Shown piece by piece: positions 1 to 57,252 of a DNA stretch of 57,252 bases (position 1 is the first letter of the stretch; the number at the start of each line of letters is the position of its first letter). Below the pieces are notes generated by a model that was given only the letters and a program-made list of their open reading frames with translations, had not been told where the DNA came from and searched no databases. Where the stretch lies: assembly GCA_030532245.1 (NCBI GenBank), contig JAUNLN010000010.1, positions 7,014-64,265 on the forward strand. Reading direction: 5' to 3'. The position numbers and the translations under genes were made by a program. The stretch comes from Actinomycetaceae bacterium (GTDB taxonomy: Bacteria; Actinomycetota; Actinomycetes; Actinomycetales; Actinomycetaceae).

Positions 1-460
1 GCCCAATCACCGCATGCAACAACTCGCACACGCGCGTCGCAACCGCCTGCGAAAACCCAAGCCGCCCGATCGACTCCGAAATCATCGTCGGACAAGACGC
101 CTCAAACTCCGCCACCGCCGCCCTATGCTGCTTAATCGCCTCCGGCGGAATCAAACCCGCATACCACACGGCAAGACGCAACAACTCCGGCGAATGCGCC
201 GACGTATCCAACTGGTCAAAAGCCGCAATCACGCGCGCCAAATAACCCGCATTATGATACTTGCGGTCGGGGGCGCACCAGTGTGAAAGCAGTGCGCTGG
301 CCTCCTGCTCAATAACCTCATCAGAGGGGCTACCACCGCAACCGTCCACAGCATCAGCGAACGTGCCGGCAAGCCAAGCAGGAATAGTTCCTAGGGAAGA
401 ACTTCCCTCATCAGATCCAGACACATCCCCAATGCTAGGGGCATACCCACCCTTAAGCAA
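1..460 (-). CDS. HD-superfamily-like protein, 3' end outside window, metal motifs apparently lost
   Basis: A minus-strand reading frame runs open from the TGA at 475 to the window edge, so the C-terminus is missing. It reads like the COG4339 family of predicted metal-dependent HD phosphohydrolases: the stretch HWCAPDRKYHNAGYL matches the family's 'EP.R.YHN..H' block, and LLRLAVWYAGLIPPEA matches 'LA.WFHDAVY'. The second His of YHNxxH is Tyr here, and the HD pair is Ala-Gly, so metal binding is doubtful. No in-frame ATG is visible. TTG at 460 (overlapping nothing, 6 bases after the kinase stop) or GTG at 424 are candidate starts. It lies directly downstream of the sensor kinase in the same direction. 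Family call is moderate; loss of activity is inference. Confidence 0.55.
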   Translation of the reverse strand, partial: MLKGGYAPSIGDVSGSDEGSSSLGTIPAWLAGTFADAVDGCGGSPSDEVIEQEASALLSHWCAPDRKYHNAGYLARVIAAFDQLDTSAHSPELLRLAVWYAGLIPPEAIKQHRAAVAEFEASCPTMISESIGRLGFSQAVATRVCELLHAVIG

Positions 461-465
461 AGATC

Positions 466-1977
466 CTAAACGTCAGAAATCATTTTCGGCTTCGCTAGCG
501 AGTTCCCACACTGCCTCACCGGCAAGAACAAACGCACCGTCAAACCACCACCCGGCGTGCGCCCGAGCGACGCCTCACCCGAATGCAACGCCATAATCGA
601 CGACACGATCGACAAGCCAAGACCCGACCCGCCCGACGCGCGCGAACGCGACTTATCCGTGCGGTAAAAACGCGTAAACACCTTCTCGCGCTCCGCCTTC
701 GAAATACCCGGGCCGTGATCGCGGAACTCAACAATCGCCCGCTCACCATCCACACCGAGCGCAATCTCGACGGGCGAACCCTTCGGCGTATACCGAACAA
801 TATTGCCAATGAGGTTCGTAAACACCTGCGTAATCTGGTCTTTATCCGCCTCAATCATCAGATTCGTAGGCGCATCCTCACTAGGCGTGAGACCCACGAC
901 CGACACGATCCTCGACGCGTCAAGCGCCTTCAAATCGAACATCGAATCGTAAGCAATCTTCAGCAGATCCACCGGCTCAATACTGATCGCGGGCGCCTCA
1001 TCCAAACGCGCAAGAGTAAGCAAATCCTCAACCAGATTCGCCATGCGCGTCGACTCGTTCTCAATACGCTCCATCACGTCCGGCACACGCTCAGCCGGCA
1101 CACCGCCCATGCGGTAGAGCTCACCGTAACCGCGCAACGCCGACAGGGGAGTGCGAAGCTCATGCGACGCGTCCGACACGAAACTCCTCATACGGTTCTC
1201 CGAGCGCTCGCGCTCCGCAAACGAGTACTCAATCTGCGCGAGCATCACGTTCAAACTGTTCGCAAGAGATCCAACCTCAGTCGTAATCGGACTCGGATCC
1301 ACGCGCTGCGTGAGGTCGCCAGCCGCAATCTTGCCGGCCACATACTCGATACGCCGAAGCGGGTACATAGACCTGCGAATCAAGTAGTACGACGCCATCG
1401 CGCCCACAACCACAATCGACACACTAAGCAGGAGGAAATAGCGAGCCGTATTGCGAATCGCCTCGGTAATACCGGCCAGCGGGAGAGCGACCGTCACGAT
1501 GCCGAACGGCTCATTTTCAAGCGAAATCGGCACGGCCACGGCACGCCAGTAAGAACCCATCTTCGTGGAGGGCACGTTCACCGGCCGCGTGATCGCATCC
1601 TTCGGCGTCGGACCATTCACCGTGAGGAGCACGCCGGGGCGAGGAGTGCCGAACCTTTCGGCAGTCTCATTCGTGATAGCGGTTTGGTACACGCCCTCAG
1701 CAGACGTGAAACGAATGTAATAGTTCGAAGGCGCATCCGCCGGCACACTCGCAATAATCGAACGCACCGTCTTAACCGCCAGCTGCTTAGCCGTACTTTC
1801 AAGCTCGCGATCCACCTGACTCACCAAGTGAGCCTGCACGATACCAACCATCGCGGCGCCAGCGATCGTAAAAGAGATCGTCAATATCGCTGTGAACAAC
1901 ACGACGAGCCTGCGCGTAAGACTCGTCTTCTGCCACAGCTTGCGCCACATGCTGAAGGACGGCTGAGGGGAACTCAT
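466..1977 (-). CDS. HAMP-domain sensor histidine kinase
   Basis: A membrane histidine kinase of 503 residues, normal length for the OmpR-partner class. TM1 is about residues 22-47, followed by an extracytoplasmic sensor of about 130 residues and TM2 at 180-200. A HAMP linker follows, then the dimerisation/phosphoacceptor motif SDASHELRTPLSALRG with His272. The ATP-binding half has an N box (NLIGNIVRYTP), DHGPGI and GGSGLGLSIV. The start ATG lies 4 bases after the response-regulator stop, so the two are cotranscribed. The signal it senses cannot be read from sequence. Overall architecture resembles actinobacterial MprB/TcrY-type kinases, but no orthologue is assigned. Confidence 0.93.
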   Translation of the reverse strand: MSSPQPSFSMWRKLWQKTSLTRRLVVLFTAILTISFTIAGAAMVGIVQAHLVSQVDRELESTAKQLAVKTVRSIIASVPADAPSNYYIRFTSAEGVYQTAITNETAERFGTPRPGVLLTVNGPTPKDAITRPVNVPSTKMGSYWRAVAVPISLENEPFGIVTVALPLAGITEAIRNTARYFLLLSVSIVVVGAMASYYLIRRSMYPLRRIEYVAGKIAAGDLTQRVDPSPITTEVGSLANSLNVMLAQIEYSFAERERSENRMRSFVSDASHELRTPLSALRGYGELYRMGGVPAERVPDVMERIENESTRMANLVEDLLTLARLDEAPAISIEPVDLLKIAYDSMFDLKALDASRIVSVVGLTPSEDAPTNLMIEADKDQITQVFTNLIGNIVRYTPKGSPVEIALGVDGERAIVEFRDHGPGISKAEREKVFTRFYRTDKSRSRASGGSGLGLSIVSSIMALHSGEASLGRTPGGGLTVRLFLPVRQCGNSLAKPKMISDV

Positions 1978-1981
1978 GGCA

Positions 1982-2719
1982 CTAAGCCTGTTCAGCCCTC
2001 AACATGTATCCCACGCCCCTGCGTGTATGAATCAAATCGCCCGAACTACCCTCAACCGCGAGCTTACGACGCAAATACGAGATGTAAGACTCCACAATCG
2101 CAGCCTCACCATCCCAGTCGTACTCCCACACGTGGTCGAGGATCTGCATCTTAGATACCACTCGCCCCTCATTAATCATGAGGTAGCGAAGCAACTTAAA
2201 CTCGGTGGGCGACAGGTCGATCTCCACGCCCGCGCGGCGAACCTCATGCGCATCCTCATCCAACTCAAGATCAGCAATCCGGATAACACCATCATCCGTG
2301 TCGCCAGTCATCGTTCGACGCAGAATCGCGCGGATACGCGCAACAACCTCCTCCAGGCCAAACGGCTTCGTCACGTAATCGTCGCCGCCAACCGTCAAAC
2401 CCTGAATCTTGTCACGCATCTGATCGCGTGCAGTGAGGAACAAAACCGGCGTGCGCACGCCCGCATCACGCAGGCGACGCGTAACCGTAAAACCATCCAT
2501 GTCGGGCATCATCACGTCAAGCACAATCAAATCCGGGTGCTCCGTAGTTGCCAAATGGAACGCCGACGCGCCGTCTTCTGCAGTCGAGACCTCAAAACCT
2601 GCAAACCGCAAAGAAGATGCAAGTAGATCGCGAATATTTGGCTCATCATCAACGACGAGCAGGTGTGCCTCAGTCTTGGCCTCTTCTGACATGTTCGAAC
2701 TCATACCCCCATTGGACAC
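1982..2719 (-). CDS. OmpR/PhoB-family response regulator
   Basis: A 245-residue two-component response regulator. The receiver domain (about 19-130) has the acidic pair in LLVVDDEPN, phospho-acceptor Asp68 in LIVLDVMMPDMDGF, and the Lys in VTKPFGLEE. A winged-helix DNA-binding domain occupies about 150-240 (LSPTEFKLLRYLMINEGRVVSKMQILDHVW... VGYML). The GTG start at 2719 is preferred because AAGGAAG lies 4-5 bases upstream; the ATG six codons in has only a G-run touching it. It is the first gene of the operon with the kinase, so autoregulation from the 2720-2864 region is likely but not shown. Confidence 0.93.
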   Translation of the reverse strand: MSNGGMSSNMSEEAKTEAHLLVVDDEPNIRDLLASSLRFAGFEVSTAEDGASAFHLATTEHPDLIVLDVMMPDMDGFTVTRRLRDAGVRTPVLFLTARDQMRDKIQGLTVGGDDYVTKPFGLEEVVARIRAILRRTMTGDTDDGVIRIADLELDEDAHEVRRAGVEIDLSPTEFKLLRYLMINEGRVVSKMQILDHVWEYDWDGEAAIVESYISYLRRKLAVEGSSGDLIHTRRGVGYMLRAEQA

Positions 2720-2864
2720 GTGCTTCCTTAAAGGTAGCTGAACGGTTACGCACAGGTTTATTTATGCCAAGTTTATCGGTATATGCAACTGTCCCAGTGC
2801 TCCTGTAGCGTATTACTGAGGTAAAGATTTGTGTTTACAAATCCAATAGATTGGAAGGACACTC
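2720..2864. promoter_or_regulatory. divergent promoter region with inverted repeat
   Basis: This 145-bp gap separates the minus-strand two-component operon from the plus-strand PH-domain genes, so both promoters must lie here. At 2827-2842 there is a perfect inverted repeat, ATTTGT-GTTT-ACAAAT, about 22 bases before the PH-domain GTG start. It could be an operator or a short hairpin in the leader. No clear -35/-10 pair is claimed. Confidence 0.35.
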
Positions 2865-3443
2865 GTGAACTACGAAACCCAGGCCGAAACCGAAGTGCGC
2901 GAAGGCGTATTTCCCTTCAACCCACCCACCTCACTCATGGGGCGCGGCAAACAAAATGAAGGCATCGACCCGTTCCTGCCCGAAGGCGTGGAGTTCCACG
3001 GCGTATCACCCGCACTCTTGAAAGTTCGCGTAATCACGACACTCATCTTCGCCGCCATCTTCACGATTCCTTTCATCGTGCTCGCCATCATCTTCTCCTA
3101 CTGGTTCCTCATCGAAGTTGGCGTGGCCGTCGCATTCTTCGGCTGGCTCCTGTGGCTCATCCCACGCCAAGTACGCGCAATCGGCTACGCCGAAGCCGAG
3201 TCCGACCTCCTCATCCGCCGCGGAATCATGTGGAAGTCCCTCACCGTCGTACCCTACGGGCGCCTCCAGTACGTCGACGTCTCCGAAGGCCCCATCGCGC
3301 GCGCCTTCGGCATCGCAACCGTGCAACTACACACCGCTTCAGCATCGACCGACGCCTCCATCCACGGGCTCTCCGGCGCCGAAGCAGCACGACTACGCTC
3401 CAGCCTCGCAGAGCGCGGCGAGTCGGAAATGGCAGGCCTCTAA
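2865..3443 (+). CDS. bacterial PH-domain membrane protein (YdbS-like)
   Basis: A 192-residue membrane protein. After a polar N-terminus come two hydrophobic segments (about 58-82 and 84-102, separated by a short turn), then a bPH2 domain (DUF304) starting near EAESDLLIRRGIMWKSLTVVPYGRLQYVDV and ending in LSGAEAARLRSSLAERG. This is the usual YdbS layout. Start is GTG at 2865 with GGAAGG upstream. The next gene begins 3 bases after the stop and encodes the larger YdbT-like partner, the standard pair in Firmicutes and Actinobacteria. Biochemical role is unknown; related Bacillus proteins have been linked to protection against antimicrobial compounds. Confidence 0.85.
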   Translation: MNYETQAETEVREGVFPFNPPTSLMGRGKQNEGIDPFLPEGVEFHGVSPALLKVRVITTLIFAAIFTIPFIVLAIIFSYWFLIEVGVAVAFFGWLLWLIPRQVRAIGYAEAESDLLIRRGIMWKSLTVVPYGRLQYVDVSEGPIARAFGIATVQLHTASASTDASIHGLSGAEAARLRSSLAERGESEMAGL

Positions 3444-3446
3444 CCC

Positions 3447-5270
3447 ATGGCACGCAACGAAACACTAACCGCAGTGGGTTCGGGCGTAGAAGAATCCGAA
3501 TGGCGGTCTCTACACCCGATCACCCCGCTTGCCAGAACCTGGACGATCTTCGCCGCAATCATCGCGTTCATCTTCTTCCAAAACGCCCAATTCCTGTACG
3601 ACATTGCCGAGCTTGGGCTCGTTGAGACCTACGGCATCGCGATCGTGTTGTTCGCGATCGCCGCGGGCATTCTGCTGTTCATTCTGGTCACCGGCATTTA
3701 CTCGTGGTTCGCGTGGAAGCGCATGGGTTTTGCAATCACCAGCGAGGCCGTGTTCTTCCGCGAAGGCATCTTCTTTCGCAGACAAAAACACGCGCGCCTC
3801 GACCGCATTCAAGCCGTAAACATCACGCACCCGCTCATCGGCCGCATCTTCAAACTTGGAAACATCGACGTTGAGGTCGCAGGAGGCGCCGGCTCGAACT
3901 TCAAGCTCGGCCTTCTCAAAACCGCGCAACTCGAAGAAGTTCGCCGTGAAGTGATGCTCCGCGCACGCCAAGCCAAAGGGCAGATCGCTGCGCCCGCCGC
4001 TCAGGCTGGAGGCACCCTCGCCGGGGCCGGTGTTGCGGGAGTCTCCGGGCAGGGGAGCGCTCTTCCAGGCAGCGGGCTTGCAGGTAGCGGCCTTCCGGGT
4101 GGTGCAGAGGCGGGTCTTGGAGGCCCTCAGATGGGGCAAATGCAGGGAGCCGTAGCTCCTGCGCCAGGCACCGACATTTCGATGATGGAGTTCGACGAAC
4201 TAGAGAACATCGTGTTCAAGGTTCCAACCGGACGCCTCCTCGCCTCCGTCGTAGTCAACGGAGGCTCGTTGCTGCTTGGCATCACGGGCGCCGCCATGAT
4301 CCTCGGCACCGTCATCCCCGCAGTAATGTTCCCGACGGTCGGGGCGGCCGTACTACCCGCCGTCATCGGTGGCATCGCCATGTTCACCTACCCGTTCAAC
4401 CAGTTCTCAATGAACTACGGGTTCACCGCCTCCGTAACGAGCGACGGTATTCGCGTGCGCTCGGGCCTGCTCTCCACGCGCGCCCAAACCATCCCCATCC
4501 AACGCATCCACGGCATCAAAGTTCGCCAACCCTTCTTCTGGCGCTACTTCGGCTGGTACAAGGTCGAAATCGTGCAGGCCGGCTTCGCCCCCACGGGTAA
4601 GGAAGACAAGGTCAACCACTCCGTGCTCCTGCCCGTCGGCGAAAAGCACGACATGCTTCGCGCCCTATGGATGGTCTACCCCAACCTCGGCGTACCCAAC
4701 CCCGTAGAGGTCATCAACGCGGGCCTCACCTCCGAAGGCGAAATGCTTGGCTTCTCCCAAAACCCGCCGTCTTCCAAGATTTTCGACCCGCTCGTATGGA
4801 AAAGGCGCGCCGTTCGCCTCACCGACGAAATGATCCTCCTGCGCGACGGGCGAATCACCCGCAAATTCACGATGCTGCCCTACGACCACCTGCAGTCCAC
4901 GCGCATCTCGCAAGGGCCGTGGGAGCGCAGGCGCGGGCTTGCAACCGTCAGCCTGCACCTAGTTCAAGTAGAACTCGCCGCTGGCATCCGTCACCTTGGC
5001 GCCGCTCAGGCCGAGCAGGTTCACACCGAAATCACCCGCCGAGCGCGCCTCACGCGCACCCACGAAACGCAGGAAGAATGGGTTCGCAGGGCCGCCCCCG
5101 CAGCCTCCGAGCAGGGAACCGCCTACACGCAGCAAGGTGCCGACGCCCAGGGGCAAGCAGTCGGCGTGCCGACCCCTAACCAGGCCATGTCGATGGAGGC
5201 AACGCCTCCTGCACAATCGCCGCTAGATGAGCCGGCCTCGCAGCGCGAGCCTCAAAACGAAGAAAAGTAG
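3447..5270 (+). CDS. multi-PH-domain membrane protein (YdbT-like)
   Basis: A 607-residue partner of the preceding gene. Two N-terminal TM segments (about 30-75) are followed by a first bPH2 domain (SEAVFFREGIFFRRQKHARLDRIQAVNI). Two further TMs occupy about 265-315, followed by a second PH domain (SDGIRVRSGLLSTRAQTIPIQRIHGIKV), and a third sits near RLTDEMILLRDGRITRKFTMLPYDHLQ. Between the first PH domain and the second TM pair there is a Gly/Ala/Ser-rich stretch (about 185-240, roughly GAGVAG/GSGLAG units), and the C-terminal tail is polar and Gln/Pro-rich; both look like disordered insertions. It probably works in the membrane with the YdbS-like protein. No substrate is known. Confidence 0.85.
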   Translation: MARNETLTAVGSGVEESEWRSLHPITPLARTWTIFAAIIAFIFFQNAQFLYDIAELGLVETYGIAIVLFAIAAGILLFILVTGIYSWFAWKRMGFAITSEAVFFREGIFFRRQKHARLDRIQAVNITHPLIGRIFKLGNIDVEVAGGAGSNFKLGLLKTAQLEEVRREVMLRARQAKGQIAAPAAQAGGTLAGAGVAGVSGQGSALPGSGLAGSGLPGGAEAGLGGPQMGQMQGAVAPAPGTDISMMEFDELENIVFKVPTGRLLASVVVNGGSLLLGITGAAMILGTVIPAVMFPTVGAAVLPAVIGGIAMFTYPFNQFSMNYGFTASVTSDGIRVRSGLLSTRAQTIPIQRIHGIKVRQPFFWRYFGWYKVEIVQAGFAPTGKEDKVNHSVLLPVGEKHDMLRALWMVYPNLGVPNPVEVINAGLTSEGEMLGFSQNPPSSKIFDPLVWKRRAVRLTDEMILLRDGRITRKFTMLPYDHLQSTRISQGPWERRRGLATVSLHLVQVELAAGIRHLGAAQAEQVHTEITRRARLTRTHETQEEWVRRAAPAASEQGTAYTQQGADAQGQAVGVPTPNQAMSMEATPPAQSPLDEPASQREPQNEEK

Positions 5271-5274
5271 GTCT

Positions 5275-6153
5275 ATGAAACCCGGACGCTTCAAAGTCGG
5301 CATCATCGGTGCCGGCAGGGTCGGGCCCGTGATCGGGCGTGCCCTGCAAATCGTCGGCCACGAAGTCATTGGCATCACGCGCTCATCCAAACCCGAGCGC
5401 AACGACGCGGCTGAAGCTATCCTCGGCGCTCCATTCGTGGAAGCCGAGGAGGCGTGCGAAGCCGACCTCGTACTCATCGCCATACCCGACGACCAGATCC
5501 AGCCCCTCGTCGACGGGCTCGCGAAACTCGGGTGCTTCAGGCCCGGCCAAATCGTCATGCACACCTCCGGCGCCCACGGCATCCGCGTGCTCGACTCCGC
5601 GCAAGCCGCCGGCGCCCTCCCCATCGCCCTCCACCCCGCGATGACCTTCACCGGCACCAGCATCGACGTCGACCGCCTCCAAATGTGCCCCGCGGCAATC
5701 ACCTCCACGGCCGTCGCGCTACCCATCGCCTCCGCGATCGCACTCGAAATCGGCCTCGAACCGCGCGTCGTTGAGGAGGAAGACCGCACCCTCTACCACG
5801 GTGCACTCGCACACGGGGCAAACCACCTCGTCACCCTCGTAACCCAAGCCGTCGAAATGCTCGACCGTGCGGGAGTTGAGAACCCGGCGCTCTACATTCG
5901 GCCCCTCCTAAACGCGGCGCTCGACCGCGCGCTCAGCGAAGGAGCGTCTGGCCTCACCGGCCCGGTTCGACGCGGCGACACCGGCACCCTCCAAGCACAC
6001 AGGCGAGCACTCTTCGAAGCCGACATGCCAGTCGCGCTCGAAACCTACACCGACCTTGCCCGAGCAACCGCGAAAATGGCCGGCGAACACCTCCTCCTAA
6101 CCGAAAACCAGGTGAGCGAAATCCTGGCATCCCTACGCCCCAAACAGGGCTGA
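5275..6153 (+). CDS. Rossmann-like/DUF2520 dehydrogenase-like protein upstream of panC
   Basis: A 292-residue protein with an N-terminal NAD(P)-binding fold (VGIIGAGRVGPVIGRALQ, GxGxxG) and a C-terminal helical DUF2520 domain (YHGALAHGANHLVTLVTQAVEML ... GPVRRGDTGTLQAHRRAL). An upstream in-frame ATG at 5227 would overlap the previous gene by 44 bases and add a basic non-conserved tail, so ATG 5275 with AGGTCT before it is chosen. This family resembles ketopantoate reductase and ProC in fold and is commonly found just ahead of panC/panD in actinobacteria, which suggests a link to pantothenate synthesis. The reaction is not established. Confidence 0.82.
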   Translation: MKPGRFKVGIIGAGRVGPVIGRALQIVGHEVIGITRSSKPERNDAAEAILGAPFVEAEEACEADLVLIAIPDDQIQPLVDGLAKLGCFRPGQIVMHTSGAHGIRVLDSAQAAGALPIALHPAMTFTGTSIDVDRLQMCPAAITSTAVALPIASAIALEIGLEPRVVEEEDRTLYHGALAHGANHLVTLVTQAVEMLDRAGVENPALYIRPLLNAALDRALSEGASGLTGPVRRGDTGTLQAHRRALFEADMPVALETYTDLARATAKMAGEHLLLTENQVSEILASLRPKQG

Positions 6154-6238
6154 CAGCTGGAAGTTTGCCCACAAAACCGCGCCTGAAGTCGAAATCCGAG
6201 GCTCGAGGAGAGCACAATGTCTCTTAAGGAGGCATTTC

Positions 6239-7087
6239 GTGAAACCTACACTTGTTAAGACTCGCGACGAACTGCGCGGCGCGCTCGATGCCCTGCCCGG
6301 CAGGCTCGGACTCGTCATGACCATGGGCGCCCTGCATGAGGGGCACCTCAGCCTGGTCAAGGAGGCGAAAAAGCACGCCGACCACGTGATGGTCACCGTA
6401 TTCGTGAACCCCACGCAGTTCGCGCCCGGAGAGGACTTCGACAAGTACCCGCGCAACCTTGAAGCCGACCTTGCCGCGGTTGCCTCCGTTGGAGCCGACC
6501 TCGTTTTCGCGCCCGCCACCGAGGAGATCTACCCGAACGGGAACGCGAACGTGACGCTCAACCCCGGCCCCTCCGCAACCGTGCTCGAAGGCAAGACGCG
6601 CCCCACCCACTTTGCGGGCGTACTCCAAGTCGTACACAAAATGTTCAACATCACCGGCGCAGACGTTGCCGTCTTCGGTCAAAAAGACGCCCAGCAGCTC
6701 GCCATCGTTCGACAAATGGTTCGCGACCTCGACATGCCAATCGAAATCGTTGGGGCGCCGATCGTGCGCGCAGAAGATGGCCTCGCCCTCTCTTCGCGCA
6801 ACTCCTACCTATCTGAAGCTGAACGCGAGCAGGCGCTCTCACTCAGCGCCTCCCTCAAAGCCGGAAAAGCGGCGGCCGAGGCGGGCAACAGCGCCGATGA
6901 AATAAAAACCGCCACCCGAAGCGTTCTTGAAGACGCGGGCGTGCGCGTCGACTATGTGGAACTCGTAGACCCCACGACGTTCGAATCCGTAGAATCCGGC
7001 GAAGGCGTTCTGGCGATCGCCGCGTACGTTGGGCAAACCCGCCTCATCGACAACACCATCTTGAACATCGGGAGCATCATCAAATGA
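6239..7087 (+). CDS. panC: pantoate--beta-alanine ligase
   Basis: Joins pantoate and beta-alanine with ATP to give pantothenate, the last step of vitamin B5 synthesis, in the cytoplasm. The 282 residues match the family length. The nucleotidyltransferase signature is [14 protein letters not shown] (HxGH), followed by [21 protein letters not shown]. Further family blocks are [16 protein letters not shown] and the KMSKS-equivalent region [12 protein letters not shown]. The start is GTG at 6239 with AAGGAGGC 7 bases upstream, a strong RBS. It overlaps panD by 4 bases (ATGA). Confidence 0.97.
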
Positions 7088-7530
7088 GCAGCGAAATCTA
7101 CCGCACCCTCATGAGCGGGAAAATCCACCGCGCAACCGTGACCGGCGCCGACCTCAACTACGTAGGCTCCATCACCGTTGACAGTGACCTCCTCGAAGCC
7201 GCGGGCATCCTCGAGGGCGAGCGCGTAGACATCGTTAACGTAACCAACGGCAACCGCCTATCCACCTACACCATTGCGGGCACGCCCGGCTCCGGCGTCA
7301 TCCAGCTGAACGGCGCTGCAGCGCACCTAACCGACCCGGGCGACATCGTCATCATCATCGCCTACCAGTCGGTACCCGAATCGCTCACCGCGAACTTCAA
7401 GGGCCGCGTCGTACTCGTCGACGAAAACAACCGCATCCTCAGCCAAGACACCGATCCTGGCTCCGTACCCGAAGGCCTCGAAAACGCGACCGGCGGGCCA
7501 AAACCCCTCAAGTCGCCCAACAGGGCTTAA
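7084..7530 (+). CDS. panD: aspartate 1-decarboxylase proenzyme
   Basis: Makes beta-alanine from aspartate for PanC. It is a pyruvoyl enzyme that self-cleaves at a Gly-Ser bond: here YVGSITVD, cleaving before Ser29 to form the pyruvoyl group. [22 protein letters not shown] corresponds to the expected N-terminal block, with [11 protein letters not shown] visible. The 148-residue length is slightly longer than the typical 117-140 because of a 20-residue polar tail. The start ATG overlaps the panC stop, so the two enzymes of this branch are translationally coupled. Confidence 0.97.
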
Positions 7531-7579
7531 ACAAACGTGATTTTCGACGCCCTATTTACGTAGGCCCCAACAGCTCGGC

Positions 7580-7591
7580 TAGCATATAGGC
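7580..7591 (+). promoter_or_regulatory. candidate leaderless promoter -10 box of lysS
   Basis: TAGCAT at 7580-7585 fits the actinobacterial TANNNT -10 box and lies 6 bases before the GTG start of lysS. No Shine-Dalgarno sequence is visible in front of that GTG. The distance fits transcription starting at the start codon itself. Confidence 0.4.
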
Positions 7592-9133
7592 GTGGAACAG
7601 AACGTAGAATCGCCAGAATTTCAAGACGCACCCGAGCAGATTCGCGTGCGCGCTGAAAAGCGTGCCCGCATGCTCGCCGAAGGTATCGACCCCTACCCCG
7701 TAGAACTTCCGATCACCTCAACTATCAAAAAGGTTCGCGAAGACTACGAACACCTCGAAATCGACGAAGAATCCGACGAAAACGTTGGCATTGCCGGCCG
7801 CGTAATGTTCATCCGCGGATCGGGCAAACTCCAGTTCGTCGTAATCCAAGACGGTGAAGGCAACCGCATTCAGGTAATGCTTTCCGCCAAGGAGGTAGGC
7901 GCCGACTCCCTCAAGGAGTTCAAGACCAACGTCGACCTTGGCGACCACCTGTTCGTGCACGGCCCCGCGATCCGCTCGCGCCGCGGCGAACTCTCCGTCT
8001 TCGCAAGGCCCACAGGTGAGGTGCCCGCGTGGAAGATCGCGGCGAAGGCCCTGCGCCCGCTGCCCAAGACGTTCACCACCGAATCCGGTGAAGAGATGAG
8101 CCTGTCGGAGGAGGCGCGCATTCGTCAGCGTCACCTCGACATGATCCTGCGCCCCGCGGCCCGCGAAATGGTTCGCACCCGCTCCGCAGTTGTCTGGTCG
8201 CTGCGCGACTACTTCCACCGCGAAGGCTTCCTGGAGATCGAAACGCCGATGCTCCAAAACATTCACGGTGGCGCTGCGGCTCGTCCGTTCCAGACCCACA
8301 TGAACGCCTACGACACCGAGCTTTTCCTGCGTATCGCGCCCGAGCTCTTCCTCAAGCGCGCAGTCGTTGGCGGCGTTGAGAAGGTCTTCGAAATCAACCG
8401 CAACTTCCGCAACGAGGGTGCAGACTCCTCCCACTCGCCCGAGTTCACCATGCTCGAAGCGTACGAGGCGTACGGCACCTACAACACGATGGCGAAGCGC
8501 ACGCGCGACTTCATCCAAAAGGCCGCGCGCGACGTTTTCGGCTCCGAAGTCGTGACGCTCGCGGACGGCACCGAATACGACCTTTCCGGCCAGTGGGACG
8601 AAGTCTCCCTCTACGAGGTTGTTTCCGAAGCCGTGAAGGAAACCATCACGCCCGAGACCGAGAAGGGCCACCTGATTGAGCTTGCAAACGCTCGCGGTAT
8701 CGAGGTTCCCGACCACGCGCTCGCCGGCAAGATCGTGGAGGAGATTTTCGAGCACGAGGTTGGCGACCACCTTTGGGCACCCACGTTCGTGCGCGACTAT
8801 CCGGTAGACAACTCGCCGCTAGTTCGCCAGCACCGCAGCCTTCCCGGCCGCGTAGAAAAGTGGGACCTCTACGTTCGCGGCTTCGAGCTAGCAACCGCCT
8901 ACTCCGAGCTAGTAGACCCGGTCGTGCAGCGCGAACGCTTCGAAGCCCAAGCCCTCGCCGCGGCAAACGGCGACCCGGAAGCTATGGTTCTCGACGAAGA
9001 ATTCCTCCAGGCCATGGAACAGGGCATGCCCCCAACAGGCGGCATGGGCATGGGTCTCGACCGACTCCTCATGGCCCTAACCGGCTACGGAATCCGCGAG
9101 ACAATCACGTTCCCGCTAGTTAAGCGACTGTAA
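7592..9133 (+). CDS. lysS: lysyl-tRNA synthetase, class II
   Basis: Charges tRNA-Lys with lysine. 513 residues, typical for the bacterial class II enzyme. The N-terminal OB-fold anticodon-binding domain (about 60-165) contains GIAGRVMFIRGSGKLQFVVIQDGEG. The class II catalytic core follows: motif 2 KVFEINRNFRNEGADSSHSPEF and motif 3 GGMGMGLDRLLMALTG near the C-terminus. The GTG start follows a TANNNT box without an RBS, suggesting a leaderless message. A strong hairpin terminator lies 25 bases after the stop. Confidence 0.97.
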   Translation: MEQNVESPEFQDAPEQIRVRAEKRARMLAEGIDPYPVELPITSTIKKVREDYEHLEIDEESDENVGIAGRVMFIRGSGKLQFVVIQDGEGNRIQVMLSAKEVGADSLKEFKTNVDLGDHLFVHGPAIRSRRGELSVFARPTGEVPAWKIAAKALRPLPKTFTTESGEEMSLSEEARIRQRHLDMILRPAAREMVRTRSAVVWSLRDYFHREGFLEIETPMLQNIHGGAAARPFQTHMNAYDTELFLRIAPELFLKRAVVGGVEKVFEINRNFRNEGADSSHSPEFTMLEAYEAYGTYNTMAKRTRDFIQKAARDVFGSEVVTLADGTEYDLSGQWDEVSLYEVVSEAVKETITPETEKGHLIELANARGIEVPDHALAGKIVEEIFEHEVGDHLWAPTFVRDYPVDNSPLVRQHRSLPGRVEKWDLYVRGFELATAYSELVDPVVQRERFEAQALAAANGDPEAMVLDEEFLQAMEQGMPPTGGMGMGLDRLLMALTGYGIRETITFPLVKRL

Positions 9134-9157
9134 CGCGATGCCGTAATAGCAACCTAG

Positions 9158-9216
9158 AACTTGCCTGACACGCCAAACACTACCCCTTGTAGTCGGCGCG
9201 TTAGGCAAGTTTTTTC
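9158..9216 (+). terminator. rho-independent terminator of lysS
   Basis: A 17-base stem (left arm 9158-9174 starting AACTTGCC, right arm 9195-9211 ending GGCAAGTT) with one internal mismatch region closes a ~20-base loop and is followed by six T residues. It sits between lysS and the potassium-uptake genes. Confidence 0.85.
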
Positions 9217-9252
9217 TTGCTGAAAATAAGAGCAAAAGAGGTTCGCTAAAAG

Positions 9253-10653
9253 ATGAGGTCACCCGGCTTCCGCCCAGCCCGAGTCGCAGTACTCGGGCTT
9301 GGAATCACCATAGTTATCGGCACGCTACTCCTCATGCTTCCAGTAGCGCGAACCGGCGCACCCATGTGGGCAGAAGGCACGCTAACCGCGCCCGCAGTTG
9401 CGGCCGGCCCCTCCCTGCCCGGAGGCGCCCCGCTCTCCGTCGCATTCTTCACCGCTACGTCAGCCACCAGCGTCACCGGCCTCATCGTCGCCGACACCGC
9501 CACGTACTGGAGCACCTTCGGGCAAGTCGTGATCGCCCTCCTCATCGAAATCGGAGGCGTTGGCACCATGACGTTCGCCGCCCTCATGGCGGTCTACGTT
9601 GCACACCGGCTGAGGCTGCGACAGCGCCTCGTCGTCGCCCAAGTTACGGGCGCCCTCACGATGGAAGACATCCGCGGGTTCATCAGGCGCATCGTGCGCA
9701 CGGCGATCGTTGTGCAACTGATCTTCGCGGTGCCGCTCGTGATCGACTTCTACATGCGGGAGGGTGCGATCGGGAAGGCGCTCGGCTGGGGGATGTTCTT
9801 CTCGATCTCCGCATTCAACAACGCGGGGTTCGCGCTCACGACCAACAGCCTCATCCCGTTCGCCACCGACCCGCTGATCATCCTGCCGATCTCCGTGCTC
9901 ATCGTGATCGGAGGCCTCGGCTTTCCCGTACTTGCCGAAGTGTTCCACGTCGTGCGGCTGCGCGGTAAAAAGCACTGGCACTGGTCGCTCGGCACGCGCC
10001 TAGTATTCGTTGGAACCGCGGGCCTGATCATCCTTGGCTGGATCCTCATCGCCCTGCTCGAGTGGAACAACCTCTCGGCCAGCGGAGAGTATTCGAGCGG
10101 CGACAAGCTCCTCATCACCCTGTTCTCGGCCATCTCACCGCGCACGGCCGGCTTCAACTCGATGGACATCGCCTCCCAAAGCGACGTCACGTGGCTCCTA
10201 ACAGACGCGCTCATGTTCATCGGCGCAGGTCCCGCGGGCACGGCCGGCGGCGTGAAGATCACGACCATGCTCGTGCTCGTCTTCCTCGTACACACCGAAC
10301 TTCGCGCGGGCAAAGCCGTGCAACTGTTTGGCTCGCGCGTGGGCCGCTCAACGCAGCGAACCGCGATCACGGTGTTGATGATCGCGTTCACTATCACCGC
10401 AGTCTCGACCGCGGCACTCATGCTCCTCACGCCGTGGGGGATGGAACCCCTCCTACTCGAGGTCATCTCTGCAGTGAGCACCGTCGGCCTCTCCACGGGA
10501 ATCACGCCGCACCTGCCGATCGCCGCTCAGCTCATCGTCTGCGTGCTCATGTTCTTCGGGCGCCTCGGCCCCGCAACGGTTGCAACCGTGCTCGCCATCC
10601 GCCCCGACTCCAAACTCTACGAGCTACCAAAAGAAAGGCTCATCATTGGGTAA
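9253..10653 (+). CDS. TrkH/KtrB-family potassium channel subunit
   Basis: The membrane-spanning K+ translocating subunit of a Trk/Ktr uptake system, 466 residues and highly hydrophobic. The four pore-loop signatures are visible: ATSATSVTGL, AFNNAGFAL, SPRTAGFNSM and SAVSTVGLSTG. The loop GAGPAGTAGGVKITT is also typical. The following gene encodes its cytoplasmic nucleotide-binding regulator and overlaps this one by 8 bases. Whether the ion coupling is Na+ (Ktr) or H+ (Trk) cannot be told; the short length and paired short RCK subunit favour the Ktr type. Confidence 0.93.
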   Translation: MRSPGFRPARVAVLGLGITIVIGTLLLMLPVARTGAPMWAEGTLTAPAVAAGPSLPGGAPLSVAFFTATSATSVTGLIVADTATYWSTFGQVVIALLIEIGGVGTMTFAALMAVYVAHRLRLRQRLVVAQVTGALTMEDIRGFIRRIVRTAIVVQLIFAVPLVIDFYMREGAIGKALGWGMFFSISAFNNAGFALTTNSLIPFATDPLIILPISVLIVIGGLGFPVLAEVFHVVRLRGKKHWHWSLGTRLVFVGTAGLIILGWILIALLEWNNLSASGEYSSGDKLLITLFSAISPRTAGFNSMDIASQSDVTWLLTDALMFIGAGPAGTAGGVKITTMLVLVFLVHTELRAGKAVQLFGSRVGRSTQRTAITVLMIAFTITAVSTAALMLLTPWGMEPLLLEVISAVSTVGLSTGITPHLPIAAQLIVCVLMFFGRLGPATVATVLAIRPDSKLYELPKERLIIG

Positions 10654-11341
10654 GTTCACATTAATTCCGCGCATCCCCTCCTCCTCATCAAACGAGGTCG
10701 TAATCATCGGGCTAGGCCGCTTCGGCACAGCAATGGGCGAAGAACTCGTAGCCGCTGGCGTCGACGTGCTCGGCATCGACATCGACGCCGATGTCGTGCA
10801 AAAGATGAACTCACGCCTCACCCAAGTTGTTCGAGCAGACGCCTCCAACATTGAGGTTCTAAGGCAACTCGGGGTGGATGAGTTCCAAAACGCCGTGGTT
10901 GCGATCGGCGAAAATCTTGCCGCATCGATCCTCGTGGCGTCCGCGCTCATCAAGCTTGATGGCCCGGAGATTTGGGCGAAAGCCGCGTCTGAGCAACAGG
11001 CGGAAATCTTCACGCAGCTTGGTATCAAGCACGTGTTTGAGCCGGAGAAGCACATGGGGCAGCGCGCCGCGCACGTCGTCACCCGCACCCTTTCGGACTA
11101 CTTCGACCTTGGCAACGGGTTCGCCCTCGCGATCGCAACCATGCCGGAGAAGGTTGCCGGCAAGCTCGTGCAAGACACGCATTTTCGCCCCAGCTTTGGC
11201 GTTACCCTCATCGGCATCAAAATGTCGGACGGCACGTGGGCGCAGGTAACGCCAGACACCAGGCTGTACGCGGGGCAAACCGTGCTCGCGGCTGGCCCCT
11301 CCAACAACTTGGAAAAGGCGTTCGCCAAACACGCGTTTTAG
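10646..11341 (+). CDS. TrkA/KtrA-family RCK potassium uptake regulator
   Basis: A 231-residue cytosolic gating ring subunit. The N-terminal RCK Rossmann domain starts EVVIIGLGRFGTAMGEELVAAGVDVLGIDID, with the GxGxxG nucleotide site and a terminal acidic residue. A C-terminal RCK_C domain includes FRPSFGVTLIGIKMSDGTWAQVTPDTRLYAGQTVLAAG. The start is taken as TTG 10646 because AAAGG lies 7 bases upstream and the protein then begins just before the Rossmann fold; upstream ATG 10580 would sit deep inside the channel gene. It overlaps the channel gene by 8 bases, so the two are coupled. Confidence 0.93.
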   Translation: MGKFTLIPRIPSSSSNEVVIIGLGRFGTAMGEELVAAGVDVLGIDIDADVVQKMNSRLTQVVRADASNIEVLRQLGVDEFQNAVVAIGENLAASILVASALIKLDGPEIWAKAASEQQAEIFTQLGIKHVFEPEKHMGQRAAHVVTRTLSDYFDLGNGFALAIATMPEKVAGKLVQDTHFRPSFGVTLIGIKMSDGTWAQVTPDTRLYAGQTVLAAGPSNNLEKAFAKHAF

Positions 11342-11353
11342 CGGCCTTTAAAG

Positions 11354-11420
11354 TCTCCCTATTGATAGGGGAGGCGCCCGCGGTGGCCTTTGAGACCTGC
11401 AGGCGGTCGCGGCCTGCAGG
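11354..11420. terminator. two hairpins between convergent genes
   Basis: In the 86-bp gap between the convergent KtrA and MFS genes there is a small hairpin around 11354-11374 (CTCCCTAT / ATAGGGGAG). A perfect 9-bp stem follows, CCTGCAGGC (11396-11404) with GCCTGCAGG (11412-11420), around a 7-base loop. Neither has a T-run, so termination activity is inferred from position only. Confidence 0.35.
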
Positions 11421-11427
11421 GGGCGCG

Positions 11428-12663
11428 TTACTTGCTCTTTGAAACTTCGGGGAGGCGGCTCGCGGCGAATACGCCTATGAAGCCGATGACTGAGAGGAAG
11501 AGCAGGGCGGCGGAGGCGCCCCACATGGCGAGCACGCCGGAGACGAAGCCGACGATGAGGAGGATGATGCCCATCATCGTGTTGGCCGCGCCAACGTAGC
11601 GTGTGCGCACGTCTGATTCGGCCATGTCGACGATGTACGTCTTTCGAGCCACGCGCACGGTGATGTGCGCGAGGTTGAGGGCGAAGAAGGAGGCGGGCAG
11701 AATCCACTGGAGGGCTGTGCCCCCAATCCAGTGCGTTGCCGCGAGCGTAAGCAGAATGATGGTTGAGGCTACTGCGGCGCCGATTGACATGGCGTTTTTC
11801 GAGGACTTGTCGGCGAAGCGTCCGGCGATGCGGCCGCCGAGGAGGGCGGAAAGGCCGGAGGCAACGAGGAAGAGGCCGAGGCCGGTGATGTCGTTGCCAA
11901 CTTCTTGCGACAGGGTGACGATGAACGCCGTGGAGAGTGCGGACACGAGCAGGAGTGAACGCACGATCACGAAGTTGCGGAAGTTTTTGTGGTCGCGGAA
12001 GAGTTCCCACGTGTCTTTCCACCAGGCTTTGTTGAGGCCGCCGCCGTCGGCATCGGGGTCGAGTGGTTCGTCGATGCTGCGGAACACGAGTGCGGCGATG
12101 AACCATGCGAGGCCGGACGTGAGGATCAGGATTTCGAGGATTTGCGGCTGTTGGAGGAATGCGAAGCTGGAGATGGATACGCCGATTACGAGGGAGATGA
12201 GGCCGCCGAGGGCTGCTGAGCGGCCCGTGATGATTCCGCGTGCGCCTTTGGGAACTGTGCGGCCTTGAACATCTTTGGAGGCGATTGACGACAGCGACCG
12301 GAAGGTTGCGAATATGGCTAGGAGGGTGATGATGGCGATGCCGAGGGGCAGGCCGGTCATGGTTAGTGCGGCGATGCCCATTAGTACGGCGGTTACGCCT
12401 TGCCCGATTGCGCCGGTGACCCAAATGCCTTTGCGGTATTTTTGCGCGGTTACCCAGGGTGTGAATGCTGCTTGGGGGAGCATGGAGAGGGATTCGCGTA
12501 CGGGTACGAGCATCGCGATGATGAATCCGGGGGCGCCTGCGGCTTGGAGTACCCAGGGGAGTACGGTTTTTGCAGCGATGATTTGGTCGCCAATGTTTTG
12601 GAGTCCGTGCGATGCAATGAATTTGCGCGCGTTTGACTTCACGTTTGGCATTGTTTCTTCCAT
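11428..12663 (-). CDS. MFS transporter
   Basis: A 411-residue integral membrane protein with about 12 hydrophobic segments in two halves, typical of the major facilitator superfamily. The N-terminal stretch ASHGLQNIGDQIIAAKTVLP and the loop VPVRESLSMLPQAAFTPWV are conspicuous. After TM2 there is a basic loop KYRKG that resembles the MFS motif A position, but without the full GxxxDRxGRR consensus. SLSSIASKDVQGRTVPKGARG in the centre is a conserved-looking cytoplasmic loop. The substrate cannot be predicted. An in-frame second ATG four codons in is an alternative start. The promoter region is shared with the divergent SDR gene. Confidence 0.85.
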   Translation of the reverse strand: MEETMPNVKSNARKFIASHGLQNIGDQIIAAKTVLPWVLQAAGAPGFIIAMLVPVRESLSMLPQAAFTPWVTAQKYRKGIWVTGAIGQGVTAVLMGIAALTMTGLPLGIAIITLLAIFATFRSLSSIASKDVQGRTVPKGARGIITGRSAALGGLISLVIGVSISSFAFLQQPQILEILILTSGLAWFIAALVFRSIDEPLDPDADGGGLNKAWWKDTWELFRDHKNFRNFVIVRSLLLVSALSTAFIVTLSQEVGNDITGLGLFLVASGLSALLGGRIAGRFADKSSKNAMSIGAAVASTIILLTLAATHWIGGTALQWILPASFFALNLAHITVRVARKTYIVDMAESDVRTRYVGAANTMMGIILLIVGFVSGVLAMWGASAALLFLSVIGFIGVFAASRLPEVSKSK

Positions 12664-12796
12664 GTCGCTGCCTTTCGAACCTTTCGCACTTTTAAACGCT
12701 TGTGGCCGGCAAAGTTTTGGTTGAACTTTGGCTAAGCATGGCGTGATATGTCCAACCTAGTTAGGGTGGTTACGTTAATCAAAATTGGGGGTAACT
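12664..12796. promoter_or_regulatory. divergent intergenic region with inverted repeat
   Basis: The 133-bp gap between the MFS gene (minus) and SDR gene (plus). It carries the inverted repeat CAAAGTT (12710-12716) and AACTTTG (12724-12730) with a 7-base spacer, a geometry suited to a dimeric repressor serving both genes. No regulator gene is adjacent. Confidence 0.35.
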
Positions 12797-13582
12797 GTGG
12801 ATCTTGGGATTTCAAATAAGGTTGCTTTTGTTGCTGCTTCGACGTCTGGGCTTGGCCGCGCTTCTGCGATTGCTCTTGCTGGTGAGGGCGTGAAAGTGTG
12901 TGTTTCTGGCCGTAATGTTGATCGGGGTAATGAGGTTGTGGAGCAGATTCGCACTGCTGGTGGCACTGCGATGTTTACTCCGCTTGATGTTGAAGACCCC
13001 GCTTCGGTTGATGCCGCAATTTCGGCGTGTGAGGCCGAATTTGGCAACATTGACATTCTCGTATTGAACGGTCCGGGTCCGAAGCCTGGTTTCCCGTCGA
13101 AGATTTCGAGTGAGGATGTGGCTGCTGCGGCTGCGAGGTTGATTGAGCCGCATGTGCGGATGGTAAACCGTGTGCTTCCCGGTATGCGTGAGCAGGGTTG
13201 GGGCAGGATTGTGGCGGTTGGTTCGACCGCGGTGATTACGCCTTCGCAGCAGTTGGTGCTTTCGACGATTGGCCGTCAGGGTTTGACGGGCTATTTGAAG
13301 GCTCTGTCTTTGGAGGTCGGCGCGGATGGTGTGACTGTGAATATGGTGCATCCGGGTCGTATTTTGACTCCGCGTATTGATCAACTTGACGCGGATTCGG
13401 CCTCGCGTGAGGGTGTGGAGGCGTCTGATATTCGTAGGCGTTTTGAGTCGACGATTCCGGTGAGGCGTCTTGGTGACCCGTCTGAGCTGGGCGCAACGGT
13501 TGCGTTCCTGGCTTCCATGCAGGCGGGCTACATTACGGGCTCGTCGGTGCGCCTAGATGGAGGAGCAGTGCCGATCGCGTAG
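12797..13582 (+). CDS. short-chain dehydrogenase/reductase (atypical, lacking Tyr-Lys pair)
   Basis: A 261-residue Rossmann protein of the SDR superfamily. The cofactor loop is AASTSGLGRASA (form of TGxxxGxG), followed by ILVLNGPGPKPG (NNAG position) and the C-terminal INGSSVRLDGG-like block ITGSSVRLDGGAVPIA. The usual YxxxK catalytic pair is replaced by SxxxR in LSTIGRQGLTGYLKALSLEV, although the catalytic Ser of VGSTAV remains. A known SDR subgroup shows this change. GTG 12797 is taken as start because GGGGG lies 5 bases upstream; TTG 12785 is the alternative. Substrate unknown. Confidence 0.85.
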   Translation: MDLGISNKVAFVAASTSGLGRASAIALAGEGVKVCVSGRNVDRGNEVVEQIRTAGGTAMFTPLDVEDPASVDAAISACEAEFGNIDILVLNGPGPKPGFPSKISSEDVAAAAARLIEPHVRMVNRVLPGMREQGWGRIVAVGSTAVITPSQQLVLSTIGRQGLTGYLKALSLEVGADGVTVNMVHPGRILTPRIDQLDADSASREGVEASDIRRRFESTIPVRRLGDPSELGATVAFLASMQAGYITGSSVRLDGGAVPIA

Positions 13583-13589
13583 CGATCCA

Positions 13590-14387
13590 CTAGACGACGC
13601 GGACGTCATCACAATATTTTCGCAAGTTCTCGATATCTTTTGAGGTTGCCGTTCTCGTCGTGATGATCGTCGAAAAAGCACTGAGGGAACTCGTCTTCTG
13701 CCAGGCAGCCCGGGAGAACTTAGTGTGATCAATCATCAGAATCTTCCGTTCTGATGACTTTAGGATGGTCTGCTTCATGCTGATCACGTAGTCATTTGGG
13801 TTGTATGTCGAATCGCCCCAAACTGCGGCGTCAGACATGAAGCAGAAGTCCGCACGAAAGTTCGCAAGCATTTCGTTAGCGACGGTTCCGTAGAACGAAC
13901 CTGCCCAGCTTTGGTAGTGCCCACCAATAAGGATCAGGTTATGAGATCTTGAGTTTCTAAACCTGAAGGCCACATCTAACGAGTTCGTAATGATCGTTAG
14001 TGAACTAATCCTTTGAAGGAGAGGGAGTAAAGGCGCGTTCGTAGAAGAATCGTCGAGGATGATTACGTCTCCAGGAGCGACGAAACCTATCGCCTCTTTC
14101 GCTAGTGCGCTCTTTTCTTCAAGTTGCCTTTTGGCTCTAACACTCGCTGGTAATTCTGCGGTAGAAGGTGCAATGGCTCTTAGGAAGCCTTTTGACCGTG
14201 CAAGTATGCCTTCTCTTTCAAGTTTCTGCGCATCTCGATACGCGGTGGCAGTCGAAATGTGTAGCTCTCGAGCAATCTCTTCGATATGGATCTCTCCACG
14301 TTCGAACAGGGTATCCGTGATCCATGCGCGTCGACCAGCTGGGGTGGAGTAATCGACACTGTCAGCGTGGTTGGGCGAGTAAGTCAT
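13590..14387 (-). CDS. DeoR-family transcriptional regulator
   Basis: A 265-residue sugar-responsive repressor. The N-terminal winged HTH spans about 18-70 (ERGEIHIEEIARELHISTATAYRDAQKLEREG). The DeoR C-terminal sensor domain follows, with VAPGDVIILDDSSTNAPLLPLL, TIITNSLDVAFRF, LILIGGHYQSWAGSFYG and ILMIDHTKFSR; these loops bind a sugar phosphate in this family. An AAGGAGAG RBS precedes the ATG. It is divergent from the kinase / dehydrogenase / aldolase operon at 14558, which it very likely controls through the 14388-14557 gap. Codon use is less GC-biased than in flanking genes, in keeping with acquisition together with that operon. Confidence 0.9.
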   Translation of the reverse strand: MTYSPNHADSVDYSTPAGRRAWITDTLFERGEIHIEEIARELHISTATAYRDAQKLEREGILARSKGFLRAIAPSTAELPASVRAKRQLEEKSALAKEAIGFVAPGDVIILDDSSTNAPLLPLLQRISSLTIITNSLDVAFRFRNSRSHNLILIGGHYQSWAGSFYGTVANEMLANFRADFCFMSDAAVWGDSTYNPNDYVISMKQTILKSSERKILMIDHTKFSRAAWQKTSSLSAFSTIITTRTATSKDIENLRKYCDDVRVV

Positions 14388-14557
14388 CTTCTCTCCTTGA
14401 GAAAAACCCCGATTTTTGGCCGGCTTAAAGGGGTTTAGTTAAGAGTTTCGCATAAACTTCGCAACTTGTTGAGAATTACCGCATTATCAATGAGGGAAAC
14501 GCTCTTCTCTCTTAGCCTGAAGTCAAGGCGACAACGCTGTCGCTTGATGAGGGGGAG
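14388..14557. promoter_or_regulatory. divergent control region of the DeoR/kinase cassette
   Basis: A 170-bp AT-richer gap between the DeoR regulator and the kinase operon. Features seen: an inverted repeat AGTTT-CGCAT-AAACT at 14444-14458, a candidate DeoR operator; and AAACCCC (14404-14410) pairing with GGGGTTT (14430-14436), a hairpin in the regulator's 5' leader. Their function is inferred from location. Confidence 0.4.
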
Positions 14558-16084
14558 ATGATGGAGCAAGTTGTAATTGGTGTTGACGGAGGCACAACCG
14601 CAGTAAAGGCAGTTGCCTTTGACCTTGACGGAAAAATTCGGGCATCGCATCACGAAGCTGTGCCAGTGAACTACGGCGATAACGGTGAAGCTGAACAAGA
14701 TATGAATCATATCTGGGAAGCCGTAGCAACATGTTTGCGTGAAGTCGCCAAAAAGATCGAGGGTTACGAGATCGTCGGAATTGGTCTCACTGGCCAAGGA
14801 GACGGTGCCTGGCTAATCGATGAACAAGGGGTCCCAGTACGACCGGCCGCAACCTGGCTCGACGGACGCTCTGCAAGTCGTGTAACGCAGTGGGACAACG
14901 ATGGGCGAGCGGCAAAGATTCTAGAAGTGACGGGAACTACGACTTTCGGAGGGCTCTTTCCGATCTTGATTGAAGAGCTCGCCGAAACTGAGCCTGAAGT
15001 GGTTGCACGTGCCGCGACGCATCTCAATTGCAAAGACTGGTTGCGCTTCAAGCTCACCGGTGAGCGCATTACAGACTACACAGAGGCGTCTCGCTCGTTC
15101 TTGGATGTGAGAACCACAGAAGGTTTCAGTGAGGAGCTTGCACGAGATCTGGGATCCGAGCAATTCTTCCGTTTGTTGCCGAGTCTCAGACGTGCAGATG
15201 GGGAAGCAGTTCCACTGAGCGAAGAAGCCTCGCGGGAGACGGGGATTCCAGCGGGTACACCGGTTGGCATCGGAATGATTGACGTGGCCGTGACCGGTAT
15301 GGGGCTCGGCGCCCTCAACAATGGAGACTCTTGGTTGATCCTTGGGACAACGGCGTTTGTCGGTACCCTTCTCCCATCCGTCGAAGAGAGACGTTCGGAT
15401 CTATCGATGGTCCTGGCGACCGGTAATGAGAAACAGGTTTTGGAGTTCATGGCCCCTATGACTGGCACTCCGAACCTGGATTGGATTCGTCGGGTTCTGG
15501 GTCTCGACGGCGTTGATTGGAATGCCATTGAAGAACGAGCGCGGAAATCTGCGCCGGGTTCGGGAGGTGTTGTCTACCTCCCGTACGCGTCGCCAGGAGG
15601 AGAGCGAGCGCCCTTCTTGGATACGAACGCATCGGCATCTTGGGCTGGTATGTCGTTGACTTCAGACACCAATGACATTCTGCGTTCGGTTTATGAGGGC
15701 GTCGCATTCTCATTAGTTGAGTGCATCAAGACCCTGGAGATTAAGTCTGATCTCGTAGTATCGGGAGGAGGATTCCGCTCAGATTTGATTTGCGAAATCC
15801 TCGCGGATGCAACTGGACAGACCGTTGTACGACAAGATGCACCCGAGGCGGGAGCGCGTGGAGCGACTACCCTTGCCCTAGTCTCGGCAGGGCGTTTTGC
15901 CACGGTTGAAGAGGCGTCGAAGGCGTTGCAAACCTCCATGGAGACATTTACGCCTGACCCCGCGAAGTATGAGCTCTATGAAAAGGCGCATGAGGTTTTC
16001 CAACGTACGAGGAAAGCACTGCAACCCGTCTGGCCTGCAATGCGTGAAGTTCGTGCAATGAGTAAAGAGGGTGGCCAAGAATGA
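14558..16084 (+). CDS. FGGY-family carbohydrate kinase (L-xylulose/erythritol kinase-like)
   Basis: Phosphorylates a sugar or polyol using ATP, feeding the aldolase two genes downstream. The 508 residues carry the FGGY actin-like fold: phosphate loop VIGVDGGTTAVKAVAFDLDG, IVGIGLTGQGDGAWLIDEQG, catalytic-base region IGMIDVAVTGMGLGAL and the adenosine loop VVSGGGFRSDLICEILADATGQ. The GQGDG segment and TPNLDW are closer to LyxK/EryA-like kinases than to xylulokinase XylB or GlpK, so the substrate may be a ketopentose or a tetritol. GAGGGGGAG precedes two adjacent ATGs (14558 and 14561); the second has better spacing. It overlaps the next gene by 4 bases. Confidence 0.9.
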   Translation: MMEQVVIGVDGGTTAVKAVAFDLDGKIRASHHEAVPVNYGDNGEAEQDMNHIWEAVATCLREVAKKIEGYEIVGIGLTGQGDGAWLIDEQGVPVRPAATWLDGRSASRVTQWDNDGRAAKILEVTGTTTFGGLFPILIEELAETEPEVVARAATHLNCKDWLRFKLTGERITDYTEASRSFLDVRTTEGFSEELARDLGSEQFFRLLPSLRRADGEAVPLSEEASRETGIPAGTPVGIGMIDVAVTGMGLGALNNGDSWLILGTTAFVGTLLPSVEERRSDLSMVLATGNEKQVLEFMAPMTGTPNLDWIRRVLGLDGVDWNAIEERARKSAPGSGGVVYLPYASPGGERAPFLDTNASASWAGMSLTSDTNDILRSVYEGVAFSLVECIKTLEIKSDLVVSGGGFRSDLICEILADATGQTVVRQDAPEAGARGATTLALVSAGRFATVEEASKALQTSMETFTPDPAKYELYEKAHEVFQRTRKALQPVWPAMREVRAMSKEGGQE

Positions 16085-17112
16085 AAGTGCTACTAGCCGC
16101 AGACCAGTTTCTGACTGAAGAAATTCTAAAAGAGGCGCTCTTGGCTCGGTTGCCTGAAATCAGCACCGCTTCTATTTCCTCAACTTGGCCAGTTCCGCCC
16201 TTTCACGATGTCGCTGAAGTGCGCGAGGCACATGGTGATGAAGACGAGCTCATTGCCGCTTTGAAAGGTGTAGATGTTGCGTTCTCGCACACTTTCCCGT
16301 TCACCGAAAAAGTCATTGCCTCAAGCCCTGATCTGAAGATGATCACCATCTGCCGAGGCGGGCCGGTGAACGTGAATATCGACGCAGCTACCGAGCATGG
16401 AGTTCTTGTGTCTTACACGCCTGGGCGAAATGCCGTAGCAACGGCTGAACACACGGTTGCTCTGATACTGGCTTCAGCTAGGCAGGTGGCGCAGCGCCAT
16501 CAAGAGGTCGTGGGCGGTCAATGGCGTTCAGACTATTACATCTATGACAACGTAGGACCGGAAATCGGGTCCTCCACTATCGGAGTTATCGGATATGGCA
16601 ACGTGGGCCGACGGGTAGCGAATATTCTCGCTGCCTTCGGTGGGAAGGTTCTTGTCTACGATCCTTGGGCAAAGGATCGTAGTGGAGCGCAAAATATCGA
16701 ATTTGTCGATCAGCTCGAAGACCTGCTCACGCGCTCAGACATAGTGACCTTGCACGTCCGGGAGTCCGCCGAAAATCATCACATGATGAATAGTGAAGCC
16801 TTTGCCCTAATGCCCGAGTCTTCCATTTTCATAAATGCCGCTCGCGGCTCGCTCGTTGACTATGACGCACTCGCCGACGCATTGGACTCAGGGCATCTCT
16901 TTGCGGCGGGACTTGACTGCCTGCCCGAAGAGCCACTTCCAGTTGACCACCGATTGATGCGCACAAGGGGCCTCACCTTCACACCTCATCTAGCGGGGGC
17001 GTCCAAGGAGGCCTCGAAGCTGGCGGCTCGAATTGGCGCTGACGACATCGCAACGTTCGTACAAGGCGGGATTCCTAAGCATCTCGCGAACCCAGAAGTT
17101 CTTAGAAAGTAG
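16081..17112 (+). CDS. D-isomer-specific 2-hydroxyacid dehydrogenase family protein
   Basis: A 343-residue NAD-dependent dehydrogenase of the PGDH/D-lactate family. The NAD fold has GVIGYGNVGRRVANILAAFG followed by VLVYDPWA. The catalytic Arg lies in FINAARGSLVDYDAL, the Glu near LPEEPLPVDH, and the His in TPHLAGASKEA. The N-terminal substrate domain contains MITICRGGPVNVNIDAA. Its start overlaps the kinase stop (ATGA) and the aldolase begins 5 bases after its stop, so it acts in the same pathway, perhaps oxidising or reducing the phosphorylated intermediate. The specific substrate is not known. Confidence 0.9.
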   Translation: MKVLLAADQFLTEEILKEALLARLPEISTASISSTWPVPPFHDVAEVREAHGDEDELIAALKGVDVAFSHTFPFTEKVIASSPDLKMITICRGGPVNVNIDAATEHGVLVSYTPGRNAVATAEHTVALILASARQVAQRHQEVVGGQWRSDYYIYDNVGPEIGSSTIGVIGYGNVGRRVANILAAFGGKVLVYDPWAKDRSGAQNIEFVDQLEDLLTRSDIVTLHVRESAENHHMMNSEAFALMPESSIFINAARGSLVDYDALADALDSGHLFAAGLDCLPEEPLPVDHRLMRTRGLTFTPHLAGASKEASKLAARIGADDIATFVQGGIPKHLANPEVLRK

Positions 17113-17117
17113 GAAAA

Positions 17118-17768
17118 ATGCTTCTTGAGCAGACTCGGCAAGAGATTGTAAGTATTTGCCTGTTTATGCAAGCCGAAAAACTAGTTGTAGGAACCGCAGG
17201 AAACGTGTCTGTACGCGTAGGCGACATGGTTGCGATTTCTCCGTCGGGTGTTCCTTATGAGGAGATGACAGCAGAAGATGTCGTTGTCTGCGATATGGAG
17301 GGAAACATTCTCGATGGTCGTTTGAAGCCGTCGTCGGAGCTTCCTTTGCACCTCAGCGTCTACAAATCTACGGATGCCCTCGCAATCACCCACAACCATG
17401 CATCTGCCTCAACGGCGTTGGGTTTGGTTGTGGATGAGATTCCTACATCTCACTACTACAGTGCGATGTTTGGAGGCCCGATCCGCGTAGCTCCATATGC
17501 CGGATTTGGTTCTGACCAGCTTGCGCTAAATGTTACACGCGCACTTGAAGGCAGGTCAGGAGCTCTCATGAAGAACCATGGAGCCATCACGACTGGACCA
17601 ACTCTAAAGAAGGCAGTGGATAAACTCCCGATTCTCGAGTACATCTGCGATATTCACCTGCGTGCACTGGCGACGGGACTACCAATCTCGTTGCTGTCGG
17701 AAGAAGAGATGGAAGATGCCAGCAAGGGAATCGCTAACTACGGTAAACAGCCGAACCGTGAGGGATAA
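17118..17768 (+). CDS. class II aldolase/adducin family protein
   Basis: A zinc-dependent sugar-phosphate aldolase or epimerase of the FucA/AraD family, 216 residues as expected. Visible active-site parts are GTAGNVSVRVGD (phosphate loop), SSELPLHLSVYK with the catalytic Glu, THNHASAS giving the first two His zinc ligands, and MKNHGAITTG giving the third. It is the last gene of the kinase/dehydrogenase cassette, so it probably splits the phosphorylated sugar into dihydroxyacetone phosphate and an aldehyde. Fuculose-1-P aldolase versus ribulose-5-P epimerase cannot be separated by eye. A strong terminator follows. Confidence 0.9.
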   Translation: MLLEQTRQEIVSICLFMQAEKLVVGTAGNVSVRVGDMVAISPSGVPYEEMTAEDVVVCDMEGNILDGRLKPSSELPLHLSVYKSTDALAITHNHASASTALGLVVDEIPTSHYYSAMFGGPIRVAPYAGFGSDQLALNVTRALEGRSGALMKNHGAITTGPTLKKAVDKLPILEYICDIHLRALATGLPISLLSEEEMEDASKGIANYGKQPNREG

Positions 17769-17789
17769 CTGAATATTAAATCTCAATAT

Positions 17790-17833
17790 GGAAAAGCGGC
17801 TAGCGCGTTGTAGACGCTAGCCGCTTTTCCTTT
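17790..17833. terminator. strong bidirectional terminator
   Basis: A perfect 16-bp stem (17790-17805 with 17815-17830, GGAAAAGCGGCTAGCG and complement) around a 9-base loop lies between the convergent aldolase and glpC genes. It is followed by T-rich sequence on the plus strand. Confidence 0.85.
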
Positions 17834-17846
17834 GATTAAATGACGA

Positions 17847-19124
17847 CTACTTCGCCGCCGCCGGGTCGATTGCGCCCTCTAGTAGGTCGTCGGAAAGACC
17901 GTACGCCCAGTGCAGGAGCGAAACCGGGTGAATCATCTTCGCACCCGAACCCTTAGCAAGCTGCCAGCGGCACGTCTCCGTGTCACAAGCTGCAAGCTCC
18001 GGGTTAGTGCGGCGAATGAAGTCGAATACCGGCTTGCCAACCGCCTCAGCGATCTCACGCTTCTCCGTCTTCATACCGTACGTGCCAGCGATACCACAGC
18101 AAGGCTGGTTCGACTCCTCAACCTTCACGCCCGGAACGAGCTCCATCAGCTCAACCGCGGGCATGCCCATAGCCTGGCTCTTCACCTGGCAAGGCTGGTG
18201 GTAGGGGATCGTAATGTCGAGACGACGCAGATCCTCAACCGGAAGCTCACCCTTGTAGTAAAGGTCAAGGAGGAACTCGGAAGTCTCAACCGTCTTCACC
18301 GAAACAGCGTCGAGACGCGGGTCGTCAACACCCATGATCTCCTTCGCCTCATGCTTCAACATGCCAGCACAAGAACCGGAAGAAGAAACAATCGTGAGGT
18401 CCTTACCCTCAGACAGGAGCGCGTCGCAAAGGCGCAGAACCTTCTTCGTGGCACCACCAAACAGGCCGTTCGACTGCTCAGCAAGACCACAGCAACCCTG
18501 CACGGGAACGAGAACCTCGTAACCCAAGTGCTCGAGAATCTCGATCGTGTGCTTCGACGTCTGAACCTCGAAGTAGCCGCCAGCACAACCGTGGAAGAAC
18601 ACGATCGGGCCGCGAGTAGCGGGCTTCGTCGGCTGCGGACGGTGCTTCAACCAACCGCGCAACGACTGGTTGTGAGCCGTCGGCATCGGCGCATCCTCAG
18701 AAACACCAACAACAGCCGACACGATCTTACGAAGCGGCTTAATGCCAAGAGCAGCGTTCGCAACCGGGGCAAACGGTGTCATGACCTTACCCATGAGATC
18801 CGTCTGCGTGATCAGGCGGTCACGGATCGGCATGCCGTTCTGAGCCTTCATAACAGCGCGAGCCTGCGCGTTAATCTCAGCGATCTTCACGCCCTGCGGG
18901 CAAACCAGCGTACAAATACCACAGCCCGAGCAGTAGTCGAGCGAGTGGTCAACCGACTCGCCATTACGGAAACGCTCAGCCTGCGGGCCCACAAACTTCG
19001 GGCCGGGGAACAGGGGAGTCACCCTAGCAACCGGGCACTGCGTCTCACAGATCGTGCACTTCACACAACTGTCAAGAGTCGCACGCGCAAAGTTTTGCTG
19101 AGCGAACTTGATTGCGTCACTCAT
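17847..19124 (-). CDS. glpC: anaerobic glycerol-3-phosphate dehydrogenase subunit C
   Basis: The iron-sulfur membrane-anchor and electron-transfer subunit of GlpABC. The 425 residues start with two [4Fe-4S] motifs, CVKCTICETQCPV and CSGCGICTLVCPQG. Two CCG domains follow, as in heterodisulfide reductase B-type proteins (FFHGCAGGYFEVQ..., VQGCCGLAEQ; YHQPCQVKSQ..., QPCCGIAGTYG). Electrons from glycerol-3-phosphate pass to menaquinone for anaerobic respiration. The ATG shares one base with the glpB stop, so the operon order is glpA-glpB-glpC. Confidence 0.95.
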   Translation of the reverse strand: MSDAIKFAQQNFARATLDSCVKCTICETQCPVARVTPLFPGPKFVGPQAERFRNGESVDHSLDYCSGCGICTLVCPQGVKIAEINAQARAVMKAQNGMPIRDRLITQTDLMGKVMTPFAPVANAALGIKPLRKIVSAVVGVSEDAPMPTAHNQSLRGWLKHRPQPTKPATRGPIVFFHGCAGGYFEVQTSKHTIEILEHLGYEVLVPVQGCCGLAEQSNGLFGGATKKVLRLCDALLSEGKDLTIVSSSGSCAGMLKHEAKEIMGVDDPRLDAVSVKTVETSEFLLDLYYKGELPVEDLRRLDITIPYHQPCQVKSQAMGMPAVELMELVPGVKVEESNQPCCGIAGTYGMKTEKREIAEAVGKPVFDFIRRTNPELAACDTETCRWQLAKGSGAKMIHPVSLLHWAYGLSDDLLEGAIDPAAAK

Positions 19125-20383
19125 TATTTACCTCCGAGAATCGAATCGGTCGCTCGAATCATCGAACCGAGTGCAATGCCCTCGCCCGACTTCTCCTGCC
19201 AGCGCATTGCGCCAGCGATTGTTCCGCCAATAACACGTACGTTCTCAAACACCACATTGCCTTCACGGTCAAGAGGCCTCATTTCCTCATCAACCGCAAC
19301 ACCAACCCTGAACAGTGCCTGCTGGTCGCCCCAGTAGTCGCCGTGAATCAGGTCGGGAAGCTCCCCGCCCGTCACCGGCAAACCGAGCGCGCGTTCAAAC
19401 ACGGTGCCGTAAGAATCCATCGTCAGTGCGCCAGACTCGAAACCGCCACCCGCGAGCACGACATTGTCGCATTCGAGTTCGCGGCCGCCTCCAGCACTAT
19501 CAACAATCACGTGCGTTACGCGCTTGCCGTCCGTCTTAACCGAAGTTGCTTCAGCGCCGAGGAGGAGGCGAATGCGCAAGTCCTTCACACGTTGCGTGAG
19601 CTTTTGGTTGAGCCTCATGCCAGGAACCGACGGAGGCTGCAACGCAATCTCGAACACCGGATGGCCGAGCATTTCACGGAACTCTTCCCACACGCCGTCG
19701 CCGTTCACACCAAGAACTGCGGGGAGGCCCACGACCTCGCCGTCTTCAACGATCTCGCGGATCTCTTCGGAGAGCTTGCGCAGGAGGATCGGATCCTCAA
19801 GGGAGCGAGCGAACGCGAGAGCCGAGGAGTCAACCTCACCCTTGCGAACCTCGAAGTCGAGCATCGCGGTGCGGGCCTTGATCGGCTGGCCGCCAATCTC
19901 CTGACGCTCCAGGTTGCCTGCCACGAAGTCGGGGTAGAAGTCCTTCAACTGCTTGAAACCGACGATGAGGTAGCGCTTGCCCGGCTCGATTACGCCTTCC
20001 GCCATGGAGGGCTGCACGAGGCACGTGGGGCGCATCGCGCCAATCGCGGTGGGGAGCAGAACGTTCTTCTCGGGATCGCCAACGAGGAGCTTCTCACCAA
20101 CCTGCTTTGCCATGAACTCAACGCCCTCACGGACGGCGTCAACGCCGATAACCGTGTACGGGTGGTCACCCTCTGGGGTGCCGGCCTCGAACGGGTTCGC
20201 CTTGATAGCCTCGAGCGGCTTCTCCACGCGTTCGGGAGCGTAGCCGAGGACGTCGATCGTGCCCTGCGACAGTTGCAGGCCGCCGATACCCTTCGTGGCT
20301 AGGAGCACTCGCTCACCGGCTTCACGTAGTCTGATCGCTGCGGTTAGTCCAGCGATACCCGCGCCAATTACTACTGTCGTCAT
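19124..20383 (-). CDS. glpB: anaerobic glycerol-3-phosphate dehydrogenase subunit B
   Basis: An FAD/NAD-fold subunit of the anaerobic G3P dehydrogenase, 419 residues. The N-terminal dinucleotide site is VVIGAGIAGLTAAIRLREAGERVLLATKGIGG. NVVLAGGGFESGALTMDSYG and the C-terminal GGTIAGAMRWQEKSGEGIALGS are typical GlpB blocks. The ATG overlaps the glpA stop by 4 bases. It acts with GlpA as the catalytic dimer at the membrane. Confidence 0.95.
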   Translation of the reverse strand: MTTVVIGAGIAGLTAAIRLREAGERVLLATKGIGGLQLSQGTIDVLGYAPERVEKPLEAIKANPFEAGTPEGDHPYTVIGVDAVREGVEFMAKQVGEKLLVGDPEKNVLLPTAIGAMRPTCLVQPSMAEGVIEPGKRYLIVGFKQLKDFYPDFVAGNLERQEIGGQPIKARTAMLDFEVRKGEVDSSALAFARSLEDPILLRKLSEEIREIVEDGEVVGLPAVLGVNGDGVWEEFREMLGHPVFEIALQPPSVPGMRLNQKLTQRVKDLRIRLLLGAEATSVKTDGKRVTHVIVDSAGGGRELECDNVVLAGGGFESGALTMDSYGTVFERALGLPVTGGELPDLIHGDYWGDQQALFRVGVAVDEEMRPLDREGNVVFENVRVIGGTIAGAMRWQEKSGEGIALGSMIRATDSILGGK

Positions 20384-21972
20384 CGCACTGCCTTACTTTT
20401 AATCTTCGAATCGTCTACAGCGGGGAGGTGCTCAATGTCGTACAAGCCCTGGAAAATCCAGTCGTCGAGAGCCGTCTGACGCACCTGGCGGCCGTAGAGA
20501 ATCGGCCACAAACCAATCCACCTGTTCTTCAGGAATAGGCGCATGAGTTCGGTTACGTCTACAACGTCGCCGCGTCCGATCTGCTGGGTAATACCTGCTG
20601 CGCGCATCGAGCAGAAGCCGCCCTGGCAGGGGCCCATGCCGAGTCGGAGCTGGCGGCGCAGGTCGTCAAACGTTGCGGTCGGCTGCGATTCGAGGAGTTC
20701 GACGAACATCTTGCGGTTCATGAGCTCACACTCACAAACAATCTGCGTGTCGAAGCGGTCTTCTTCGCGTTCGCCGAGGCGGTGCGTCACCTTGTAGTTG
20801 TGGCCGCGCTCGGTCTCCGGCATGATCGCCTCAGCCGTGCGGCAGGGGCGCCAGTCGTCCATCTGGCGGCACATCATGTCTACGACGTTCTTCGCCATGA
20901 GGCGGTAGGTCGTGAGCTTGCCGCCCGCGATCGTGAGGAGGCCCGTGATGCCGTCACGTTGGGAGTGGTCGATGATCTGCATCGTGCGCGACATGTGGCG
21001 CGTGTCGGAGGCGTCAACGCGGTCATCCTTGATGAGGGGGCGAGCGCCTGCCCAAGCGTGAACAGCGCGAGCCTCACGGAATCCGGGAATGAGGGCCTCG
21101 CCAGCGTCAAGCATCTGCTGGACCTCGTTGCGCGGGATCTCCAAGTGGTCCGGGTCGTCAACCTTCACGTCGGTGGTGCCGATGATCGAAACGGTGTGAA
21201 CCGGAACGATGATGTCACCATCCGAAGGCGGGATGCAGCGGTTAACCACCTGGTTTACGAGGCGGTGGTTCATAGCGATCATGATGCCGCGGCCAGGAAC
21301 AACGCCAACGCCGTGTGCGCCAGCCATTTCAGCGATCTGACCAGACCAGGGGCCGCCCGCGTTAATCACGAAGCGGCAGTCAATCTGAATATCTTCACCG
21401 GACTTCGTGCCGTGAGCGACTACGGCCGCAACCTGGCCGTTTACAACCTCAATGCGATCCACGCGGTGGTAGGTGAGAACCTCGCCGCCGTACTGCTTAG
21501 CGGAGCGGATCGCGCCCCACAGCATCGCCCAGCCGTCAACCGTCTTGTCTTGCACCTTGAACGCGCGCAAAATGCCGGGGTTCAAGCGAGGCTCCTGCCT
21601 CAGTGCCTCCGAAGTTTCAATCTCTTCGGCCCAAACACCCGTGTCCTTCGCGCCTTGCAAGAACTTGTCGCCGAACGCGGGATCGTCTTCGGGGGTCACT
21701 ACAAACAGGCCGCCCGTGTCTTCCACGGCGTCGGAATGAATGTTTGCAATGATTTCATTCTCTTGGGCGCATTCGGTTGCGGAGATGGGATCCGAAACCA
21801 CGTATCGGCCACCAGAGTGCAGCAGGCCGTGGTAGCGGCCCGTAGTGCCCTGACCGATATCGGCACGCTCCACGAGAACGGCGTTGAAACCACGCATCAC
21901 GAGGTCTCTTAAAACGCCAACACCGGTGGCTCCACCACCGATAACAACGACATCAGTGTCGAGTTTCTTCAT
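20380..21972 (-). CDS. glpA: anaerobic glycerol-3-phosphate dehydrogenase subunit A
   Basis: The catalytic flavoprotein that oxidises sn-glycerol-3-phosphate to dihydroxyacetone phosphate. 530 residues: an FAD-binding DAO domain starts VVVIGGGATGVGVLRDLVMRGFNAVLVERADIGQGTTGRYHGLLHSGGRY. The C-terminal BFD-type [2Fe-2S] region has VCECELMNRKMF and GMGPCQGGFC, which separates GlpA from the aerobic GlpD. ATG at 21972 is preceded by CCAGGAGCG. It heads the glpABC operon; the long 5' region at 21973-22305 carries repeated CGAAAAA motifs. Confidence 0.95.
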   Translation of the reverse strand: MKKLDTDVVVIGGGATGVGVLRDLVMRGFNAVLVERADIGQGTTGRYHGLLHSGGRYVVSDPISATECAQENEIIANIHSDAVEDTGGLFVVTPEDDPAFGDKFLQGAKDTGVWAEEIETSEALRQEPRLNPGILRAFKVQDKTVDGWAMLWGAIRSAKQYGGEVLTYHRVDRIEVVNGQVAAVVAHGTKSGEDIQIDCRFVINAGGPWSGQIAEMAGAHGVGVVPGRGIMIAMNHRLVNQVVNRCIPPSDGDIIVPVHTVSIIGTTDVKVDDPDHLEIPRNEVQQMLDAGEALIPGFREARAVHAWAGARPLIKDDRVDASDTRHMSRTMQIIDHSQRDGITGLLTIAGGKLTTYRLMAKNVVDMMCRQMDDWRPCRTAEAIMPETERGHNYKVTHRLGEREEDRFDTQIVCECELMNRKMFVELLESQPTATFDDLRRQLRLGMGPCQGGFCSMRAAGITQQIGRGDVVDVTELMRLFLKNRWIGLWPILYGRQVRQTALDDWIFQGLYDIEHLPAVDDSKIKSKAVR

Positions 21973-22305
21973 TGATCGCTCCTGGTCATTGGGGAGCAGG
22001 CACGAGTCTCGTGTCTGCCCGTCTCGCTTTTAAGGCTAAGACGAAAAAATGCCCTACATGTCACTTTTTCGGATTCCCATTTACGCCCTCCAAGTGTGAA
22101 AATATGTGCACTCCCAGCAGGCGGTTTTTCGCATGTTTGTGCGGTTCCACAAAGTTGACTTTTTCGTCAGCCAGGATTTTTCGGCATTTTCGCGCGGGCT
22201 CTAGGGTGAACTAGGTGTTACGAAAAATGGCATTTATGTGACAGTCCAGTTATTAAAATGCAAACCGCTCATGCCTGAGCAGGGCTTGGACCGCCTAGTT
22301 AAAGA
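21973..22305 (-). promoter_or_regulatory. glpABC upstream region with repeated CGAAAAA/TTTTTCG motifs
   Basis: This gene-free stretch must hold the glpA promoter. The 7-mer CGAAAAA or its complement occurs at about 22042-22048, 22065-22071, 22125-22131, 22160-22166, 22177-22183 and 22221-22227. A shorter TTTTCG lies at 22187-22192. Some copies are extended by TGCC or GCAT (22042-22053, 22177-22186, 22221-22232), and one forms GAC-TTTTT-CGTC-like symmetry at 22157-22168. The clustering suggests an operator array or phased A-tracts. There is also a small hairpin GCTCA-TGCC-TGAGC near 22266-22279. No coding region is seen. Confidence 0.45.
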
Positions 22306-22314
22306 CTTTCCTAT

Positions 22315-22350
22315 AAAAAACTTGTGGCCCCGATTTCTCGGGGCCACAAG
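22315..22350 (-). terminator. rho-independent terminator of glpK
   Basis: A perfect 12-bp stem CTTGTGGCCCCG (22321-22332) with CGGGGCCACAAG (22339-22350) and a 6-base loop. On the minus strand it is followed by six T residues (22315-22320 complement), placing it directly after glpK. Confidence 0.9.
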
Positions 22351-22362
22351 GTGAGTTAGGGG

Positions 22363-23889
22363 TTACGCGTTCTTAACGTCTTCGTCAACCCAGTCGAAGG
22401 TGCGAGTTACTGCCTTCTTCCACAGGCGGTAAGTGCGCTCGCGCTCTTCTTCTTCCATCTTCGGGGTCCAACGCTTGCCCTCAGACCAGTTGTCGACGAC
22501 GTCCTGCTCGCCCTCCCAGAAGCCAACAGCAATACCAGCTGCGTAGGCTGCACCAAGAGCGGTGGTCTCCGTAACCTTCGGAGCAACAACGTCTACACCG
22601 AGAACGTCTGCCTGGAACTGCATGAGGAGCTCGTTAGCAACCATGCCGCCGTCCACGCGAAGCTCGGTTAGATCAACACCGGAGTCTGCGTTCATAGCGT
22701 CGAGAACCTCGCGCGTCTGGAACGCGGTTGCTTCGAGAACGGCGCGGGCGATGTGGCCAGCGGTGTTGAAGCGGGTGAGGCCAACGATCGCGCCGCGAGC
22801 GTCGTCCTTCCAGTACGGTGCGAAGAGGCCCGAGAATGCCGGAACGAAGTAGACGCCACCGTTGTCCTTGACCGACCTTGCGAGAGGCTCGATCTCCGGA
22901 GCGGTGTGGATCATCTTCAGGTTGTCGCGGATCCACTGTACGAGCGAGCCGGTAACAGCGATCGAACCTTCGAGTGCGTACCTGGTCGGCTGGTCGCCGA
23001 TCTTGTAGCAAACGGTGGTGAGTAGGCCGTTGTCGGAGAGGACGGGCTCCTCACCGGTGTTCATGAGCATGAAGCAGCCGGTGCCGTACGTGTTCTTAGC
23101 CATGCCGACCTCGAAGCAAGCCTGGCCGAACGTTGCTGCCTGCTGGTCGCCGAGGATACCTGCGATCGGGGTGTTGATGATCAGGGAGTCCTTCGAGCCG
23201 TGGCCGTAGACCTCGGCGGAGGAGCGGATCTCCGGAAGCATGGTCATCGGAATGCCCATGTCTGCGCAGATGTCTTCACGCCACTTCAGGGTCTTGATGT
23301 CCATGAGCATCGTGCGGGAGGCGTTGGTTACGTCGGTGACGTGTACGCCGCCGTCCGGGCCGCCCGTGAGGTTCCACAGCGTCCAGGTGTCGGTGTTGCC
23401 GAAGAGGAGGTCGCCTGCCAGTGCGCGCTCACGTGCGCCTTCTACGTTGTCGAGGATCCACTTGATCTTCGGGCCGGAGAAGTAGGTCGAAAGCGGAAGA
23501 CCACAGAGCTCACGGTACTTGTCCGGGCCCTCTTCGCCGCTGAGCTCGCGAACGATGTCTGCGGTACGGGTGTCCTGCCAAACAATCGCGTTGTAGACGG
23601 GCTCGCCGGTGTTCTTGTCCCAAACGATCGTGGTTTCGCGCTGGTTGGTGATACCAACAGCTGCGAGGCTGTGGCGGTTGATGTTTGCGCGGGATAGTGC
23701 ACTACCAATGGCCTGGTGGATGTTGTCGCGAATCTCTAGCGGATTGTGCTCAACCCAGCCTGCCTTCGGGAAGATCTGCTCGTGCTCGAGCTGTCCAACC
23801 GAGACGATCTCGCCGTCGTGATCGAAGACGATTGCACGCGATGACGTCGTACCCTGGTCAATGGCAAGTACGTACTTATTCTCGCTCAT
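22363..23889 (-). CDS. glpK: glycerol kinase
   Basis: Phosphorylates glycerol to sn-glycerol-3-phosphate, the substrate of the adjacent GlpABC. 508 residues from the ATG at 23889, chosen over the GTG at 23901 because AAGG lies 5 bases before it and [22 protein letters not shown] follows as in all GlpK. Other blocks: [53 protein letters not shown] and [19 protein letters not shown]. It is followed by its own terminator, so it is a separate transcript from glpABC, which reads in the same direction further down. Confidence 0.97.
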
Positions 23890-24184
23890 GTTTACCTTCA
23901 CTTCCTTGTGTAAACAGTTGAATGAATGGGCGATTCAACAGACGTTGACATCGGCTTCAGCTGCTTTGCGTGTTGCCGGCGTCACAATCCTACGCTCCTT
24001 TGCTGGTGCTTGCCTCTCGTAAACCTCAATGTCTTTTTCCGAGAGGAGGAATCGTGAGGTGCCGGCTGCGAAACGTGCCGAAGCGATCTCAATAGCTATT
24101 TGTACCCCACGAACGTGACGCATATTGCACCCATGAACTTCTAAGTGCATGAATTGAACAGCCGTGCATGAGACACTAATAAGC

Positions 24185-25153
24185 GTGACCATACGTGATA
24201 ACGATGCCCACGAAGCGGCTTCAATGTACTACCTACAGGGCGAGACCATGGAAATGATCGCCCGCCACCTTGGTGTCTCACGGTCTTCGGTGTCTCGCCT
24301 TCTTGCTTACGCGCGCGAATCAGGTCTTGTGCGCATTAGCGTGGCTCCGGCCCCGGGAGAGAGGGGCACCCTCGCTGGTGAACTAAACCAGATTTTCGGT
24401 ATTCGTTCCACGGTTGTGCGCGTGCGCGACCACGACACGGGCGTGAACCGCCTCGACTCCGTCGCTAAAGTTGCGGCCGAGCGCCTCCTGGATTTCATTC
24501 ATCCGGGCACGAAGGTCGGAATCGCGTGGGGTAACACCACGGCGGAGGTTGCTCGAAACCTGTCGCCGGTGAATATTGAAAACACAACAGTTGTGCAAAT
24601 GAACGGTGCTGGAAGTGCCGCGGGCGCGGGTGTTCAATACATAGACACCACGATTTCGCGTGCTGCGGACGCTCTAGGAGCGCGCATGGTGCACTTCCCG
24701 GTACCCGCATTTTTCGACTATGAGGAAACGAAGAACGCCATGTGGCGGGAGCGTTCCGTGAAGTCGGTTGTCGACCTAATTTCGAAGGTTGATGTCGCCA
24801 TGTTCGGCGTTGGTGCTTTCGGTGGCGACTTGCCGTCGCACGTGTACTCCGCCGGCTACCTGGACCCCTCAGATATCGCGGCAGCACGCGCCGAAGGCGT
24901 TGTTGGCGACATCTGCACGATCCTCATTCGTGAAGACGGATCCTACAAAGACATGAGCGTAAACAGGCGCGCTTCCGGCCCTACCCCGGAGCTTCTAAAA
25001 ACCATTCCGACGCGCCTTTGCGTTGTGGCTGGCGAAGCGAAGGCAGTGCCCCTCATCGGCGCGCTTCGAGCAGGTGTCGTGACCGACCTAGTAGTCGACG
25101 ATCGCACTGCTCGCAGGGTGCTTGAGCGCGCCCGCACCACCGGCCTGCGCTAA
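24185..25153 (+). CDS. SorC-family sugar-binding transcriptional regulator
   Basis: About 322 residues. An N-terminal HTH (EAASMYYLQGETMEMIARHLGVSRSSVSRLLAYARE) is followed by the SorC sugar-phosphate binding domain: PGTKVGIAWGNTTAEVARNLSP, VVQMNGAG, VDLISKVDVAMFGVGAFG, GVVGDICTILI and the C-terminal VVAGEAKAVPLIGALRAGVVTDLVVDDRTARRVLE. It is divergent from glpK, so control of glycerol or glycerol-3-phosphate use is a reasonable inference. The start is uncertain: GTG 24185 or ATG 24164; neither has a clear RBS, and TAATAA lies just before the GTG. Confidence 0.87.
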   Translation: MTIRDNDAHEAASMYYLQGETMEMIARHLGVSRSSVSRLLAYARESGLVRISVAPAPGERGTLAGELNQIFGIRSTVVRVRDHDTGVNRLDSVAKVAAERLLDFIHPGTKVGIAWGNTTAEVARNLSPVNIENTTVVQMNGAGSAAGAGVQYIDTTISRAADALGARMVHFPVPAFFDYEETKNAMWRERSVKSVVDLISKVDVAMFGVGAFGGDLPSHVYSAGYLDPSDIAAARAEGVVGDICTILIREDGSYKDMSVNRRASGPTPELLKTIPTRLCVVAGEAKAVPLIGALRAGVVTDLVVDDRTARRVLERARTTGLR

Positions 25154-25162
25154 GGTCGCCTG

Positions 25163-25699
25163 GTGCCACTTGAAGAACCGAAAATAACCCGCGCGGAGGG
25201 TCGGGGCGTGCAACTACGCTACGCGCGCCCCGCTGACGCCCGCGAAATCGCGCGCATCACGAAGCCGTACATCGAACGCAAAATCCTCGTCGACAAGCAG
25301 CTCATCACCTACTTCGAAGACATCCAGGAGTTCATCGTCGCCGAAAAAGACGGTGAGGTGGTTGCCTGCGGCGCCCTCCACGTGCTCTGGGACGACATTG
25401 CGGAGGTCCGCACGCTCGCGGTTTCAGACGCCGTGCGCGGGCAGGGCATCGGTTCCCTCATCCTCGAAGCGCTGATCGAGCGCGCCCGCTACCTGGAGCT
25501 TGAGCGAATCTTCTGCCTCACGTTCGAAGTTGACTTCTTTGCCCGCCACGGGTTTGAAGCCTTCGAAGGAATGGCGGTTGGCGTCGACGTCTACGAGAAG
25601 ATGCTGAACACGCACGACGACGGTGTGCGCGAGTTCCTCGAGCTCGCCTCGGTAAAGCCGAACACGCTCGGCAACACCCGAATGCTCCTCCAACTTTGA
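25163..25699 (+). CDS. amino-acid N-acetyltransferase, short ArgA-like (GNAT)
   Basis: A 178-residue GNAT acetyltransferase resembling the short N-acetylglutamate synthase of actinobacteria (type seen in Mycobacterium Rv2747), first step of arginine synthesis. Visible parts are VQLRYARPADAREI at the start of the domain, VACGALHVLWDDIAEVRTLAVSDAVRGQGIGSLIL with the acetyl-CoA loop (R/Q-x-x-G-x-G), and IFCLTFEVDFFARHGFEAFEG. It starts at GTG 25163, 9 bases after the SorC regulator, likely on the same transcript. Arginine genes are not otherwise present in the window, so the physiological call rests on family resemblance. Confidence 0.82.
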   Translation: MPLEEPKITRAEGRGVQLRYARPADAREIARITKPYIERKILVDKQLITYFEDIQEFIVAEKDGEVVACGALHVLWDDIAEVRTLAVSDAVRGQGIGSLILEALIERARYLELERIFCLTFEVDFFARHGFEAFEGMAVGVDVYEKMLNTHDDGVREFLELASVKPNTLGNTRMLLQL

Positions 25700-25732
25700 G
25701 GTGGGTACGGCCGAAGGCTTTAGGCAAAAAGA

Positions 25733-25768
25733 TGGAGGGAACAGCTGGGCTGCTCCCTCCACTTCGTT
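25733..25768 (+). terminator. rho-independent terminator
   Basis: A 13-base stem (25733-25745 with 25749-25761, one mismatch) and 3-base loop lie between the convergent acetyltransferase and NYN genes, followed by CTTCGTTTT. Confidence 0.75.
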
Positions 25769-25786
25769 TTACGCGCAAATAAAGGA

Positions 25787-26347
25787 CTACAGGAAGTCGA
25801 GCGGGTTGAACTCGTCCAGGTCGATAATGCGCAGGCGCGGCAGGCGAACCTGGAACGCGTCGATGTCGTGCTCCATGTCGATGATCTCAAGGCCCTCATC
25901 GATCAGGTCGTGCAGGTCACCCGAAATGAACTCGGGGAAGCCCAGAATGCCAACCCTGTGGCCGGCCTCGAGTAGGCGCTTGATCTCCGGCTCGTAGTCG
26001 CCATCGTGGCTTGCCAGAATCACGTCGCCGTATCCGCGATCCGCGATCGCATCCAGCGTGCGCTTAATACCCTGATCCACAATCTGCGTATCCGGAGTGC
26101 CGGCGAGTGGAATCGGCGTGTAGCTCATCGCAAGGAGTGCCTGCACGAAGTTCATCGGCATGTAGCCCGACGAAGCGTTTAAGAAAAATAGGCCCTTCGC
26201 GTGCTGATCCCAAAGGTGCGCAACCGACGATAGAACGCGATCCCAGCGCGGACGCTCCTCCGACAGGGGCTTTCGATCCAGCACGGAAACGCCAAGAGTC
26301 GTATCAATATTTTCGCCGTCAATAATCAAGTAAGTAATGGGTTCCAT
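25787..26347 (-). CDS. NYN-domain protein (PIN-like nuclease fold, LabA/DUF88 type)
   Basis: A 186-residue single-domain protein. The first acidic residue of the NYN/PIN fold is in YLIIDGENIDTTLG. The second cluster is VDQGIKRTLDAIADRGYGDVILASHDGDYEPEIKRLLEAGHRVGILGF, with Asp residues placed as in RNA-cleaving NYN domains. No partner domain is fused. It stands alone between two terminators. No RBS precedes the ATG; TAGAGT (complement of 26353-26358) lies 5 bases upstream, so the message may be leaderless. RNase activity is a family-level expectation only. Confidence 0.85.
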   Translation of the reverse strand: MEPITYLIIDGENIDTTLGVSVLDRKPLSEERPRWDRVLSSVAHLWDQHAKGLFFLNASSGYMPMNFVQALLAMSYTPIPLAGTPDTQIVDQGIKRTLDAIADRGYGDVILASHDGDYEPEIKRLLEAGHRVGILGFPEFISGDLHDLIDEGLEIIDMEHDIDAFQVRLPRLRIIDLDEFNPLDFL

Positions 26348-26450
26348 TTTTAACTCTAAAACAATTAAATCTTTAAATACTTTGCAAAAGTTCTAGCGCT
26401 CTTCGCAGTCGGCTCTGTCCGTTAGGCTCCTGCGTTCAGTACTTTGAAAC

Positions 26451-26477
26451 TGGGTGGGGCCAGGCCGGCCCCACCCA
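26451..26477 (-). terminator. GC-rich hairpin after pspA
   Basis: An 11-bp stem, TGGGTGGGGCC (26451-26461) with GGCCCCACCCA (26467-26477), lies 18 bases after the stop of the PspA gene. It is a probable terminator, although the T-run on the minus strand is weak. Confidence 0.6.
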
Positions 26478-26494
26478 AAGTTGTAGGTCTAGGA

Positions 26495-27202
26495 TTAGTC
26501 CTTCTTCTTCAAGGCCGCGAGGCGAGCCTCAATCTCGGTCTGCTCGCCAAGGCTCTCCAGCTCGTCGAACTGAGACGCAAACGAATCAGCTGCAAGCTCA
26601 GCGCGGCCAGCGGCCATCGCCTCCTCACGACGAATCTGATCCTCAAAGCGGGAAAGCTCCGAAGTCGGGTCGAGCACGTTAATCGACGAAACCGTGTCTT
26701 GAAGCTTCGCCTGAGCAGCCGCAGTCTTCTGACGAGCCACGAGCTCATCGCGGCGCCTCTTTAGATCCTCCAGCTTCTCCTTCGACTGGTTAAGACCAGC
26801 CTTCAGCTTCTCTACCACCTCACGCTGGCTCTCCAGCATCGGCTCAGCAGTCTTCGCAGAACGCTCGTAGCTCATCTGCTTGCCAAGCGCGACCTTCGCA
26901 AGGTTGTTCCACTTCTCAACCTCAGCCGGATCAGTGCTCGCATCCGCACGGTTCGACGCGGCAAGAGCCTTTTCGCCCCACTCGAGAGCCGCATCCACGT
27001 CCGCCTTGTAATCCGCCTCAGCCAAACGCAGATTACCGATGGTCTGAGCGACGGCCTCCTCGGCCTCCGCAATCGAGTTCGTGTAATCGCGAACAAGCTG
27101 GTCTAGCATCTTCTTCGGATCCTCAGCCCGATCGAGAAGAGCGTTGATATTTGCCTTAGCAAGCTGGGTAATGCGACCTAGGATGGACTGCTTTTCTGCC
27201 AT
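26495..27202 (-). CDS. PspA/IM30-family membrane-stress protein
   Basis: 235 residues, almost wholly alpha-helical coiled coil, the ESCRT-III-like family that binds and stabilises the inner membrane under stress. It begins EKQSILGRITQLAKANINALLDRAEDPKKMLDQLVRDYTNSIAEAEEAVA, the classic PspA N-terminus with its amphipathic first helix. The long helical hairpin contains LKAGLNQSKEKLEDLKRRRDELVARQKTAAAQAKL. ATG 27202 is used because GAAAGGGGAACCC precedes it; an upstream ATG at 27250 gives a non-homologous 16-residue tail. It lies downstream of the TPM-domain gene in the same direction. Confidence 0.93.
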   Translation of the reverse strand: MAEKQSILGRITQLAKANINALLDRAEDPKKMLDQLVRDYTNSIAEAEEAVAQTIGNLRLAEADYKADVDAALEWGEKALAASNRADASTDPAEVEKWNNLAKVALGKQMSYERSAKTAEPMLESQREVVEKLKAGLNQSKEKLEDLKRRRDELVARQKTAAAQAKLQDTVSSINVLDPTSELSRFEDQIRREEAMAAGRAELAADSFASQFDELESLGEQTEIEARLAALKKKD

Positions 27203-27300
27203 GGGTTCCCCTTTCATAAAGGACGCCGTGCCGCGTGCCGCGGCAGACACGTAGTGTGCAAAATCAGTATATCTGTGATGTAGGACTCAAGCAGGATTTG

Positions 27301-29370
27301 TTAGAACTTACCCGAACCGCCGGAGGAGAAGCCCCCTCCAAACCCTCCGGAGCCGCCGCTAAAGCCGCCACCGAATCCGCCGGATCCGCCCGAGGTGAAG
27401 CCTCCGCCGAAGCCTCCCGAGCTACCCCAACCACTCGAGCCACCCCAATTATTGGAGCCGCCCCAGCCTCCTCGACCCGAGTTATTGCCAAACAGCAGGC
27501 CGCCGAGCACGAGCATCGTCGACAGCGACATGGGCTCGCTCTTCTCCACCTGGATCGGCGCGAGCGCCCCCTCCGCACGATTCACGTAGGCAAGCGCGTC
27601 GGCAAGCAGGCGTAGCGCCTTCTCCGGATCGATAGATGAGGCATCGGCCGCGCTCTGACGCTTCGACTTCGCGATCGCCAGGTAGCGGCGAGGCTCGCTC
27701 GAGAAGAGACCTGGATGCGCGGAAATGCGGGCATCCGCGCGCATAATCGCCGAATCTACCTCGCCAAACCTGCGGTCGAGACGCTCGTACTGGACGCGGT
27801 TCTTCTCGCTCTCACCGCGTAGCGGGTCAAGCGCGTTATCGAGCGCATCCTCAGCCTCATGAAGCTGCTCCAACGCCTCCAGCGGGTCCGACTGGCCGCG
27901 CCGAGCGAGGTTACCGTTTTGGATCGCGGCGTGCGCATCCTCAACGAGCGGGCCAAACAGCGTCTGGTTAGGAGCAAGACGCTTCACGTCCTCAAGGTCG
28001 GAGGAGATAGAGGCGATAGCCTGCACCAGCTTGTTCTTCACATCTGAAAGATTCTCTTCGGCCTCCAGCACCTCATTAATCTGCGAAAGAGCCTGCGTGA
28101 GCGCGCGAAGAGCCAGATTCACGTAGAAAACCGCGTCCTGCTTCTTCGTGTTCTTCTCCGCCTCCGCATTATCGAGCGCCTCGGCGGCTGCATCGAGCAG
28201 GCGGTTGGCCTCCCCGGGATTATCCAGAATCGAATGCAACACCTGCTCCGAATACGTGAGGCGAAGCGACTGAATCTCCAGCTCCGCGCGGTGAACACGC
28301 TCGCGGGCCTCCTCAATCCTCCTGCGCAGGCTCGAAATATTGCCCGCAACATTCGCCTCCACGTTACGAAGGTCGGAGAAACGCTTCGCCTGGGCGTTCA
28401 AAATCTTCGAAACCGAACCCAAAGCGCTCTTGATGCGAGCCAGGAGGCGTTCCTTCTCGCGCTCATCCGAAGTTGAGTCGAACTTCGCCTGATCCTCAAA
28501 CGCGTTCACCATGAGGTTCTTCGCCTCCTCAAGCGACTTCGTGAACGCTGCCGTCTCAAGCTCGCCGAACTGGGCCTTCGCGAACGCCAAATCCTCATCC
28601 GCCGCGCGAACCGCGTCATCCATACGCATCAAATCCACGCCAACCTCGCGGATCTGCGCCTCCAACTTCTGCGCGCGACCCAAATCGCTTGCCTGCATTG
28701 CCTTCTTGCGCTTCCCCGCGCGCACGAGCGAAGTGATCACCACAACGCCGATGATCAGGAGAACTACGAAAACCATGAAAGAAACGACAATCCGGTCGAT
28801 TGCGTCTTGATTCGTAGGCTCCAGATTGTCCGTGGAGGGCAGGAGCGGGGTGAGATCTAGGTCAGTAGATTCTTGAGGGGTTTCAAGCTCATTGATCATG
28901 ACTTTTACCGCTGAGCGGACGTTCTCCTCGGTCACGCCCGCGCGCAGCTCCGCGGAACCAATCTGCGCCGCAGAGTTCGTGCGCTCCGCATCAAACGGGG
29001 CGGCGGGGCCGAGACACACGTTGTACTCGCCAAGCTCGGTCGCAATCGCGTATACGATCGCCGACGACTGCAAGCCCGCGTTCTGCTCACCCAAATCGGA
29101 ACACCAGGCATCGGGCGAAGTGCCGTCCCAATCCCTCGTGATCACCACGTAATAGTGGTATCCAACGGTATCGAGCAGGTAATCCTCAAGGTCTGAGGCC
29201 GAAGACTCACTCATCACGCCGACCTCATCGATCACCATGGCATCGCCGTCAATGGTCGGCACAGCCATCGCCGAAACCGGCAGGAGGAGCAGTAGGGGAG
29301 TAAGCAGGGCAAGCAGTAAGGAGCGTCTCTTCATACTCCTAGTTTTCCTCATAGATGAGGGCTGTGCCAC
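27301..29370 (-). CDS. secreted/membrane TPM-domain protein with coiled coils and Gly-rich tail
   Basis: 689 residues. A signal peptide (KRRSLLLALLTPLLLLLPVSAMA) is followed by a TPM domain (about 38-150; VIDEVGVMSESSASDLEDYLLDTVGYHYYVVITRDWDG) facing outside. One TM segment at about 192-214 (VVSFMVFVVLLIIGVVVITSLV) leads into about 400 residues of cytoplasmic coiled coil. The C-terminus is a Gly/Ser/Phe/Trp-rich repeat tail built on GGSGGFGGGF. Such TPM proteins are common in actinobacteria near PspA-like genes. The start is uncertain: GTG 29370 (AGGCAGGA just upstream, 7 bases after the previous stop), ATG 29352 or ATG 29334. Function unknown; envelope maintenance is an inference. Confidence 0.85.
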   Translation of the reverse strand: MAQPSSMRKTRSMKRRSLLLALLTPLLLLLPVSAMAVPTIDGDAMVIDEVGVMSESSASDLEDYLLDTVGYHYYVVITRDWDGTSPDAWCSDLGEQNAGLQSSAIVYAIATELGEYNVCLGPAAPFDAERTNSAAQIGSAELRAGVTEENVRSAVKVMINELETPQESTDLDLTPLLPSTDNLEPTNQDAIDRIVVSFMVFVVLLIIGVVVITSLVRAGKRKKAMQASDLGRAQKLEAQIREVGVDLMRMDDAVRAADEDLAFAKAQFGELETAAFTKSLEEAKNLMVNAFEDQAKFDSTSDEREKERLLARIKSALGSVSKILNAQAKRFSDLRNVEANVAGNISSLRRRIEEARERVHRAELEIQSLRLTYSEQVLHSILDNPGEANRLLDAAAEALDNAEAEKNTKKQDAVFYVNLALRALTQALSQINEVLEAEENLSDVKNKLVQAIASISSDLEDVKRLAPNQTLFGPLVEDAHAAIQNGNLARRGQSDPLEALEQLHEAEDALDNALDPLRGESEKNRVQYERLDRRFGEVDSAIMRADARISAHPGLFSSEPRRYLAIAKSKRQSAADASSIDPEKALRLLADALAYVNRAEGALAPIQVEKSEPMSLSTMLVLGGLLFGNNSGRGGWGGSNNWGGSSGWGSSGGFGGGFTSGGSGGFGGGFSGGSGGFGGGFSSGGSGKF

Positions 29371-29377
29371 ATCCTGC

Positions 29378-30553
29378 CTATTTTTCGCTCACATTGAGCG
29401 CGATTTGCTCACACGTGGAAGTAATTTCACGAGCCACAGTTACTGGCAAATCCTCGCGCATTTTGTTCGGACCAGGATCGAGAAGCACGAGACATCCGGC
29501 GAGCTTGATGATGTCCTTTTTATCCACGCTCTCGTGCAGGTCGATCAGCACCTGCGTGAGGCGGGTGGAGAGCACCGCGAGGCGCGTCCACTCGGCCGAA
29601 TCCTGCGAGGTTTGCGCCCACTCGCGCGCCTGCAAGTACTTGCCGGTGAGGTCGATCGCGCGGCGCCACCAAACTCCGCGCAGCAGCTTCGATTCGATCC
29701 GCAGGAGGCGTTCGGTGGTCGGCTCCTCCAGCCTGTCGAGGTCGGCGAGCGCGCTCGTCAACTGACTGTTGGCATCTGCTAGGCCCGCGCGCAGGCGCGC
29801 CGAAACCGTGGAACCGGCCGTCGGGGAAACCTTCGCCACCTCCAGGCGGGCATTGCCAAGACCCGCGTCAAGCTCAGCGGCGAGGCGCGCAAGCCCAAAC
29901 GTGGGGTCGGGGCTCACGTAGCGGCCCGCCTTGATGGCCGCGCGATGCGGGTTGATATCCGCAGGCGCCTCCATACGCATCGCGTCGACCGCGTGCGCGT
30001 ACCGCTTCGCACGCAACATGCGCAGCGGGTAGGCAAGCTCCTCCAAAGTCGAAATAGCGGCGTTCATCCGCGTGAAACCAGCGGGGAATGAGGGGTTGCC
30101 ATCCTCGTCAAGGGTCGTGTTCGTAAGGCTCGTGGAGGCCAGGCCCCGCGCGTGGCCAAGGCCAAACCGCAAGTCGGCGCACGCATCTTCGCCAAGCATC
30201 CAGCGCGACGCCCAGTACTCGCGGCGCATATCGCGAATCGCCGCATCCAAATCGAACGCGTCCAGCGGAGTCGACGCCTCCACCAGCACCTGCGACTCAT
30301 CAACCTCCGCTAGCTCTTCGCCGTCGGAGTCTGCGGCCTCCTCATCGTCCTCGTCGTCGTCATCATCTTCAACGAGACTCTCAGCAGCAGCCTCCTGCTC
30401 GGTCGCGGCACCTGCCGAAGCGGGGGAGGACTCCTCACTAATAAAGGAATCAGCAGGCTCCGTCGCGCGCTGGTGGGCCTTCTTGCGCGCAACCACCGCA
30501 AAAACCGCAACAACCGCCGCGCCCAAACCCAAAACAACAACCAAAGTTTCCAC
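29378..30553 (-). CDS. membrane-anchored acidic helical protein of unknown function
   Basis: 391 residues. One N-terminal TM (ETLVVVLGLGAAVVAVFAVVARKK) is followed by a low-complexity acidic linker (EDDDDDEDDEEAADSDGEEL) and a helical C-terminal domain of about 290 residues with Leu-rich heptads (LADANSQLTSALADLDRLEE). GTG 30553 is chosen because GGGGAGG lies 4-5 bases before it. It is 7 bases upstream of the TPM gene and reads the same way, so the two are likely cotranscribed, possibly with pspA. No recognised domain; the shape suggests a membrane-tethered scaffold. Confidence 0.7.
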   Translation of the reverse strand: METLVVVLGLGAAVVAVFAVVARKKAHQRATEPADSFISEESSPASAGAATEQEAAAESLVEDDDDDEDDEEAADSDGEELAEVDESQVLVEASTPLDAFDLDAAIRDMRREYWASRWMLGEDACADLRFGLGHARGLASTSLTNTTLDEDGNPSFPAGFTRMNAAISTLEELAYPLRMLRAKRYAHAVDAMRMEAPADINPHRAAIKAGRYVSPDPTFGLARLAAELDAGLGNARLEVAKVSPTAGSTVSARLRAGLADANSQLTSALADLDRLEEPTTERLLRIESKLLRGVWWRRAIDLTGKYLQAREWAQTSQDSAEWTRLAVLSTRLTQVLIDLHESVDKKDIIKLAGCLVLLDPGPNKMREDLPVTVAREITSTCEQIALNVSEK

Positions 30554-30698
30554 GCGGCCTCCCCAACCACATTCGCGATACAACAAGCCAACCAGCCGGG
30601 GCGCAAACGCGCCCCCTTGGCGGTGACATTGTCTCTCGCACTATCATAGAGGCAAAGCTTGGCCGCAGAGGCTACAAAAAAGGACTTAGGAGGCAAAA

Positions 30699-31076
30699 GT
30701 GCCCACCGGCAAGGTGAAATTCTTCCATGCGGATCGCGGATTCGGATTCATCGAAGGAGACGACGGTGAATCAGTATTCCTACACGCATCCGCACTGCCA
30801 GAGGGCGCACGCGCCCCGAAGAGTGGCACCCGCGTCGAATACTCCGTAGTAGACGGGCGAAAAGGCGCGCAAGCCATGCGCGTACAAATCCTGCCAACCG
30901 CGCCCTCCTTCACCAAACTAAACCGGCGCAAACCCGAACACATGGTCGGACTCGTCGAAGACCTAATCAAACTCCTCGACGCCTCCTCCGGCTCCCTACG
31001 CGCCGGCAAATACCCCAAAAACTCCGACAAAATCGCACAACTACTTCGAGCCGTAGCAGATGATTTCGATGCCTGA
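30699..31076 (+). CDS. cold-shock-domain protein with C-terminal extension
   Basis: 125 residues. The first 65 form a CSD: PTGKVKFFHADRGFGFIEGDDGESVFLHASAL contains the RNP1-like (RGFGFIE) and RNP2-like (VFLHAS) nucleic-acid binding strands. About 60 extra residues follow, ending LRAVADDFDA, a tail seen in actinobacterial CspB-like proteins rather than the ~67-residue CspA. GTG 30699 is preceded by AGGAGG. It overlaps the DUF3027 gene by about 17 bases; this pair is commonly conserved in actinobacteria. Confidence 0.92.
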   Translation: MPTGKVKFFHADRGFGFIEGDDGESVFLHASALPEGARAPKSGTRVEYSVVDGRKGAQAMRVQILPTAPSFTKLNRRKPEHMVGLVEDLIKLLDASSGSLRAGKYPKNSDKIAQLLRAVADDFDA

Positions 31077-31821
31077 AAACGAAACAAAAAACCAAGAAGA
31101 ACGCGCGCTCGAACCCGACCGCGTACTAAAAGAAGCCGTCAAAGAAACCCTCGACATCGTCCTCGAAGTCGTCGACGAGAGCGAAATCGGTGAACACATC
31201 GGCTACCGCGCCGAAGGCCCGCGCCTCCTCACGCACTTCTTCAAAGCCACAAAAGCCGGCTACGACGGGTGGCACTGGGCAGTAACCGTGTCACGCGTGC
31301 CGAGAGCCCGCAAAATCACCGTGTCCGAAATCGACATTCTGCCCGGCCAAGGCGCCCTCCTCGCCCCCGAATGGGTGCCGTGGGAAGAACGCCTCAAACC
31401 ATCCGACGTTTCACCCGGCGACGTCCTCCCATACAGGCAAGAAGACTCGCGCCTCACCATGATCCGCGACTCCAAATACGGCTCCGACGAACCACCCCTA
31501 TCGCGCGTTCGCGTTCTCTCCGAAGAAGGCGTCGAAGAGGCCACCTCCAGGTGGAACCGCAAAACCAAAACCCGCGCACGCTCAGGAGGCCCGAAAGCCA
31601 CCTGCGCCTCCTGCGGCTTCCTCATCGCACTACGCAGCGAACTCGGCGAATCCTTCGGTGTATGCTCCAACGAATGGTCCGGCGACGACGGCCGCGTAGT
31701 CTCCCTCAACCACTCCTGCGGCGCACACTCCGAAACCGACGTGCAAGACCAAGGCAGCCAGTGGAACGTCGTACCACCAAGAGTGAACGAACTCGACCTA
31801 GAAGTCGTAACTGAGCTGTAA
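31060..31821 (+). CDS. DUF3027 family protein
   Basis: 253 residues of an actinobacteria-specific family. Conserved blocks visible are HFFKATKAGYDGWHWAVTVSRVPRARKITVSEIDILPG and LLAPEWVPWEERLKPSDVSPGDVLPY. Near the C-terminus there is a probable zinc-binding part with paired cysteines: CASCGFLIAL and VCSNEWS..DGRVVSLNHSCGAHSE. Starts at ATG 31060 or ATG 31069, inside the end of the cold-shock gene. Function is not known; the zinc site and neighbour suggest a nucleic-acid role, which is only inference. Confidence 0.85.
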   Translation: MISMPENETKNQEERALEPDRVLKEAVKETLDIVLEVVDESEIGEHIGYRAEGPRLLTHFFKATKAGYDGWHWAVTVSRVPRARKITVSEIDILPGQGALLAPEWVPWEERLKPSDVSPGDVLPYRQEDSRLTMIRDSKYGSDEPPLSRVRVLSEEGVEEATSRWNRKTKTRARSGGPKATCASCGFLIALRSELGESFGVCSNEWSGDDGRVVSLNHSCGAHSETDVQDQGSQWNVVPPRVNELDLEVVTEL

Positions 31822-31920
31822 ACCACACAAAAATCCCAATAAAAGTGTGAAACACACTGCTCGGTGTTCACATGGTGGCCGAACTCCACAAAACATGAGA
31901 TTCGTGCAAATAATAAGCGG

Positions 31921-33351
31921 GTGAGTACCAACACCACAGCGGAGCGTTCGAAGCTCGATACATTTTTCCAAATTTCTGAACGAGGCTCGACGGTAGGTCG
32001 CGAAGTACGAGGTGGCTTTGTCACCTTCTTCGCAATGGCATACATCCTCGTTCTTAACCCCATTATCCTCTCTGCCGCTTTCCCTGAAGACGGATCGATC
32101 TCCATCCCCGCAGTCGCGGCCGCAACCGCGCTCGTAGCGGGAGTCATGACGATCCTCATGGGCGTTGTTGCTAACTACCCGATGGCACTTGCCGCAGGCA
32201 TGGGTCTAAACGCCATGGTTGCGTTCACCCTCGTGCTCGGATCCGGCCTCACCTTCCAAGAAGCGATGGGCCTGATCGTATGGGAAGGCATCCTAATCAC
32301 CCTCCTCGTTCTAACCGGCTTCCGCGAAGCCGTTTTCAACGCGGTACCTGCACAACTTAAGGTTGCAATCTCCGTAGGCATCGGCCTATTCATCGCATTC
32401 GTCGGCCTCATCAACGCAGGCATCATCCGCCCCGGCGGCACGCCCGTACAGCTAGGCATCGACGGATCCCTCGCAGGCTGGCCCGCACTCGTATTCGTGT
32501 TCGGCCTCCTCCTCACCATCATCCTCTACGTGAAGAACGTGCGCGGCGCGATCCTCATCGGCATCGTGTCGTCCACCGTGCTTGCTATCGTCATCCAGCT
32601 TTTCGCCCACGTAGGCGTCAAGTCCGATGAGAACCCGACCGGCTGGGGCGTAACCGTACCCGAACTCAGCGGATCCCCGATCTCGCTACCCGACTTCTCC
32701 TCCCTAGGCGCAGTCGACATGTTCGGCGCATTCGGCAAGCTCGGTGCCCTCGCCGTCGTACTCCTCATCTTCTCCCTCATGCTCGCCGACTTCTTCGACA
32801 CCATGGGCACCATGGTCGCCATCGGCGCAGAGGGTGACCTCCTCGACGAAACCGGCACGCCCCCGCGCTCGCGTCAGATCCTCGTGGTCGACTCCGTCGC
32901 GGCAATCGCAGGCGGCCTCGCAGGCACCTCCTCCAACACCTCCTACGTGGAATCCTCCGCGGGCGTTGGCGAAGGCGCACGCACCGGCCTCGCCTCCGTC
33001 GTAACCGGCGTTCTCTTCCTCCTCTCCATCTTCCTAGCACCCGTCGTCGAGCTAGTCCCGACCGAAGCGGCCTCCACCGCCCTCGTGTTCGTCGGCTTCC
33101 TCATGATGACGCAGGTTCTGGACATCGAATGGAAGAAGCCGGAGATCGCCATCCCCGCGTTCCTCACGATCGCGTTCATGCCGTTTGCATACTCGATCAC
33201 CGTTGGTATCGGCGCAGGCTTCATCACCTACGTTCTCGCAGCGGTTGCAGTCGGCAAGGGCAAGAAGGTACACCCGCTCATGTGGGTTGTAACCATCCTC
33301 TTCGCGATCTACTTCGTGCTCGGCCCCATCCAGCAAGCGCTCGGAGCCTAG
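31921..33351 (+). CDS. NCS2-family purine permease
   Basis: 476 residues with 12-14 hydrophobic segments, resembling guanine/hypoxanthine transporters of the AzgA/PbuG group. Typical blocks: GREVRGGFVTFFAMAYILVLNPIIL, GMGLNAMVAFTLVLG, FVGLINAGII, LMLADFFDTMGTMVAIGAEG and GTSSNTSYVESSAGVGEGARTGLASVVTG. GTG 31921 is chosen as start because the residues before it (from ATG 31864) do not fit the family. The sequence AATAATAAGCGG precedes it. A hairpin terminator follows at 33392. Confidence 0.92.
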   Translation: MSTNTTAERSKLDTFFQISERGSTVGREVRGGFVTFFAMAYILVLNPIILSAAFPEDGSISIPAVAAATALVAGVMTILMGVVANYPMALAAGMGLNAMVAFTLVLGSGLTFQEAMGLIVWEGILITLLVLTGFREAVFNAVPAQLKVAISVGIGLFIAFVGLINAGIIRPGGTPVQLGIDGSLAGWPALVFVFGLLLTIILYVKNVRGAILIGIVSSTVLAIVIQLFAHVGVKSDENPTGWGVTVPELSGSPISLPDFSSLGAVDMFGAFGKLGALAVVLLIFSLMLADFFDTMGTMVAIGAEGDLLDETGTPPRSRQILVVDSVAAIAGGLAGTSSNTSYVESSAGVGEGARTGLASVVTGVLFLLSIFLAPVVELVPTEAASTALVFVGFLMMTQVLDIEWKKPEIAIPAFLTIAFMPFAYSITVGIGAGFITYVLAAVAVGKGKKVHPLMWVVTILFAIYFVLGPIQQALGA

Positions 33352-33391
33352 CTCGAACACAAGGCGCAAGCCTGTAAACCCCTAACCGTAC

Positions 33392-33424
33392 GGCCCGCGG
33401 AGCAAAACGCTTCGCGGGCCAAAA
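33392..33424 (+). terminator. probable terminator after purine permease
   Basis: GGCCCGCGGA (33392-33401) pairs with TTCGCGGGCC (33411-33420) around a 9-base A-rich loop, with a single G-T wobble. It is followed by AAAACTTTCT, so the T-run is poor. Confidence 0.6.
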
Positions 33425-33431
33425 CTTTCTG

Positions 33432-33471
33432 TGTAGCCGCCCGGGCATTTATGTAGCTGCTCGGGCGTTGA
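33432..33471. repeat. two-copy 20-bp direct repeat
   Basis: TGTAGCCGCCCGGGCATTTA (33432-33451) is followed immediately by the similar TGTAGCTGCTCGGGCGTTGA (33452-33471), 15 of 20 positions alike. It lies in the non-coding gap between the purine permease and an MFS exporter. Confidence 0.6.
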
Positions 33472-33529
33472 GGAGTTTGGAGCCGGGTGGGGAGTAACGC
33501 TGCGGGAGCCACTGCCGTGAGGAGGGGGT

Positions 33530-33616
33530 GCGTTTACGGAGCGGGTGCGCTTACGGAGCGGGCGCGCTTAAGGAAGGGGGTGCGTTTGCGGAGCAGGCGC
33601 GCTTAAGGAAGGCGGG
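33530..33616. repeat. imperfect 17-18-bp tandem repeat, five units
   Basis: Five head-to-tail units based on GCGCTTACGGAGCGGGC: 33530-33546, 33547-33563, 33564-33581 (18 bp), 33582-33598 and 33599-33616 (18 bp). A reading frame through it (from 33528) is not protein-like, and mixed 17/18-bp units do not keep phase. The whole 33352-33705 gap holds only the terminator, the 20-bp repeat and this array. Confidence 0.75.
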
Positions 33617-33705
33617 CGCGAGTGGAGTGAGGCGCGTTCCAACACTCGGTTTAGGGATGAAGCTCACGGAAGATGCTGGCATTATGGAAAGCGAGAGGAG
33701 TTCGC

Positions 33706-35007
33706 GTGTCCCAAACCTTTGAATCACTGAAATTTTTCAACTACAGGCTTTGGTTTAGTGCGAACATAGTCGCCTCCACGGGCATGTGGATGCAGCGCGT
33801 AGCGCAAGACTGGGTGGTCCTCACCGTGCTCACCTCAGGTTCTGGCACGGCAATCGGAATCACGACAGCGCTCCAATTCCTCCCCATCCTCCTATTTAGC
33901 GCGTGGGCTGGCGTGATCGTCGACCGCATGGACAGGCGCCGAATCATCCAGTTCACGCAAGGCATGACGGGCCTCATGTCCCTCATCCTCGGCGTCCTCC
34001 TCCTCACGGGCACCGCGCAACTGTGGCACGTGTACGTGCTCGCGTTCCTCGGCGGCATACTCTCAACCGTAGACGCGCCCGCCCGTCAAACCTTCGTCTC
34101 CCAACTCGTGCCCCTCGAATTCCTACCCAACGCTGTTGGCCTCAACTCCGCAGCCTTCAACGTGGCACGCCTCCTTGGGCCCGCGCTCGCCGGCCTCGTC
34201 ATCGAATGGGTTGGCCCCGGCTGGGTGTTCATCGTCAACGTCATGCTCTTCGCCGCCCCCGTAACCGCGGTCGCACTCATGAAGACGAGCCTGTTCACGC
34301 CCACGAAGTTCGTGAAACGCGAGAAAGGCCAGATTCGCGAGGGCATCAAATACGTGCTTGGCCGCTCCGATATCATCGTCATAATGGTCGTCGCGGGCGT
34401 CGTCTCAGCATTCACCATGAACTTCCAAATGACCTCCGCAGTCATGGCCACCGAAGTTTACGGCAAGGGTGCGGGCGAATACGGCATGCTCGGCTCCGTC
34501 ATGGCGATCGGGTCGCTCGCGGGCGCCCTCCTCGCCGCGAGACGCAAATTCCCGCGCGTGCGCCTCGTCATTACCTCCGCGTTCTTCTTCGGAATCTTCA
34601 ACATCCTGCTCGGCATCGCGCCCACATACGAGGCGTTTGCACTGCTCTCAATCCCAACGGGCCTCGCGATGCTCACCATGATCACGGCGGCGAACGCTGC
34701 CATCCAGATTTCAACCGACCCCATGATGCGCGGGCGCGTAATGTCGCTGTACCTAATGGTGTTCATGGGAAGCACGCCAATCGGCGCCCCAATCATCGGT
34801 TGGATTGCCGACGAGTGGGGAGGCCCCTGGTCTCTCGCAGTGGGCGGCATCTCCGCAATCGTAGTAGCCGTCGGCGCGGCGCTGTGGGCAATCAAATCGT
34901 GGGACGTGCGTTTCGAGACGCACTGGTCTTCGAAGAAGCCCATCACCATGTACGGGCCGCGCGAGCGCGCCCGCGACCTCGAAGCCGGCGACGGGCCAAC
35001 CGACTAG
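33706..35007 (+). CDS. MFS exporter (EntS-like, MFS_3)
   Basis: 433 residues with about 12 TM segments. It has the MFS_3 look: FNYRLWFSANIVASTGMWMQRVAQDWVVLTVLT in TM1 and the loop DRMDRRRIIQFTQG after TM2 (motif A-like DRxxRR). [39 protein letters not shown] and the repeat-half motif follow. Start is GTG 33706 with GAGAGGAG 7 bases upstream; the ATG at 33673 lies before that RBS. Such proteins export siderophores or drugs; the real substrate is unknown. A dtxR gene lies 1.4 kb away, but no iron box was recognised here. Confidence 0.88.
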   Translation: MSQTFESLKFFNYRLWFSANIVASTGMWMQRVAQDWVVLTVLTSGSGTAIGITTALQFLPILLFSAWAGVIVDRMDRRRIIQFTQGMTGLMSLILGVLLLTGTAQLWHVYVLAFLGGILSTVDAPARQTFVSQLVPLEFLPNAVGLNSAAFNVARLLGPALAGLVIEWVGPGWVFIVNVMLFAAPVTAVALMKTSLFTPTKFVKREKGQIREGIKYVLGRSDIIVIMVVAGVVSAFTMNFQMTSAVMATEVYGKGAGEYGMLGSVMAIGSLAGALLAARRKFPRVRLVITSAFFFGIFNILLGIAPTYEAFALLSIPTGLAMLTMITAANAAIQISTDPMMRGRVMSLYLMVFMGSTPIGAPIIGWIADEWGGPWSLAVGGISAIVVAVGAALWAIKSWDVRFETHWSSKKPITMYGPRERARDLEAGDGPTD

Positions 35008-35060
35008 ACGCGCTTCCTCGCGCCTCCTCGTCTCTGCCTGCAAAAGCCGCGGCGCATAGC

Positions 35061-35092
35061 TAAGGGCCCTACCTTTACCGGCAGGGCCCTTA
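35061..35092. terminator. bidirectional terminator
   Basis: A perfect 10-bp stem TAAGGGCCCT (35061-35070) with AGGGCCCTTA (35083-35092) and 12-base loop lies between the convergent MFS exporter and serC. Confidence 0.75.
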
Positions 35093-35114
35093 CGAACTGT
35101 TTGAACCGAGAGCA

Positions 35115-36242
35115 CTAGGAGAGATTCTCAACCACGTAATCAATCGAGGCGAGTAGCGCCTCCACGTCCTTCGGATCAACCGACGGGAACGCGCCAATAC
35201 GAAGCTGGTTACGCCCAAGCTTGCGATACGAGTCCACATCCACAACGCCGTTAGCGCGAAGCACAGCCGAGATCTCAGACGCCTCCACGCCCTCAAAATC
35301 GATCGTCGCAACCACCGGAGAACGCCAATCCGGATTCTGAACAAACGGAGTTGCAAACTCGCGCTTCTCAGCCCAGTTGTAAATCAGGTCAGTCGACGTG
35401 CGCGAACGCTTAGCCGTCGCCTCCAGGCCGCCAAGAGCAAGCATCCACTCAAGCTGCGCGTGAAGCATCATCAGCGTCGCAAGCGCGGGAGTGTTCAGCG
35501 TCTGATTCTTCACCGAATTATCGATCGCAATCGACAAATCCAGAATCTGCGGCATCCAGCGGCCCTCCTCGGCGTGGAGCTTACGAGCCCGCTCAATCGC
35601 CGCGGGCGACAGAATCGCGAACCAGATGCCTCCGTCCGAGGCGAAACACTTCTGCGGCGCAAAGTAGTAGGCATCCGTTTGCGCGATGTCCACCTCAATA
35701 CCGCCCGCGATCGAAGTAGCGTCAACAACCGTCAGGCCGTTCTTCGCGCGAGTAATAGGGGAGAGCACACCCGTCGAAGTCTCGTGGTGCGGGTACGCGA
35801 ACACGTCCGCGCCCTCCGCCTCACCAATCACAGCCAGCTCGCCAGCCGGCGCATCAAACCGAGCCGGAGCCTCAAGGAACGGGGCGCGAGCAGACTCCTC
35901 ATAAAACTTATTGCCAAACTCACCAAACGTGGCGTGAGCCGAACGACGCTCAATTAGAGAGGTAACAGCCACAGCCCAAAACGCCGTAGAACCGCCATTA
36001 CCAAGCACGACCTCGTACCCCTCCGGAACGGAAAAGAGACGAGCAATCATTTCGCGCACCTCACCAACCATGTTCTTAACTGGCGGCTTACGGTGGCTCG
36101 TACCCATAATTAAGTGAGGAGACCTTGGCGTATTCGCATCAACCAAACGGTCAGTCTGATCTTGACGAACAAGCGAAGGTCCCGAACCAAAACGCCCATC
36201 TTTGGGCAAAAGCTCAAGTGGAATCTGCAATGTGGTCGACAT
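35115..36242 (-). CDS. serC: phosphoserine aminotransferase
   Basis: PLP enzyme that transaminates 3-phosphohydroxypyruvate to O-phosphoserine in serine synthesis. 375 residues from ATG 36242, matching the mycobacterial-type SerC length. Visible blocks: FGSGPSLVRQDQ, GTSHRKPPVKNMVGEVRE, VVLGNGGSTAFW and the PLP lysine in YYFAPQKCFASDGGIW. ELLPKDGRFGSGPS is the usual N-terminal block. An upstream in-frame ATG (36329) adds a hydrophobic, non-homologous leader and is rejected. No RBS is seen before ATG 36242, but TACATT lies 7 bases upstream, suggesting a leaderless transcript. Confidence 0.93.
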   Translation of the reverse strand: MSTTLQIPLELLPKDGRFGSGPSLVRQDQTDRLVDANTPRSPHLIMGTSHRKPPVKNMVGEVREMIARLFSVPEGYEVVLGNGGSTAFWAVAVTSLIERRSAHATFGEFGNKFYEESARAPFLEAPARFDAPAGELAVIGEAEGADVFAYPHHETSTGVLSPITRAKNGLTVVDATSIAGGIEVDIAQTDAYYFAPQKCFASDGGIWFAILSPAAIERARKLHAEEGRWMPQILDLSIAIDNSVKNQTLNTPALATLMMLHAQLEWMLALGGLEATAKRSRTSTDLIYNWAEKREFATPFVQNPDWRSPVVATIDFEGVEASEISAVLRANGVVDVDSYRKLGRNQLRIGAFPSVDPKDVEALLASIDYVVENLS

Positions 36243-36255
36243 ACTGAAGAATGTA
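36243..36255 (-). promoter_or_regulatory. candidate leaderless promoter -10 box of serC
   Basis: TACATT (complement of 36250-36255) fits TANNNT and sits exactly 7 bases before the serC ATG, where transcription would begin at the A of the start codon. No Shine-Dalgarno is present. Confidence 0.45.
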
Positions 36256-36359
36256 GCCGAATGTGATTCATTTATGTAGAACAGTCCACGGATAAAGAAA
36301 AACGTACAAAGATATATAAGTATCTCCACGAAAAACGATGAGATTAATGGGTAGGAAGA

Positions 36360-37043
36360 ATGCGTGACCTGATCGACACGACAGAAATGTACCTAAAAAC
36401 CATCTACGAACTCGAAGAGGACTCAATCGTTCCCATGCGAGCACGCATCGTGGAACGCCTCGGCCACACCGGCCCGACGGTGTCGCAAACCATTGCGCGC
36501 ATGGAGCGCGACGGCCTCGTTGTAGTTGAAAGCGACCGCAGGCTCAGCCTCACCGAGGAGGGCGCAGAACTCGCAACAGAGGTCATGCGCAAACACCGGC
36601 TCGCAGAACGCCTCCTCGTCGACGTGATCGGCCTCGACTGGGCGCGAGCGCACGACGAGGCATGCAGGTGGGAGCACGTCATGTCTGACTGTGTTGAAGA
36701 GCGCCTCATGAAAATCCTCGAATGCTCCAAGAAAGACCCGTACGGAAACCCGATTCCCGGCGAATCCGAGCACGTTGAAGGGCAGGTCCCCCTCAGCCAA
36801 TTGCGCGACAAGATAAAGGACGGCGAGGCTCTAAACGTGGAGCTCGTACGCATCGGCGAGGCCGTGCAAACCGACGAGCGTTTCCTCACCTCACTGTCCG
36901 ATATCAAAATGAGACCAAGTGATGAGATCTCTGTCACTAGCGAGGGTGGGGTGCTGCGAATCACGCACGCCTCCGAATCGGCAAAATCTCGCGGTTTTGT
37001 GGAAATTCCGGGCTGGGCAGAGCCTCATATTTTCGTTTCCTAA
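36360..37043 (+). CDS. dtxR: iron-dependent repressor, DtxR/IdeR type
   Basis: A 227-residue Fe2+-activated transcriptional repressor. The N-terminal HTH RARIVERLGHTGPTVSQTIARMERDGLVVV matches DtxR closely. All metal ligands fall at the textbook positions: Met10, Cys102, Glu105 and His106 (site 2) and His79, Glu83 and His98 (site 1) in HRLAERLLVDVIGLDWARAHDEACRWEHVMSD. A C-terminal SH3-like domain follows a linker. GTAGGAAG precedes the ATG. Divergent from serC. It should control iron uptake genes elsewhere; nothing in the window is an obvious target apart from a possible siderophore-type MFS exporter. Confidence 0.95.
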   Translation: MRDLIDTTEMYLKTIYELEEDSIVPMRARIVERLGHTGPTVSQTIARMERDGLVVVESDRRLSLTEEGAELATEVMRKHRLAERLLVDVIGLDWARAHDEACRWEHVMSDCVEERLMKILECSKKDPYGNPIPGESEHVEGQVPLSQLRDKIKDGEALNVELVRIGEAVQTDERFLTSLSDIKMRPSDEISVTSEGGVLRITHASESAKSRGFVEIPGWAEPHIFVS

Positions 37044-37167
37044 GCCGAATAACGAGTGGAACCGTTCACAAGTCTGTTATCAATACGTGACATATTTTGA
37101 GTTTTGTGGTTAGAGTGGTTCCAGTTAAAGCTAAGACAACTTGAAATGACCCCTGTAGGAGACAACG

Positions 37168-37905
37168 TTGGCTAAGAAGATTCAGGCGCGCCACCGCCGC
37201 GCTTGCCGTCCCGTAACGCCGCTGTCTGACATTAGCGAAACGCTAAGTCCGGTCCGTAGCGTTGCGACCATCTCGGCAACCGGTATCGCGCTCTCTGTTA
37301 TCGGTAGTGGCGTTGCCACTGCAGCTCCTAGCTCCGCGCTTGATCTCGCGCCCAAGGCGCCTGCGACCATCAACGAAGGCCGTGTAACCCAGGCCAACCC
37401 GGTTGTTACCGCTCCCTCCGACGTTGAGTGGGCATCCGACGACGTAGTCTCCGTTGAGGTAGAGATCGTCGAAGTTGTAGAAGAGGTCCTCGAAGACCGC
37501 GTAGAGGTTGCCGACCGCGACTACGAACGTGGCGCCTACGAGGAAGCGCCTCAGCCCGTTCTTTCCATTCCGGCAGCCAGCACCTCCGCGGCCGTTGGCA
37601 TTGCCGCCCAGTACATTGGCGTTCCGTACGTTTGGGCTGGCGCCTCCCCGAGCGGTTTCGACTGCTCCGGCCTCGTCTCCTACGTTTACGCGCAGCTTGG
37701 CTACAACCTTCCGCACTCCTCGTACGGAATCGGCGCGTCCGGCACCTCGATCCCCGCATCCGAAGCGGCACCTGGCGACATCGTCTACTACGGCGGCCAC
37801 GTCGGTATTTACGCGGGCGACGGCATGATGATTCACTCGCCCGAGCCGGGTCGCGGCGTCGAGTACGCAGCTGTTTACGGATACCCGACTTACGTTCGCC
37901 TCTAA
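37168..37905 (+). CDS. secreted NlpC/P60 peptidoglycan endopeptidase
   Basis: 245 residues. The N-terminus is a long actinobacterial export signal (hydrophobic core RSVATISATGIALSVIGSGVATAAPSS). A Val/Glu-rich spacer follows, then a C-terminal NlpC/P60 domain with catalytic Cys in PSGFDCSGLVSYVYAQLG, His in GGHVGIYAGDGMMIHSPEPG, and the usual IGVPYVWAGASP entry block. It should cut D-Glu-mDAP/Lys type stem peptides in the wall. Start is TTG 37168 preceded by TAGGAGACAACG. The 124-bp upstream gap is too short for a full c-di-AMP riboswitch. A hairpin terminator follows. Confidence 0.92.
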   Translation: MAKKIQARHRRACRPVTPLSDISETLSPVRSVATISATGIALSVIGSGVATAAPSSALDLAPKAPATINEGRVTQANPVVTAPSDVEWASDDVVSVEVEIVEVVEEVLEDRVEVADRDYERGAYEEAPQPVLSIPAASTSAAVGIAAQYIGVPYVWAGASPSGFDCSGLVSYVYAQLGYNLPHSSYGIGASGTSIPASEAAPGDIVYYGGHVGIYAGDGMMIHSPEPGRGVEYAAVYGYPTYVRL

Positions 37906-37922
37906 ACGGCAATAAACTTTTG

Positions 37923-37952
37923 AAAATCCCAGCTAAATGGCTGGGATTTTTC
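37923..37952 (+). terminator. rho-independent terminator of NlpC/P60 gene
   Basis: Perfect 11-bp stem AAAATCCCAGC (37923-37933) with GCTGGGATTTT (37940-37950), 6-base loop and trailing T residues, 18 bases after the stop. Confidence 0.9.
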
Positions 37953-38049
37953 ATTGCCCAAAATCGGATGCGTCCAAGACTGGGTGGATCTTCCACTTTT
38001 TTGACGAACTACAGGCAAAATAGAAGAAAGTTAGAAAAGGGAGGCAACC

Positions 38050-38979
38050 ATGGCCGGGCAGAAAGTAATCCTCGTAGGTGTAGACGGGTCTGCGGAGGCC
38101 AATATGGCCGTTGATTGGGCCGCGGCACATGCCAAACGAGACGGGTCGCTCGTACACGTGATCTGTACGTACGCGCTCGCGTCGTACTCCGCGGCGGCTC
38201 TAGACGGCGGATACGCCGCCCTGGACGATGAGGCTTTGCAAAAGGGAGCGCAGAAGGCTGTCGACGACGCGTTGGATCGTCTACGCGGCCACGGCCTCAC
38301 CGATATTACGGGCTCCACGGAGCCGGGCGATGCTGCGGGCGTGCTCGTGCAACTCTCCTCCGAAGTAGACATGATCGTTGTCGGCTCGCGTGGAGGCGGA
38401 GGCTTCGCCGACCGCGTGCTGGGCACGGTCTCCTCGGCTCTCCCCGCACACGCGAAGTGTCCGGTAGTTGTTGTACCTCGCCACGTGTCGGGTTCCCCGT
38501 TCTGGCCGGTTAAGCGCATTGTTGCTGGCGTTGACGGTTCGAGGCCCGCGCACTCCGCTTTGGAAATGGCAGTCGAAGAGGCCCTCATTTGGGGTGCGCA
38601 AGTGGATGCCATTTCGGCCGTGCCGATCGCAACGGGTGCAGGCATGCTCTCCTGGGTTCCCACCACGATCGACCGTGAGGCCCTGTACAAAGAGATGGAA
38701 GCCGAGCTTGAAGAAGCGTGCGAGGAGGTTGTAGCGGGCCGCGATGTCGTGGTTAAGCGTCACGTGATCGACGGTTCACCCGCGGAGCTCCTCACGGAGT
38801 TTTCAACGGCGGTCGACCTCGTTGTTGTGGGCGCTCGCGGCCGCGGAGGGTTCGCCGGCCTCCTCCTTGGATCAACGTCGCAGGTGGTTCTCGCGCATTC
38901 CACGTGTCCGGTGATGACGGTTCCTTCGCAGCGCGCAAACGAGGCTCCGAACCCGGCGGCGGCTTGGGATAGGCGATAA
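38050..38979 (+). CDS. universal stress protein, tandem Usp domains
   Basis: 309 residues made of two Usp domains. Domain 1: VILVGVDGSAEANMAVDWAAAHAKRDGSLVHVICTY and the ATP loop VGSRGGGGFADRVLGTVSSALPAHAKCPVVVVP. Domain 2: RIVAGVDGSRPAHSALEMAVEEA and VGARGRGGFAGLLLGSTSQVVLAHSTCPVMTVP. Both keep the G-2x-G-9x-G(S/T) signature of ATP-binding Usp proteins common in actinobacteria under hypoxia. AAGGGAGGCAACC precedes the ATG. Monocistronic. Precise role is not determinable. Confidence 0.93.
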   Translation: MAGQKVILVGVDGSAEANMAVDWAAAHAKRDGSLVHVICTYALASYSAAALDGGYAALDDEALQKGAQKAVDDALDRLRGHGLTDITGSTEPGDAAGVLVQLSSEVDMIVVGSRGGGGFADRVLGTVSSALPAHAKCPVVVVPRHVSGSPFWPVKRIVAGVDGSRPAHSALEMAVEEALIWGAQVDAISAVPIATGAGMLSWVPTTIDREALYKEMEAELEEACEEVVAGRDVVVKRHVIDGSPAELLTEFSTAVDLVVVGARGRGGFAGLLLGSTSQVVLAHSTCPVMTVPSQRANEAPNPAAAWDRR

Positions 38980-39067
38980 TCTTTTGTGAAGTGGCGCGGC
39001 TGTGATCGGCCTCGCCACTTTGCATTCACGCCTTGGGGCGCCGTCGTGGTAGTCTTTTTCAGGTTAA

Positions 39068-39143
39068 GCCCTCGTAGCTCAGGGGATAGAGCACCGCTCT
39101 CCTAAAGCGGGTGTCGGACGTTCGAATCGTCTCGAGGGCACCA
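39068..39143 (+). tRNA. tRNA-Arg(CCT)
   Basis: A full cloverleaf. Acceptor GCCCTCG (39068-39074) pairs with CGAGGGC (39133-39139). The D arm contains AGCTCAGGGGATAGAGC. The anticodon stem CCGCT/AGCGG encloses the loop CTCCTAA, giving anticodon CCT for AGG codons. The T arm holds GTTCGAATC. The discriminator A is followed by an encoded CCA (39141-39143). A hairpin with a T-rich tail follows. Confidence 0.95.
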
Positions 39144-39145
39144 AT

Positions 39146-39181
39146 ACCCGGTACTGTGAGCATTGCTCGGTGCCGGGTTTA
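39146..39181 (+). terminator. terminator after tRNA-Arg
   Basis: ACCCGGTAC (39146-39154) pairs with GTGCCGGGT (39170-39178, one G-T wobble), followed by TTATTG, three bases after the tRNA CCA end. Confidence 0.7.
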
Positions 39182-39295
39182 TTGTTGAGGAGGCGTCCAC
39201 AAGCCCCTCCAAATAGGCGTTATGCACACGTTTGTTGCCCTAAGTTCGTGCCGCGCGGTTGCTGCGGGCAGGCTGGTCGTATGCAAGGTGGAGTC

Positions 39296-39985
39296 GTGAA
39301 GAGGATTCGCTTAGGCGATGTGATCGTGCTGATCGTGGTGGTGGTTGCCGCGGTCGCGATTGCGATGTGGTCTGGAGCGTTTGGCCCCCGGCGTGCAACC
39401 ACAACGGATGTGCCTGCCTCGAAGGTTCGCGACCAGTTGGAACAGCTCGAGGTGCGAGGCTTCGTGGATGCGCCCGAATATTTTCGGGAGGAGTTTGGCG
39501 AGCCGTGGGCAGACGTGGACAACAACGGTTGCGATACGCGCAACGATATTCTTGCGCGCGACATAGACAAGGCTATTTTCCGCGGGCCTTGCATCGTGGA
39601 TGCGGGGATTTTGTCCGACCCGTTTTCGGGGCAGACTATCTACTTTGAGCGAGGGGAGAAAACTTCACCTCTCGTGCAGATCGACCACGTCGTGCCTCTC
39701 TCGAACGCCTGGTATGCGGGCGCGTGGCAGTGGGATCTGGCAACGAGGGAGCGTTTCGCAAACGACCCGCAAAACCTTCTCGCCGTCTCGGGTGCGGCGA
39801 ATCAAGACAAAGGTAACTTGAGCGCCGACCAGTGGCTGCCCGAGAACAAGGACTACCACTGCGCTTACGTTGCCCGCCAGATTCACGTGAAGGCAACGTG
39901 GGGCCTCAGCGTTACGGAGGCAGAGCGCCAGGCGATGATCGACGTGCTTGCCGATTGCCCCGTCGTGGAGGTGCCTAAGGGCTGA
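39296..39985 (+). CDS. membrane-anchored or secreted HNH nuclease (DUF1524-like)
   Basis: 229 residues. An N-terminal TM or signal anchor (RLGDVIVLIVVVVAAVAIAMWS) puts the domain outside the membrane. The C-terminal HNH fold is of the GmrSD-C/DUF1524 type: VQIDHVVPLSNAW with the catalytic DH, DPQNLLAVSGAANQDKGNLSADQWLP with Asn, and CAYVARQIHVKATWGL. NGCDTRNDILARD and FRGPCIVDAG form a likely disulfide pair, which suits an extracellular enzyme. Start GTG 39296 is preferred, with AAGG 7 bases before it; an ATG at 39281 is possible. A role in DNA degradation for nutrients or competition is inference. Confidence 0.85.
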   Translation: MKRIRLGDVIVLIVVVVAAVAIAMWSGAFGPRRATTTDVPASKVRDQLEQLEVRGFVDAPEYFREEFGEPWADVDNNGCDTRNDILARDIDKAIFRGPCIVDAGILSDPFSGQTIYFERGEKTSPLVQIDHVVPLSNAWYAGAWQWDLATRERFANDPQNLLAVSGAANQDKGNLSADQWLPENKDYHCAYVARQIHVKATWGLSVTEAERQAMIDVLADCPVVEVPKG

Positions 39986-40007
39986 TCCGTAGGGCGTAAG
40001 GGCATAA

Positions 40008-40039
40008 AAATAGTGGGGAGCGGCCGCTCCCCACTATTT
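40008..40039. terminator. bidirectional terminator
   Basis: A perfect 32-base palindrome centred on GCGGCCGC with AAATAGTGGGGAG arms, between the convergent HNH nuclease and icd genes. Confidence 0.85.
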
Positions 40040-40047
40040 GCGCTTTA

Positions 40048-42267
<2,220 letters not shown>

Positions 42268-42506
42268 TTAGGGTTCCTCTCCGTTGGGTTCAAGTCGAGA
42301 ATAGCGAACTAAACGTTGCTATATCGCGCGTTTAACCTAAGTATCTCATCGTTAAGTCTCTCGATGTCGAGAAAACTTCGTGTCGATAGTCACGTTAGCA
42401 TCTTTGAGGCAAAAATGGCGGCCGAGGAGGCGTTAAATCCGCTAAAACGCTGTGTTGTCGCCGCGCCTAGCTAGCGAAAACCGACTGATTCGATAGTGTT
42501 GAAACC

Positions 42507-45500
42507 GTGGTATCTAGTTTTTTCTCTCGTCCGAAATCGCATGATTCAGACCGCTCGCGCAAGGGCAGGTCTGTCGAATCGAGCCCTAATAATGGGCGTG
42601 AAGTAGACGCTGAACGCACCGAGGCTACTTCGGAGCAGGAGGCGCCCCAGGCGCGTGCGCATGTTGAGGATGTAATGCCCAGCAAGCGTGACGTGGACAT
42701 GCTGATGGCTACGTCGAAATGGTCGAAGCAGATGGAGGAACTCACGAAGGAGTTCACCCGCGACCAAAATCGTCCGAGCCTAGACCTCACTTACGCGCAT
42801 CCGGGAGGCATGGCGCAGCTGTTCGCGCTTCGAACCACACCGATTTCGCTGCTGATCCGCGAGCCGGGTGAGGCCGAGCGGGCACGCTCCTCCGTCCGCG
42901 CTCTTATGGATAGGGCGCGTGAGGTGATGGTTGCGCACGGTTCCGCGCCGATCCACATGGCGTTTGGTCACGCGAGTTGGCGGGGTGAGGATGGCCCTCA
43001 GTCGAGTCCGATGCTGCTTAGCCCCGTTGAGGTGAAACTTGACTCTGCGGGTGAGGCGAGCGTGCGCATGAGCGGCGTGCTGAGCATCGCTCCCGGCATT
43101 ATTGATGCTGCACACAGCGCGGGCGTTGAGCTAGATACCCAGGCAATCATCGACGCCTCCCGCCAATCGCATGGTTTCAGCGCCGCTCCCTCAATTACTA
43201 GGCTTCGCAATGCTTTGAGTGGTGTTCTTCCCGCCTTTGATTCCGATGAGCGCATGGAAATGTCGCTGTTTGTGCATCCCGCGAACGACTTGCGGGGCGA
43301 GCTTGAGAATACTGAAATGCTCCTCCAGTCGACTTTCGTGCGCGCGCTCGCGGGCGATGAGGAGGCCGCGGCGAAGATTAAGAAGGAGCTTCTGGAGCCG
43401 AATCCAGAGGATCGCGACCCGTGGAGTGAGCGTGGTTTTGGCGATCAGCTCCCTGAAACTTTGGATCTCGTGGAGGCCGTGGTTTCGGGTTCGAACCTCA
43501 TGTTTGATACTTCGGGTGGGGCGGATCTGACCTCGATTCTCGCGTCTGTCGCGGTGGATGCGGCGGCTAATGGGCGCAGGGTGCTCGTGGTTGGCTCGGA
43601 TAGGCACGAGAGTGATTCGTTCTGGAACTACCTGAACGCGTCGGGTCTTTCGCACGCGGTGGCGCGAGTGGACGGCACGAATAATCCTGATATGAATCTC
43701 GTGATGGAGCTTGCGCGAGTGTTCCAGGATGAGGCGCCGTTTGTGGATCGCGAGTCGATTGAGCTGATGCGCACCCAGCTTCGCCGCGTCCGCGAGTCTT
43801 TGTCGAAGCATACGGAGGAGTTGCACAGGCCGGTACCCGAGTGGGGCGTGTCGGCCTACGACGCTCTCCAGGTTCTAACTGACCTCACGTCGATGAGGCC
43901 CGGGCCGCGCACTAAGGTACGTTTTTCGGCTGATTCGCTCACGAACCTCGCTCATGACAGTGAGGATCAGGCGAAGACCGCTTTGCGTAGCGCTGCTGAG
44001 CAGGGAATGTTCTCAAGAGGCGGTAAGCAGGACGCTTGGTTTGGTGCGGTGATTTCGTCGCCCGAGCAGGTCGGCCCCGTGCTGGAGGTGGTTGGTAGGC
44101 TCGCGAGCGAGCTGCCGAAGCTGCGCGTCTCAATGTCGGCTACCGCGGGCCAAACCGGGTTGAATCCGGCGACCACGTTTAAGGAGTGGGAAGAGCAGCT
44201 TGTGATGCTCGAGGGCGTAAGAGAGGCCCTCGACGTGTTCCAGCCGTCGATTTTTGAGCGTCCGATTGCCGACATGGTTATTGCGACGGCGTCGAATCAG
44301 TGGCGCCGCGATCACGGTTACCCGATGAAGCGCAGGCAGCGCAAGCACCTCGTGAAGTCGGCGAAAGACATGCTGCGTCCTGGCCGCTACGTTGAGGATT
44401 TGAATGAGGAGCTTCGCAAGGTTCAGCGTCAGCGTGAGATCTGGCGGGCACACCAAGCTACTGACGGTTGGCCGAAGGTTCCGACGAACCTGGAGGAGAT
44501 GAAGCAGCACGCGGGTGCGGTGAAGGAGGATTTGAAGAGGCTCGACACGCATCTTGCGACGGCTCACGGCCCGCTCCAGCGCATGGATATTGGCGAGTTG
44601 TCGCTCCTCTTTGATCGTTTGAACGCGGATCCGAACGGTGCGCGCGCACTGCCGGAGCGCCTGGAGACTATGAAGGTGCTCCACAAGTTTGGTCTCGACG
44701 CGCTCGTGAAGGATTTGCGTGAACGTAAGGTTCCGAACTCTTTGGTTGAGAAGGAGTTGGATCTCGCCTGGTGGGCTTCGGCTCTTGGCGTTATGTTGAC
44801 GCGCGTGCCGAGCCTTGGAGGCTTCGACCCTGCTAACTTGCAGAGCCTTATCGTCGAGTTGCAGCGCCTCGACCGTGAGCAGGTGGATTCGCTTGCGGCT
44901 GTTGCCTCCGACAAGATTCGTCGCAATCGCGTGGATCAGATGGCTCGCTATTTTGAGGAGGAGGCGCAGCTTCGCACCGCCCTTGGTGCCGGCAAGTTGA
45001 GGCCGGAGATGGCGGTGAAGCTGTACTCGTCGTCGCCGCTAACGCGCGCGATATTCCCGATTTTGATGACTGTGCCGGTGATGGTTCCTCAGCTGTTGCC
45101 GCTCGCGCGTACTATCGACCTGCTGATTTTGGAGAATGTGAATCACCTGCCGCTTTCGGAGCTGATTCCGCTGATTGCTAGGGCGCGCCAGATTGTGGTT
45201 ACGGCTGATAAGTCGAACCCGACGCAGACGGTTGTGGCGCTCGAAAACGTTACGGTCACCGCGAAGATCGACCCGGAGCCCGTACGCGTGAATGAGTATG
45301 TCGGTCGCCTCTTCAACCAGTACCGCATTGCGCATTCCGGTGTGCCGGTGCCGGTGCCGAGGGCTGGTTCGAAGCTTACGATTTCGTACGTGGATGGCCG
45401 CGGAATGCCGGCTCCTGAGAAGGCGGCGGTGGAGTCGTCTTCGCAGGAGGTTGAAGCGGTTACGGAGATGGTGATCGAGCATGCGCTCGTCCAGCCTGAG

Positions 45501-46838
45501 AGGTCGCTCGCGGTTCTCACGCTGAATGAGATTCATGCTGAGCGTCTGCGTGAGAATTTGAAGCGCACGGCAGCGAATTCGCCGGCGCTCGAGTCGTTCT
45601 TCAGGCAGGAGCGTCCGGATCCGTTTGTGATTGTTTCGCTTGAGAGCAATACGAATCTGCGCCGCGATCGCGCGATTCTTTCCGTTGGTTTCGCGAAGAC
45701 TCCGCACGGCCGTGTGCTACACGATTTCGGCAAGATTTCGCAGGCCGAGGGCATTCATGACCTTGCGCGCGTGCTCGGTTGCGCGGGTGAGGAACTGAAT
45801 ATTGTGTCGTCGGTTCACCCCGGCCAGTTCGATCGCGGCCGCTTCTCTGCGGAAGGGCCGAAGCTCCTCCTAGATCTGATGTTGACCGCGGAGGAAGCCT
45901 CCGGCATCTCTGGAGTGTTCGACGAGGAGGCGGAGGCACCTGAAACGGGTGAGGCCGCAGCTGCTGGCGTTGAAGGCGGCGAGGAGAACTCGGCTCCCGC
46001 GAAGACTGCCGGGGAGGGCGTGAATTGGCCGACGTTTGAGGCTAAGCCGGATCAGTTGCTGATTGATTTGGCCGATAGGCTCTACTCGGTTGGCCTTACG
46101 GTGATCCCGAATCTTGGCGTGGAGGGCTCGCTGCGTGTGCCGCTCGCGATCGGCCACCCGAATTTCCCCGATGAGCTACTGGTTGCGATCTTGACCGACG
46201 ATGAGACCTACGTTTCTGAGCGTTCGCTGCGTAGGCGCGACCGCTACTGGCCGGAGCTGCTCGAGGCGAACGGTTGGAAGACGCGCACGGAGCTTGCGAT
46301 GGCCGTGTTTATCGACCCGCAGAAGGAGGCGGACGCGATTATCGACATGGTGTTGGATGCCGTCGATGAGCGCACGCTCGCCCTTCAAGCGACGGAGGCT
46401 AACGCGGCGGAGGAGTTCGAGGAGTCTGAACTTGACGCTCCCGCGGAAGGCGCCCCGGTCGAGGGCGAAGAGCTGGCAGGTGAGGAGTCTGGCCCGACTT
46501 TGGAGGAGGGCGAGGAGCTGATCGGCATGGAGACGGCGGCTCAGCGCATGGTTCGAATCCAGGCCGATGAAGATATCCACGGCACGGCTGCGCAGGAGAC
46601 GATTTGGCAGCCGGCTGGCGCGGAGCGTTCGCGTCGCCCCGAGATCGCGGTCGGTTTGCCGCTCGCGGCTTACTCGGATGATCAGCTTGATGAGATCGTT
46701 CAGTGGATCATTTCGGATGGGGTTGAGCGCACTGAGGATCAGCTGGTTGAGGAGACTCAAAATACGCTGGGCCTAACGCGTCGCGGCGCGCAGGTTGATG
46801 CGGTGCTTCGCAACGTGGTTCGAAGGATTGGGCACTAG
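42507..46838 (+). CDS. giant DUF4011-type helicase homologue with degenerate motor and nuclease motifs
   Basis: 1443 residues, uninterrupted. The layout follows DUF4011/SF1 helicases that carry a C-terminal Vsr/DUF559-like nuclease. At the Walker A position (residues 332-343) the usual GPPGTGKT becomes FDTSGGADLTS, with no Lys, followed by a well aligned ANGRRVLVVGSDRHE. At Walker B the DEASQ element becomes TIDLLILENVNHLPLSELIPLIARARQ. Later motifs (QG.ERD, NVAITRA) read as NTNLRRDRAI and HDLARVLGCAGEE. The nuclease part (about 1185-1290) has lost the D...ExD pattern (VPLAIGHP, AILTDDETY) but keeps RRRDRYWPELLEANGW. So it is likely a non-enzymatic derivative. A conserved small gene follows 2 bases later. 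Start is GTG 42507. Confidence 0.75.
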   Translation: MVSSFFSRPKSHDSDRSRKGRSVESSPNNGREVDAERTEATSEQEAPQARAHVEDVMPSKRDVDMLMATSKWSKQMEELTKEFTRDQNRPSLDLTYAHPGGMAQLFALRTTPISLLIREPGEAERARSSVRALMDRAREVMVAHGSAPIHMAFGHASWRGEDGPQSSPMLLSPVEVKLDSAGEASVRMSGVLSIAPGIIDAAHSAGVELDTQAIIDASRQSHGFSAAPSITRLRNALSGVLPAFDSDERMEMSLFVHPANDLRGELENTEMLLQSTFVRALAGDEEAAAKIKKELLEPNPEDRDPWSERGFGDQLPETLDLVEAVVSGSNLMFDTSGGADLTSILASVAVDAAANGRRVLVVGSDRHESDSFWNYLNASGLSHAVARVDGTNNPDMNLVMELARVFQDEAPFVDRESIELMRTQLRRVRESLSKHTEELHRPVPEWGVSAYDALQVLTDLTSMRPGPRTKVRFSADSLTNLAHDSEDQAKTALRSAAEQGMFSRGGKQDAWFGAVISSPEQVGPVLEVVGRLASELPKLRVSMSATAGQTGLNPATTFKEWEEQLVMLEGVREALDVFQPSIFERPIADMVIATASNQWRRDHGYPMKRRQRKHLVKSAKDMLRPGRYVEDLNEELRKVQRQREIWRAHQATDGWPKVPTNLEEMKQHAGAVKEDLKRLDTHLATAHGPLQRMDIGELSLLFDRLNADPNGARALPERLETMKVLHKFGLDALVKDLRERKVPNSLVEKELDLAWWASALGVMLTRVPSLGGFDPANLQSLIVELQRLDREQVDSLAAVASDKIRRNRVDQMARYFEEEAQLRTALGAGKLRPEMAVKLYSSSPLTRAIFPILMTVPVMVPQLLPLARTIDLLILENVNHLPLSELIPLIARARQIVVTADKSNPTQTVVALENVTVTAKIDPEPVRVNEYVGRLFNQYRIAHSGVPVPVPRAGSKLTISYVDGRGMPAPEKAAVESSSQEVEAVTEMVIEHALVQPERSLAVLTLNEIHAERLRENLKRTAANSPALESFFRQERPDPFVIVSLESNTNLRRDRAILSVGFAKTPHGRVLHDFGKISQAEGIHDLARVLGCAGEELNIVSSVHPGQFDRGRFSAEGPKLLLDLMLTAEEASGISGVFDEEAEAPETGEAAAAGVEGGEENSAPAKTAGEGVNWPTFEAKPDQLLIDLADRLYSVGLTVIPNLGVEGSLRVPLAIGHPNFPDELLVAILTDDETYVSERSLRRRDRYWPELLEANGWKTRTELAMAVFIDPQKEADAIIDMVLDAVDERTLALQATEANAAEEFEESELDAPAEGAPVEGEELAGEESGPTLEEGEELIGMETAAQRMVRIQADEDIHGTAAQETIWQPAGAERSRRPEIAVGLPLAAYSDDQLDEIVQWIISDGVERTEDQLVEETQNTLGLTRRGAQVDAVLRNVVRRIGH

Positions 46839-46840
46839 GA

Positions 46841-47086
46841 ATGGCTGAACAGTCGGATTTGCCGCAGGGCCCGTCGGTTTCGCCGCGTAAGCCTGCGAAG
46901 AAGGTGAGGCGCAGGGCTGAGCGTATTTCGCGTGCGGATTTGCAGATTATTGAGGAGGGTGGAAGCCCTTCGTGGGAGCAGATTCGCCCGTTTGAGCCGA
47001 ATGCTTGGCATGGTAAGAGCGAGGAGCCGGTGGGTGAGTCGCCGCGGGATCGCGAGTTCCGGGAGAATAAGCCTCCGCACTGGTGA
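46841..47086 (+). CDS. small basic protein coupled to helicase-like gene
   Basis: An 81-residue polar protein with basic N-terminal half (PRKPAKKVRRRAERISRADLQIIEEGG) and a Trp/Pro-rich C-terminal half (PSWEQIRPFEPNAWHGKSEE...NKPPHW). The ATG lies 2 bases after the stop of the 1443-residue protein, so it is cotranslated and is probably a partner of it. It has no domain I recognise; composition suggests an intrinsically disordered, possibly nucleic-acid-binding peptide. Confidence 0.6.
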   Translation: MAEQSDLPQGPSVSPRKPAKKVRRRAERISRADLQIIEEGGSPSWEQIRPFEPNAWHGKSEEPVGESPRDREFRENKPPHW

Positions 47087-47197
47087 GTATCCGTTCGAGA
47101 TAGTGGAGGAGTCGTCCGCAAGCTTCTAGCTAGTGCTTGAGGAACGGGTCGCGACTCAGCGGAAGCATCCCGCGAGATGGGCGTGGTTATACGATTT

Positions 47198-47230
47198 GAG
47201 GGGCCAGCAGGTACATCCTGCCGGCCCCTC
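47198..47230. terminator. terminator between small gene and mscL
   Basis: GAGGGGCC (47198-47205) pairs with GGCCCCTC (47223-47230); an inner AGCAGG/CCTGC stem extends the hairpin. It lies between convergent transcripts. Confidence 0.65.
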
Positions 47231-47251
47231 GAGCTTTAGCGGCGAGTGCGG

Positions 47252-47659
47252 TTAGTTGGTGCCTCGCTGTGCTTTGAGCTCGTCGCGGATCTCTTCGAGG
47301 AGTGCGACCTGCGGGTCGACTGCTGCTTCCTCGACGGCTTCTTCCTTCTTCTTGCGCTCGGCCCACTTGTTCATCGGCATGACGATGAAGAAGTAGAGGG
47401 CGATTGCGACGAGGAGGAAGTTGATGATCGCATTGATGAGGAGGCCGGGCTGTACGACTGCCGGCTCACCGGCGAGGCCGATGGTGAACTGGCCGACGTT
47501 GTCGAAGCGCGGCTGGCCGAAGATGCCGCCGATGAGCGGGTTTAGTACGTTGTCGGTGAGCGCGGTGACGATCTGCGTGAAGGCAGCGCCGATCACCATA
47601 CCTACTGCGAGGTCGATTGCGTTGCCGCGCGCAATGAAATCTTTGAATCCTTGAATCAA
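47252..47659 (-). CDS. mscL: large-conductance mechanosensitive channel
   Basis: Pentameric emergency-release channel for hypo-osmotic shock, 135 residues. N-terminal helix and TM1: GFKDFIARGNAIDLAVGMVIGAAFTQIVTALTDNVLNPLIGG. A periplasmic loop follows, then TM2 LLINAIINFLLVAIALYFFIVMPMNKW and a charged C-terminal helix bundle ending EEIRDELKAQ. Start is TTG 47659 with TAGGAG 5-6 bases upstream; the next Met would delete the conserved first helix. Confidence 0.97.
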   Translation of the reverse strand: MIQGFKDFIARGNAIDLAVGMVIGAAFTQIVTALTDNVLNPLIGGIFGQPRFDNVGQFTIGLAGEPAVVQPGLLINAIINFLLVAIALYFFIVMPMNKWAERKKKEEAVEEAAVDPQVALLEEIRDELKAQRGTN

Positions 47660-47759
47660 AGCTGCTCCTATTTGGTGTTGGCGCCCTGAGATTCAGGCCT
47701 TTTAGGCGGGTTGGGCGCGCTGAAAGCTTGGGATACGATCATCGGTTGGCAAAGTGCCT

Positions 47760-48533
47760 CTACTGTTGCCCTGTGGCGTCGCCTTGAGATGCGTCGTATT
47801 GGCCGACTTTGACTAGCGTGATCGCGGCGGAGTCCGTAACTCCAGCGACAACATTAGTGTCTTTTGGGTCGATTGCAAGGAACAGGGTTGCGCTTTGTGT
47901 TACAGTCCACTGGCTTTCGTCGGGTTGGATGATTTTGGTGATTTGCGCACCTTGTGTGAGCCGTGTTGCGGGGCAGGTTGGCGTGTCGTTGTCGCAGGTG
48001 GTTGGCGCGTAGATGTCGAGGGTGTCGCCTTTGGCGAATATGCCGGCGAGTTCGGCGGATACGGGTAGCGCGATGGTGTCGCGGTCGCTTCCCGGTTCTG
48101 GTTCGGCGGCGACGTATGCGGTGCGGATGATTGTGCCGGGTTCGAGGCCGACGAGGGTTCTTTGCCCGACGATGAGGTCTGCGCTTGTGACGGCATCTGG
48201 TGGGAGCGTGTTTACTCTCTCGCGCAGTTCGACGGCGTCGGCTTCGACGATTTCGCCGGCGTTAACGGGTTTCACCGCAATGATTGCGGGGGAGCCGAAG
48301 GGCTGGATGATTGCGGCGAGCGTCAGGAATGTCGCTAGGGTCGCAAGGGTGATGAGGATGAGTTTGCGCCGCTTGAACAGGATGCTTCCAACGAGACCAA
48401 GTTTTTCTTTCACGTCTTGGATGTTCGCAGGATTATTGAGGAGGAGTTTGCCAAGAACCCCAGTCTGTGGACAGGCGCGGGCGGCTGGCTCCTGTGGATC
48501 AAGTCTGCGGCCGCTCTTTATAGGAGTACCCAC
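47760..48533 (-). CDS. SAF-domain membrane protein (CpaB/RcpC-like)
   Basis: Up to 257 residues. A single TM near residues 56-78 (RRKLILITLATLATFLTLAAIIQ) is followed by a SAF domain (AIIAVKPVNAGEIVEADAVELRERVNTLPPDAVTSADLIVGQRTLVGLEPGTIIR). An RcpC-like region follows, including LPVSAELAGIFAKGDTLDIYAP and QWTVTQSATLFLAIDPKDTNVVAG. This matches the Flp-pilus CpaB shape, but no other pilus gene is present. The same gene type sits near mscL and 5-FCL in related genomes. The N-terminus overlaps the 5-FCL gene by 16 bases and the start is uncertain. Confidence 0.75.
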   Translation of the reverse strand: MGTPIKSGRRLDPQEPAARACPQTGVLGKLLLNNPANIQDVKEKLGLVGSILFKRRKLILITLATLATFLTLAAIIQPFGSPAIIAVKPVNAGEIVEADAVELRERVNTLPPDAVTSADLIVGQRTLVGLEPGTIIRTAYVAAEPEPGSDRDTIALPVSAELAGIFAKGDTLDIYAPTTCDNDTPTCPATRLTQGAQITKIIQPDESQWTVTQSATLFLAIDPKDTNVVAGVTDSAAITLVKVGQYDASQGDATGQQ

Positions 48534-49333
48534 CCACGTTCGGTGATCACGCCGTCGATGCGCATGTCGTGCGGTTCGGTCGGAATCGTACCTGCCGCCA
48601 GAAACGCGTAGGAGGGGATTGCCGCAAATACGGGTGCACTCGGCGATTTCCGTTTCACGGTCTCGAGTGCGCGGTCGTACCAGCCGCCACCTTGGCCGAG
48701 GCGCGCTCCGGCCTCATCGATCGCGAGGGCGGGCACAATGATCAGGTCGGCGCTCACATCCACGCGCTGCGGTTCGCCCTCACTTGTGAACCCGATGGGC
48801 AGTTCGGATAGGGGAGTGCCGCCGGCGGCTGAAATGACGGGTAGCCACACTTTTGCCTGCACTTCCGCCAAAAAGTGGGAGAGGTCAAGCTCGCCGGGGA
48901 GCGCTTCAAATGCGATGAGGGAGGTGCCCTGGCCTCCGGCGCGAGTAGTGCCGCCCGAAGATTTGGCCGAGCGGTCGAGGTTGCTCTGCGAGTGTAAGCG
49001 GCTGCTCTCTTCGGTTCGCAAAGCCGCGAGCTCGCGTTGGAGGGAGGCCCACAGGTTGGAGGCGGTGTCGGAGCCGTCGAAGGTGCCGGCGCTCTTGCGC
49101 GCGGCTCTCATGATTTTGCGGAGTGCACGTTTGCGCTCGCCCGCGGTTTCGCCGCTACGGGTGCGTTCTAGGCTTGCTCGCAGAGAGTCTTCGAGGTCTG
49201 AGCTTTCGGGCTGGCCCTTGAGGATCGCGGCAGTGGTCGCCTCCAAGTCGTGTGCGGTGAGGCGACCCCCGAGTTCTTGCAGGTTGGAGCTGATACGGGC
49301 GCGGCCCCGCGTGGTGGTTTCGTCGCTGACCAT
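48518..49333 (-). CDS. 5-formyltetrahydrofolate cyclo-ligase, with extra N-terminal region
   Basis: Converts 5-formyl-THF to 5,10-methenyl-THF using ATP. The C-terminal half is diagnostic: ELPIGFTSEGEPQRVDVSADLIIVPALAIDEAGARLGQGGGWYDRALE, with the GGGxYDR loop. The core begins near GERKRALRKIMRAARKS (about residue 66). At 271 residues it is 60-80 longer than the usual ~190. The excess is an N-terminal Ser/Thr/Leu-rich segment, plus a short Ser/Gly insertion (LHSQSNLDRSAKSSGGTTRAGGQGTS) before ALPGELDL. It is divergent from galU, the same arrangement as in mycobacteria. Confidence 0.88.
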   Translation of the reverse strand: MVSDETTTRGRARISSNLQELGGRLTAHDLEATTAAILKGQPESSDLEDSLRASLERTRSGETAGERKRALRKIMRAARKSAGTFDGSDTASNLWASLQRELAALRTEESSRLHSQSNLDRSAKSSGGTTRAGGQGTSLIAFEALPGELDLSHFLAEVQAKVWLPVISAAGGTPLSELPIGFTSEGEPQRVDVSADLIIVPALAIDEAGARLGQGGGWYDRALETVKRKSPSAPVFAAIPSYAFLAAGTIPTEPHDMRIDGVITERGWVLL

Positions 49334-49482
49334 GTTGCTCCCTTTAGTCTTGGGCCTTGCACTGTCATTGTGGCACAGGATAGGGATGCGCCACCGGGCA
49401 CGCCCGTTTTTTTGGGGGGGTCATTTTGCGCTGGCCGGACTTCCTCCACGCTTTTGGCTGGTTCCTCAAGTACCCTTGATTC

Positions 49483-50424
49483 ATGGCTATTACTTTGGGT
49501 TCAGAATCGGTTCGTAAAGGCGTAATTCCGGCGGCGGGGCGGGGTACCCGATTTTTGCCGATGACGAAGGCAGTGCCGAAGGAGATGCTGCCGATCGTGG
49601 ATCGGCCGGCAATCGAACTTGTGGTTGAGGAGGCGACGAAGGCTGGCCTCGACGATCTACTGTTTATCACTGCTACGAATAAGCAGATGATTGAGGATCA
49701 TTTCGACGCGGCGCCGGAGCTTGAGTTGGCGTTGCGCAGCGGCAATAAGCTTGAGCTGCTTGAGTCGATTGAGCGGTACAAGCAGTATTCGCGCGTACAT
49801 TCGGTGCGTCAGGGGCATCCGCACGGGCTTGGCCACGCGGTTTTCCAGGCGTATCGCCACGTGGGGGATAACCCGTTTGCGGTGCTGTTGCCGGATGATT
49901 TGATGCATCCGGAGGATCCGGTGCTTGAGAAGATGATCGCGGTGCGTGAGCAGATTGGCGGCTCGGTTGTCGCGCTTCTTGAGGTGACGCCAGAGCAGGC
50001 TACCGCGTATGGTTCAGCGGCGGTGACGAATATTCCGCTTGCGACTAATGGCCTGGAGGGGGTTGCCGGCCTGCAGGAGGGCGACGTTTTCCGCCTGGAC
50101 CGCATTGTTGAGAAACCGCCGATTGAGGAGGTTTTGTCGAAGTACGCGTCGGTCGGCAGGTTCGTGTTGGATCCGAAGGTGTTTGAGATTCTGGAGACTC
50201 TGCCCCCGGGTCGTGGTGGCGAAATCCAGCTCACGGATTCGTTCCAGACTCTGATCGAAACGCCGGAAGAGCAGGGCGGCGGCGTAACGGGTGTCGTGAT
50301 TCGGGGCCGCAGGTTTGATACGGGCGACAAGCTCGGTTATCTGCAGGCGGTTGTCGAAATGGGGTTGGAAGATCCCGCGCTGGGCGAGAAGTTCCGCGAG
50401 TTTTTGACGGGGCTTAGCCTGTAA
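49483..50424 (+). CDS. galU: UTP--glucose-1-phosphate uridylyltransferase
   Basis: Makes UDP-glucose for cell-envelope and exopolysaccharide synthesis. 313 residues. Signature: VIPAAGRGTRFLPMTKAVPKEMLPIVDRPAIELVVEEA. Further blocks are GHPHGLGHAVFQAYRHVGDNPFAVLLPDDL, FRLDRIVEKPPIEE and GGEIQLTDSFQ. A CGGGCACGCCCG hairpin followed by seven T residues lies at about 49397-49415 in the upstream gap; it may be a weak terminator or attenuator. Confidence 0.96.
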   Translation: MAITLGSESVRKGVIPAAGRGTRFLPMTKAVPKEMLPIVDRPAIELVVEEATKAGLDDLLFITATNKQMIEDHFDAAPELELALRSGNKLELLESIERYKQYSRVHSVRQGHPHGLGHAVFQAYRHVGDNPFAVLLPDDLMHPEDPVLEKMIAVREQIGGSVVALLEVTPEQATAYGSAAVTNIPLATNGLEGVAGLQEGDVFRLDRIVEKPPIEEVLSKYASVGRFVLDPKVFEILETLPPGRGGEIQLTDSFQTLIETPEEQGGGVTGVVIRGRRFDTGDKLGYLQAVVEMGLEDPALGEKFREFLTGLSL

Positions 50425-50484
50425 TTGCGGCGCGGGCCCGTTGTTGCTGATTTGAAGTGGCGTTTGGTTTGAAGGGAAACGTTG

Positions 50485-51696
50485 ATGAGGTCGGTTGCGA
50501 ATTTTTATCGTGATTGTCAAGAGGCCGTGGGGCCGCAGCCTCCGCTCGATGTGATGCTCCCGGATTCGGTGGGTTGTGTGCTCGCTGAAGACGTGGTGGC
50601 GCCCTTCGACCTGCCTGTGGCGGATTTGGCGGCGCTTGACGGTTACGCGGTTCGCTCCGAAGACCTGGAGGCGGCTTCACCTGAAAATCCGGTGTCGCTG
50701 AGCGTAACTGCGGAGTTGCGTGCCGGTGACGTTGAGCCGATGGCGAATATTCGTGGAGGAGCTGTGCGCATCGCTTCGGGTGCGCCGATCCCGAATGGTG
50801 CGGACGCGGTGGTGCCGCTGGAGCACACGGATCATGGGCTTGCGAAGGTTTCGGTGCGTTACCGCCCGCAGCCGGGTGAGAATATTCGCCCTAAGGCGCA
50901 GGACGTGCAGGCGGGCGATGTGCTGATTAGCCGCGGCACGCGCGTTGGTTCCCGCCAGATCGCGCTGATTGCAGGGGTTGGTCGTAACCGTATTCAGGTG
51001 CATCCGCGCCCGCGCGTGGTGATCATTTCTATTGGTGATGAGATTGTGGAGCCGGGCCAGCCGGCTCGCCCCGGTTCCGTGTTCGACGCGAATGGGCACG
51101 CTCTCGCAACGGCTCTCACGGACGCGGGCGCGCAAACGTTCCGCGTGGCGGCAGTGCCCGACGAGCGTGCGATGCTTCGCCAAACGATTGAGGATCAGCT
51201 CGTTCGCGCGGATCTCATCATTACGACCGGCGGTATTTCGTACGGTTCGGGCGATACGGTTCGTGAGGTGTTGGGTTCGCTCGGCACGATTCGTTTCGAC
51301 TCGGTTGCAGCGTTCCCCGGTCATATTCTCGGTGTGGGGCACGTCGAGAACGGCACCCCAATCTTCTGTTTGCCTGGCGACCCGGTTTCGGCGCAGGTTT
51401 GCTACGAGGTTTACGTGCGTCCGGCTGTGCGCGCGATGCAGGGTTGGAGCACGCTGAACCGCCCGACTGTGCAGGCGCGTGTCGACCGCGGTTGGCGTTC
51501 CCCGATGGGTAGGCGCGAGTTTGTGCGCGTGAAGCTCGTGGGTAACCCGTCGGTTGGTTACAAGGCGACGGTTATGGGCCCGCCTGAGGCGCTGTTGCTG
51601 TCGGCGTTTGCTGAGTCGAACGCGCTCGCGGTTGTGCCCGAAAACGTGACGGATGTGCGCGCGGGTGACGCGCTTAGGTGCATGGTTCTTGATTAG
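50485..51696 (+). CDS. moeA: MoeA/gephyrin-family protein, probable Glp cell-division homologue
   Basis: 403 residues with the three MoeA domains. Recognisable: DLPVADLAALDGYAVRSED, RGGAVRIASGAPIPNGADAVVPLE, VVIISIGDEIVEPGQPARPGSVFDANGHAL and TTGGISYGSGDTVREVLG. Two active-site loops depart from true MoeA: the PGKP.xFG motif is FPGHILGVG, and LPGNPVS is LPGDPVS. The order galU-moeA-rimJ-membrane protein is that of the Corynebacterium Glp/GlpR locus and of mycobacterial moeA1, where the MoeA-like Glp interacts with FtsZ and its membrane receptor. No other molybdenum-cofactor gene is in the window. A structural division role is therefore inferred. The start may be TTG 50482. Confidence 0.85.
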   Translation: MRSVANFYRDCQEAVGPQPPLDVMLPDSVGCVLAEDVVAPFDLPVADLAALDGYAVRSEDLEAASPENPVSLSVTAELRAGDVEPMANIRGGAVRIASGAPIPNGADAVVPLEHTDHGLAKVSVRYRPQPGENIRPKAQDVQAGDVLISRGTRVGSRQIALIAGVGRNRIQVHPRPRVVIISIGDEIVEPGQPARPGSVFDANGHALATALTDAGAQTFRVAAVPDERAMLRQTIEDQLVRADLIITTGGISYGSGDTVREVLGSLGTIRFDSVAAFPGHILGVGHVENGTPIFCLPGDPVSAQVCYEVYVRPAVRAMQGWSTLNRPTVQARVDRGWRSPMGRREFVRVKLVGNPSVGYKATVMGPPEALLLSAFAESNALAVVPENVTDVRAGDALRCMVLD

Positions 51697-51699
51697 CGC

Positions 51700-52461
51700 A
51701 TGAGTTTTTGGGATCGCCTCCTTTCAACGAGCCGCGTGTGGGGGTTTGACGAGCGGCAAGTTCGGATCGTGTTTGAGAATCCCACGCAGCGCGGTCTCAT
51801 ACGCCGTACTCCTCGCGGTTCTGTGGATAGAGGAGGGGACTCCTGCCTTGGGGAAACCTCGGGGACGCCCCGCGAGATCCGAAACCTCACGCTCCGCCCG
51901 ATCCTCGGCAATGAGCACCGCAGGGTTGAACGAGTGCGTTGGGCAGACCGCGCGTGGCTAGAACCGTGGGAGGCCACGTTGCCCGTGGGCGTGGCTGAAA
52001 CGTTGCCGTCGCTCGCGGAGTATCAGCGTAAGACGGATGCTGAGGTTGCGGATGGGATTACCCTCCCGATGATGATTGAGGCGGATGGCCGGGTTATTGG
52101 CGTGGTCACTGCCTCCAACACGTTGCGGGGCGCGCTGTATACGACGACGGTTGGTTATTGGATTGTGTCGGATTATGCGGGGCTTGGGATTTCGAGTCTC
52201 GCGGTTGCAGCGGTGATTGATTTGTTGCTACTTCGTCTTGGTATGCATCGTGTTGAGGTGAATATTCGTCCGGAAAATGTGCCGTCGATGGGGCTCGCGA
52301 GGAAGCTTGGATTGACGGAGGAGGGGTTGAAGCCTCGTTTCATGCATATTGCGGGCGAGTGGGCAGACCATGTTGGTTTTTCGATTGACCGGGAGTCGCT
52401 ACCAACTGGTGGTTTGGTGAACCGGATTTGGGGTGTGCCACTGCGGTGGCAAAACGCGTAA
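51700..52461 (+). CDS. rimJ: RimJ/RimL-type GNAT N-acetyltransferase
   Basis: 253 residues. The GNAT domain starts RNLTLRPILGNEHRRVERVRWADRAWLEPWEATLP. It contains LPMMIEADGRVIGVVTASNTLRGALYTTTVGYWIVSDYAGLGISSLAVAAVIDLL (acetyl-CoA strand and loop), followed by MHRVEVNIRPENVPSMGLARKLGLTEEG and the C-terminal HIAGEWADHVGFSI. It acetylates protein N-termini or a small molecule; the natural target is unknown. The first ~60 residues precede the domain and include an unusual basic Gly-rich part. It lies 3 bases after the MoeA homologue, as in mycobacteria. Confidence 0.88.
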   Translation: MSFWDRLLSTSRVWGFDERQVRIVFENPTQRGLIRRTPRGSVDRGGDSCLGETSGTPREIRNLTLRPILGNEHRRVERVRWADRAWLEPWEATLPVGVAETLPSLAEYQRKTDAEVADGITLPMMIEADGRVIGVVTASNTLRGALYTTTVGYWIVSDYAGLGISSLAVAAVIDLLLLRLGMHRVEVNIRPENVPSMGLARKLGLTEEGLKPRFMHIAGEWADHVGFSIDRESLPTGGLVNRIWGVPLRWQNA

Positions 52462-52562
52462 AGCGGCGCAGTTGCGGCGTTTTTGTTTTGCGCTTTCTGT
52501 CACGTGAAAGACACGCCGAAGCACCATTCTGTATTGAATAACAATGATGTAATTATGGTTGT

Positions 52563-53561
52563 GTGAGTTTTACTGGGTGGATCATCGTTGCATTGGCCAT
52601 TGTGGTGGCCGTGTATTGGACGCCCGCGCTAATTAAAAATCGTAATGAGGTTATCGAGAGTCCGGTTGAAGATCGGTTTTCTTGTGATCTCAAGCTTGTT
52701 TCTTTGGCGAAGGAACAGCCTGGTTTCACTGTTTGTGGTGAGTCGGGTAGGAATCAGCCGCGTATTTTGCCTCGCGTGGCGGTTTGCCGAGTTGAGCCGA
52801 ACCTGGGTTCGGGGGACGTTCAGAGTGTCGAGGCAGATGTTTTAGGGGGACTTTCAATGGCTGAGTCGAAGCGCACCGCTTTTGCGGGCAATATTTCGGA
52901 GACGTCGCGTGATATGGCGAAGCTCCGCGCGTCGCGTGCGGCTCGTCTTGCGTCGGAGAATGCTGCGGGTAAGCGTAGGTTTGCGTTTGCGGCTGCGGCG
53001 TTGACCCTCCTTGTTGCGTTTGTGGTGGCGGCGTTGGTTTCGTCGTTTGCTTGGGGTTGGTCGCTGATTCCTCTTGCGGCTCTTGCGGGCACGCTTGTGG
53101 AGGGTCGTTTCGCGTATCGTCGTTCGGTTCGTGCGGCGGGCGTGGAGGCTAATCAGATGGCGTTGCTTCGCGGGCTTCGTAGGCGTGAGCAGGAGCGTTA
53201 TGATCGTGTGCGCGCGAGTGTGCATGAGCGTATCGCGGCTGTGGAGCCTGCTACGCCGGAGGTTTCTGAGGTGGTGGAGGAGGAGTCTTCTTCCTCTGCT
53301 GAGTCTGCTTCGTCTTCGGGTGAGTGGATGCCGCAGCCTGTGCCGAAGTCGTTGTTTGCTCGTTCGGAGGAGCGTGCTCCAAGGCGTGTGGTGGCTGATC
53401 CGGTTGTGGTGGGTGAGGAGGAGCGTGAGGCTCCTGTTCGTGTGCGCCCGGTGGTGGTGAAGCCGATGCCTGTGGATGCGTTGTCGTCTGAGGAGGCGGC
53501 TGCTGAGGCTCCTGCCGCGTTTGATTTGGAGAACGTGTTGGAGTTCCGCCGCGCTCAGTGA
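52563..53561 (+). CDS. membrane protein, probable GlpR-type receptor of the MoeA homologue
   Basis: 332 residues. An N-terminal TM (FTGWIIVALAIVVAVYWTPALI) is followed by about 110 polar residues and a central hydrophobic pair (FAFAAAALTLLVAFVVAALVSSF and WSLIPLAALAGTLVEG). A long charged cytoplasmic-type tail with Ser/Glu and Pro/Val-rich low complexity ends NVLEFRRAQ. No enzymatic domain is seen. Its position after galU-moeA-rimJ is that of GlpR in Corynebacterium and Rv0996 in M. tuberculosis, which is the main reason for the call. Start is GTG 52563, poorly supported by an RBS. Not to be confused with the glycerol repressor GlpR. Confidence 0.65.
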   Translation: MSFTGWIIVALAIVVAVYWTPALIKNRNEVIESPVEDRFSCDLKLVSLAKEQPGFTVCGESGRNQPRILPRVAVCRVEPNLGSGDVQSVEADVLGGLSMAESKRTAFAGNISETSRDMAKLRASRAARLASENAAGKRRFAFAAAALTLLVAFVVAALVSSFAWGWSLIPLAALAGTLVEGRFAYRRSVRAAGVEANQMALLRGLRRREQERYDRVRASVHERIAAVEPATPEVSEVVEEESSSSAESASSSGEWMPQPVPKSLFARSEERAPRRVVADPVVVGEEEREAPVRVRPVVVKPMPVDALSSEEAAAEAPAAFDLENVLEFRRAQ

Positions 53562-53602
53562 GTGTTTGACGCTCGCTGGGTGAGTCCGCTGTAGTTTGAA
53601 GG

Positions 53603-53653
53603 CTCCTCAGGTGTTGGGCTGGTTGGTTCAGTCTTTTCACCTGGGGAGTTTTT
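53603..53653 (+). terminator. rho-independent terminator ending the galU-moeA-rimJ region
   Basis: CTCCTCAGGTG (53603-53613) pairs with CACCTGGGGAG (53638-53648, one G-T wobble), loop of 24 bases, followed by five T residues. Confidence 0.8.
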
Positions 53654-53778
53654 CTATGTGCCTGTTGAGTGCGGTCGTTTGCGTGGGCGTGGGTGTCGTT
53701 GGTTGGTGGTTGTGAGCTTCTGCATGGTGGCTTGAATTAACTTTTTGGGCTGAGAGTGTTAAGCTGGTTTTCGCTATT

Positions 53779-53851
53779 GGGGCTATGGCGCAGTTGGTAG
53801 CGCGTCTCGTTCGCAATGAGAAGGTCAGGGGTTCGAATCCCCTTAGCTCCA
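53779..53851 (+). tRNA. tRNA-Ala(CGC)
   Basis: 73-base cloverleaf. Acceptor GGGGCTA (53779-53785) pairs with TAGCTCC (53844-53850). The D stem is GCGC/GCGC. The anticodon stem TCTCG/TGAGA holds the loop TTCGCAA, giving anticodon CGC (GCG codons). The T arm is AGGGG-TTCGAAT-CCCCT. CCA is not encoded. A terminator follows 6 bases later. The gene marks the left edge of the accessory region. Confidence 0.95.
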
Positions 53852-53857
53852 CAATCA

Positions 53858-53889
53858 CCCCGACATTTCGTTGATATGTCGGGGTTTTC
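53858..53889 (+). terminator. terminator after tRNA-Ala
   Basis: CCCCGACAT (53858-53866) pairs perfectly with ATGTCGGGG (53876-53884), followed by TTTT. A near-copy of the same hairpin occurs at 56092-56120. Confidence 0.88.
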
Positions 53890-54008
53890 TGTTACTTGTC
53901 TCGCCTGGCGGCTTAGGGGTTATAGGACAAACGGGGTGCGGGCGGAATCCTGGAAGGATTTTGTTCGGTACGGTTGTCAAGCGCCACCGCACGGTGTACT
54001 TACTCCGG

Positions 54009-54021
54009 TACTGTTAAACGT
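54009..54021 (+). promoter_or_regulatory. candidate leaderless promoter of the frameshifted regulator
   Basis: TACTGT (54009-54014) fits TANNNT and is 7 bases before ATG 54022; no RBS is present. Direct repeats GGTACGGTT (about 53968) and GGTACTGTT (54007) could be operator half-sites. Confidence 0.35.
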
Positions 54022-54503
54022 ATGACTCCGAGGAAGAAGGCAGTTGGTGCGGCAGGGCGCGAAATCGCCTTAATTCTTCTAGATGTCGCGAAAGAGCGCG
54101 GCGTGTCGTACAGGTCGCCAAGCGCTACGACTGGATTGTCGCTTAACGACTCGGAATCGTCTTTCGAAACGGAGGCACCGGCGCATTGATCGACGAGGTG
54201 TATACAATAGCGCAGGCTTCGGGCACGAGCGCGAACGCGGCGGTACGTGAGGCGGAGTCTCGTATTGCGGGGCCTGGCGGTGTGGGGGACGGTACCGCAA
54301 TGTCTGTGGAGTCTGGCAATGCTGGTGAGACTAGTGGCGGCGTTGGCGCTGATGAGCAGGCTGGCCGGGAGCGTGTGTTTGAGGTTTATAGGTCGGAGCT
54401 TTCGAGCGTGGATAAATCGGGTATGGTCGCGTTGCGGGGGAGTATAGATCCGTATGAAGATTTAGGTGAAGAATCCCAAGACAGGGCCGGGGAAGTGGAG
54501 TGA
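54022..54503 (+). pseudogene. HTH regulator interrupted by a frameshift
   Basis: Two frames read as one protein. The first (54022-54189) gives MTPRKKAVGAAGREIALILLDVAKERGVSY...ATTGLSLN and then drifts into unconvincing sequence to a stop. In the +2 frame, from about 54147, the line continues RLGIVFRNGGTGALIDEVYTIAQASGTSANAAVREAESR and runs to 54503, the normal second half of an XRE/Cro-type HTH domain with a polar tail (SIDPYEDLGEESQDRAGEVE). A single missing base near 54142-54150 explains it. The C-terminal frame overlaps the toxin start by 4 bases, so the original gene headed the toxin operon. Sequencing error or a separate TTG start at 54186 are alternatives. Confidence 0.55.
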
Positions 54504-54979
54504 AGACGCTGAAGCTGGTGCAGCCTCCCGGAATCAGGTCTACAGGAGGGGTACACGTACCGATTGAGGTTGATGCAACCAAGACCAGAGGGGAATCCGA
54601 CTTTGTGCGTGACCTGAAGTATTTCTGCAAGAAGTACGGGCTTGAGCACGCATACAAATCAATAGCTATCGAACTCACGGCGATCGTGGAACGCGCAAAA
54701 GAAGGTACGCTAACTTATGATGAGCGCTCTAGCAAATGTGGGACCGTTTGCCAGATCAAATCTCAGCCAGGCGTGTTGGAAGCGCGTCTCGAAACCACTA
54801 CCTACGGTGACAAGTCTTTATACGTTCGCCTGTTCTTCTCTGAACCTGAGGATTTTGAACTAATCCTCCTGCTGGGAACTTTATTCAAAGAGGATTTCCC
54901 GGTCGGGAAAGACCAACAGAACCTGCATGCTGGAAAATGTCAGGCCAGAGGTGACGCTTGGATAACAAGTCGCACGTAG
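54500..54979 (+). CDS. RelE/HigB-like toxin of a TAC module
   Basis: 159 residues. The C-terminal ~75 residues fit the RelE/Gp49 (HigB) mRNA-interferase fold: VLEARLETTTYGDKSLYVRLFFSEPEDFELILLLGTLFKEDFP, where a typical HigB reads 'lyRilYf...i.LLhgF.KK...P', followed by a helix rich in A/R/K (NLHAGKCQARGDAWI). The first 55 residues are an unusual helical extension. The GTG start overlaps the upstream regulator stop (GTGA). An XRE antitoxin gene and a SecB-like gene follow, the toxin-antitoxin-chaperone order of mycobacterial HigB1-HigA1-Rv1957. Toxicity is inferred from family and context. Confidence 0.65.
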   Translation: MKTLKLVQPPGIRSTGGVHVPIEVDATKTRGESDFVRDLKYFCKKYGLEHAYKSIAIELTAIVERAKEGTLTYDERSSKCGTVCQIKSQPGVLEARLETTTYGDKSLYVRLFFSEPEDFELILLLGTLFKEDFPVGKDQQNLHAGKCQARGDAWITSRT

Positions 54980-55090
54980 CGCTTGCATAAGGCGATTCGT
55001 GGCATATTATGACACTGAACGGCTCGTTATGTCGTTATAGGCATATTCTGTCCATTTGTGGAATATACAGAGAATGCGAGGAGAGCTGAG
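54980..55090 (+). promoter_or_regulatory. antitoxin upstream region with direct repeats
   Basis: This gap is AT-rich and has the direct repeat GGCATATTATG (55001-55011) and GGCATATTCTG (55040-55050), 39 bp apart. A related inverted sequence GGAATATACAG follows near 55060. It probably gives the antitoxin its own promoter and self-repression site, separate from the toxin promoter upstream. Confidence 0.4.
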
Positions 55091-55450
55091 ATGGATATTT
55101 TGGAGGAGTTTGGGCTCAATCCCAACGATCCCTACGTGCAAGCATCCAAGCGAATGGCGCACAATCGTTTCGTGGTCGCAAACTCATTAAGGGCAGTGCG
55201 AGTAGCAAACGGTATTAGCCAGCAAGAAGCCGCCCGCCGCATGGGGACCGATCAAGCTGCTATCTCCCGCATGGAGTCAGGCGAACGCGACCTGCGAATG
55301 TCCACGCTACGCCGCTATGCAGATGCGATACACGCAGAAGTAGCGATCAATGTTTCCAATACGCAACTCAGTGTTAGAAGCGGGATGCCCATAGAAAACG
55401 TATGGGAGAAAGACGGCTCTGCGTATGAGCTGCAACTGCAAGGAGCCTGA
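55091..55450 (+). CDS. XRE-family antitoxin (HigA-like) with C-terminal extension
   Basis: 119 residues from ATG 55091, chosen because AGGAG lies 7 bases upstream; GTG 55058 would add 11 residues. A central HTH_3 domain reads NSLRAVRVANGISQQEAARRMGTDQAAISRMESGERDLRMSTLRRYADAIH. It is followed by about 35 residues ending SGMPIENVWEKDGSAYELQLQGA. In TAC systems the antitoxin carries a short C-terminal chaperone-addiction segment recognised by the SecB-like partner; this tail with Trp, Tyr and Leu is the candidate. The stop is 2 bases before the SecB-like start. Confidence 0.82.
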   Translation: MDILEEFGLNPNDPYVQASKRMAHNRFVVANSLRAVRVANGISQQEAARRMGTDQAAISRMESGERDLRMSTLRRYADAIHAEVAINVSNTQLSVRSGMPIENVWEKDGSAYELQLQGA

Positions 55451-55452
55451 AG

Positions 55453-55914
55453 TTGGAACGTAAAAAGAGTGATCTCAAAGAAGCCCTTGCCAAATCCAAG
55501 TTCGAGATGAAGGAAGTCGCAGGCAAGCGTCTAAAAGAACAGGCACCGCAGTCTATCGCAGCAAACGTGAATTTCGAGGTCAACGTCAAGCCCCTACCAG
55601 AGGGCATCGCGGTTGGAATGCAAATCGAGTTAACCAGTGAGGTCGCCGAACTAAAAGTAGTAGGCAACTGCGACTTGCACCTAACGCAAGGCTGGGAGGT
55701 ACGTAAAGATGTTGCTAACGCTTTCCTCGCAGATGACTGCGTAGCCGTTATGTACCCGCCTTTGCGTCAGGCTCTATCTCTGCTGAACTACCAGCTCGGA
55801 CTGCCGCACCTTCTCTTACCTCCTCAGCTTAGTGAAGAAATTACTCAAGGCTTGGTTGGTTCTTACGAGGGCAATGACGTGCTCAGATATGAAGCTGCTC
55901 AAACTAGTATCTAA
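55453..55914 (+). CDS. SecB-like chaperone of a TAC module
   Basis: 153 residues. After a charged N-terminal helix the protein has alternating beta strands (ANVNFEVNVKPLPEG, VGMQIELTSEVAELKVVGNCDLHL). It then has the hallmark SecB C-terminal block MYPPLRQALSLLNYQLGLPHLLLPP, comparable to 'lfPyaRe.isdl..rggfPpl.L.P' of SecB and to the YPYIREYVYDLTGRLALPPLTL region of Rv1957. Actinobacteria lack a general SecB, so a SecB-like gene beside a toxin and antitoxin is best read as a TAC chaperone that holds the antitoxin until folded. TTG 55453 has AGGAG 7 bases upstream. Confidence 0.72.
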   Translation: MERKKSDLKEALAKSKFEMKEVAGKRLKEQAPQSIAANVNFEVNVKPLPEGIAVGMQIELTSEVAELKVVGNCDLHLTQGWEVRKDVANAFLADDCVAVMYPPLRQALSLLNYQLGLPHLLLPPQLSEEITQGLVGSYEGNDVLRYEAAQTSI

Positions 55915-56091
55915 CAAAGGCTAAACACTGCATGCACTCACGTGGTTGGGTGAGTGCTTCAAGAAATATCCCAAGGGGTAGGTAGTCTGTATTCGTGCTC
56001 AATGCTCCTAACCTAGATGACAAGCTTTCCTATGTAGCGTCGCTCGGAATAACCATATGTCGCGCCTAACTCGCCGGCGCACTCGGGCTAT

Positions 56092-56120
56092 ACCCCGGCA
56101 TTTCAACGAAATGTCGGGGT
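56092..56120 (+). terminator. terminator after the TAC operon (near-copy of the tRNA-Ala terminator)
   Basis: A 13-bp stem, ACCCCGGCATTTC (56092-56104) with GAAATGTCGGGGT (56108-56120), loop AAC, one wobble, then TTCCCC. Core CCCCGRCAT...ATGTCGGGG matches the hairpin at 53858. The 55915-56162 gap otherwise holds nothing recognisable. Confidence 0.65.
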
Positions 56121-56162
56121 TTCCCCTTACCTCAACCGAAGTTGGTTGGAGGCTATGAGGCT

Positions 56163-56756
56163 CTACTCGAAGATGCTGCGGTCGACTTCTTCGAGAAGGT
56201 CTTCTCTGTTGATCGCTTGAGCTAGTCGTGCTAGGTGTGGCCAGTAGACTTTTTCTAGCTTGATGTCGTTTTTGGCTGCATAATCGAGTGCAACCCACAC
56301 AAGGTCTTCCACCTGGTAATCCTCGTTGTGGAGAGGCGCCAGAATCCTTTTGCGTTCCTCTTCGTTGGGTACTTGCAAAAGTACTTCGCGCAGCACATCT
56401 GCCGTGGCCCTTTTGAGAGATGGTTCAAGTTGGGTGGCCTCATCGCCGTCTTCAAAAATGTTGAAGTCTACGTATTCGAACATGACGTCGCCGTAATCTA
56501 TTGAAGCGCCTAATTCTAGGACTCCCGGTAAATAGGATTTGTCGAGCTTCATGCCTTTTTCGCTCGCGTACGCGAGTGCTCCCCACATCGTGTCTTCTAG
56601 GTGAGGCTCGCCGCAGTAGTAGATAGCCATAATCCGGCGGCGGTCTCGGTCATTGTCAGCTCTTGGAATGATGTCACGCAGAATATCTGCCGCTAGACCT
56701 GTTTCAGAGGGGTCGGGTGGAGCGGTGGGATCCATGTCCGCAATCGTAAAGCCCAT
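56163..56756 (-). CDS. uncharacterised protein made of two ~80-residue repeats
   Basis: 197 residues, acidic and helical, no family recognised. Residues about 22-103 and 117-197 are repeats of each other: ADILRDIIPRADNDRDRRRI / ADVLREVLLQVPNEEERKRI; LEDTMWGALAYASEKGMKLDKSYLPGV / VEDLVWVALDYAAKNDIKLEKVYWPHL; and both end in a 'D.NIFE / DRSIFE' motif. A paralogue begins at the right window edge with identical last residues, so the gene is tandemly duplicated. Start may be ATG 56756 or ATG 56735; neither has a good RBS. Recently duplicated, repeat-built small proteins are sometimes immunity proteins, but no toxin is seen. Confidence 0.75.
   Translation of the reverse strand: MGFTIADMDPTAPPDPSETGLAADILRDIIPRADNDRDRRRIMAIYYCGEPHLEDTMWGALAYASEKGMKLDKSYLPGVLELGASIDYGDVMFEYVDFNIFEDGDEATQLEPSLKRATADVLREVLLQVPNEEERKRILAPLHNEDYQVEDLVWVALDYAAKNDIKLEKVYWPHLARLAQAINREDLLEEVDRSIFE
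56173..56238 (-). repeat. left copy of a 66-bp (minimum) direct repeat
   Basis: Identical to 57187-57252, where the window ends, so the true repeat is longer. It corresponds to the 3' ends of two tandem paralogous genes about 1 kb apart and indicates recent duplication or gene conversion. Confidence 0.9.
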
Positions 56757-56861
56757 GCTTCACATCATAGGATCGCTGTTGATTACTTTTTCAAGTGTCA
56801 GATTGATGAATCCTGTCTGCTAGATGTAATGATCCGAATCTCCTGGAGTGAGAATTGTAGG

Positions 56862-57110
56862 ATGGGTAGAACGCTTCAGGATATTTCCTCAGGCGGCTGT
56901 CTTGACGGGTGTCTTCTTGATGTTGCTAGGTTTGTGATGAAGCATTTTCCGCTGGTTTTGGGATTGTTTGTTGTAGTCGTGTTGGGCTCTCGCCCGCATG
57001 GAATCGTAGGGCAAGTTGGAGTGCTACTTGCTGGTATTGGCGTGTTTGCGTATGCGATTTACAGGGTGTACCGGCTTGTTAAGGAGTGGAACCAGGAGCC
57101 GCGCGTCTGA
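56862..57110 (+). CDS. small membrane protein
   Basis: About 82 residues with two hydrophobic segments (KHFPLVLGLFVVVVLGS and VGVLLAGIGVFAYAIYRVYRLV) and a charged end (KEWNQEPRV). It sits between the two tandem copies of the repeat protein, on the opposite strand. Start could be ATG 56829, ATG 56862 (GTAGG just before it) or ATG 56937, which would leave mainly the TM hairpin. No family recognised. Two-TM small proteins next to duplicated genes can be holin- or toxin-like, but that is speculation. Confidence 0.5.
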   Translation: MGRTLQDISSGGCLDGCLLDVARFVMKHFPLVLGLFVVVVLGSRPHGIVGQVGVLLAGIGVFAYAIYRVYRLVKEWNQEPRV

Positions 57111-57176
57111 GCGCTTCCTCTAGGCCTAGGAGGCTGTAGCTTTCGTAATCGAAGCGGGATCGAGGTTCTGAAAGCT

Positions 57177-57252
57177 CTATTCAAAAATGCTGCGGTCGAC
57201 TTCTTCGAGAAGGTCTTCTCTGTTGATCGCTTGAGCTAGTCGTGCTAGGTGT
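57177..57252 (-). CDS. second copy of the repeat protein, only the 3' end in window
   Basis: The last 24 codons plus stop of a paralogue of the 56163 gene. Its last 66 bases inside the window (57187-57252) are identical to 56173-56238, and the C-terminal residues (LARLAQAINREDLLEEVDRS then IFE) are the same despite synonymous changes at the very end. The rest lies beyond the window. Confidence 0.8.
   Translation of the reverse strand, partial: HLARLAQAINREDLLEEVDRSIFE

What the first reader, a model, noticed from the sequence alone, without database searches (positions are those of the whole stretch)
54500..55914. Probable toxin-antitoxin-chaperone (TAC) module next to tRNA-Ala
Three consecutive genes read as a RelE/HigB-like toxin, an XRE antitoxin with a C-terminal extension, and a small protein with the SecB C-terminal block (MYPPLRQALSLLNYQLGLPHLLLPP). 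This is the order of mycobacterial HigB1-HigA1-Rv1957. The chaperone here is shorter, the toxin has an extra ~55-residue N-terminal region, and the likely addiction tail (IENVWEKDGSAYELQLQGA) is very short. If true, it is a divergent TAC branch outside mycobacteria.
Basis: partly seen in the sequence, partly recalled or inferred. Interest (0 to 1): 0.78.

Follow-up and report, generated by a model that had tools for sequence, protein, structure and literature searches.

The report
Divergent toxin-antitoxin-chaperone module in Actinomycetaceae
Three adjacent genes most likely make a bacterial growth-stopping toxin, its antidote, and a helper protein that the antidote needs to survive; it is a distant branch of a known kind of system, and it matters because the same genome also holds a copy without the helper.

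Summary
In detail: genes at 54500-54979, 55091-55450 (corrected start) and 55453-55914. Libraries give the toxin no credible match and SecB only below Pfam's cut-off, so I used relatives. I read 41 operons with this toxin family in the same class; 38 have a third gene directly after the XRE antitoxin. Profile-profile comparison links 19 third proteins (window left out) to canonical SecB (89%, E 2.5e-6), the window protein to those 19 (96%, E 5e-9), and the toxins more weakly to HigB/Gp49 (33-56%); 0 of 100 column shuffles reach the SecB or HigB scores. Twelve further third proteins link only weakly. A second pair in the same genome (toxin 62% identical) has no third gene, and its antitoxin is alike only up to the tail. 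13 of 32 antitoxins with a third gene end in Ala. The cassette is accessory: one congener shows the tRNA-Ala site without it. Best reading: HigBA-SecB-type TAC module, a new variant of a known kind. Structure prediction was off; folds, toxicity and chaperone dependence are untested.

The parts
53779..53852 (+). tRNA-Ala (CGC); upstream border of the insert
   Evidence: ARAGORN; Rfam tRNA 70 bits
53857..53895 (+). terminator-like hairpin, copy 1 of a 39-nt direct repeat (79%) flanking the cassette
   Evidence: one copy only in congener L081
54022..54186 (+). short ORF in the insert, no relative among the 1937 ORFs held; probably not part of the module
54186..54503 (+). 105-aa ORF whose stop overlaps the toxin start; no significant relative among the 1937 ORFs held, no Pfam match
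54500..54979 (+). putative toxin, 159 aa, HigB/Gp49-like core with a family-specific N-terminal region
   Evidence: relatives; hhalign to mixed Gp49/HigB
54593..54967 (+). stretch of the toxin aligned to HigB/Gp49 (residues 32-156; invariant E94, R110, E115, K130, Q140 in 20 aligned toxins)
54980..55090 (.). toxin-antitoxin gap; in 8 of 18 gaps scored it holds a significant inverted repeat (possible operator), not in the window
55091..55450 (+).
   Evidence: Pfam HTH_3 47 bits, cut-off 23; start
55337..55447 (+). C-terminal tail of the antitoxin (last 37 residues after the HTH domain), putative chaperone-addiction tail
   Evidence: likeness to the chaperone-less copy stops near its beginning; tail survey
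55453..55914 (+). SecB-like chaperone, 153 aa, TTG start 2 nt after the antitoxin stop
55750..55824 (+). SecB-type C-terminal block (residues 100-124)
   Evidence: sequence; Pfam SecB alignment 28-124
56092..56130 (+). terminator-like hairpin, copy 2 of the flanking repeat
56163..56756 (-). 197-aa gene at the downstream border; its homolog follows the tRNA in congener L081

Best explanation
A tripartite toxin-antitoxin-chaperone (TAC) module of the HigBA-SecB kind, in an extended branch found across the class Actinomycetes. The first gene makes a RelE/HigB-like toxin, most likely a ribosome-dependent mRNA-cleaving enzyme. The second makes an XRE antitoxin that binds the toxin and probably represses the operon. 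The antitoxin's C-terminal tail is unstable by itself, and the SecB-like third protein binds and shields it. When the chaperone is drawn away (for example by unfolded exported proteins or phage proteins) or is lost with the DNA, the antitoxin is degraded and the toxin stops growth. Shown here: gene order, coding constraint, relatedness of the third protein to SecB by profile, the XRE domain, a missing tail in chaperone-less copies, accessory insertion. Inferred: RNase activity, repression, tail binding, degradation, trigger.
For: Third protein: Pfam SecB E 0.044 over residues 28-124; PADLOC PD-T4-9_C (that PD-T4-9 is CmdTAC is recalled) E 0.014, with similar weak hits in L012 and L026 and L046, whose third protein also hits Pfam SecB at E 0.013; rank 3 after L019 and L076 among ORFs other than the nine used, for a profile of 9 canonical SecBs on 1937 ORFs, E 0.011; hhalign window alone to SecB 54% E 1.3e-4, to 19 relatives 96% E 5e-9, those relatives to SecB 89% E 2.5e-6, with the window 92%; 0 of 100 column shuffles reach the last two scores. 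Toxin: 34 relatives without the window against a mixed Gp49/HigB profile 56% E 1.1e-4, with the window 33% E 4.5e-4, 0 of 100 shuffles each; relative L046 hits Pfam Gp49 E 0.084; invariant E94, R110, E115, K130, Q140 in 20 aligned toxins. Third gene after the antitoxin in 38 of 41 operons read. Antitoxin to third gene -23 to +5 nt in 12 of 12 measured. In the same genome the C41 copy lacks the third gene, and antitoxin likeness ends at residue 103 of 130, before the tail. 13 of 32 antitoxins with a third gene end in Ala, against 3 of 35 toxins and 3 of 32 third proteins.
Against: The libraries searched give neither the toxin nor the third protein a match at a cut-off. The toxin link is moderate and depends on the target profile: Gp49 alone 3.7% (with window) and 12.8% (without), HigB-like alone 6.5% and 2.5%, under 1% in the first run; HMMER saw no significant link. 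In one search one unrelated pair reached 5.3%. No fold was predicted. Twelve of 32 third proteins link to the SecB-like group only at 12-34% and to SecB at 0.1%, although 0 of 100 shuffles reach the 12% score. L028 has a long antitoxin tail (by eye) but an unrelated third gene. The chaperone-less L016 tail still holds a Trp. The window's toxin-antitoxin gap has no significant inverted repeat, and a motif typed from relatives is absent.
Confidence: 0.85

Rival explanations
1. A plain two-gene HigBA-like toxin-antitoxin pair, with an unrelated or only loosely coupled SecB-like gene behind it that serves protein export or general folding.
For: Two-gene versions exist (L016 in the same genome, L013), so the pair can stand alone. 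Published TAC chaperones can also replace E. coli SecB (PMC5105189, section 8).
Against: The third gene follows within -23 to +5 nt of the antitoxin in 12 of 12 operons measured, and a third gene is present in 38 of 41 read. Tails are 36-69 aa with a third gene (27 of 32 measured) and 28 and 15 aa in two pairs without it.
Confidence: 0.08
2. A three-gene toxin-antitoxin system whose first protein is not a RelE-type RNase but another kind of toxin, with the rest as in a TAC (overlaps the best explanation).
For: CmdTAC shows that TACs can carry quite different toxins (PMC11618068, passages). The HigB link of the toxins is moderate. A chaperone of this branch also sits behind a different pair, PADLOC PDC-M06A/B, on a Rhodococcus plasmid (L043).
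Against: The alignment to Gp49/HigB spans 101-103 columns in order and places the invariant E, R and K on the E-x-R, R and K positions. L046 hits Pfam Gp49 directly, though weakly.
Confidence: 0.15
3. A decayed or chance arrangement: an HTH regulator between two unrelated small genes.
For: No library names the first or third protein; the third protein alone found only itself in 213 family genomes.
Against: Conserved order in distant genomes, codon-position pattern of selection, open frames in the window.
Confidence: 0.01

Closest known systems
HigB1-HigA1-Rv1957 TAC of Mycobacterium tuberculosis (from passages and sections of PMC5105189, PMC6377645, PMC9098466)
   Same: Order toxin, XRE antitoxin, SecB-like chaperone; antitoxin with a C-terminal extension carrying Trp and Tyr.
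   Different: Window toxin below every library cut-off; tail 37 aa against about 45.
Gp49-type TAC-like operon in L076 (unnamed actinobacterium)
   Same: Same order of toxin, HTH and SecB-like gene; its third protein is found by both the canonical SecB profile and the profile of this branch.
   Different: Its toxin is recognised by Pfam Gp49; the window's is not. The Pfam SecB search of 394 class genomes did not list its third gene.
CmdTAC (PD-T4-9), E. coli
   Same: SecB-like chaperone that stabilises an antitoxin; weak hits of this branch's chaperones to PD-T4-9_C; antitoxin with an Ala-rich ClpXP-type end (passages).
   Different: CmdT is an ADP-ribosyltransferase; nothing of that kind is seen for the window toxin.
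PDC-M06A/B candidate defence pair followed by a chaperone of this branch, Rhodococcus plasmids (L043 tested; L044, L045, L048 alike by sequence or annotation)
   Same: Chaperone related to that of L026 (37% identity), third in the operon; the gene before it ends in -SSYALAV or -SSYALAI (L043-L045).
   Different: The first two genes belong to another family (L043).

Membership tests
HigBA-SecB TAC | Operon order toxin, antitoxin, chaperone | tested here: met
   Window; third gene in 38 of 41 operons read
HigBA-SecB TAC | XRE/HTH antitoxin of HigA kind | tested here: met
   HTH_3 47 bits against cut-off 23
HigBA-SecB TAC | Third protein homologous to SecB | tested here: met
   hhalign 54% alone, 92% with 19 relatives, 0 of 100 shuffles for the latter. 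Pfam cut-off itself not reached, 14.1 of 26 bits; TAC chaperones absent from PF02556 are published (PMC4257090, passages)
HigBA-SecB TAC | SecB fold and tetramer | not testable with these tools
   Structure prediction off
HigBA-SecB TAC | Toxin of the RelE/HigB (Gp49) family | tested here: inconclusive
   33-56% by hhalign against a mixed profile, 0 of 100 shuffles; 2.5-13% against single profiles; no library match for the window toxin
HigBA-SecB TAC | Antitoxin C-terminal extension absent from chaperone-independent homologs | tested here: met
   Shorter or different in 2 of 3 chaperone-less operons (L016, L013); L028 keeps a long tail
HigBA-SecB TAC | Toxin inhibition needs the chaperone | not testable with these tools
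   Needs expression experiments
CmdTAC | ADP-ribosyltransferase toxin CmdT | tested here: not met
   No such family in Pfam, PADLOC or NCBIfam for the window toxin
Solitary export SecB | SecB gene not tied to a toxin-antitoxin pair | tested here: not met
   Starts 2 nt after the antitoxin stop

The most novel reading that the evidence does not exclude
This is a separate, Actinomycetes-wide class of TAC in which a portable unit, made of a SecB-like chaperone plus an antitoxin tail with a built-in ssrA-like protease tag at its very end, has been joined to at least two unrelated toxin-antitoxin cores (this HigB-like one and PDC-M06) and lost or never gained in copies such as C41; the tag makes the antitoxin self-destruct unless the chaperone covers it, and phage or export proteins that occupy the chaperone set the toxin free.
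Probability: 0.3. Interest if true: 0.7.

Novelty: new variant of a known kind. Interest (0 to 1): 0.5.

Why it matters
No toxin scanned got a Gp49 or RelE match above Pfam's cut-off, and no third protein of these operons scanned got a SecB match above it, so such modules in Actinomyces, relatives and some plasmids easily go unlabelled; in the two plasmid records whose annotation I read, toxin and chaperone are called hypothetical protein. One genome holds a chaperone-bearing and a chaperone-less copy of the same toxin-antitoxin pair that differ in the tail. That is a natural experiment on how an antitoxin becomes, or ceases to be, addicted to a chaperone, which published work studied with engineered chimeras.

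Tried and rejected
Single-sequence searches with the window's third protein found no relative in phages, plasmids, viral contigs or genome contigs, and only itself in 213 family genomes. The window toxin found none in plasmids or phages; toxins L012 and L003 and alignment A4 none in viral contigs; toxins L012 and L023 none in plasmids. The L046 toxin, found by way of its chaperone, matches 16 plasmid records. PDB sequence searches gave nothing I could use; the best profile hit was a designed protein at E 0.0065. HMMER found no significant link between the toxins and Gp49. The first hhalign run with fewer toxins gave under 1% to Gp49; the 33-56% came with more toxins and with the third of three target profiles I made (gp49, hig, mix), so some choice was involved. 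The split of third proteins into gA (12) and gB (19), the window apart, was made by eye, partly from the result; gB holds near copies (L025/L099, L012/L101). Of 41 operons, one search used 35 toxins (L004, L005, L008, L015 as near copies, L109 short, L114 left out) and 32 third proteins (L004, L005, L008, L015, L009 broken and L114 left out; L016, L013, L028 have none of this kind).

Operator: inverted repeats in the toxin-antitoxin gap are significant (p below 0.05, single-base shuffles, uncorrected, relatives not independent) in 8 of 18 gaps scored, not in the window or L016, and upstream of the toxin in 0 of 14; the L026 gap was too short. A motif typed from relatives was not found in the window. 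The upstream ORFs 54022-54503 were considered as a further part and rejected for lack of relatives.

Full report
Observation. The antitoxin start is better placed at ATG 55091, because 9 of 13 aligned relatives have MDI or MDL there (I had trimmed L016 to that start) and a ribosome-binding site precedes it. The third gene starts at TTG 55453, 2 nt after the antitoxin stop, with AAGGAG at 55440-55445. The window's genome is 1.8 Mb in 48 contigs. Its family contains Actinomyces: four loci with equal contig lengths came back as A. bowdenii, A. gerencseriae, A. johnsonii and A. ruminis, so it is an unnamed member of the Actinomycetaceae.

What the libraries say. The antitoxin is a clear HTH_3 protein (47 bits, cut-off 23). 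The toxin has no credible match. The third protein matches Pfam SecB at E 0.044 over residues 28-124, below the cut-off, PADLOC PD-T4-9_C at E 0.014, PHROG 21664, of unknown function, at E 5e-4, and nothing in NCBIfam. So the libraries only hint.

Relatives. The toxin was found in 14 of 213 family genomes (single sequence), 7 of 394 class genomes and 21 of 396 order genomes, the own genome counted each time and the sets overlapping. I read 41 distinct operons: 15, 6 new (4 of them from outside the order), 18 new, and 2 on plasmids (L046 Curtobacterium, L079 Clavibacter; 2 of the 16 records). In 38 a third gene follows the XRE antitoxin; among these L009 is broken in antitoxin and third gene, and L109 has a short toxin frame. 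Three lack it: L016, L013, and L028, whose next gene is of another kind. Twenty aligned toxins share invariant E94, R110, E115, K130 and Q140.

Chaperone. With a profile of nine canonical proteobacterial SecBs the window protein (E 0.011) comes third in a set of 1937 ORFs, the nine themselves left aside, after L019, which passes Pfam's SecB cut-off, and L076, the third gene of a TAC-like operon with a Pfam-recognised Gp49 toxin. The Pfam SecB search did not list L076's gene. A profile of eight third-gene relatives that excludes the window gives the window E 2.5e-6, L019 4e-5 and L076 2.3e-4. With 19 relatives, hhalign gives 89% (E 2.5e-6) to SecB; the window alone gives 96% (5e-9) to the relatives and 54% (1.3e-4) to SecB. 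None of 100 column-shuffled versions reached the score of the relatives against SecB, with or without the window; the window-alone scores were not shuffled. Unrelated profile pairs stayed under 1%; in the smaller run the highest reached 5.3%. Another 12 third proteins, those of Actinomyces among them, link to the first group at 12-34% and to SecB at 0.1%; 0 of 100 shuffles reach the 12% score. So 20 of 32 third proteins compared are SecB-like by profile, and 12 are probable at best.

Toxin. Against a mixed Gp49/HigB profile the toxins score 33% with the window and 56% without, over 101-103 columns, 0 of 100 shuffles reaching either. The alignment puts the invariant E94, R110 and K130 on the E-x-R, R and K positions of the Gp49 proteins. 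In the mycobacterial TAC toxin a catalytic Lys, K95, lies at the beta4-alpha3 loop (PMC9098466, passages); that K130 is its counterpart is inference. Against Gp49 alone or HigB-like alone the scores were 2.5-13%, and HMMER saw no significant link. I call this probable, not shown. The N-terminal region with its nearly invariant Arg13 is a family feature.

Tail and addiction. In the same genome, contig C41 carries a second copy: toxin 62% identical, antitoxin 70% over residues 8-103 of 130, then no clear likeness in the tail, and an aldo/keto-reductase-like frame (named by eye) where the third gene would be. L013 also lacks both. Tails measured after the HTH domain are 36-69 aa in 27 of the 32 antitoxins with a third gene (5 not measured), 37 in the window, against 28 (L016) and 15 (L013) without; 23 of those 27 contain Trp and all 27 an aromatic residue, but the L016 tail has a Trp too. 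In the published system Trp108, Arg110 and Tyr114 of the tail bind the chaperone (PMC6377645, passages), and removing the tail makes the antitoxin chaperone-independent (PMC5105189, section 5). The window tail holds one Trp and, seven residues on, one Tyr. 13 of 32 antitoxins with a third gene end in Ala, against 3 of 35 toxins and 3 of 32 third proteins; relatives are not independent. L104, L105, L106 and L116 end in SDFDLAN, SDFGLAG, NDFALTS and SDFALGA, reminiscent of ssrA tags (recalled). CmdA, like other known TAC antitoxins, ends in a ClpXP signal (PMC11618068, passages). L028, with a long tail and no SecB-like third gene, is against a strict rule.

Shuffling and mobility. Relatives of the L026 chaperone lie on 24 plasmid records of Rhodococcus, Curtobacterium and Clavibacter. 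In Rhodococcus L043 the two genes before it match PADLOC PDC-M06A and B (E 3e-4 and 4e-10), so the chaperone is not tied to one toxin. The window cassette lies between two terminator-like repeats of 39 nt (79%). Of 7 congener tRNA loci compared, L081 (G005) shows the clearest empty site: tRNA-Ala, a single such hairpin, then a homolog of the 56163-56756 gene and no module; L084 also has tRNA and that homolog without the module; the others have other neighbours or end at a contig edge. None of the 10 congeners has the toxin or the third gene. The exact repeat pattern occurs at just these two places in the held contigs of the own genome, with a diverged copy upstream of the C41 pair. I saw no recombinase among the ORFs of the insert.

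Comparison with what is known. TAC systems with HigBA, MqsRA, HicAB and CmdTA cores are published, as are TAC chaperones outside PF02556 (PMC4257090, passages). Searches for toxin-antitoxin with SecB and Actinomyces or actinobacteria, and for two of HigBA, SecB, Actinomycetales (15 of 34 papers listed), showed no title or abstract start that describes this branch; supplements and Sala 2013 (not held) were not seen. The kind is known; the branch seems undescribed in what I saw. Hence new variant of a known kind.

Noticed in passing
G000 contig C41, L016:1481-2375: Second toxin-antitoxin pair of the same family in the same genome, without chaperone and with an unlike antitoxin tail.
   Followed up: yes
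window:53857-53895 and 56092-56130: Two terminator-like 39-nt repeats flank the cassette; congener L081 has one, so the site next to tRNA-Ala is an insertion place.
   Followed up: partly
L012:1818-1852 and L015:1819-1851: Long inverted repeat between toxin and antitoxin genes with matching changes in both arms in two related genomes; a likely operator or hairpin.
   Followed up: partly
L043-L045 and L048, Rhodococcus plasmids: Chaperone of this branch behind a PDC-M06A/B-like candidate defence pair (L043 tested); the gene before the chaperone ends in an ssrA-like -SSYALAV or -SSYALAI in L043-L045.
   Followed up: partly
L046 and L079, Curtobacterium and Clavibacter plasmids: The same three-gene module on plasmids (toxin and chaperone annotated hypothetical protein); on pCS1 (L079) a ParB-family partition gene lies nearby.
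   Followed up: partly
L019:1065-2001: SecB-like gene directly after an HTH gene, a possible antitoxin-chaperone pair; a toxin upstream was not looked for.
   Followed up: no
L076:376-1884 (- strand): TAC-like operon with a Pfam-recognised Gp49 toxin, HTH gene and SecB-like gene in an unnamed actinobacterium, useful as a reference.
   Followed up: partly
L017 and L018: SecB genes of alphaproteobacterial look on very short contigs (5143 and 3097 bases) of two actinobacterial assemblies, probably contamination.
   Followed up: no
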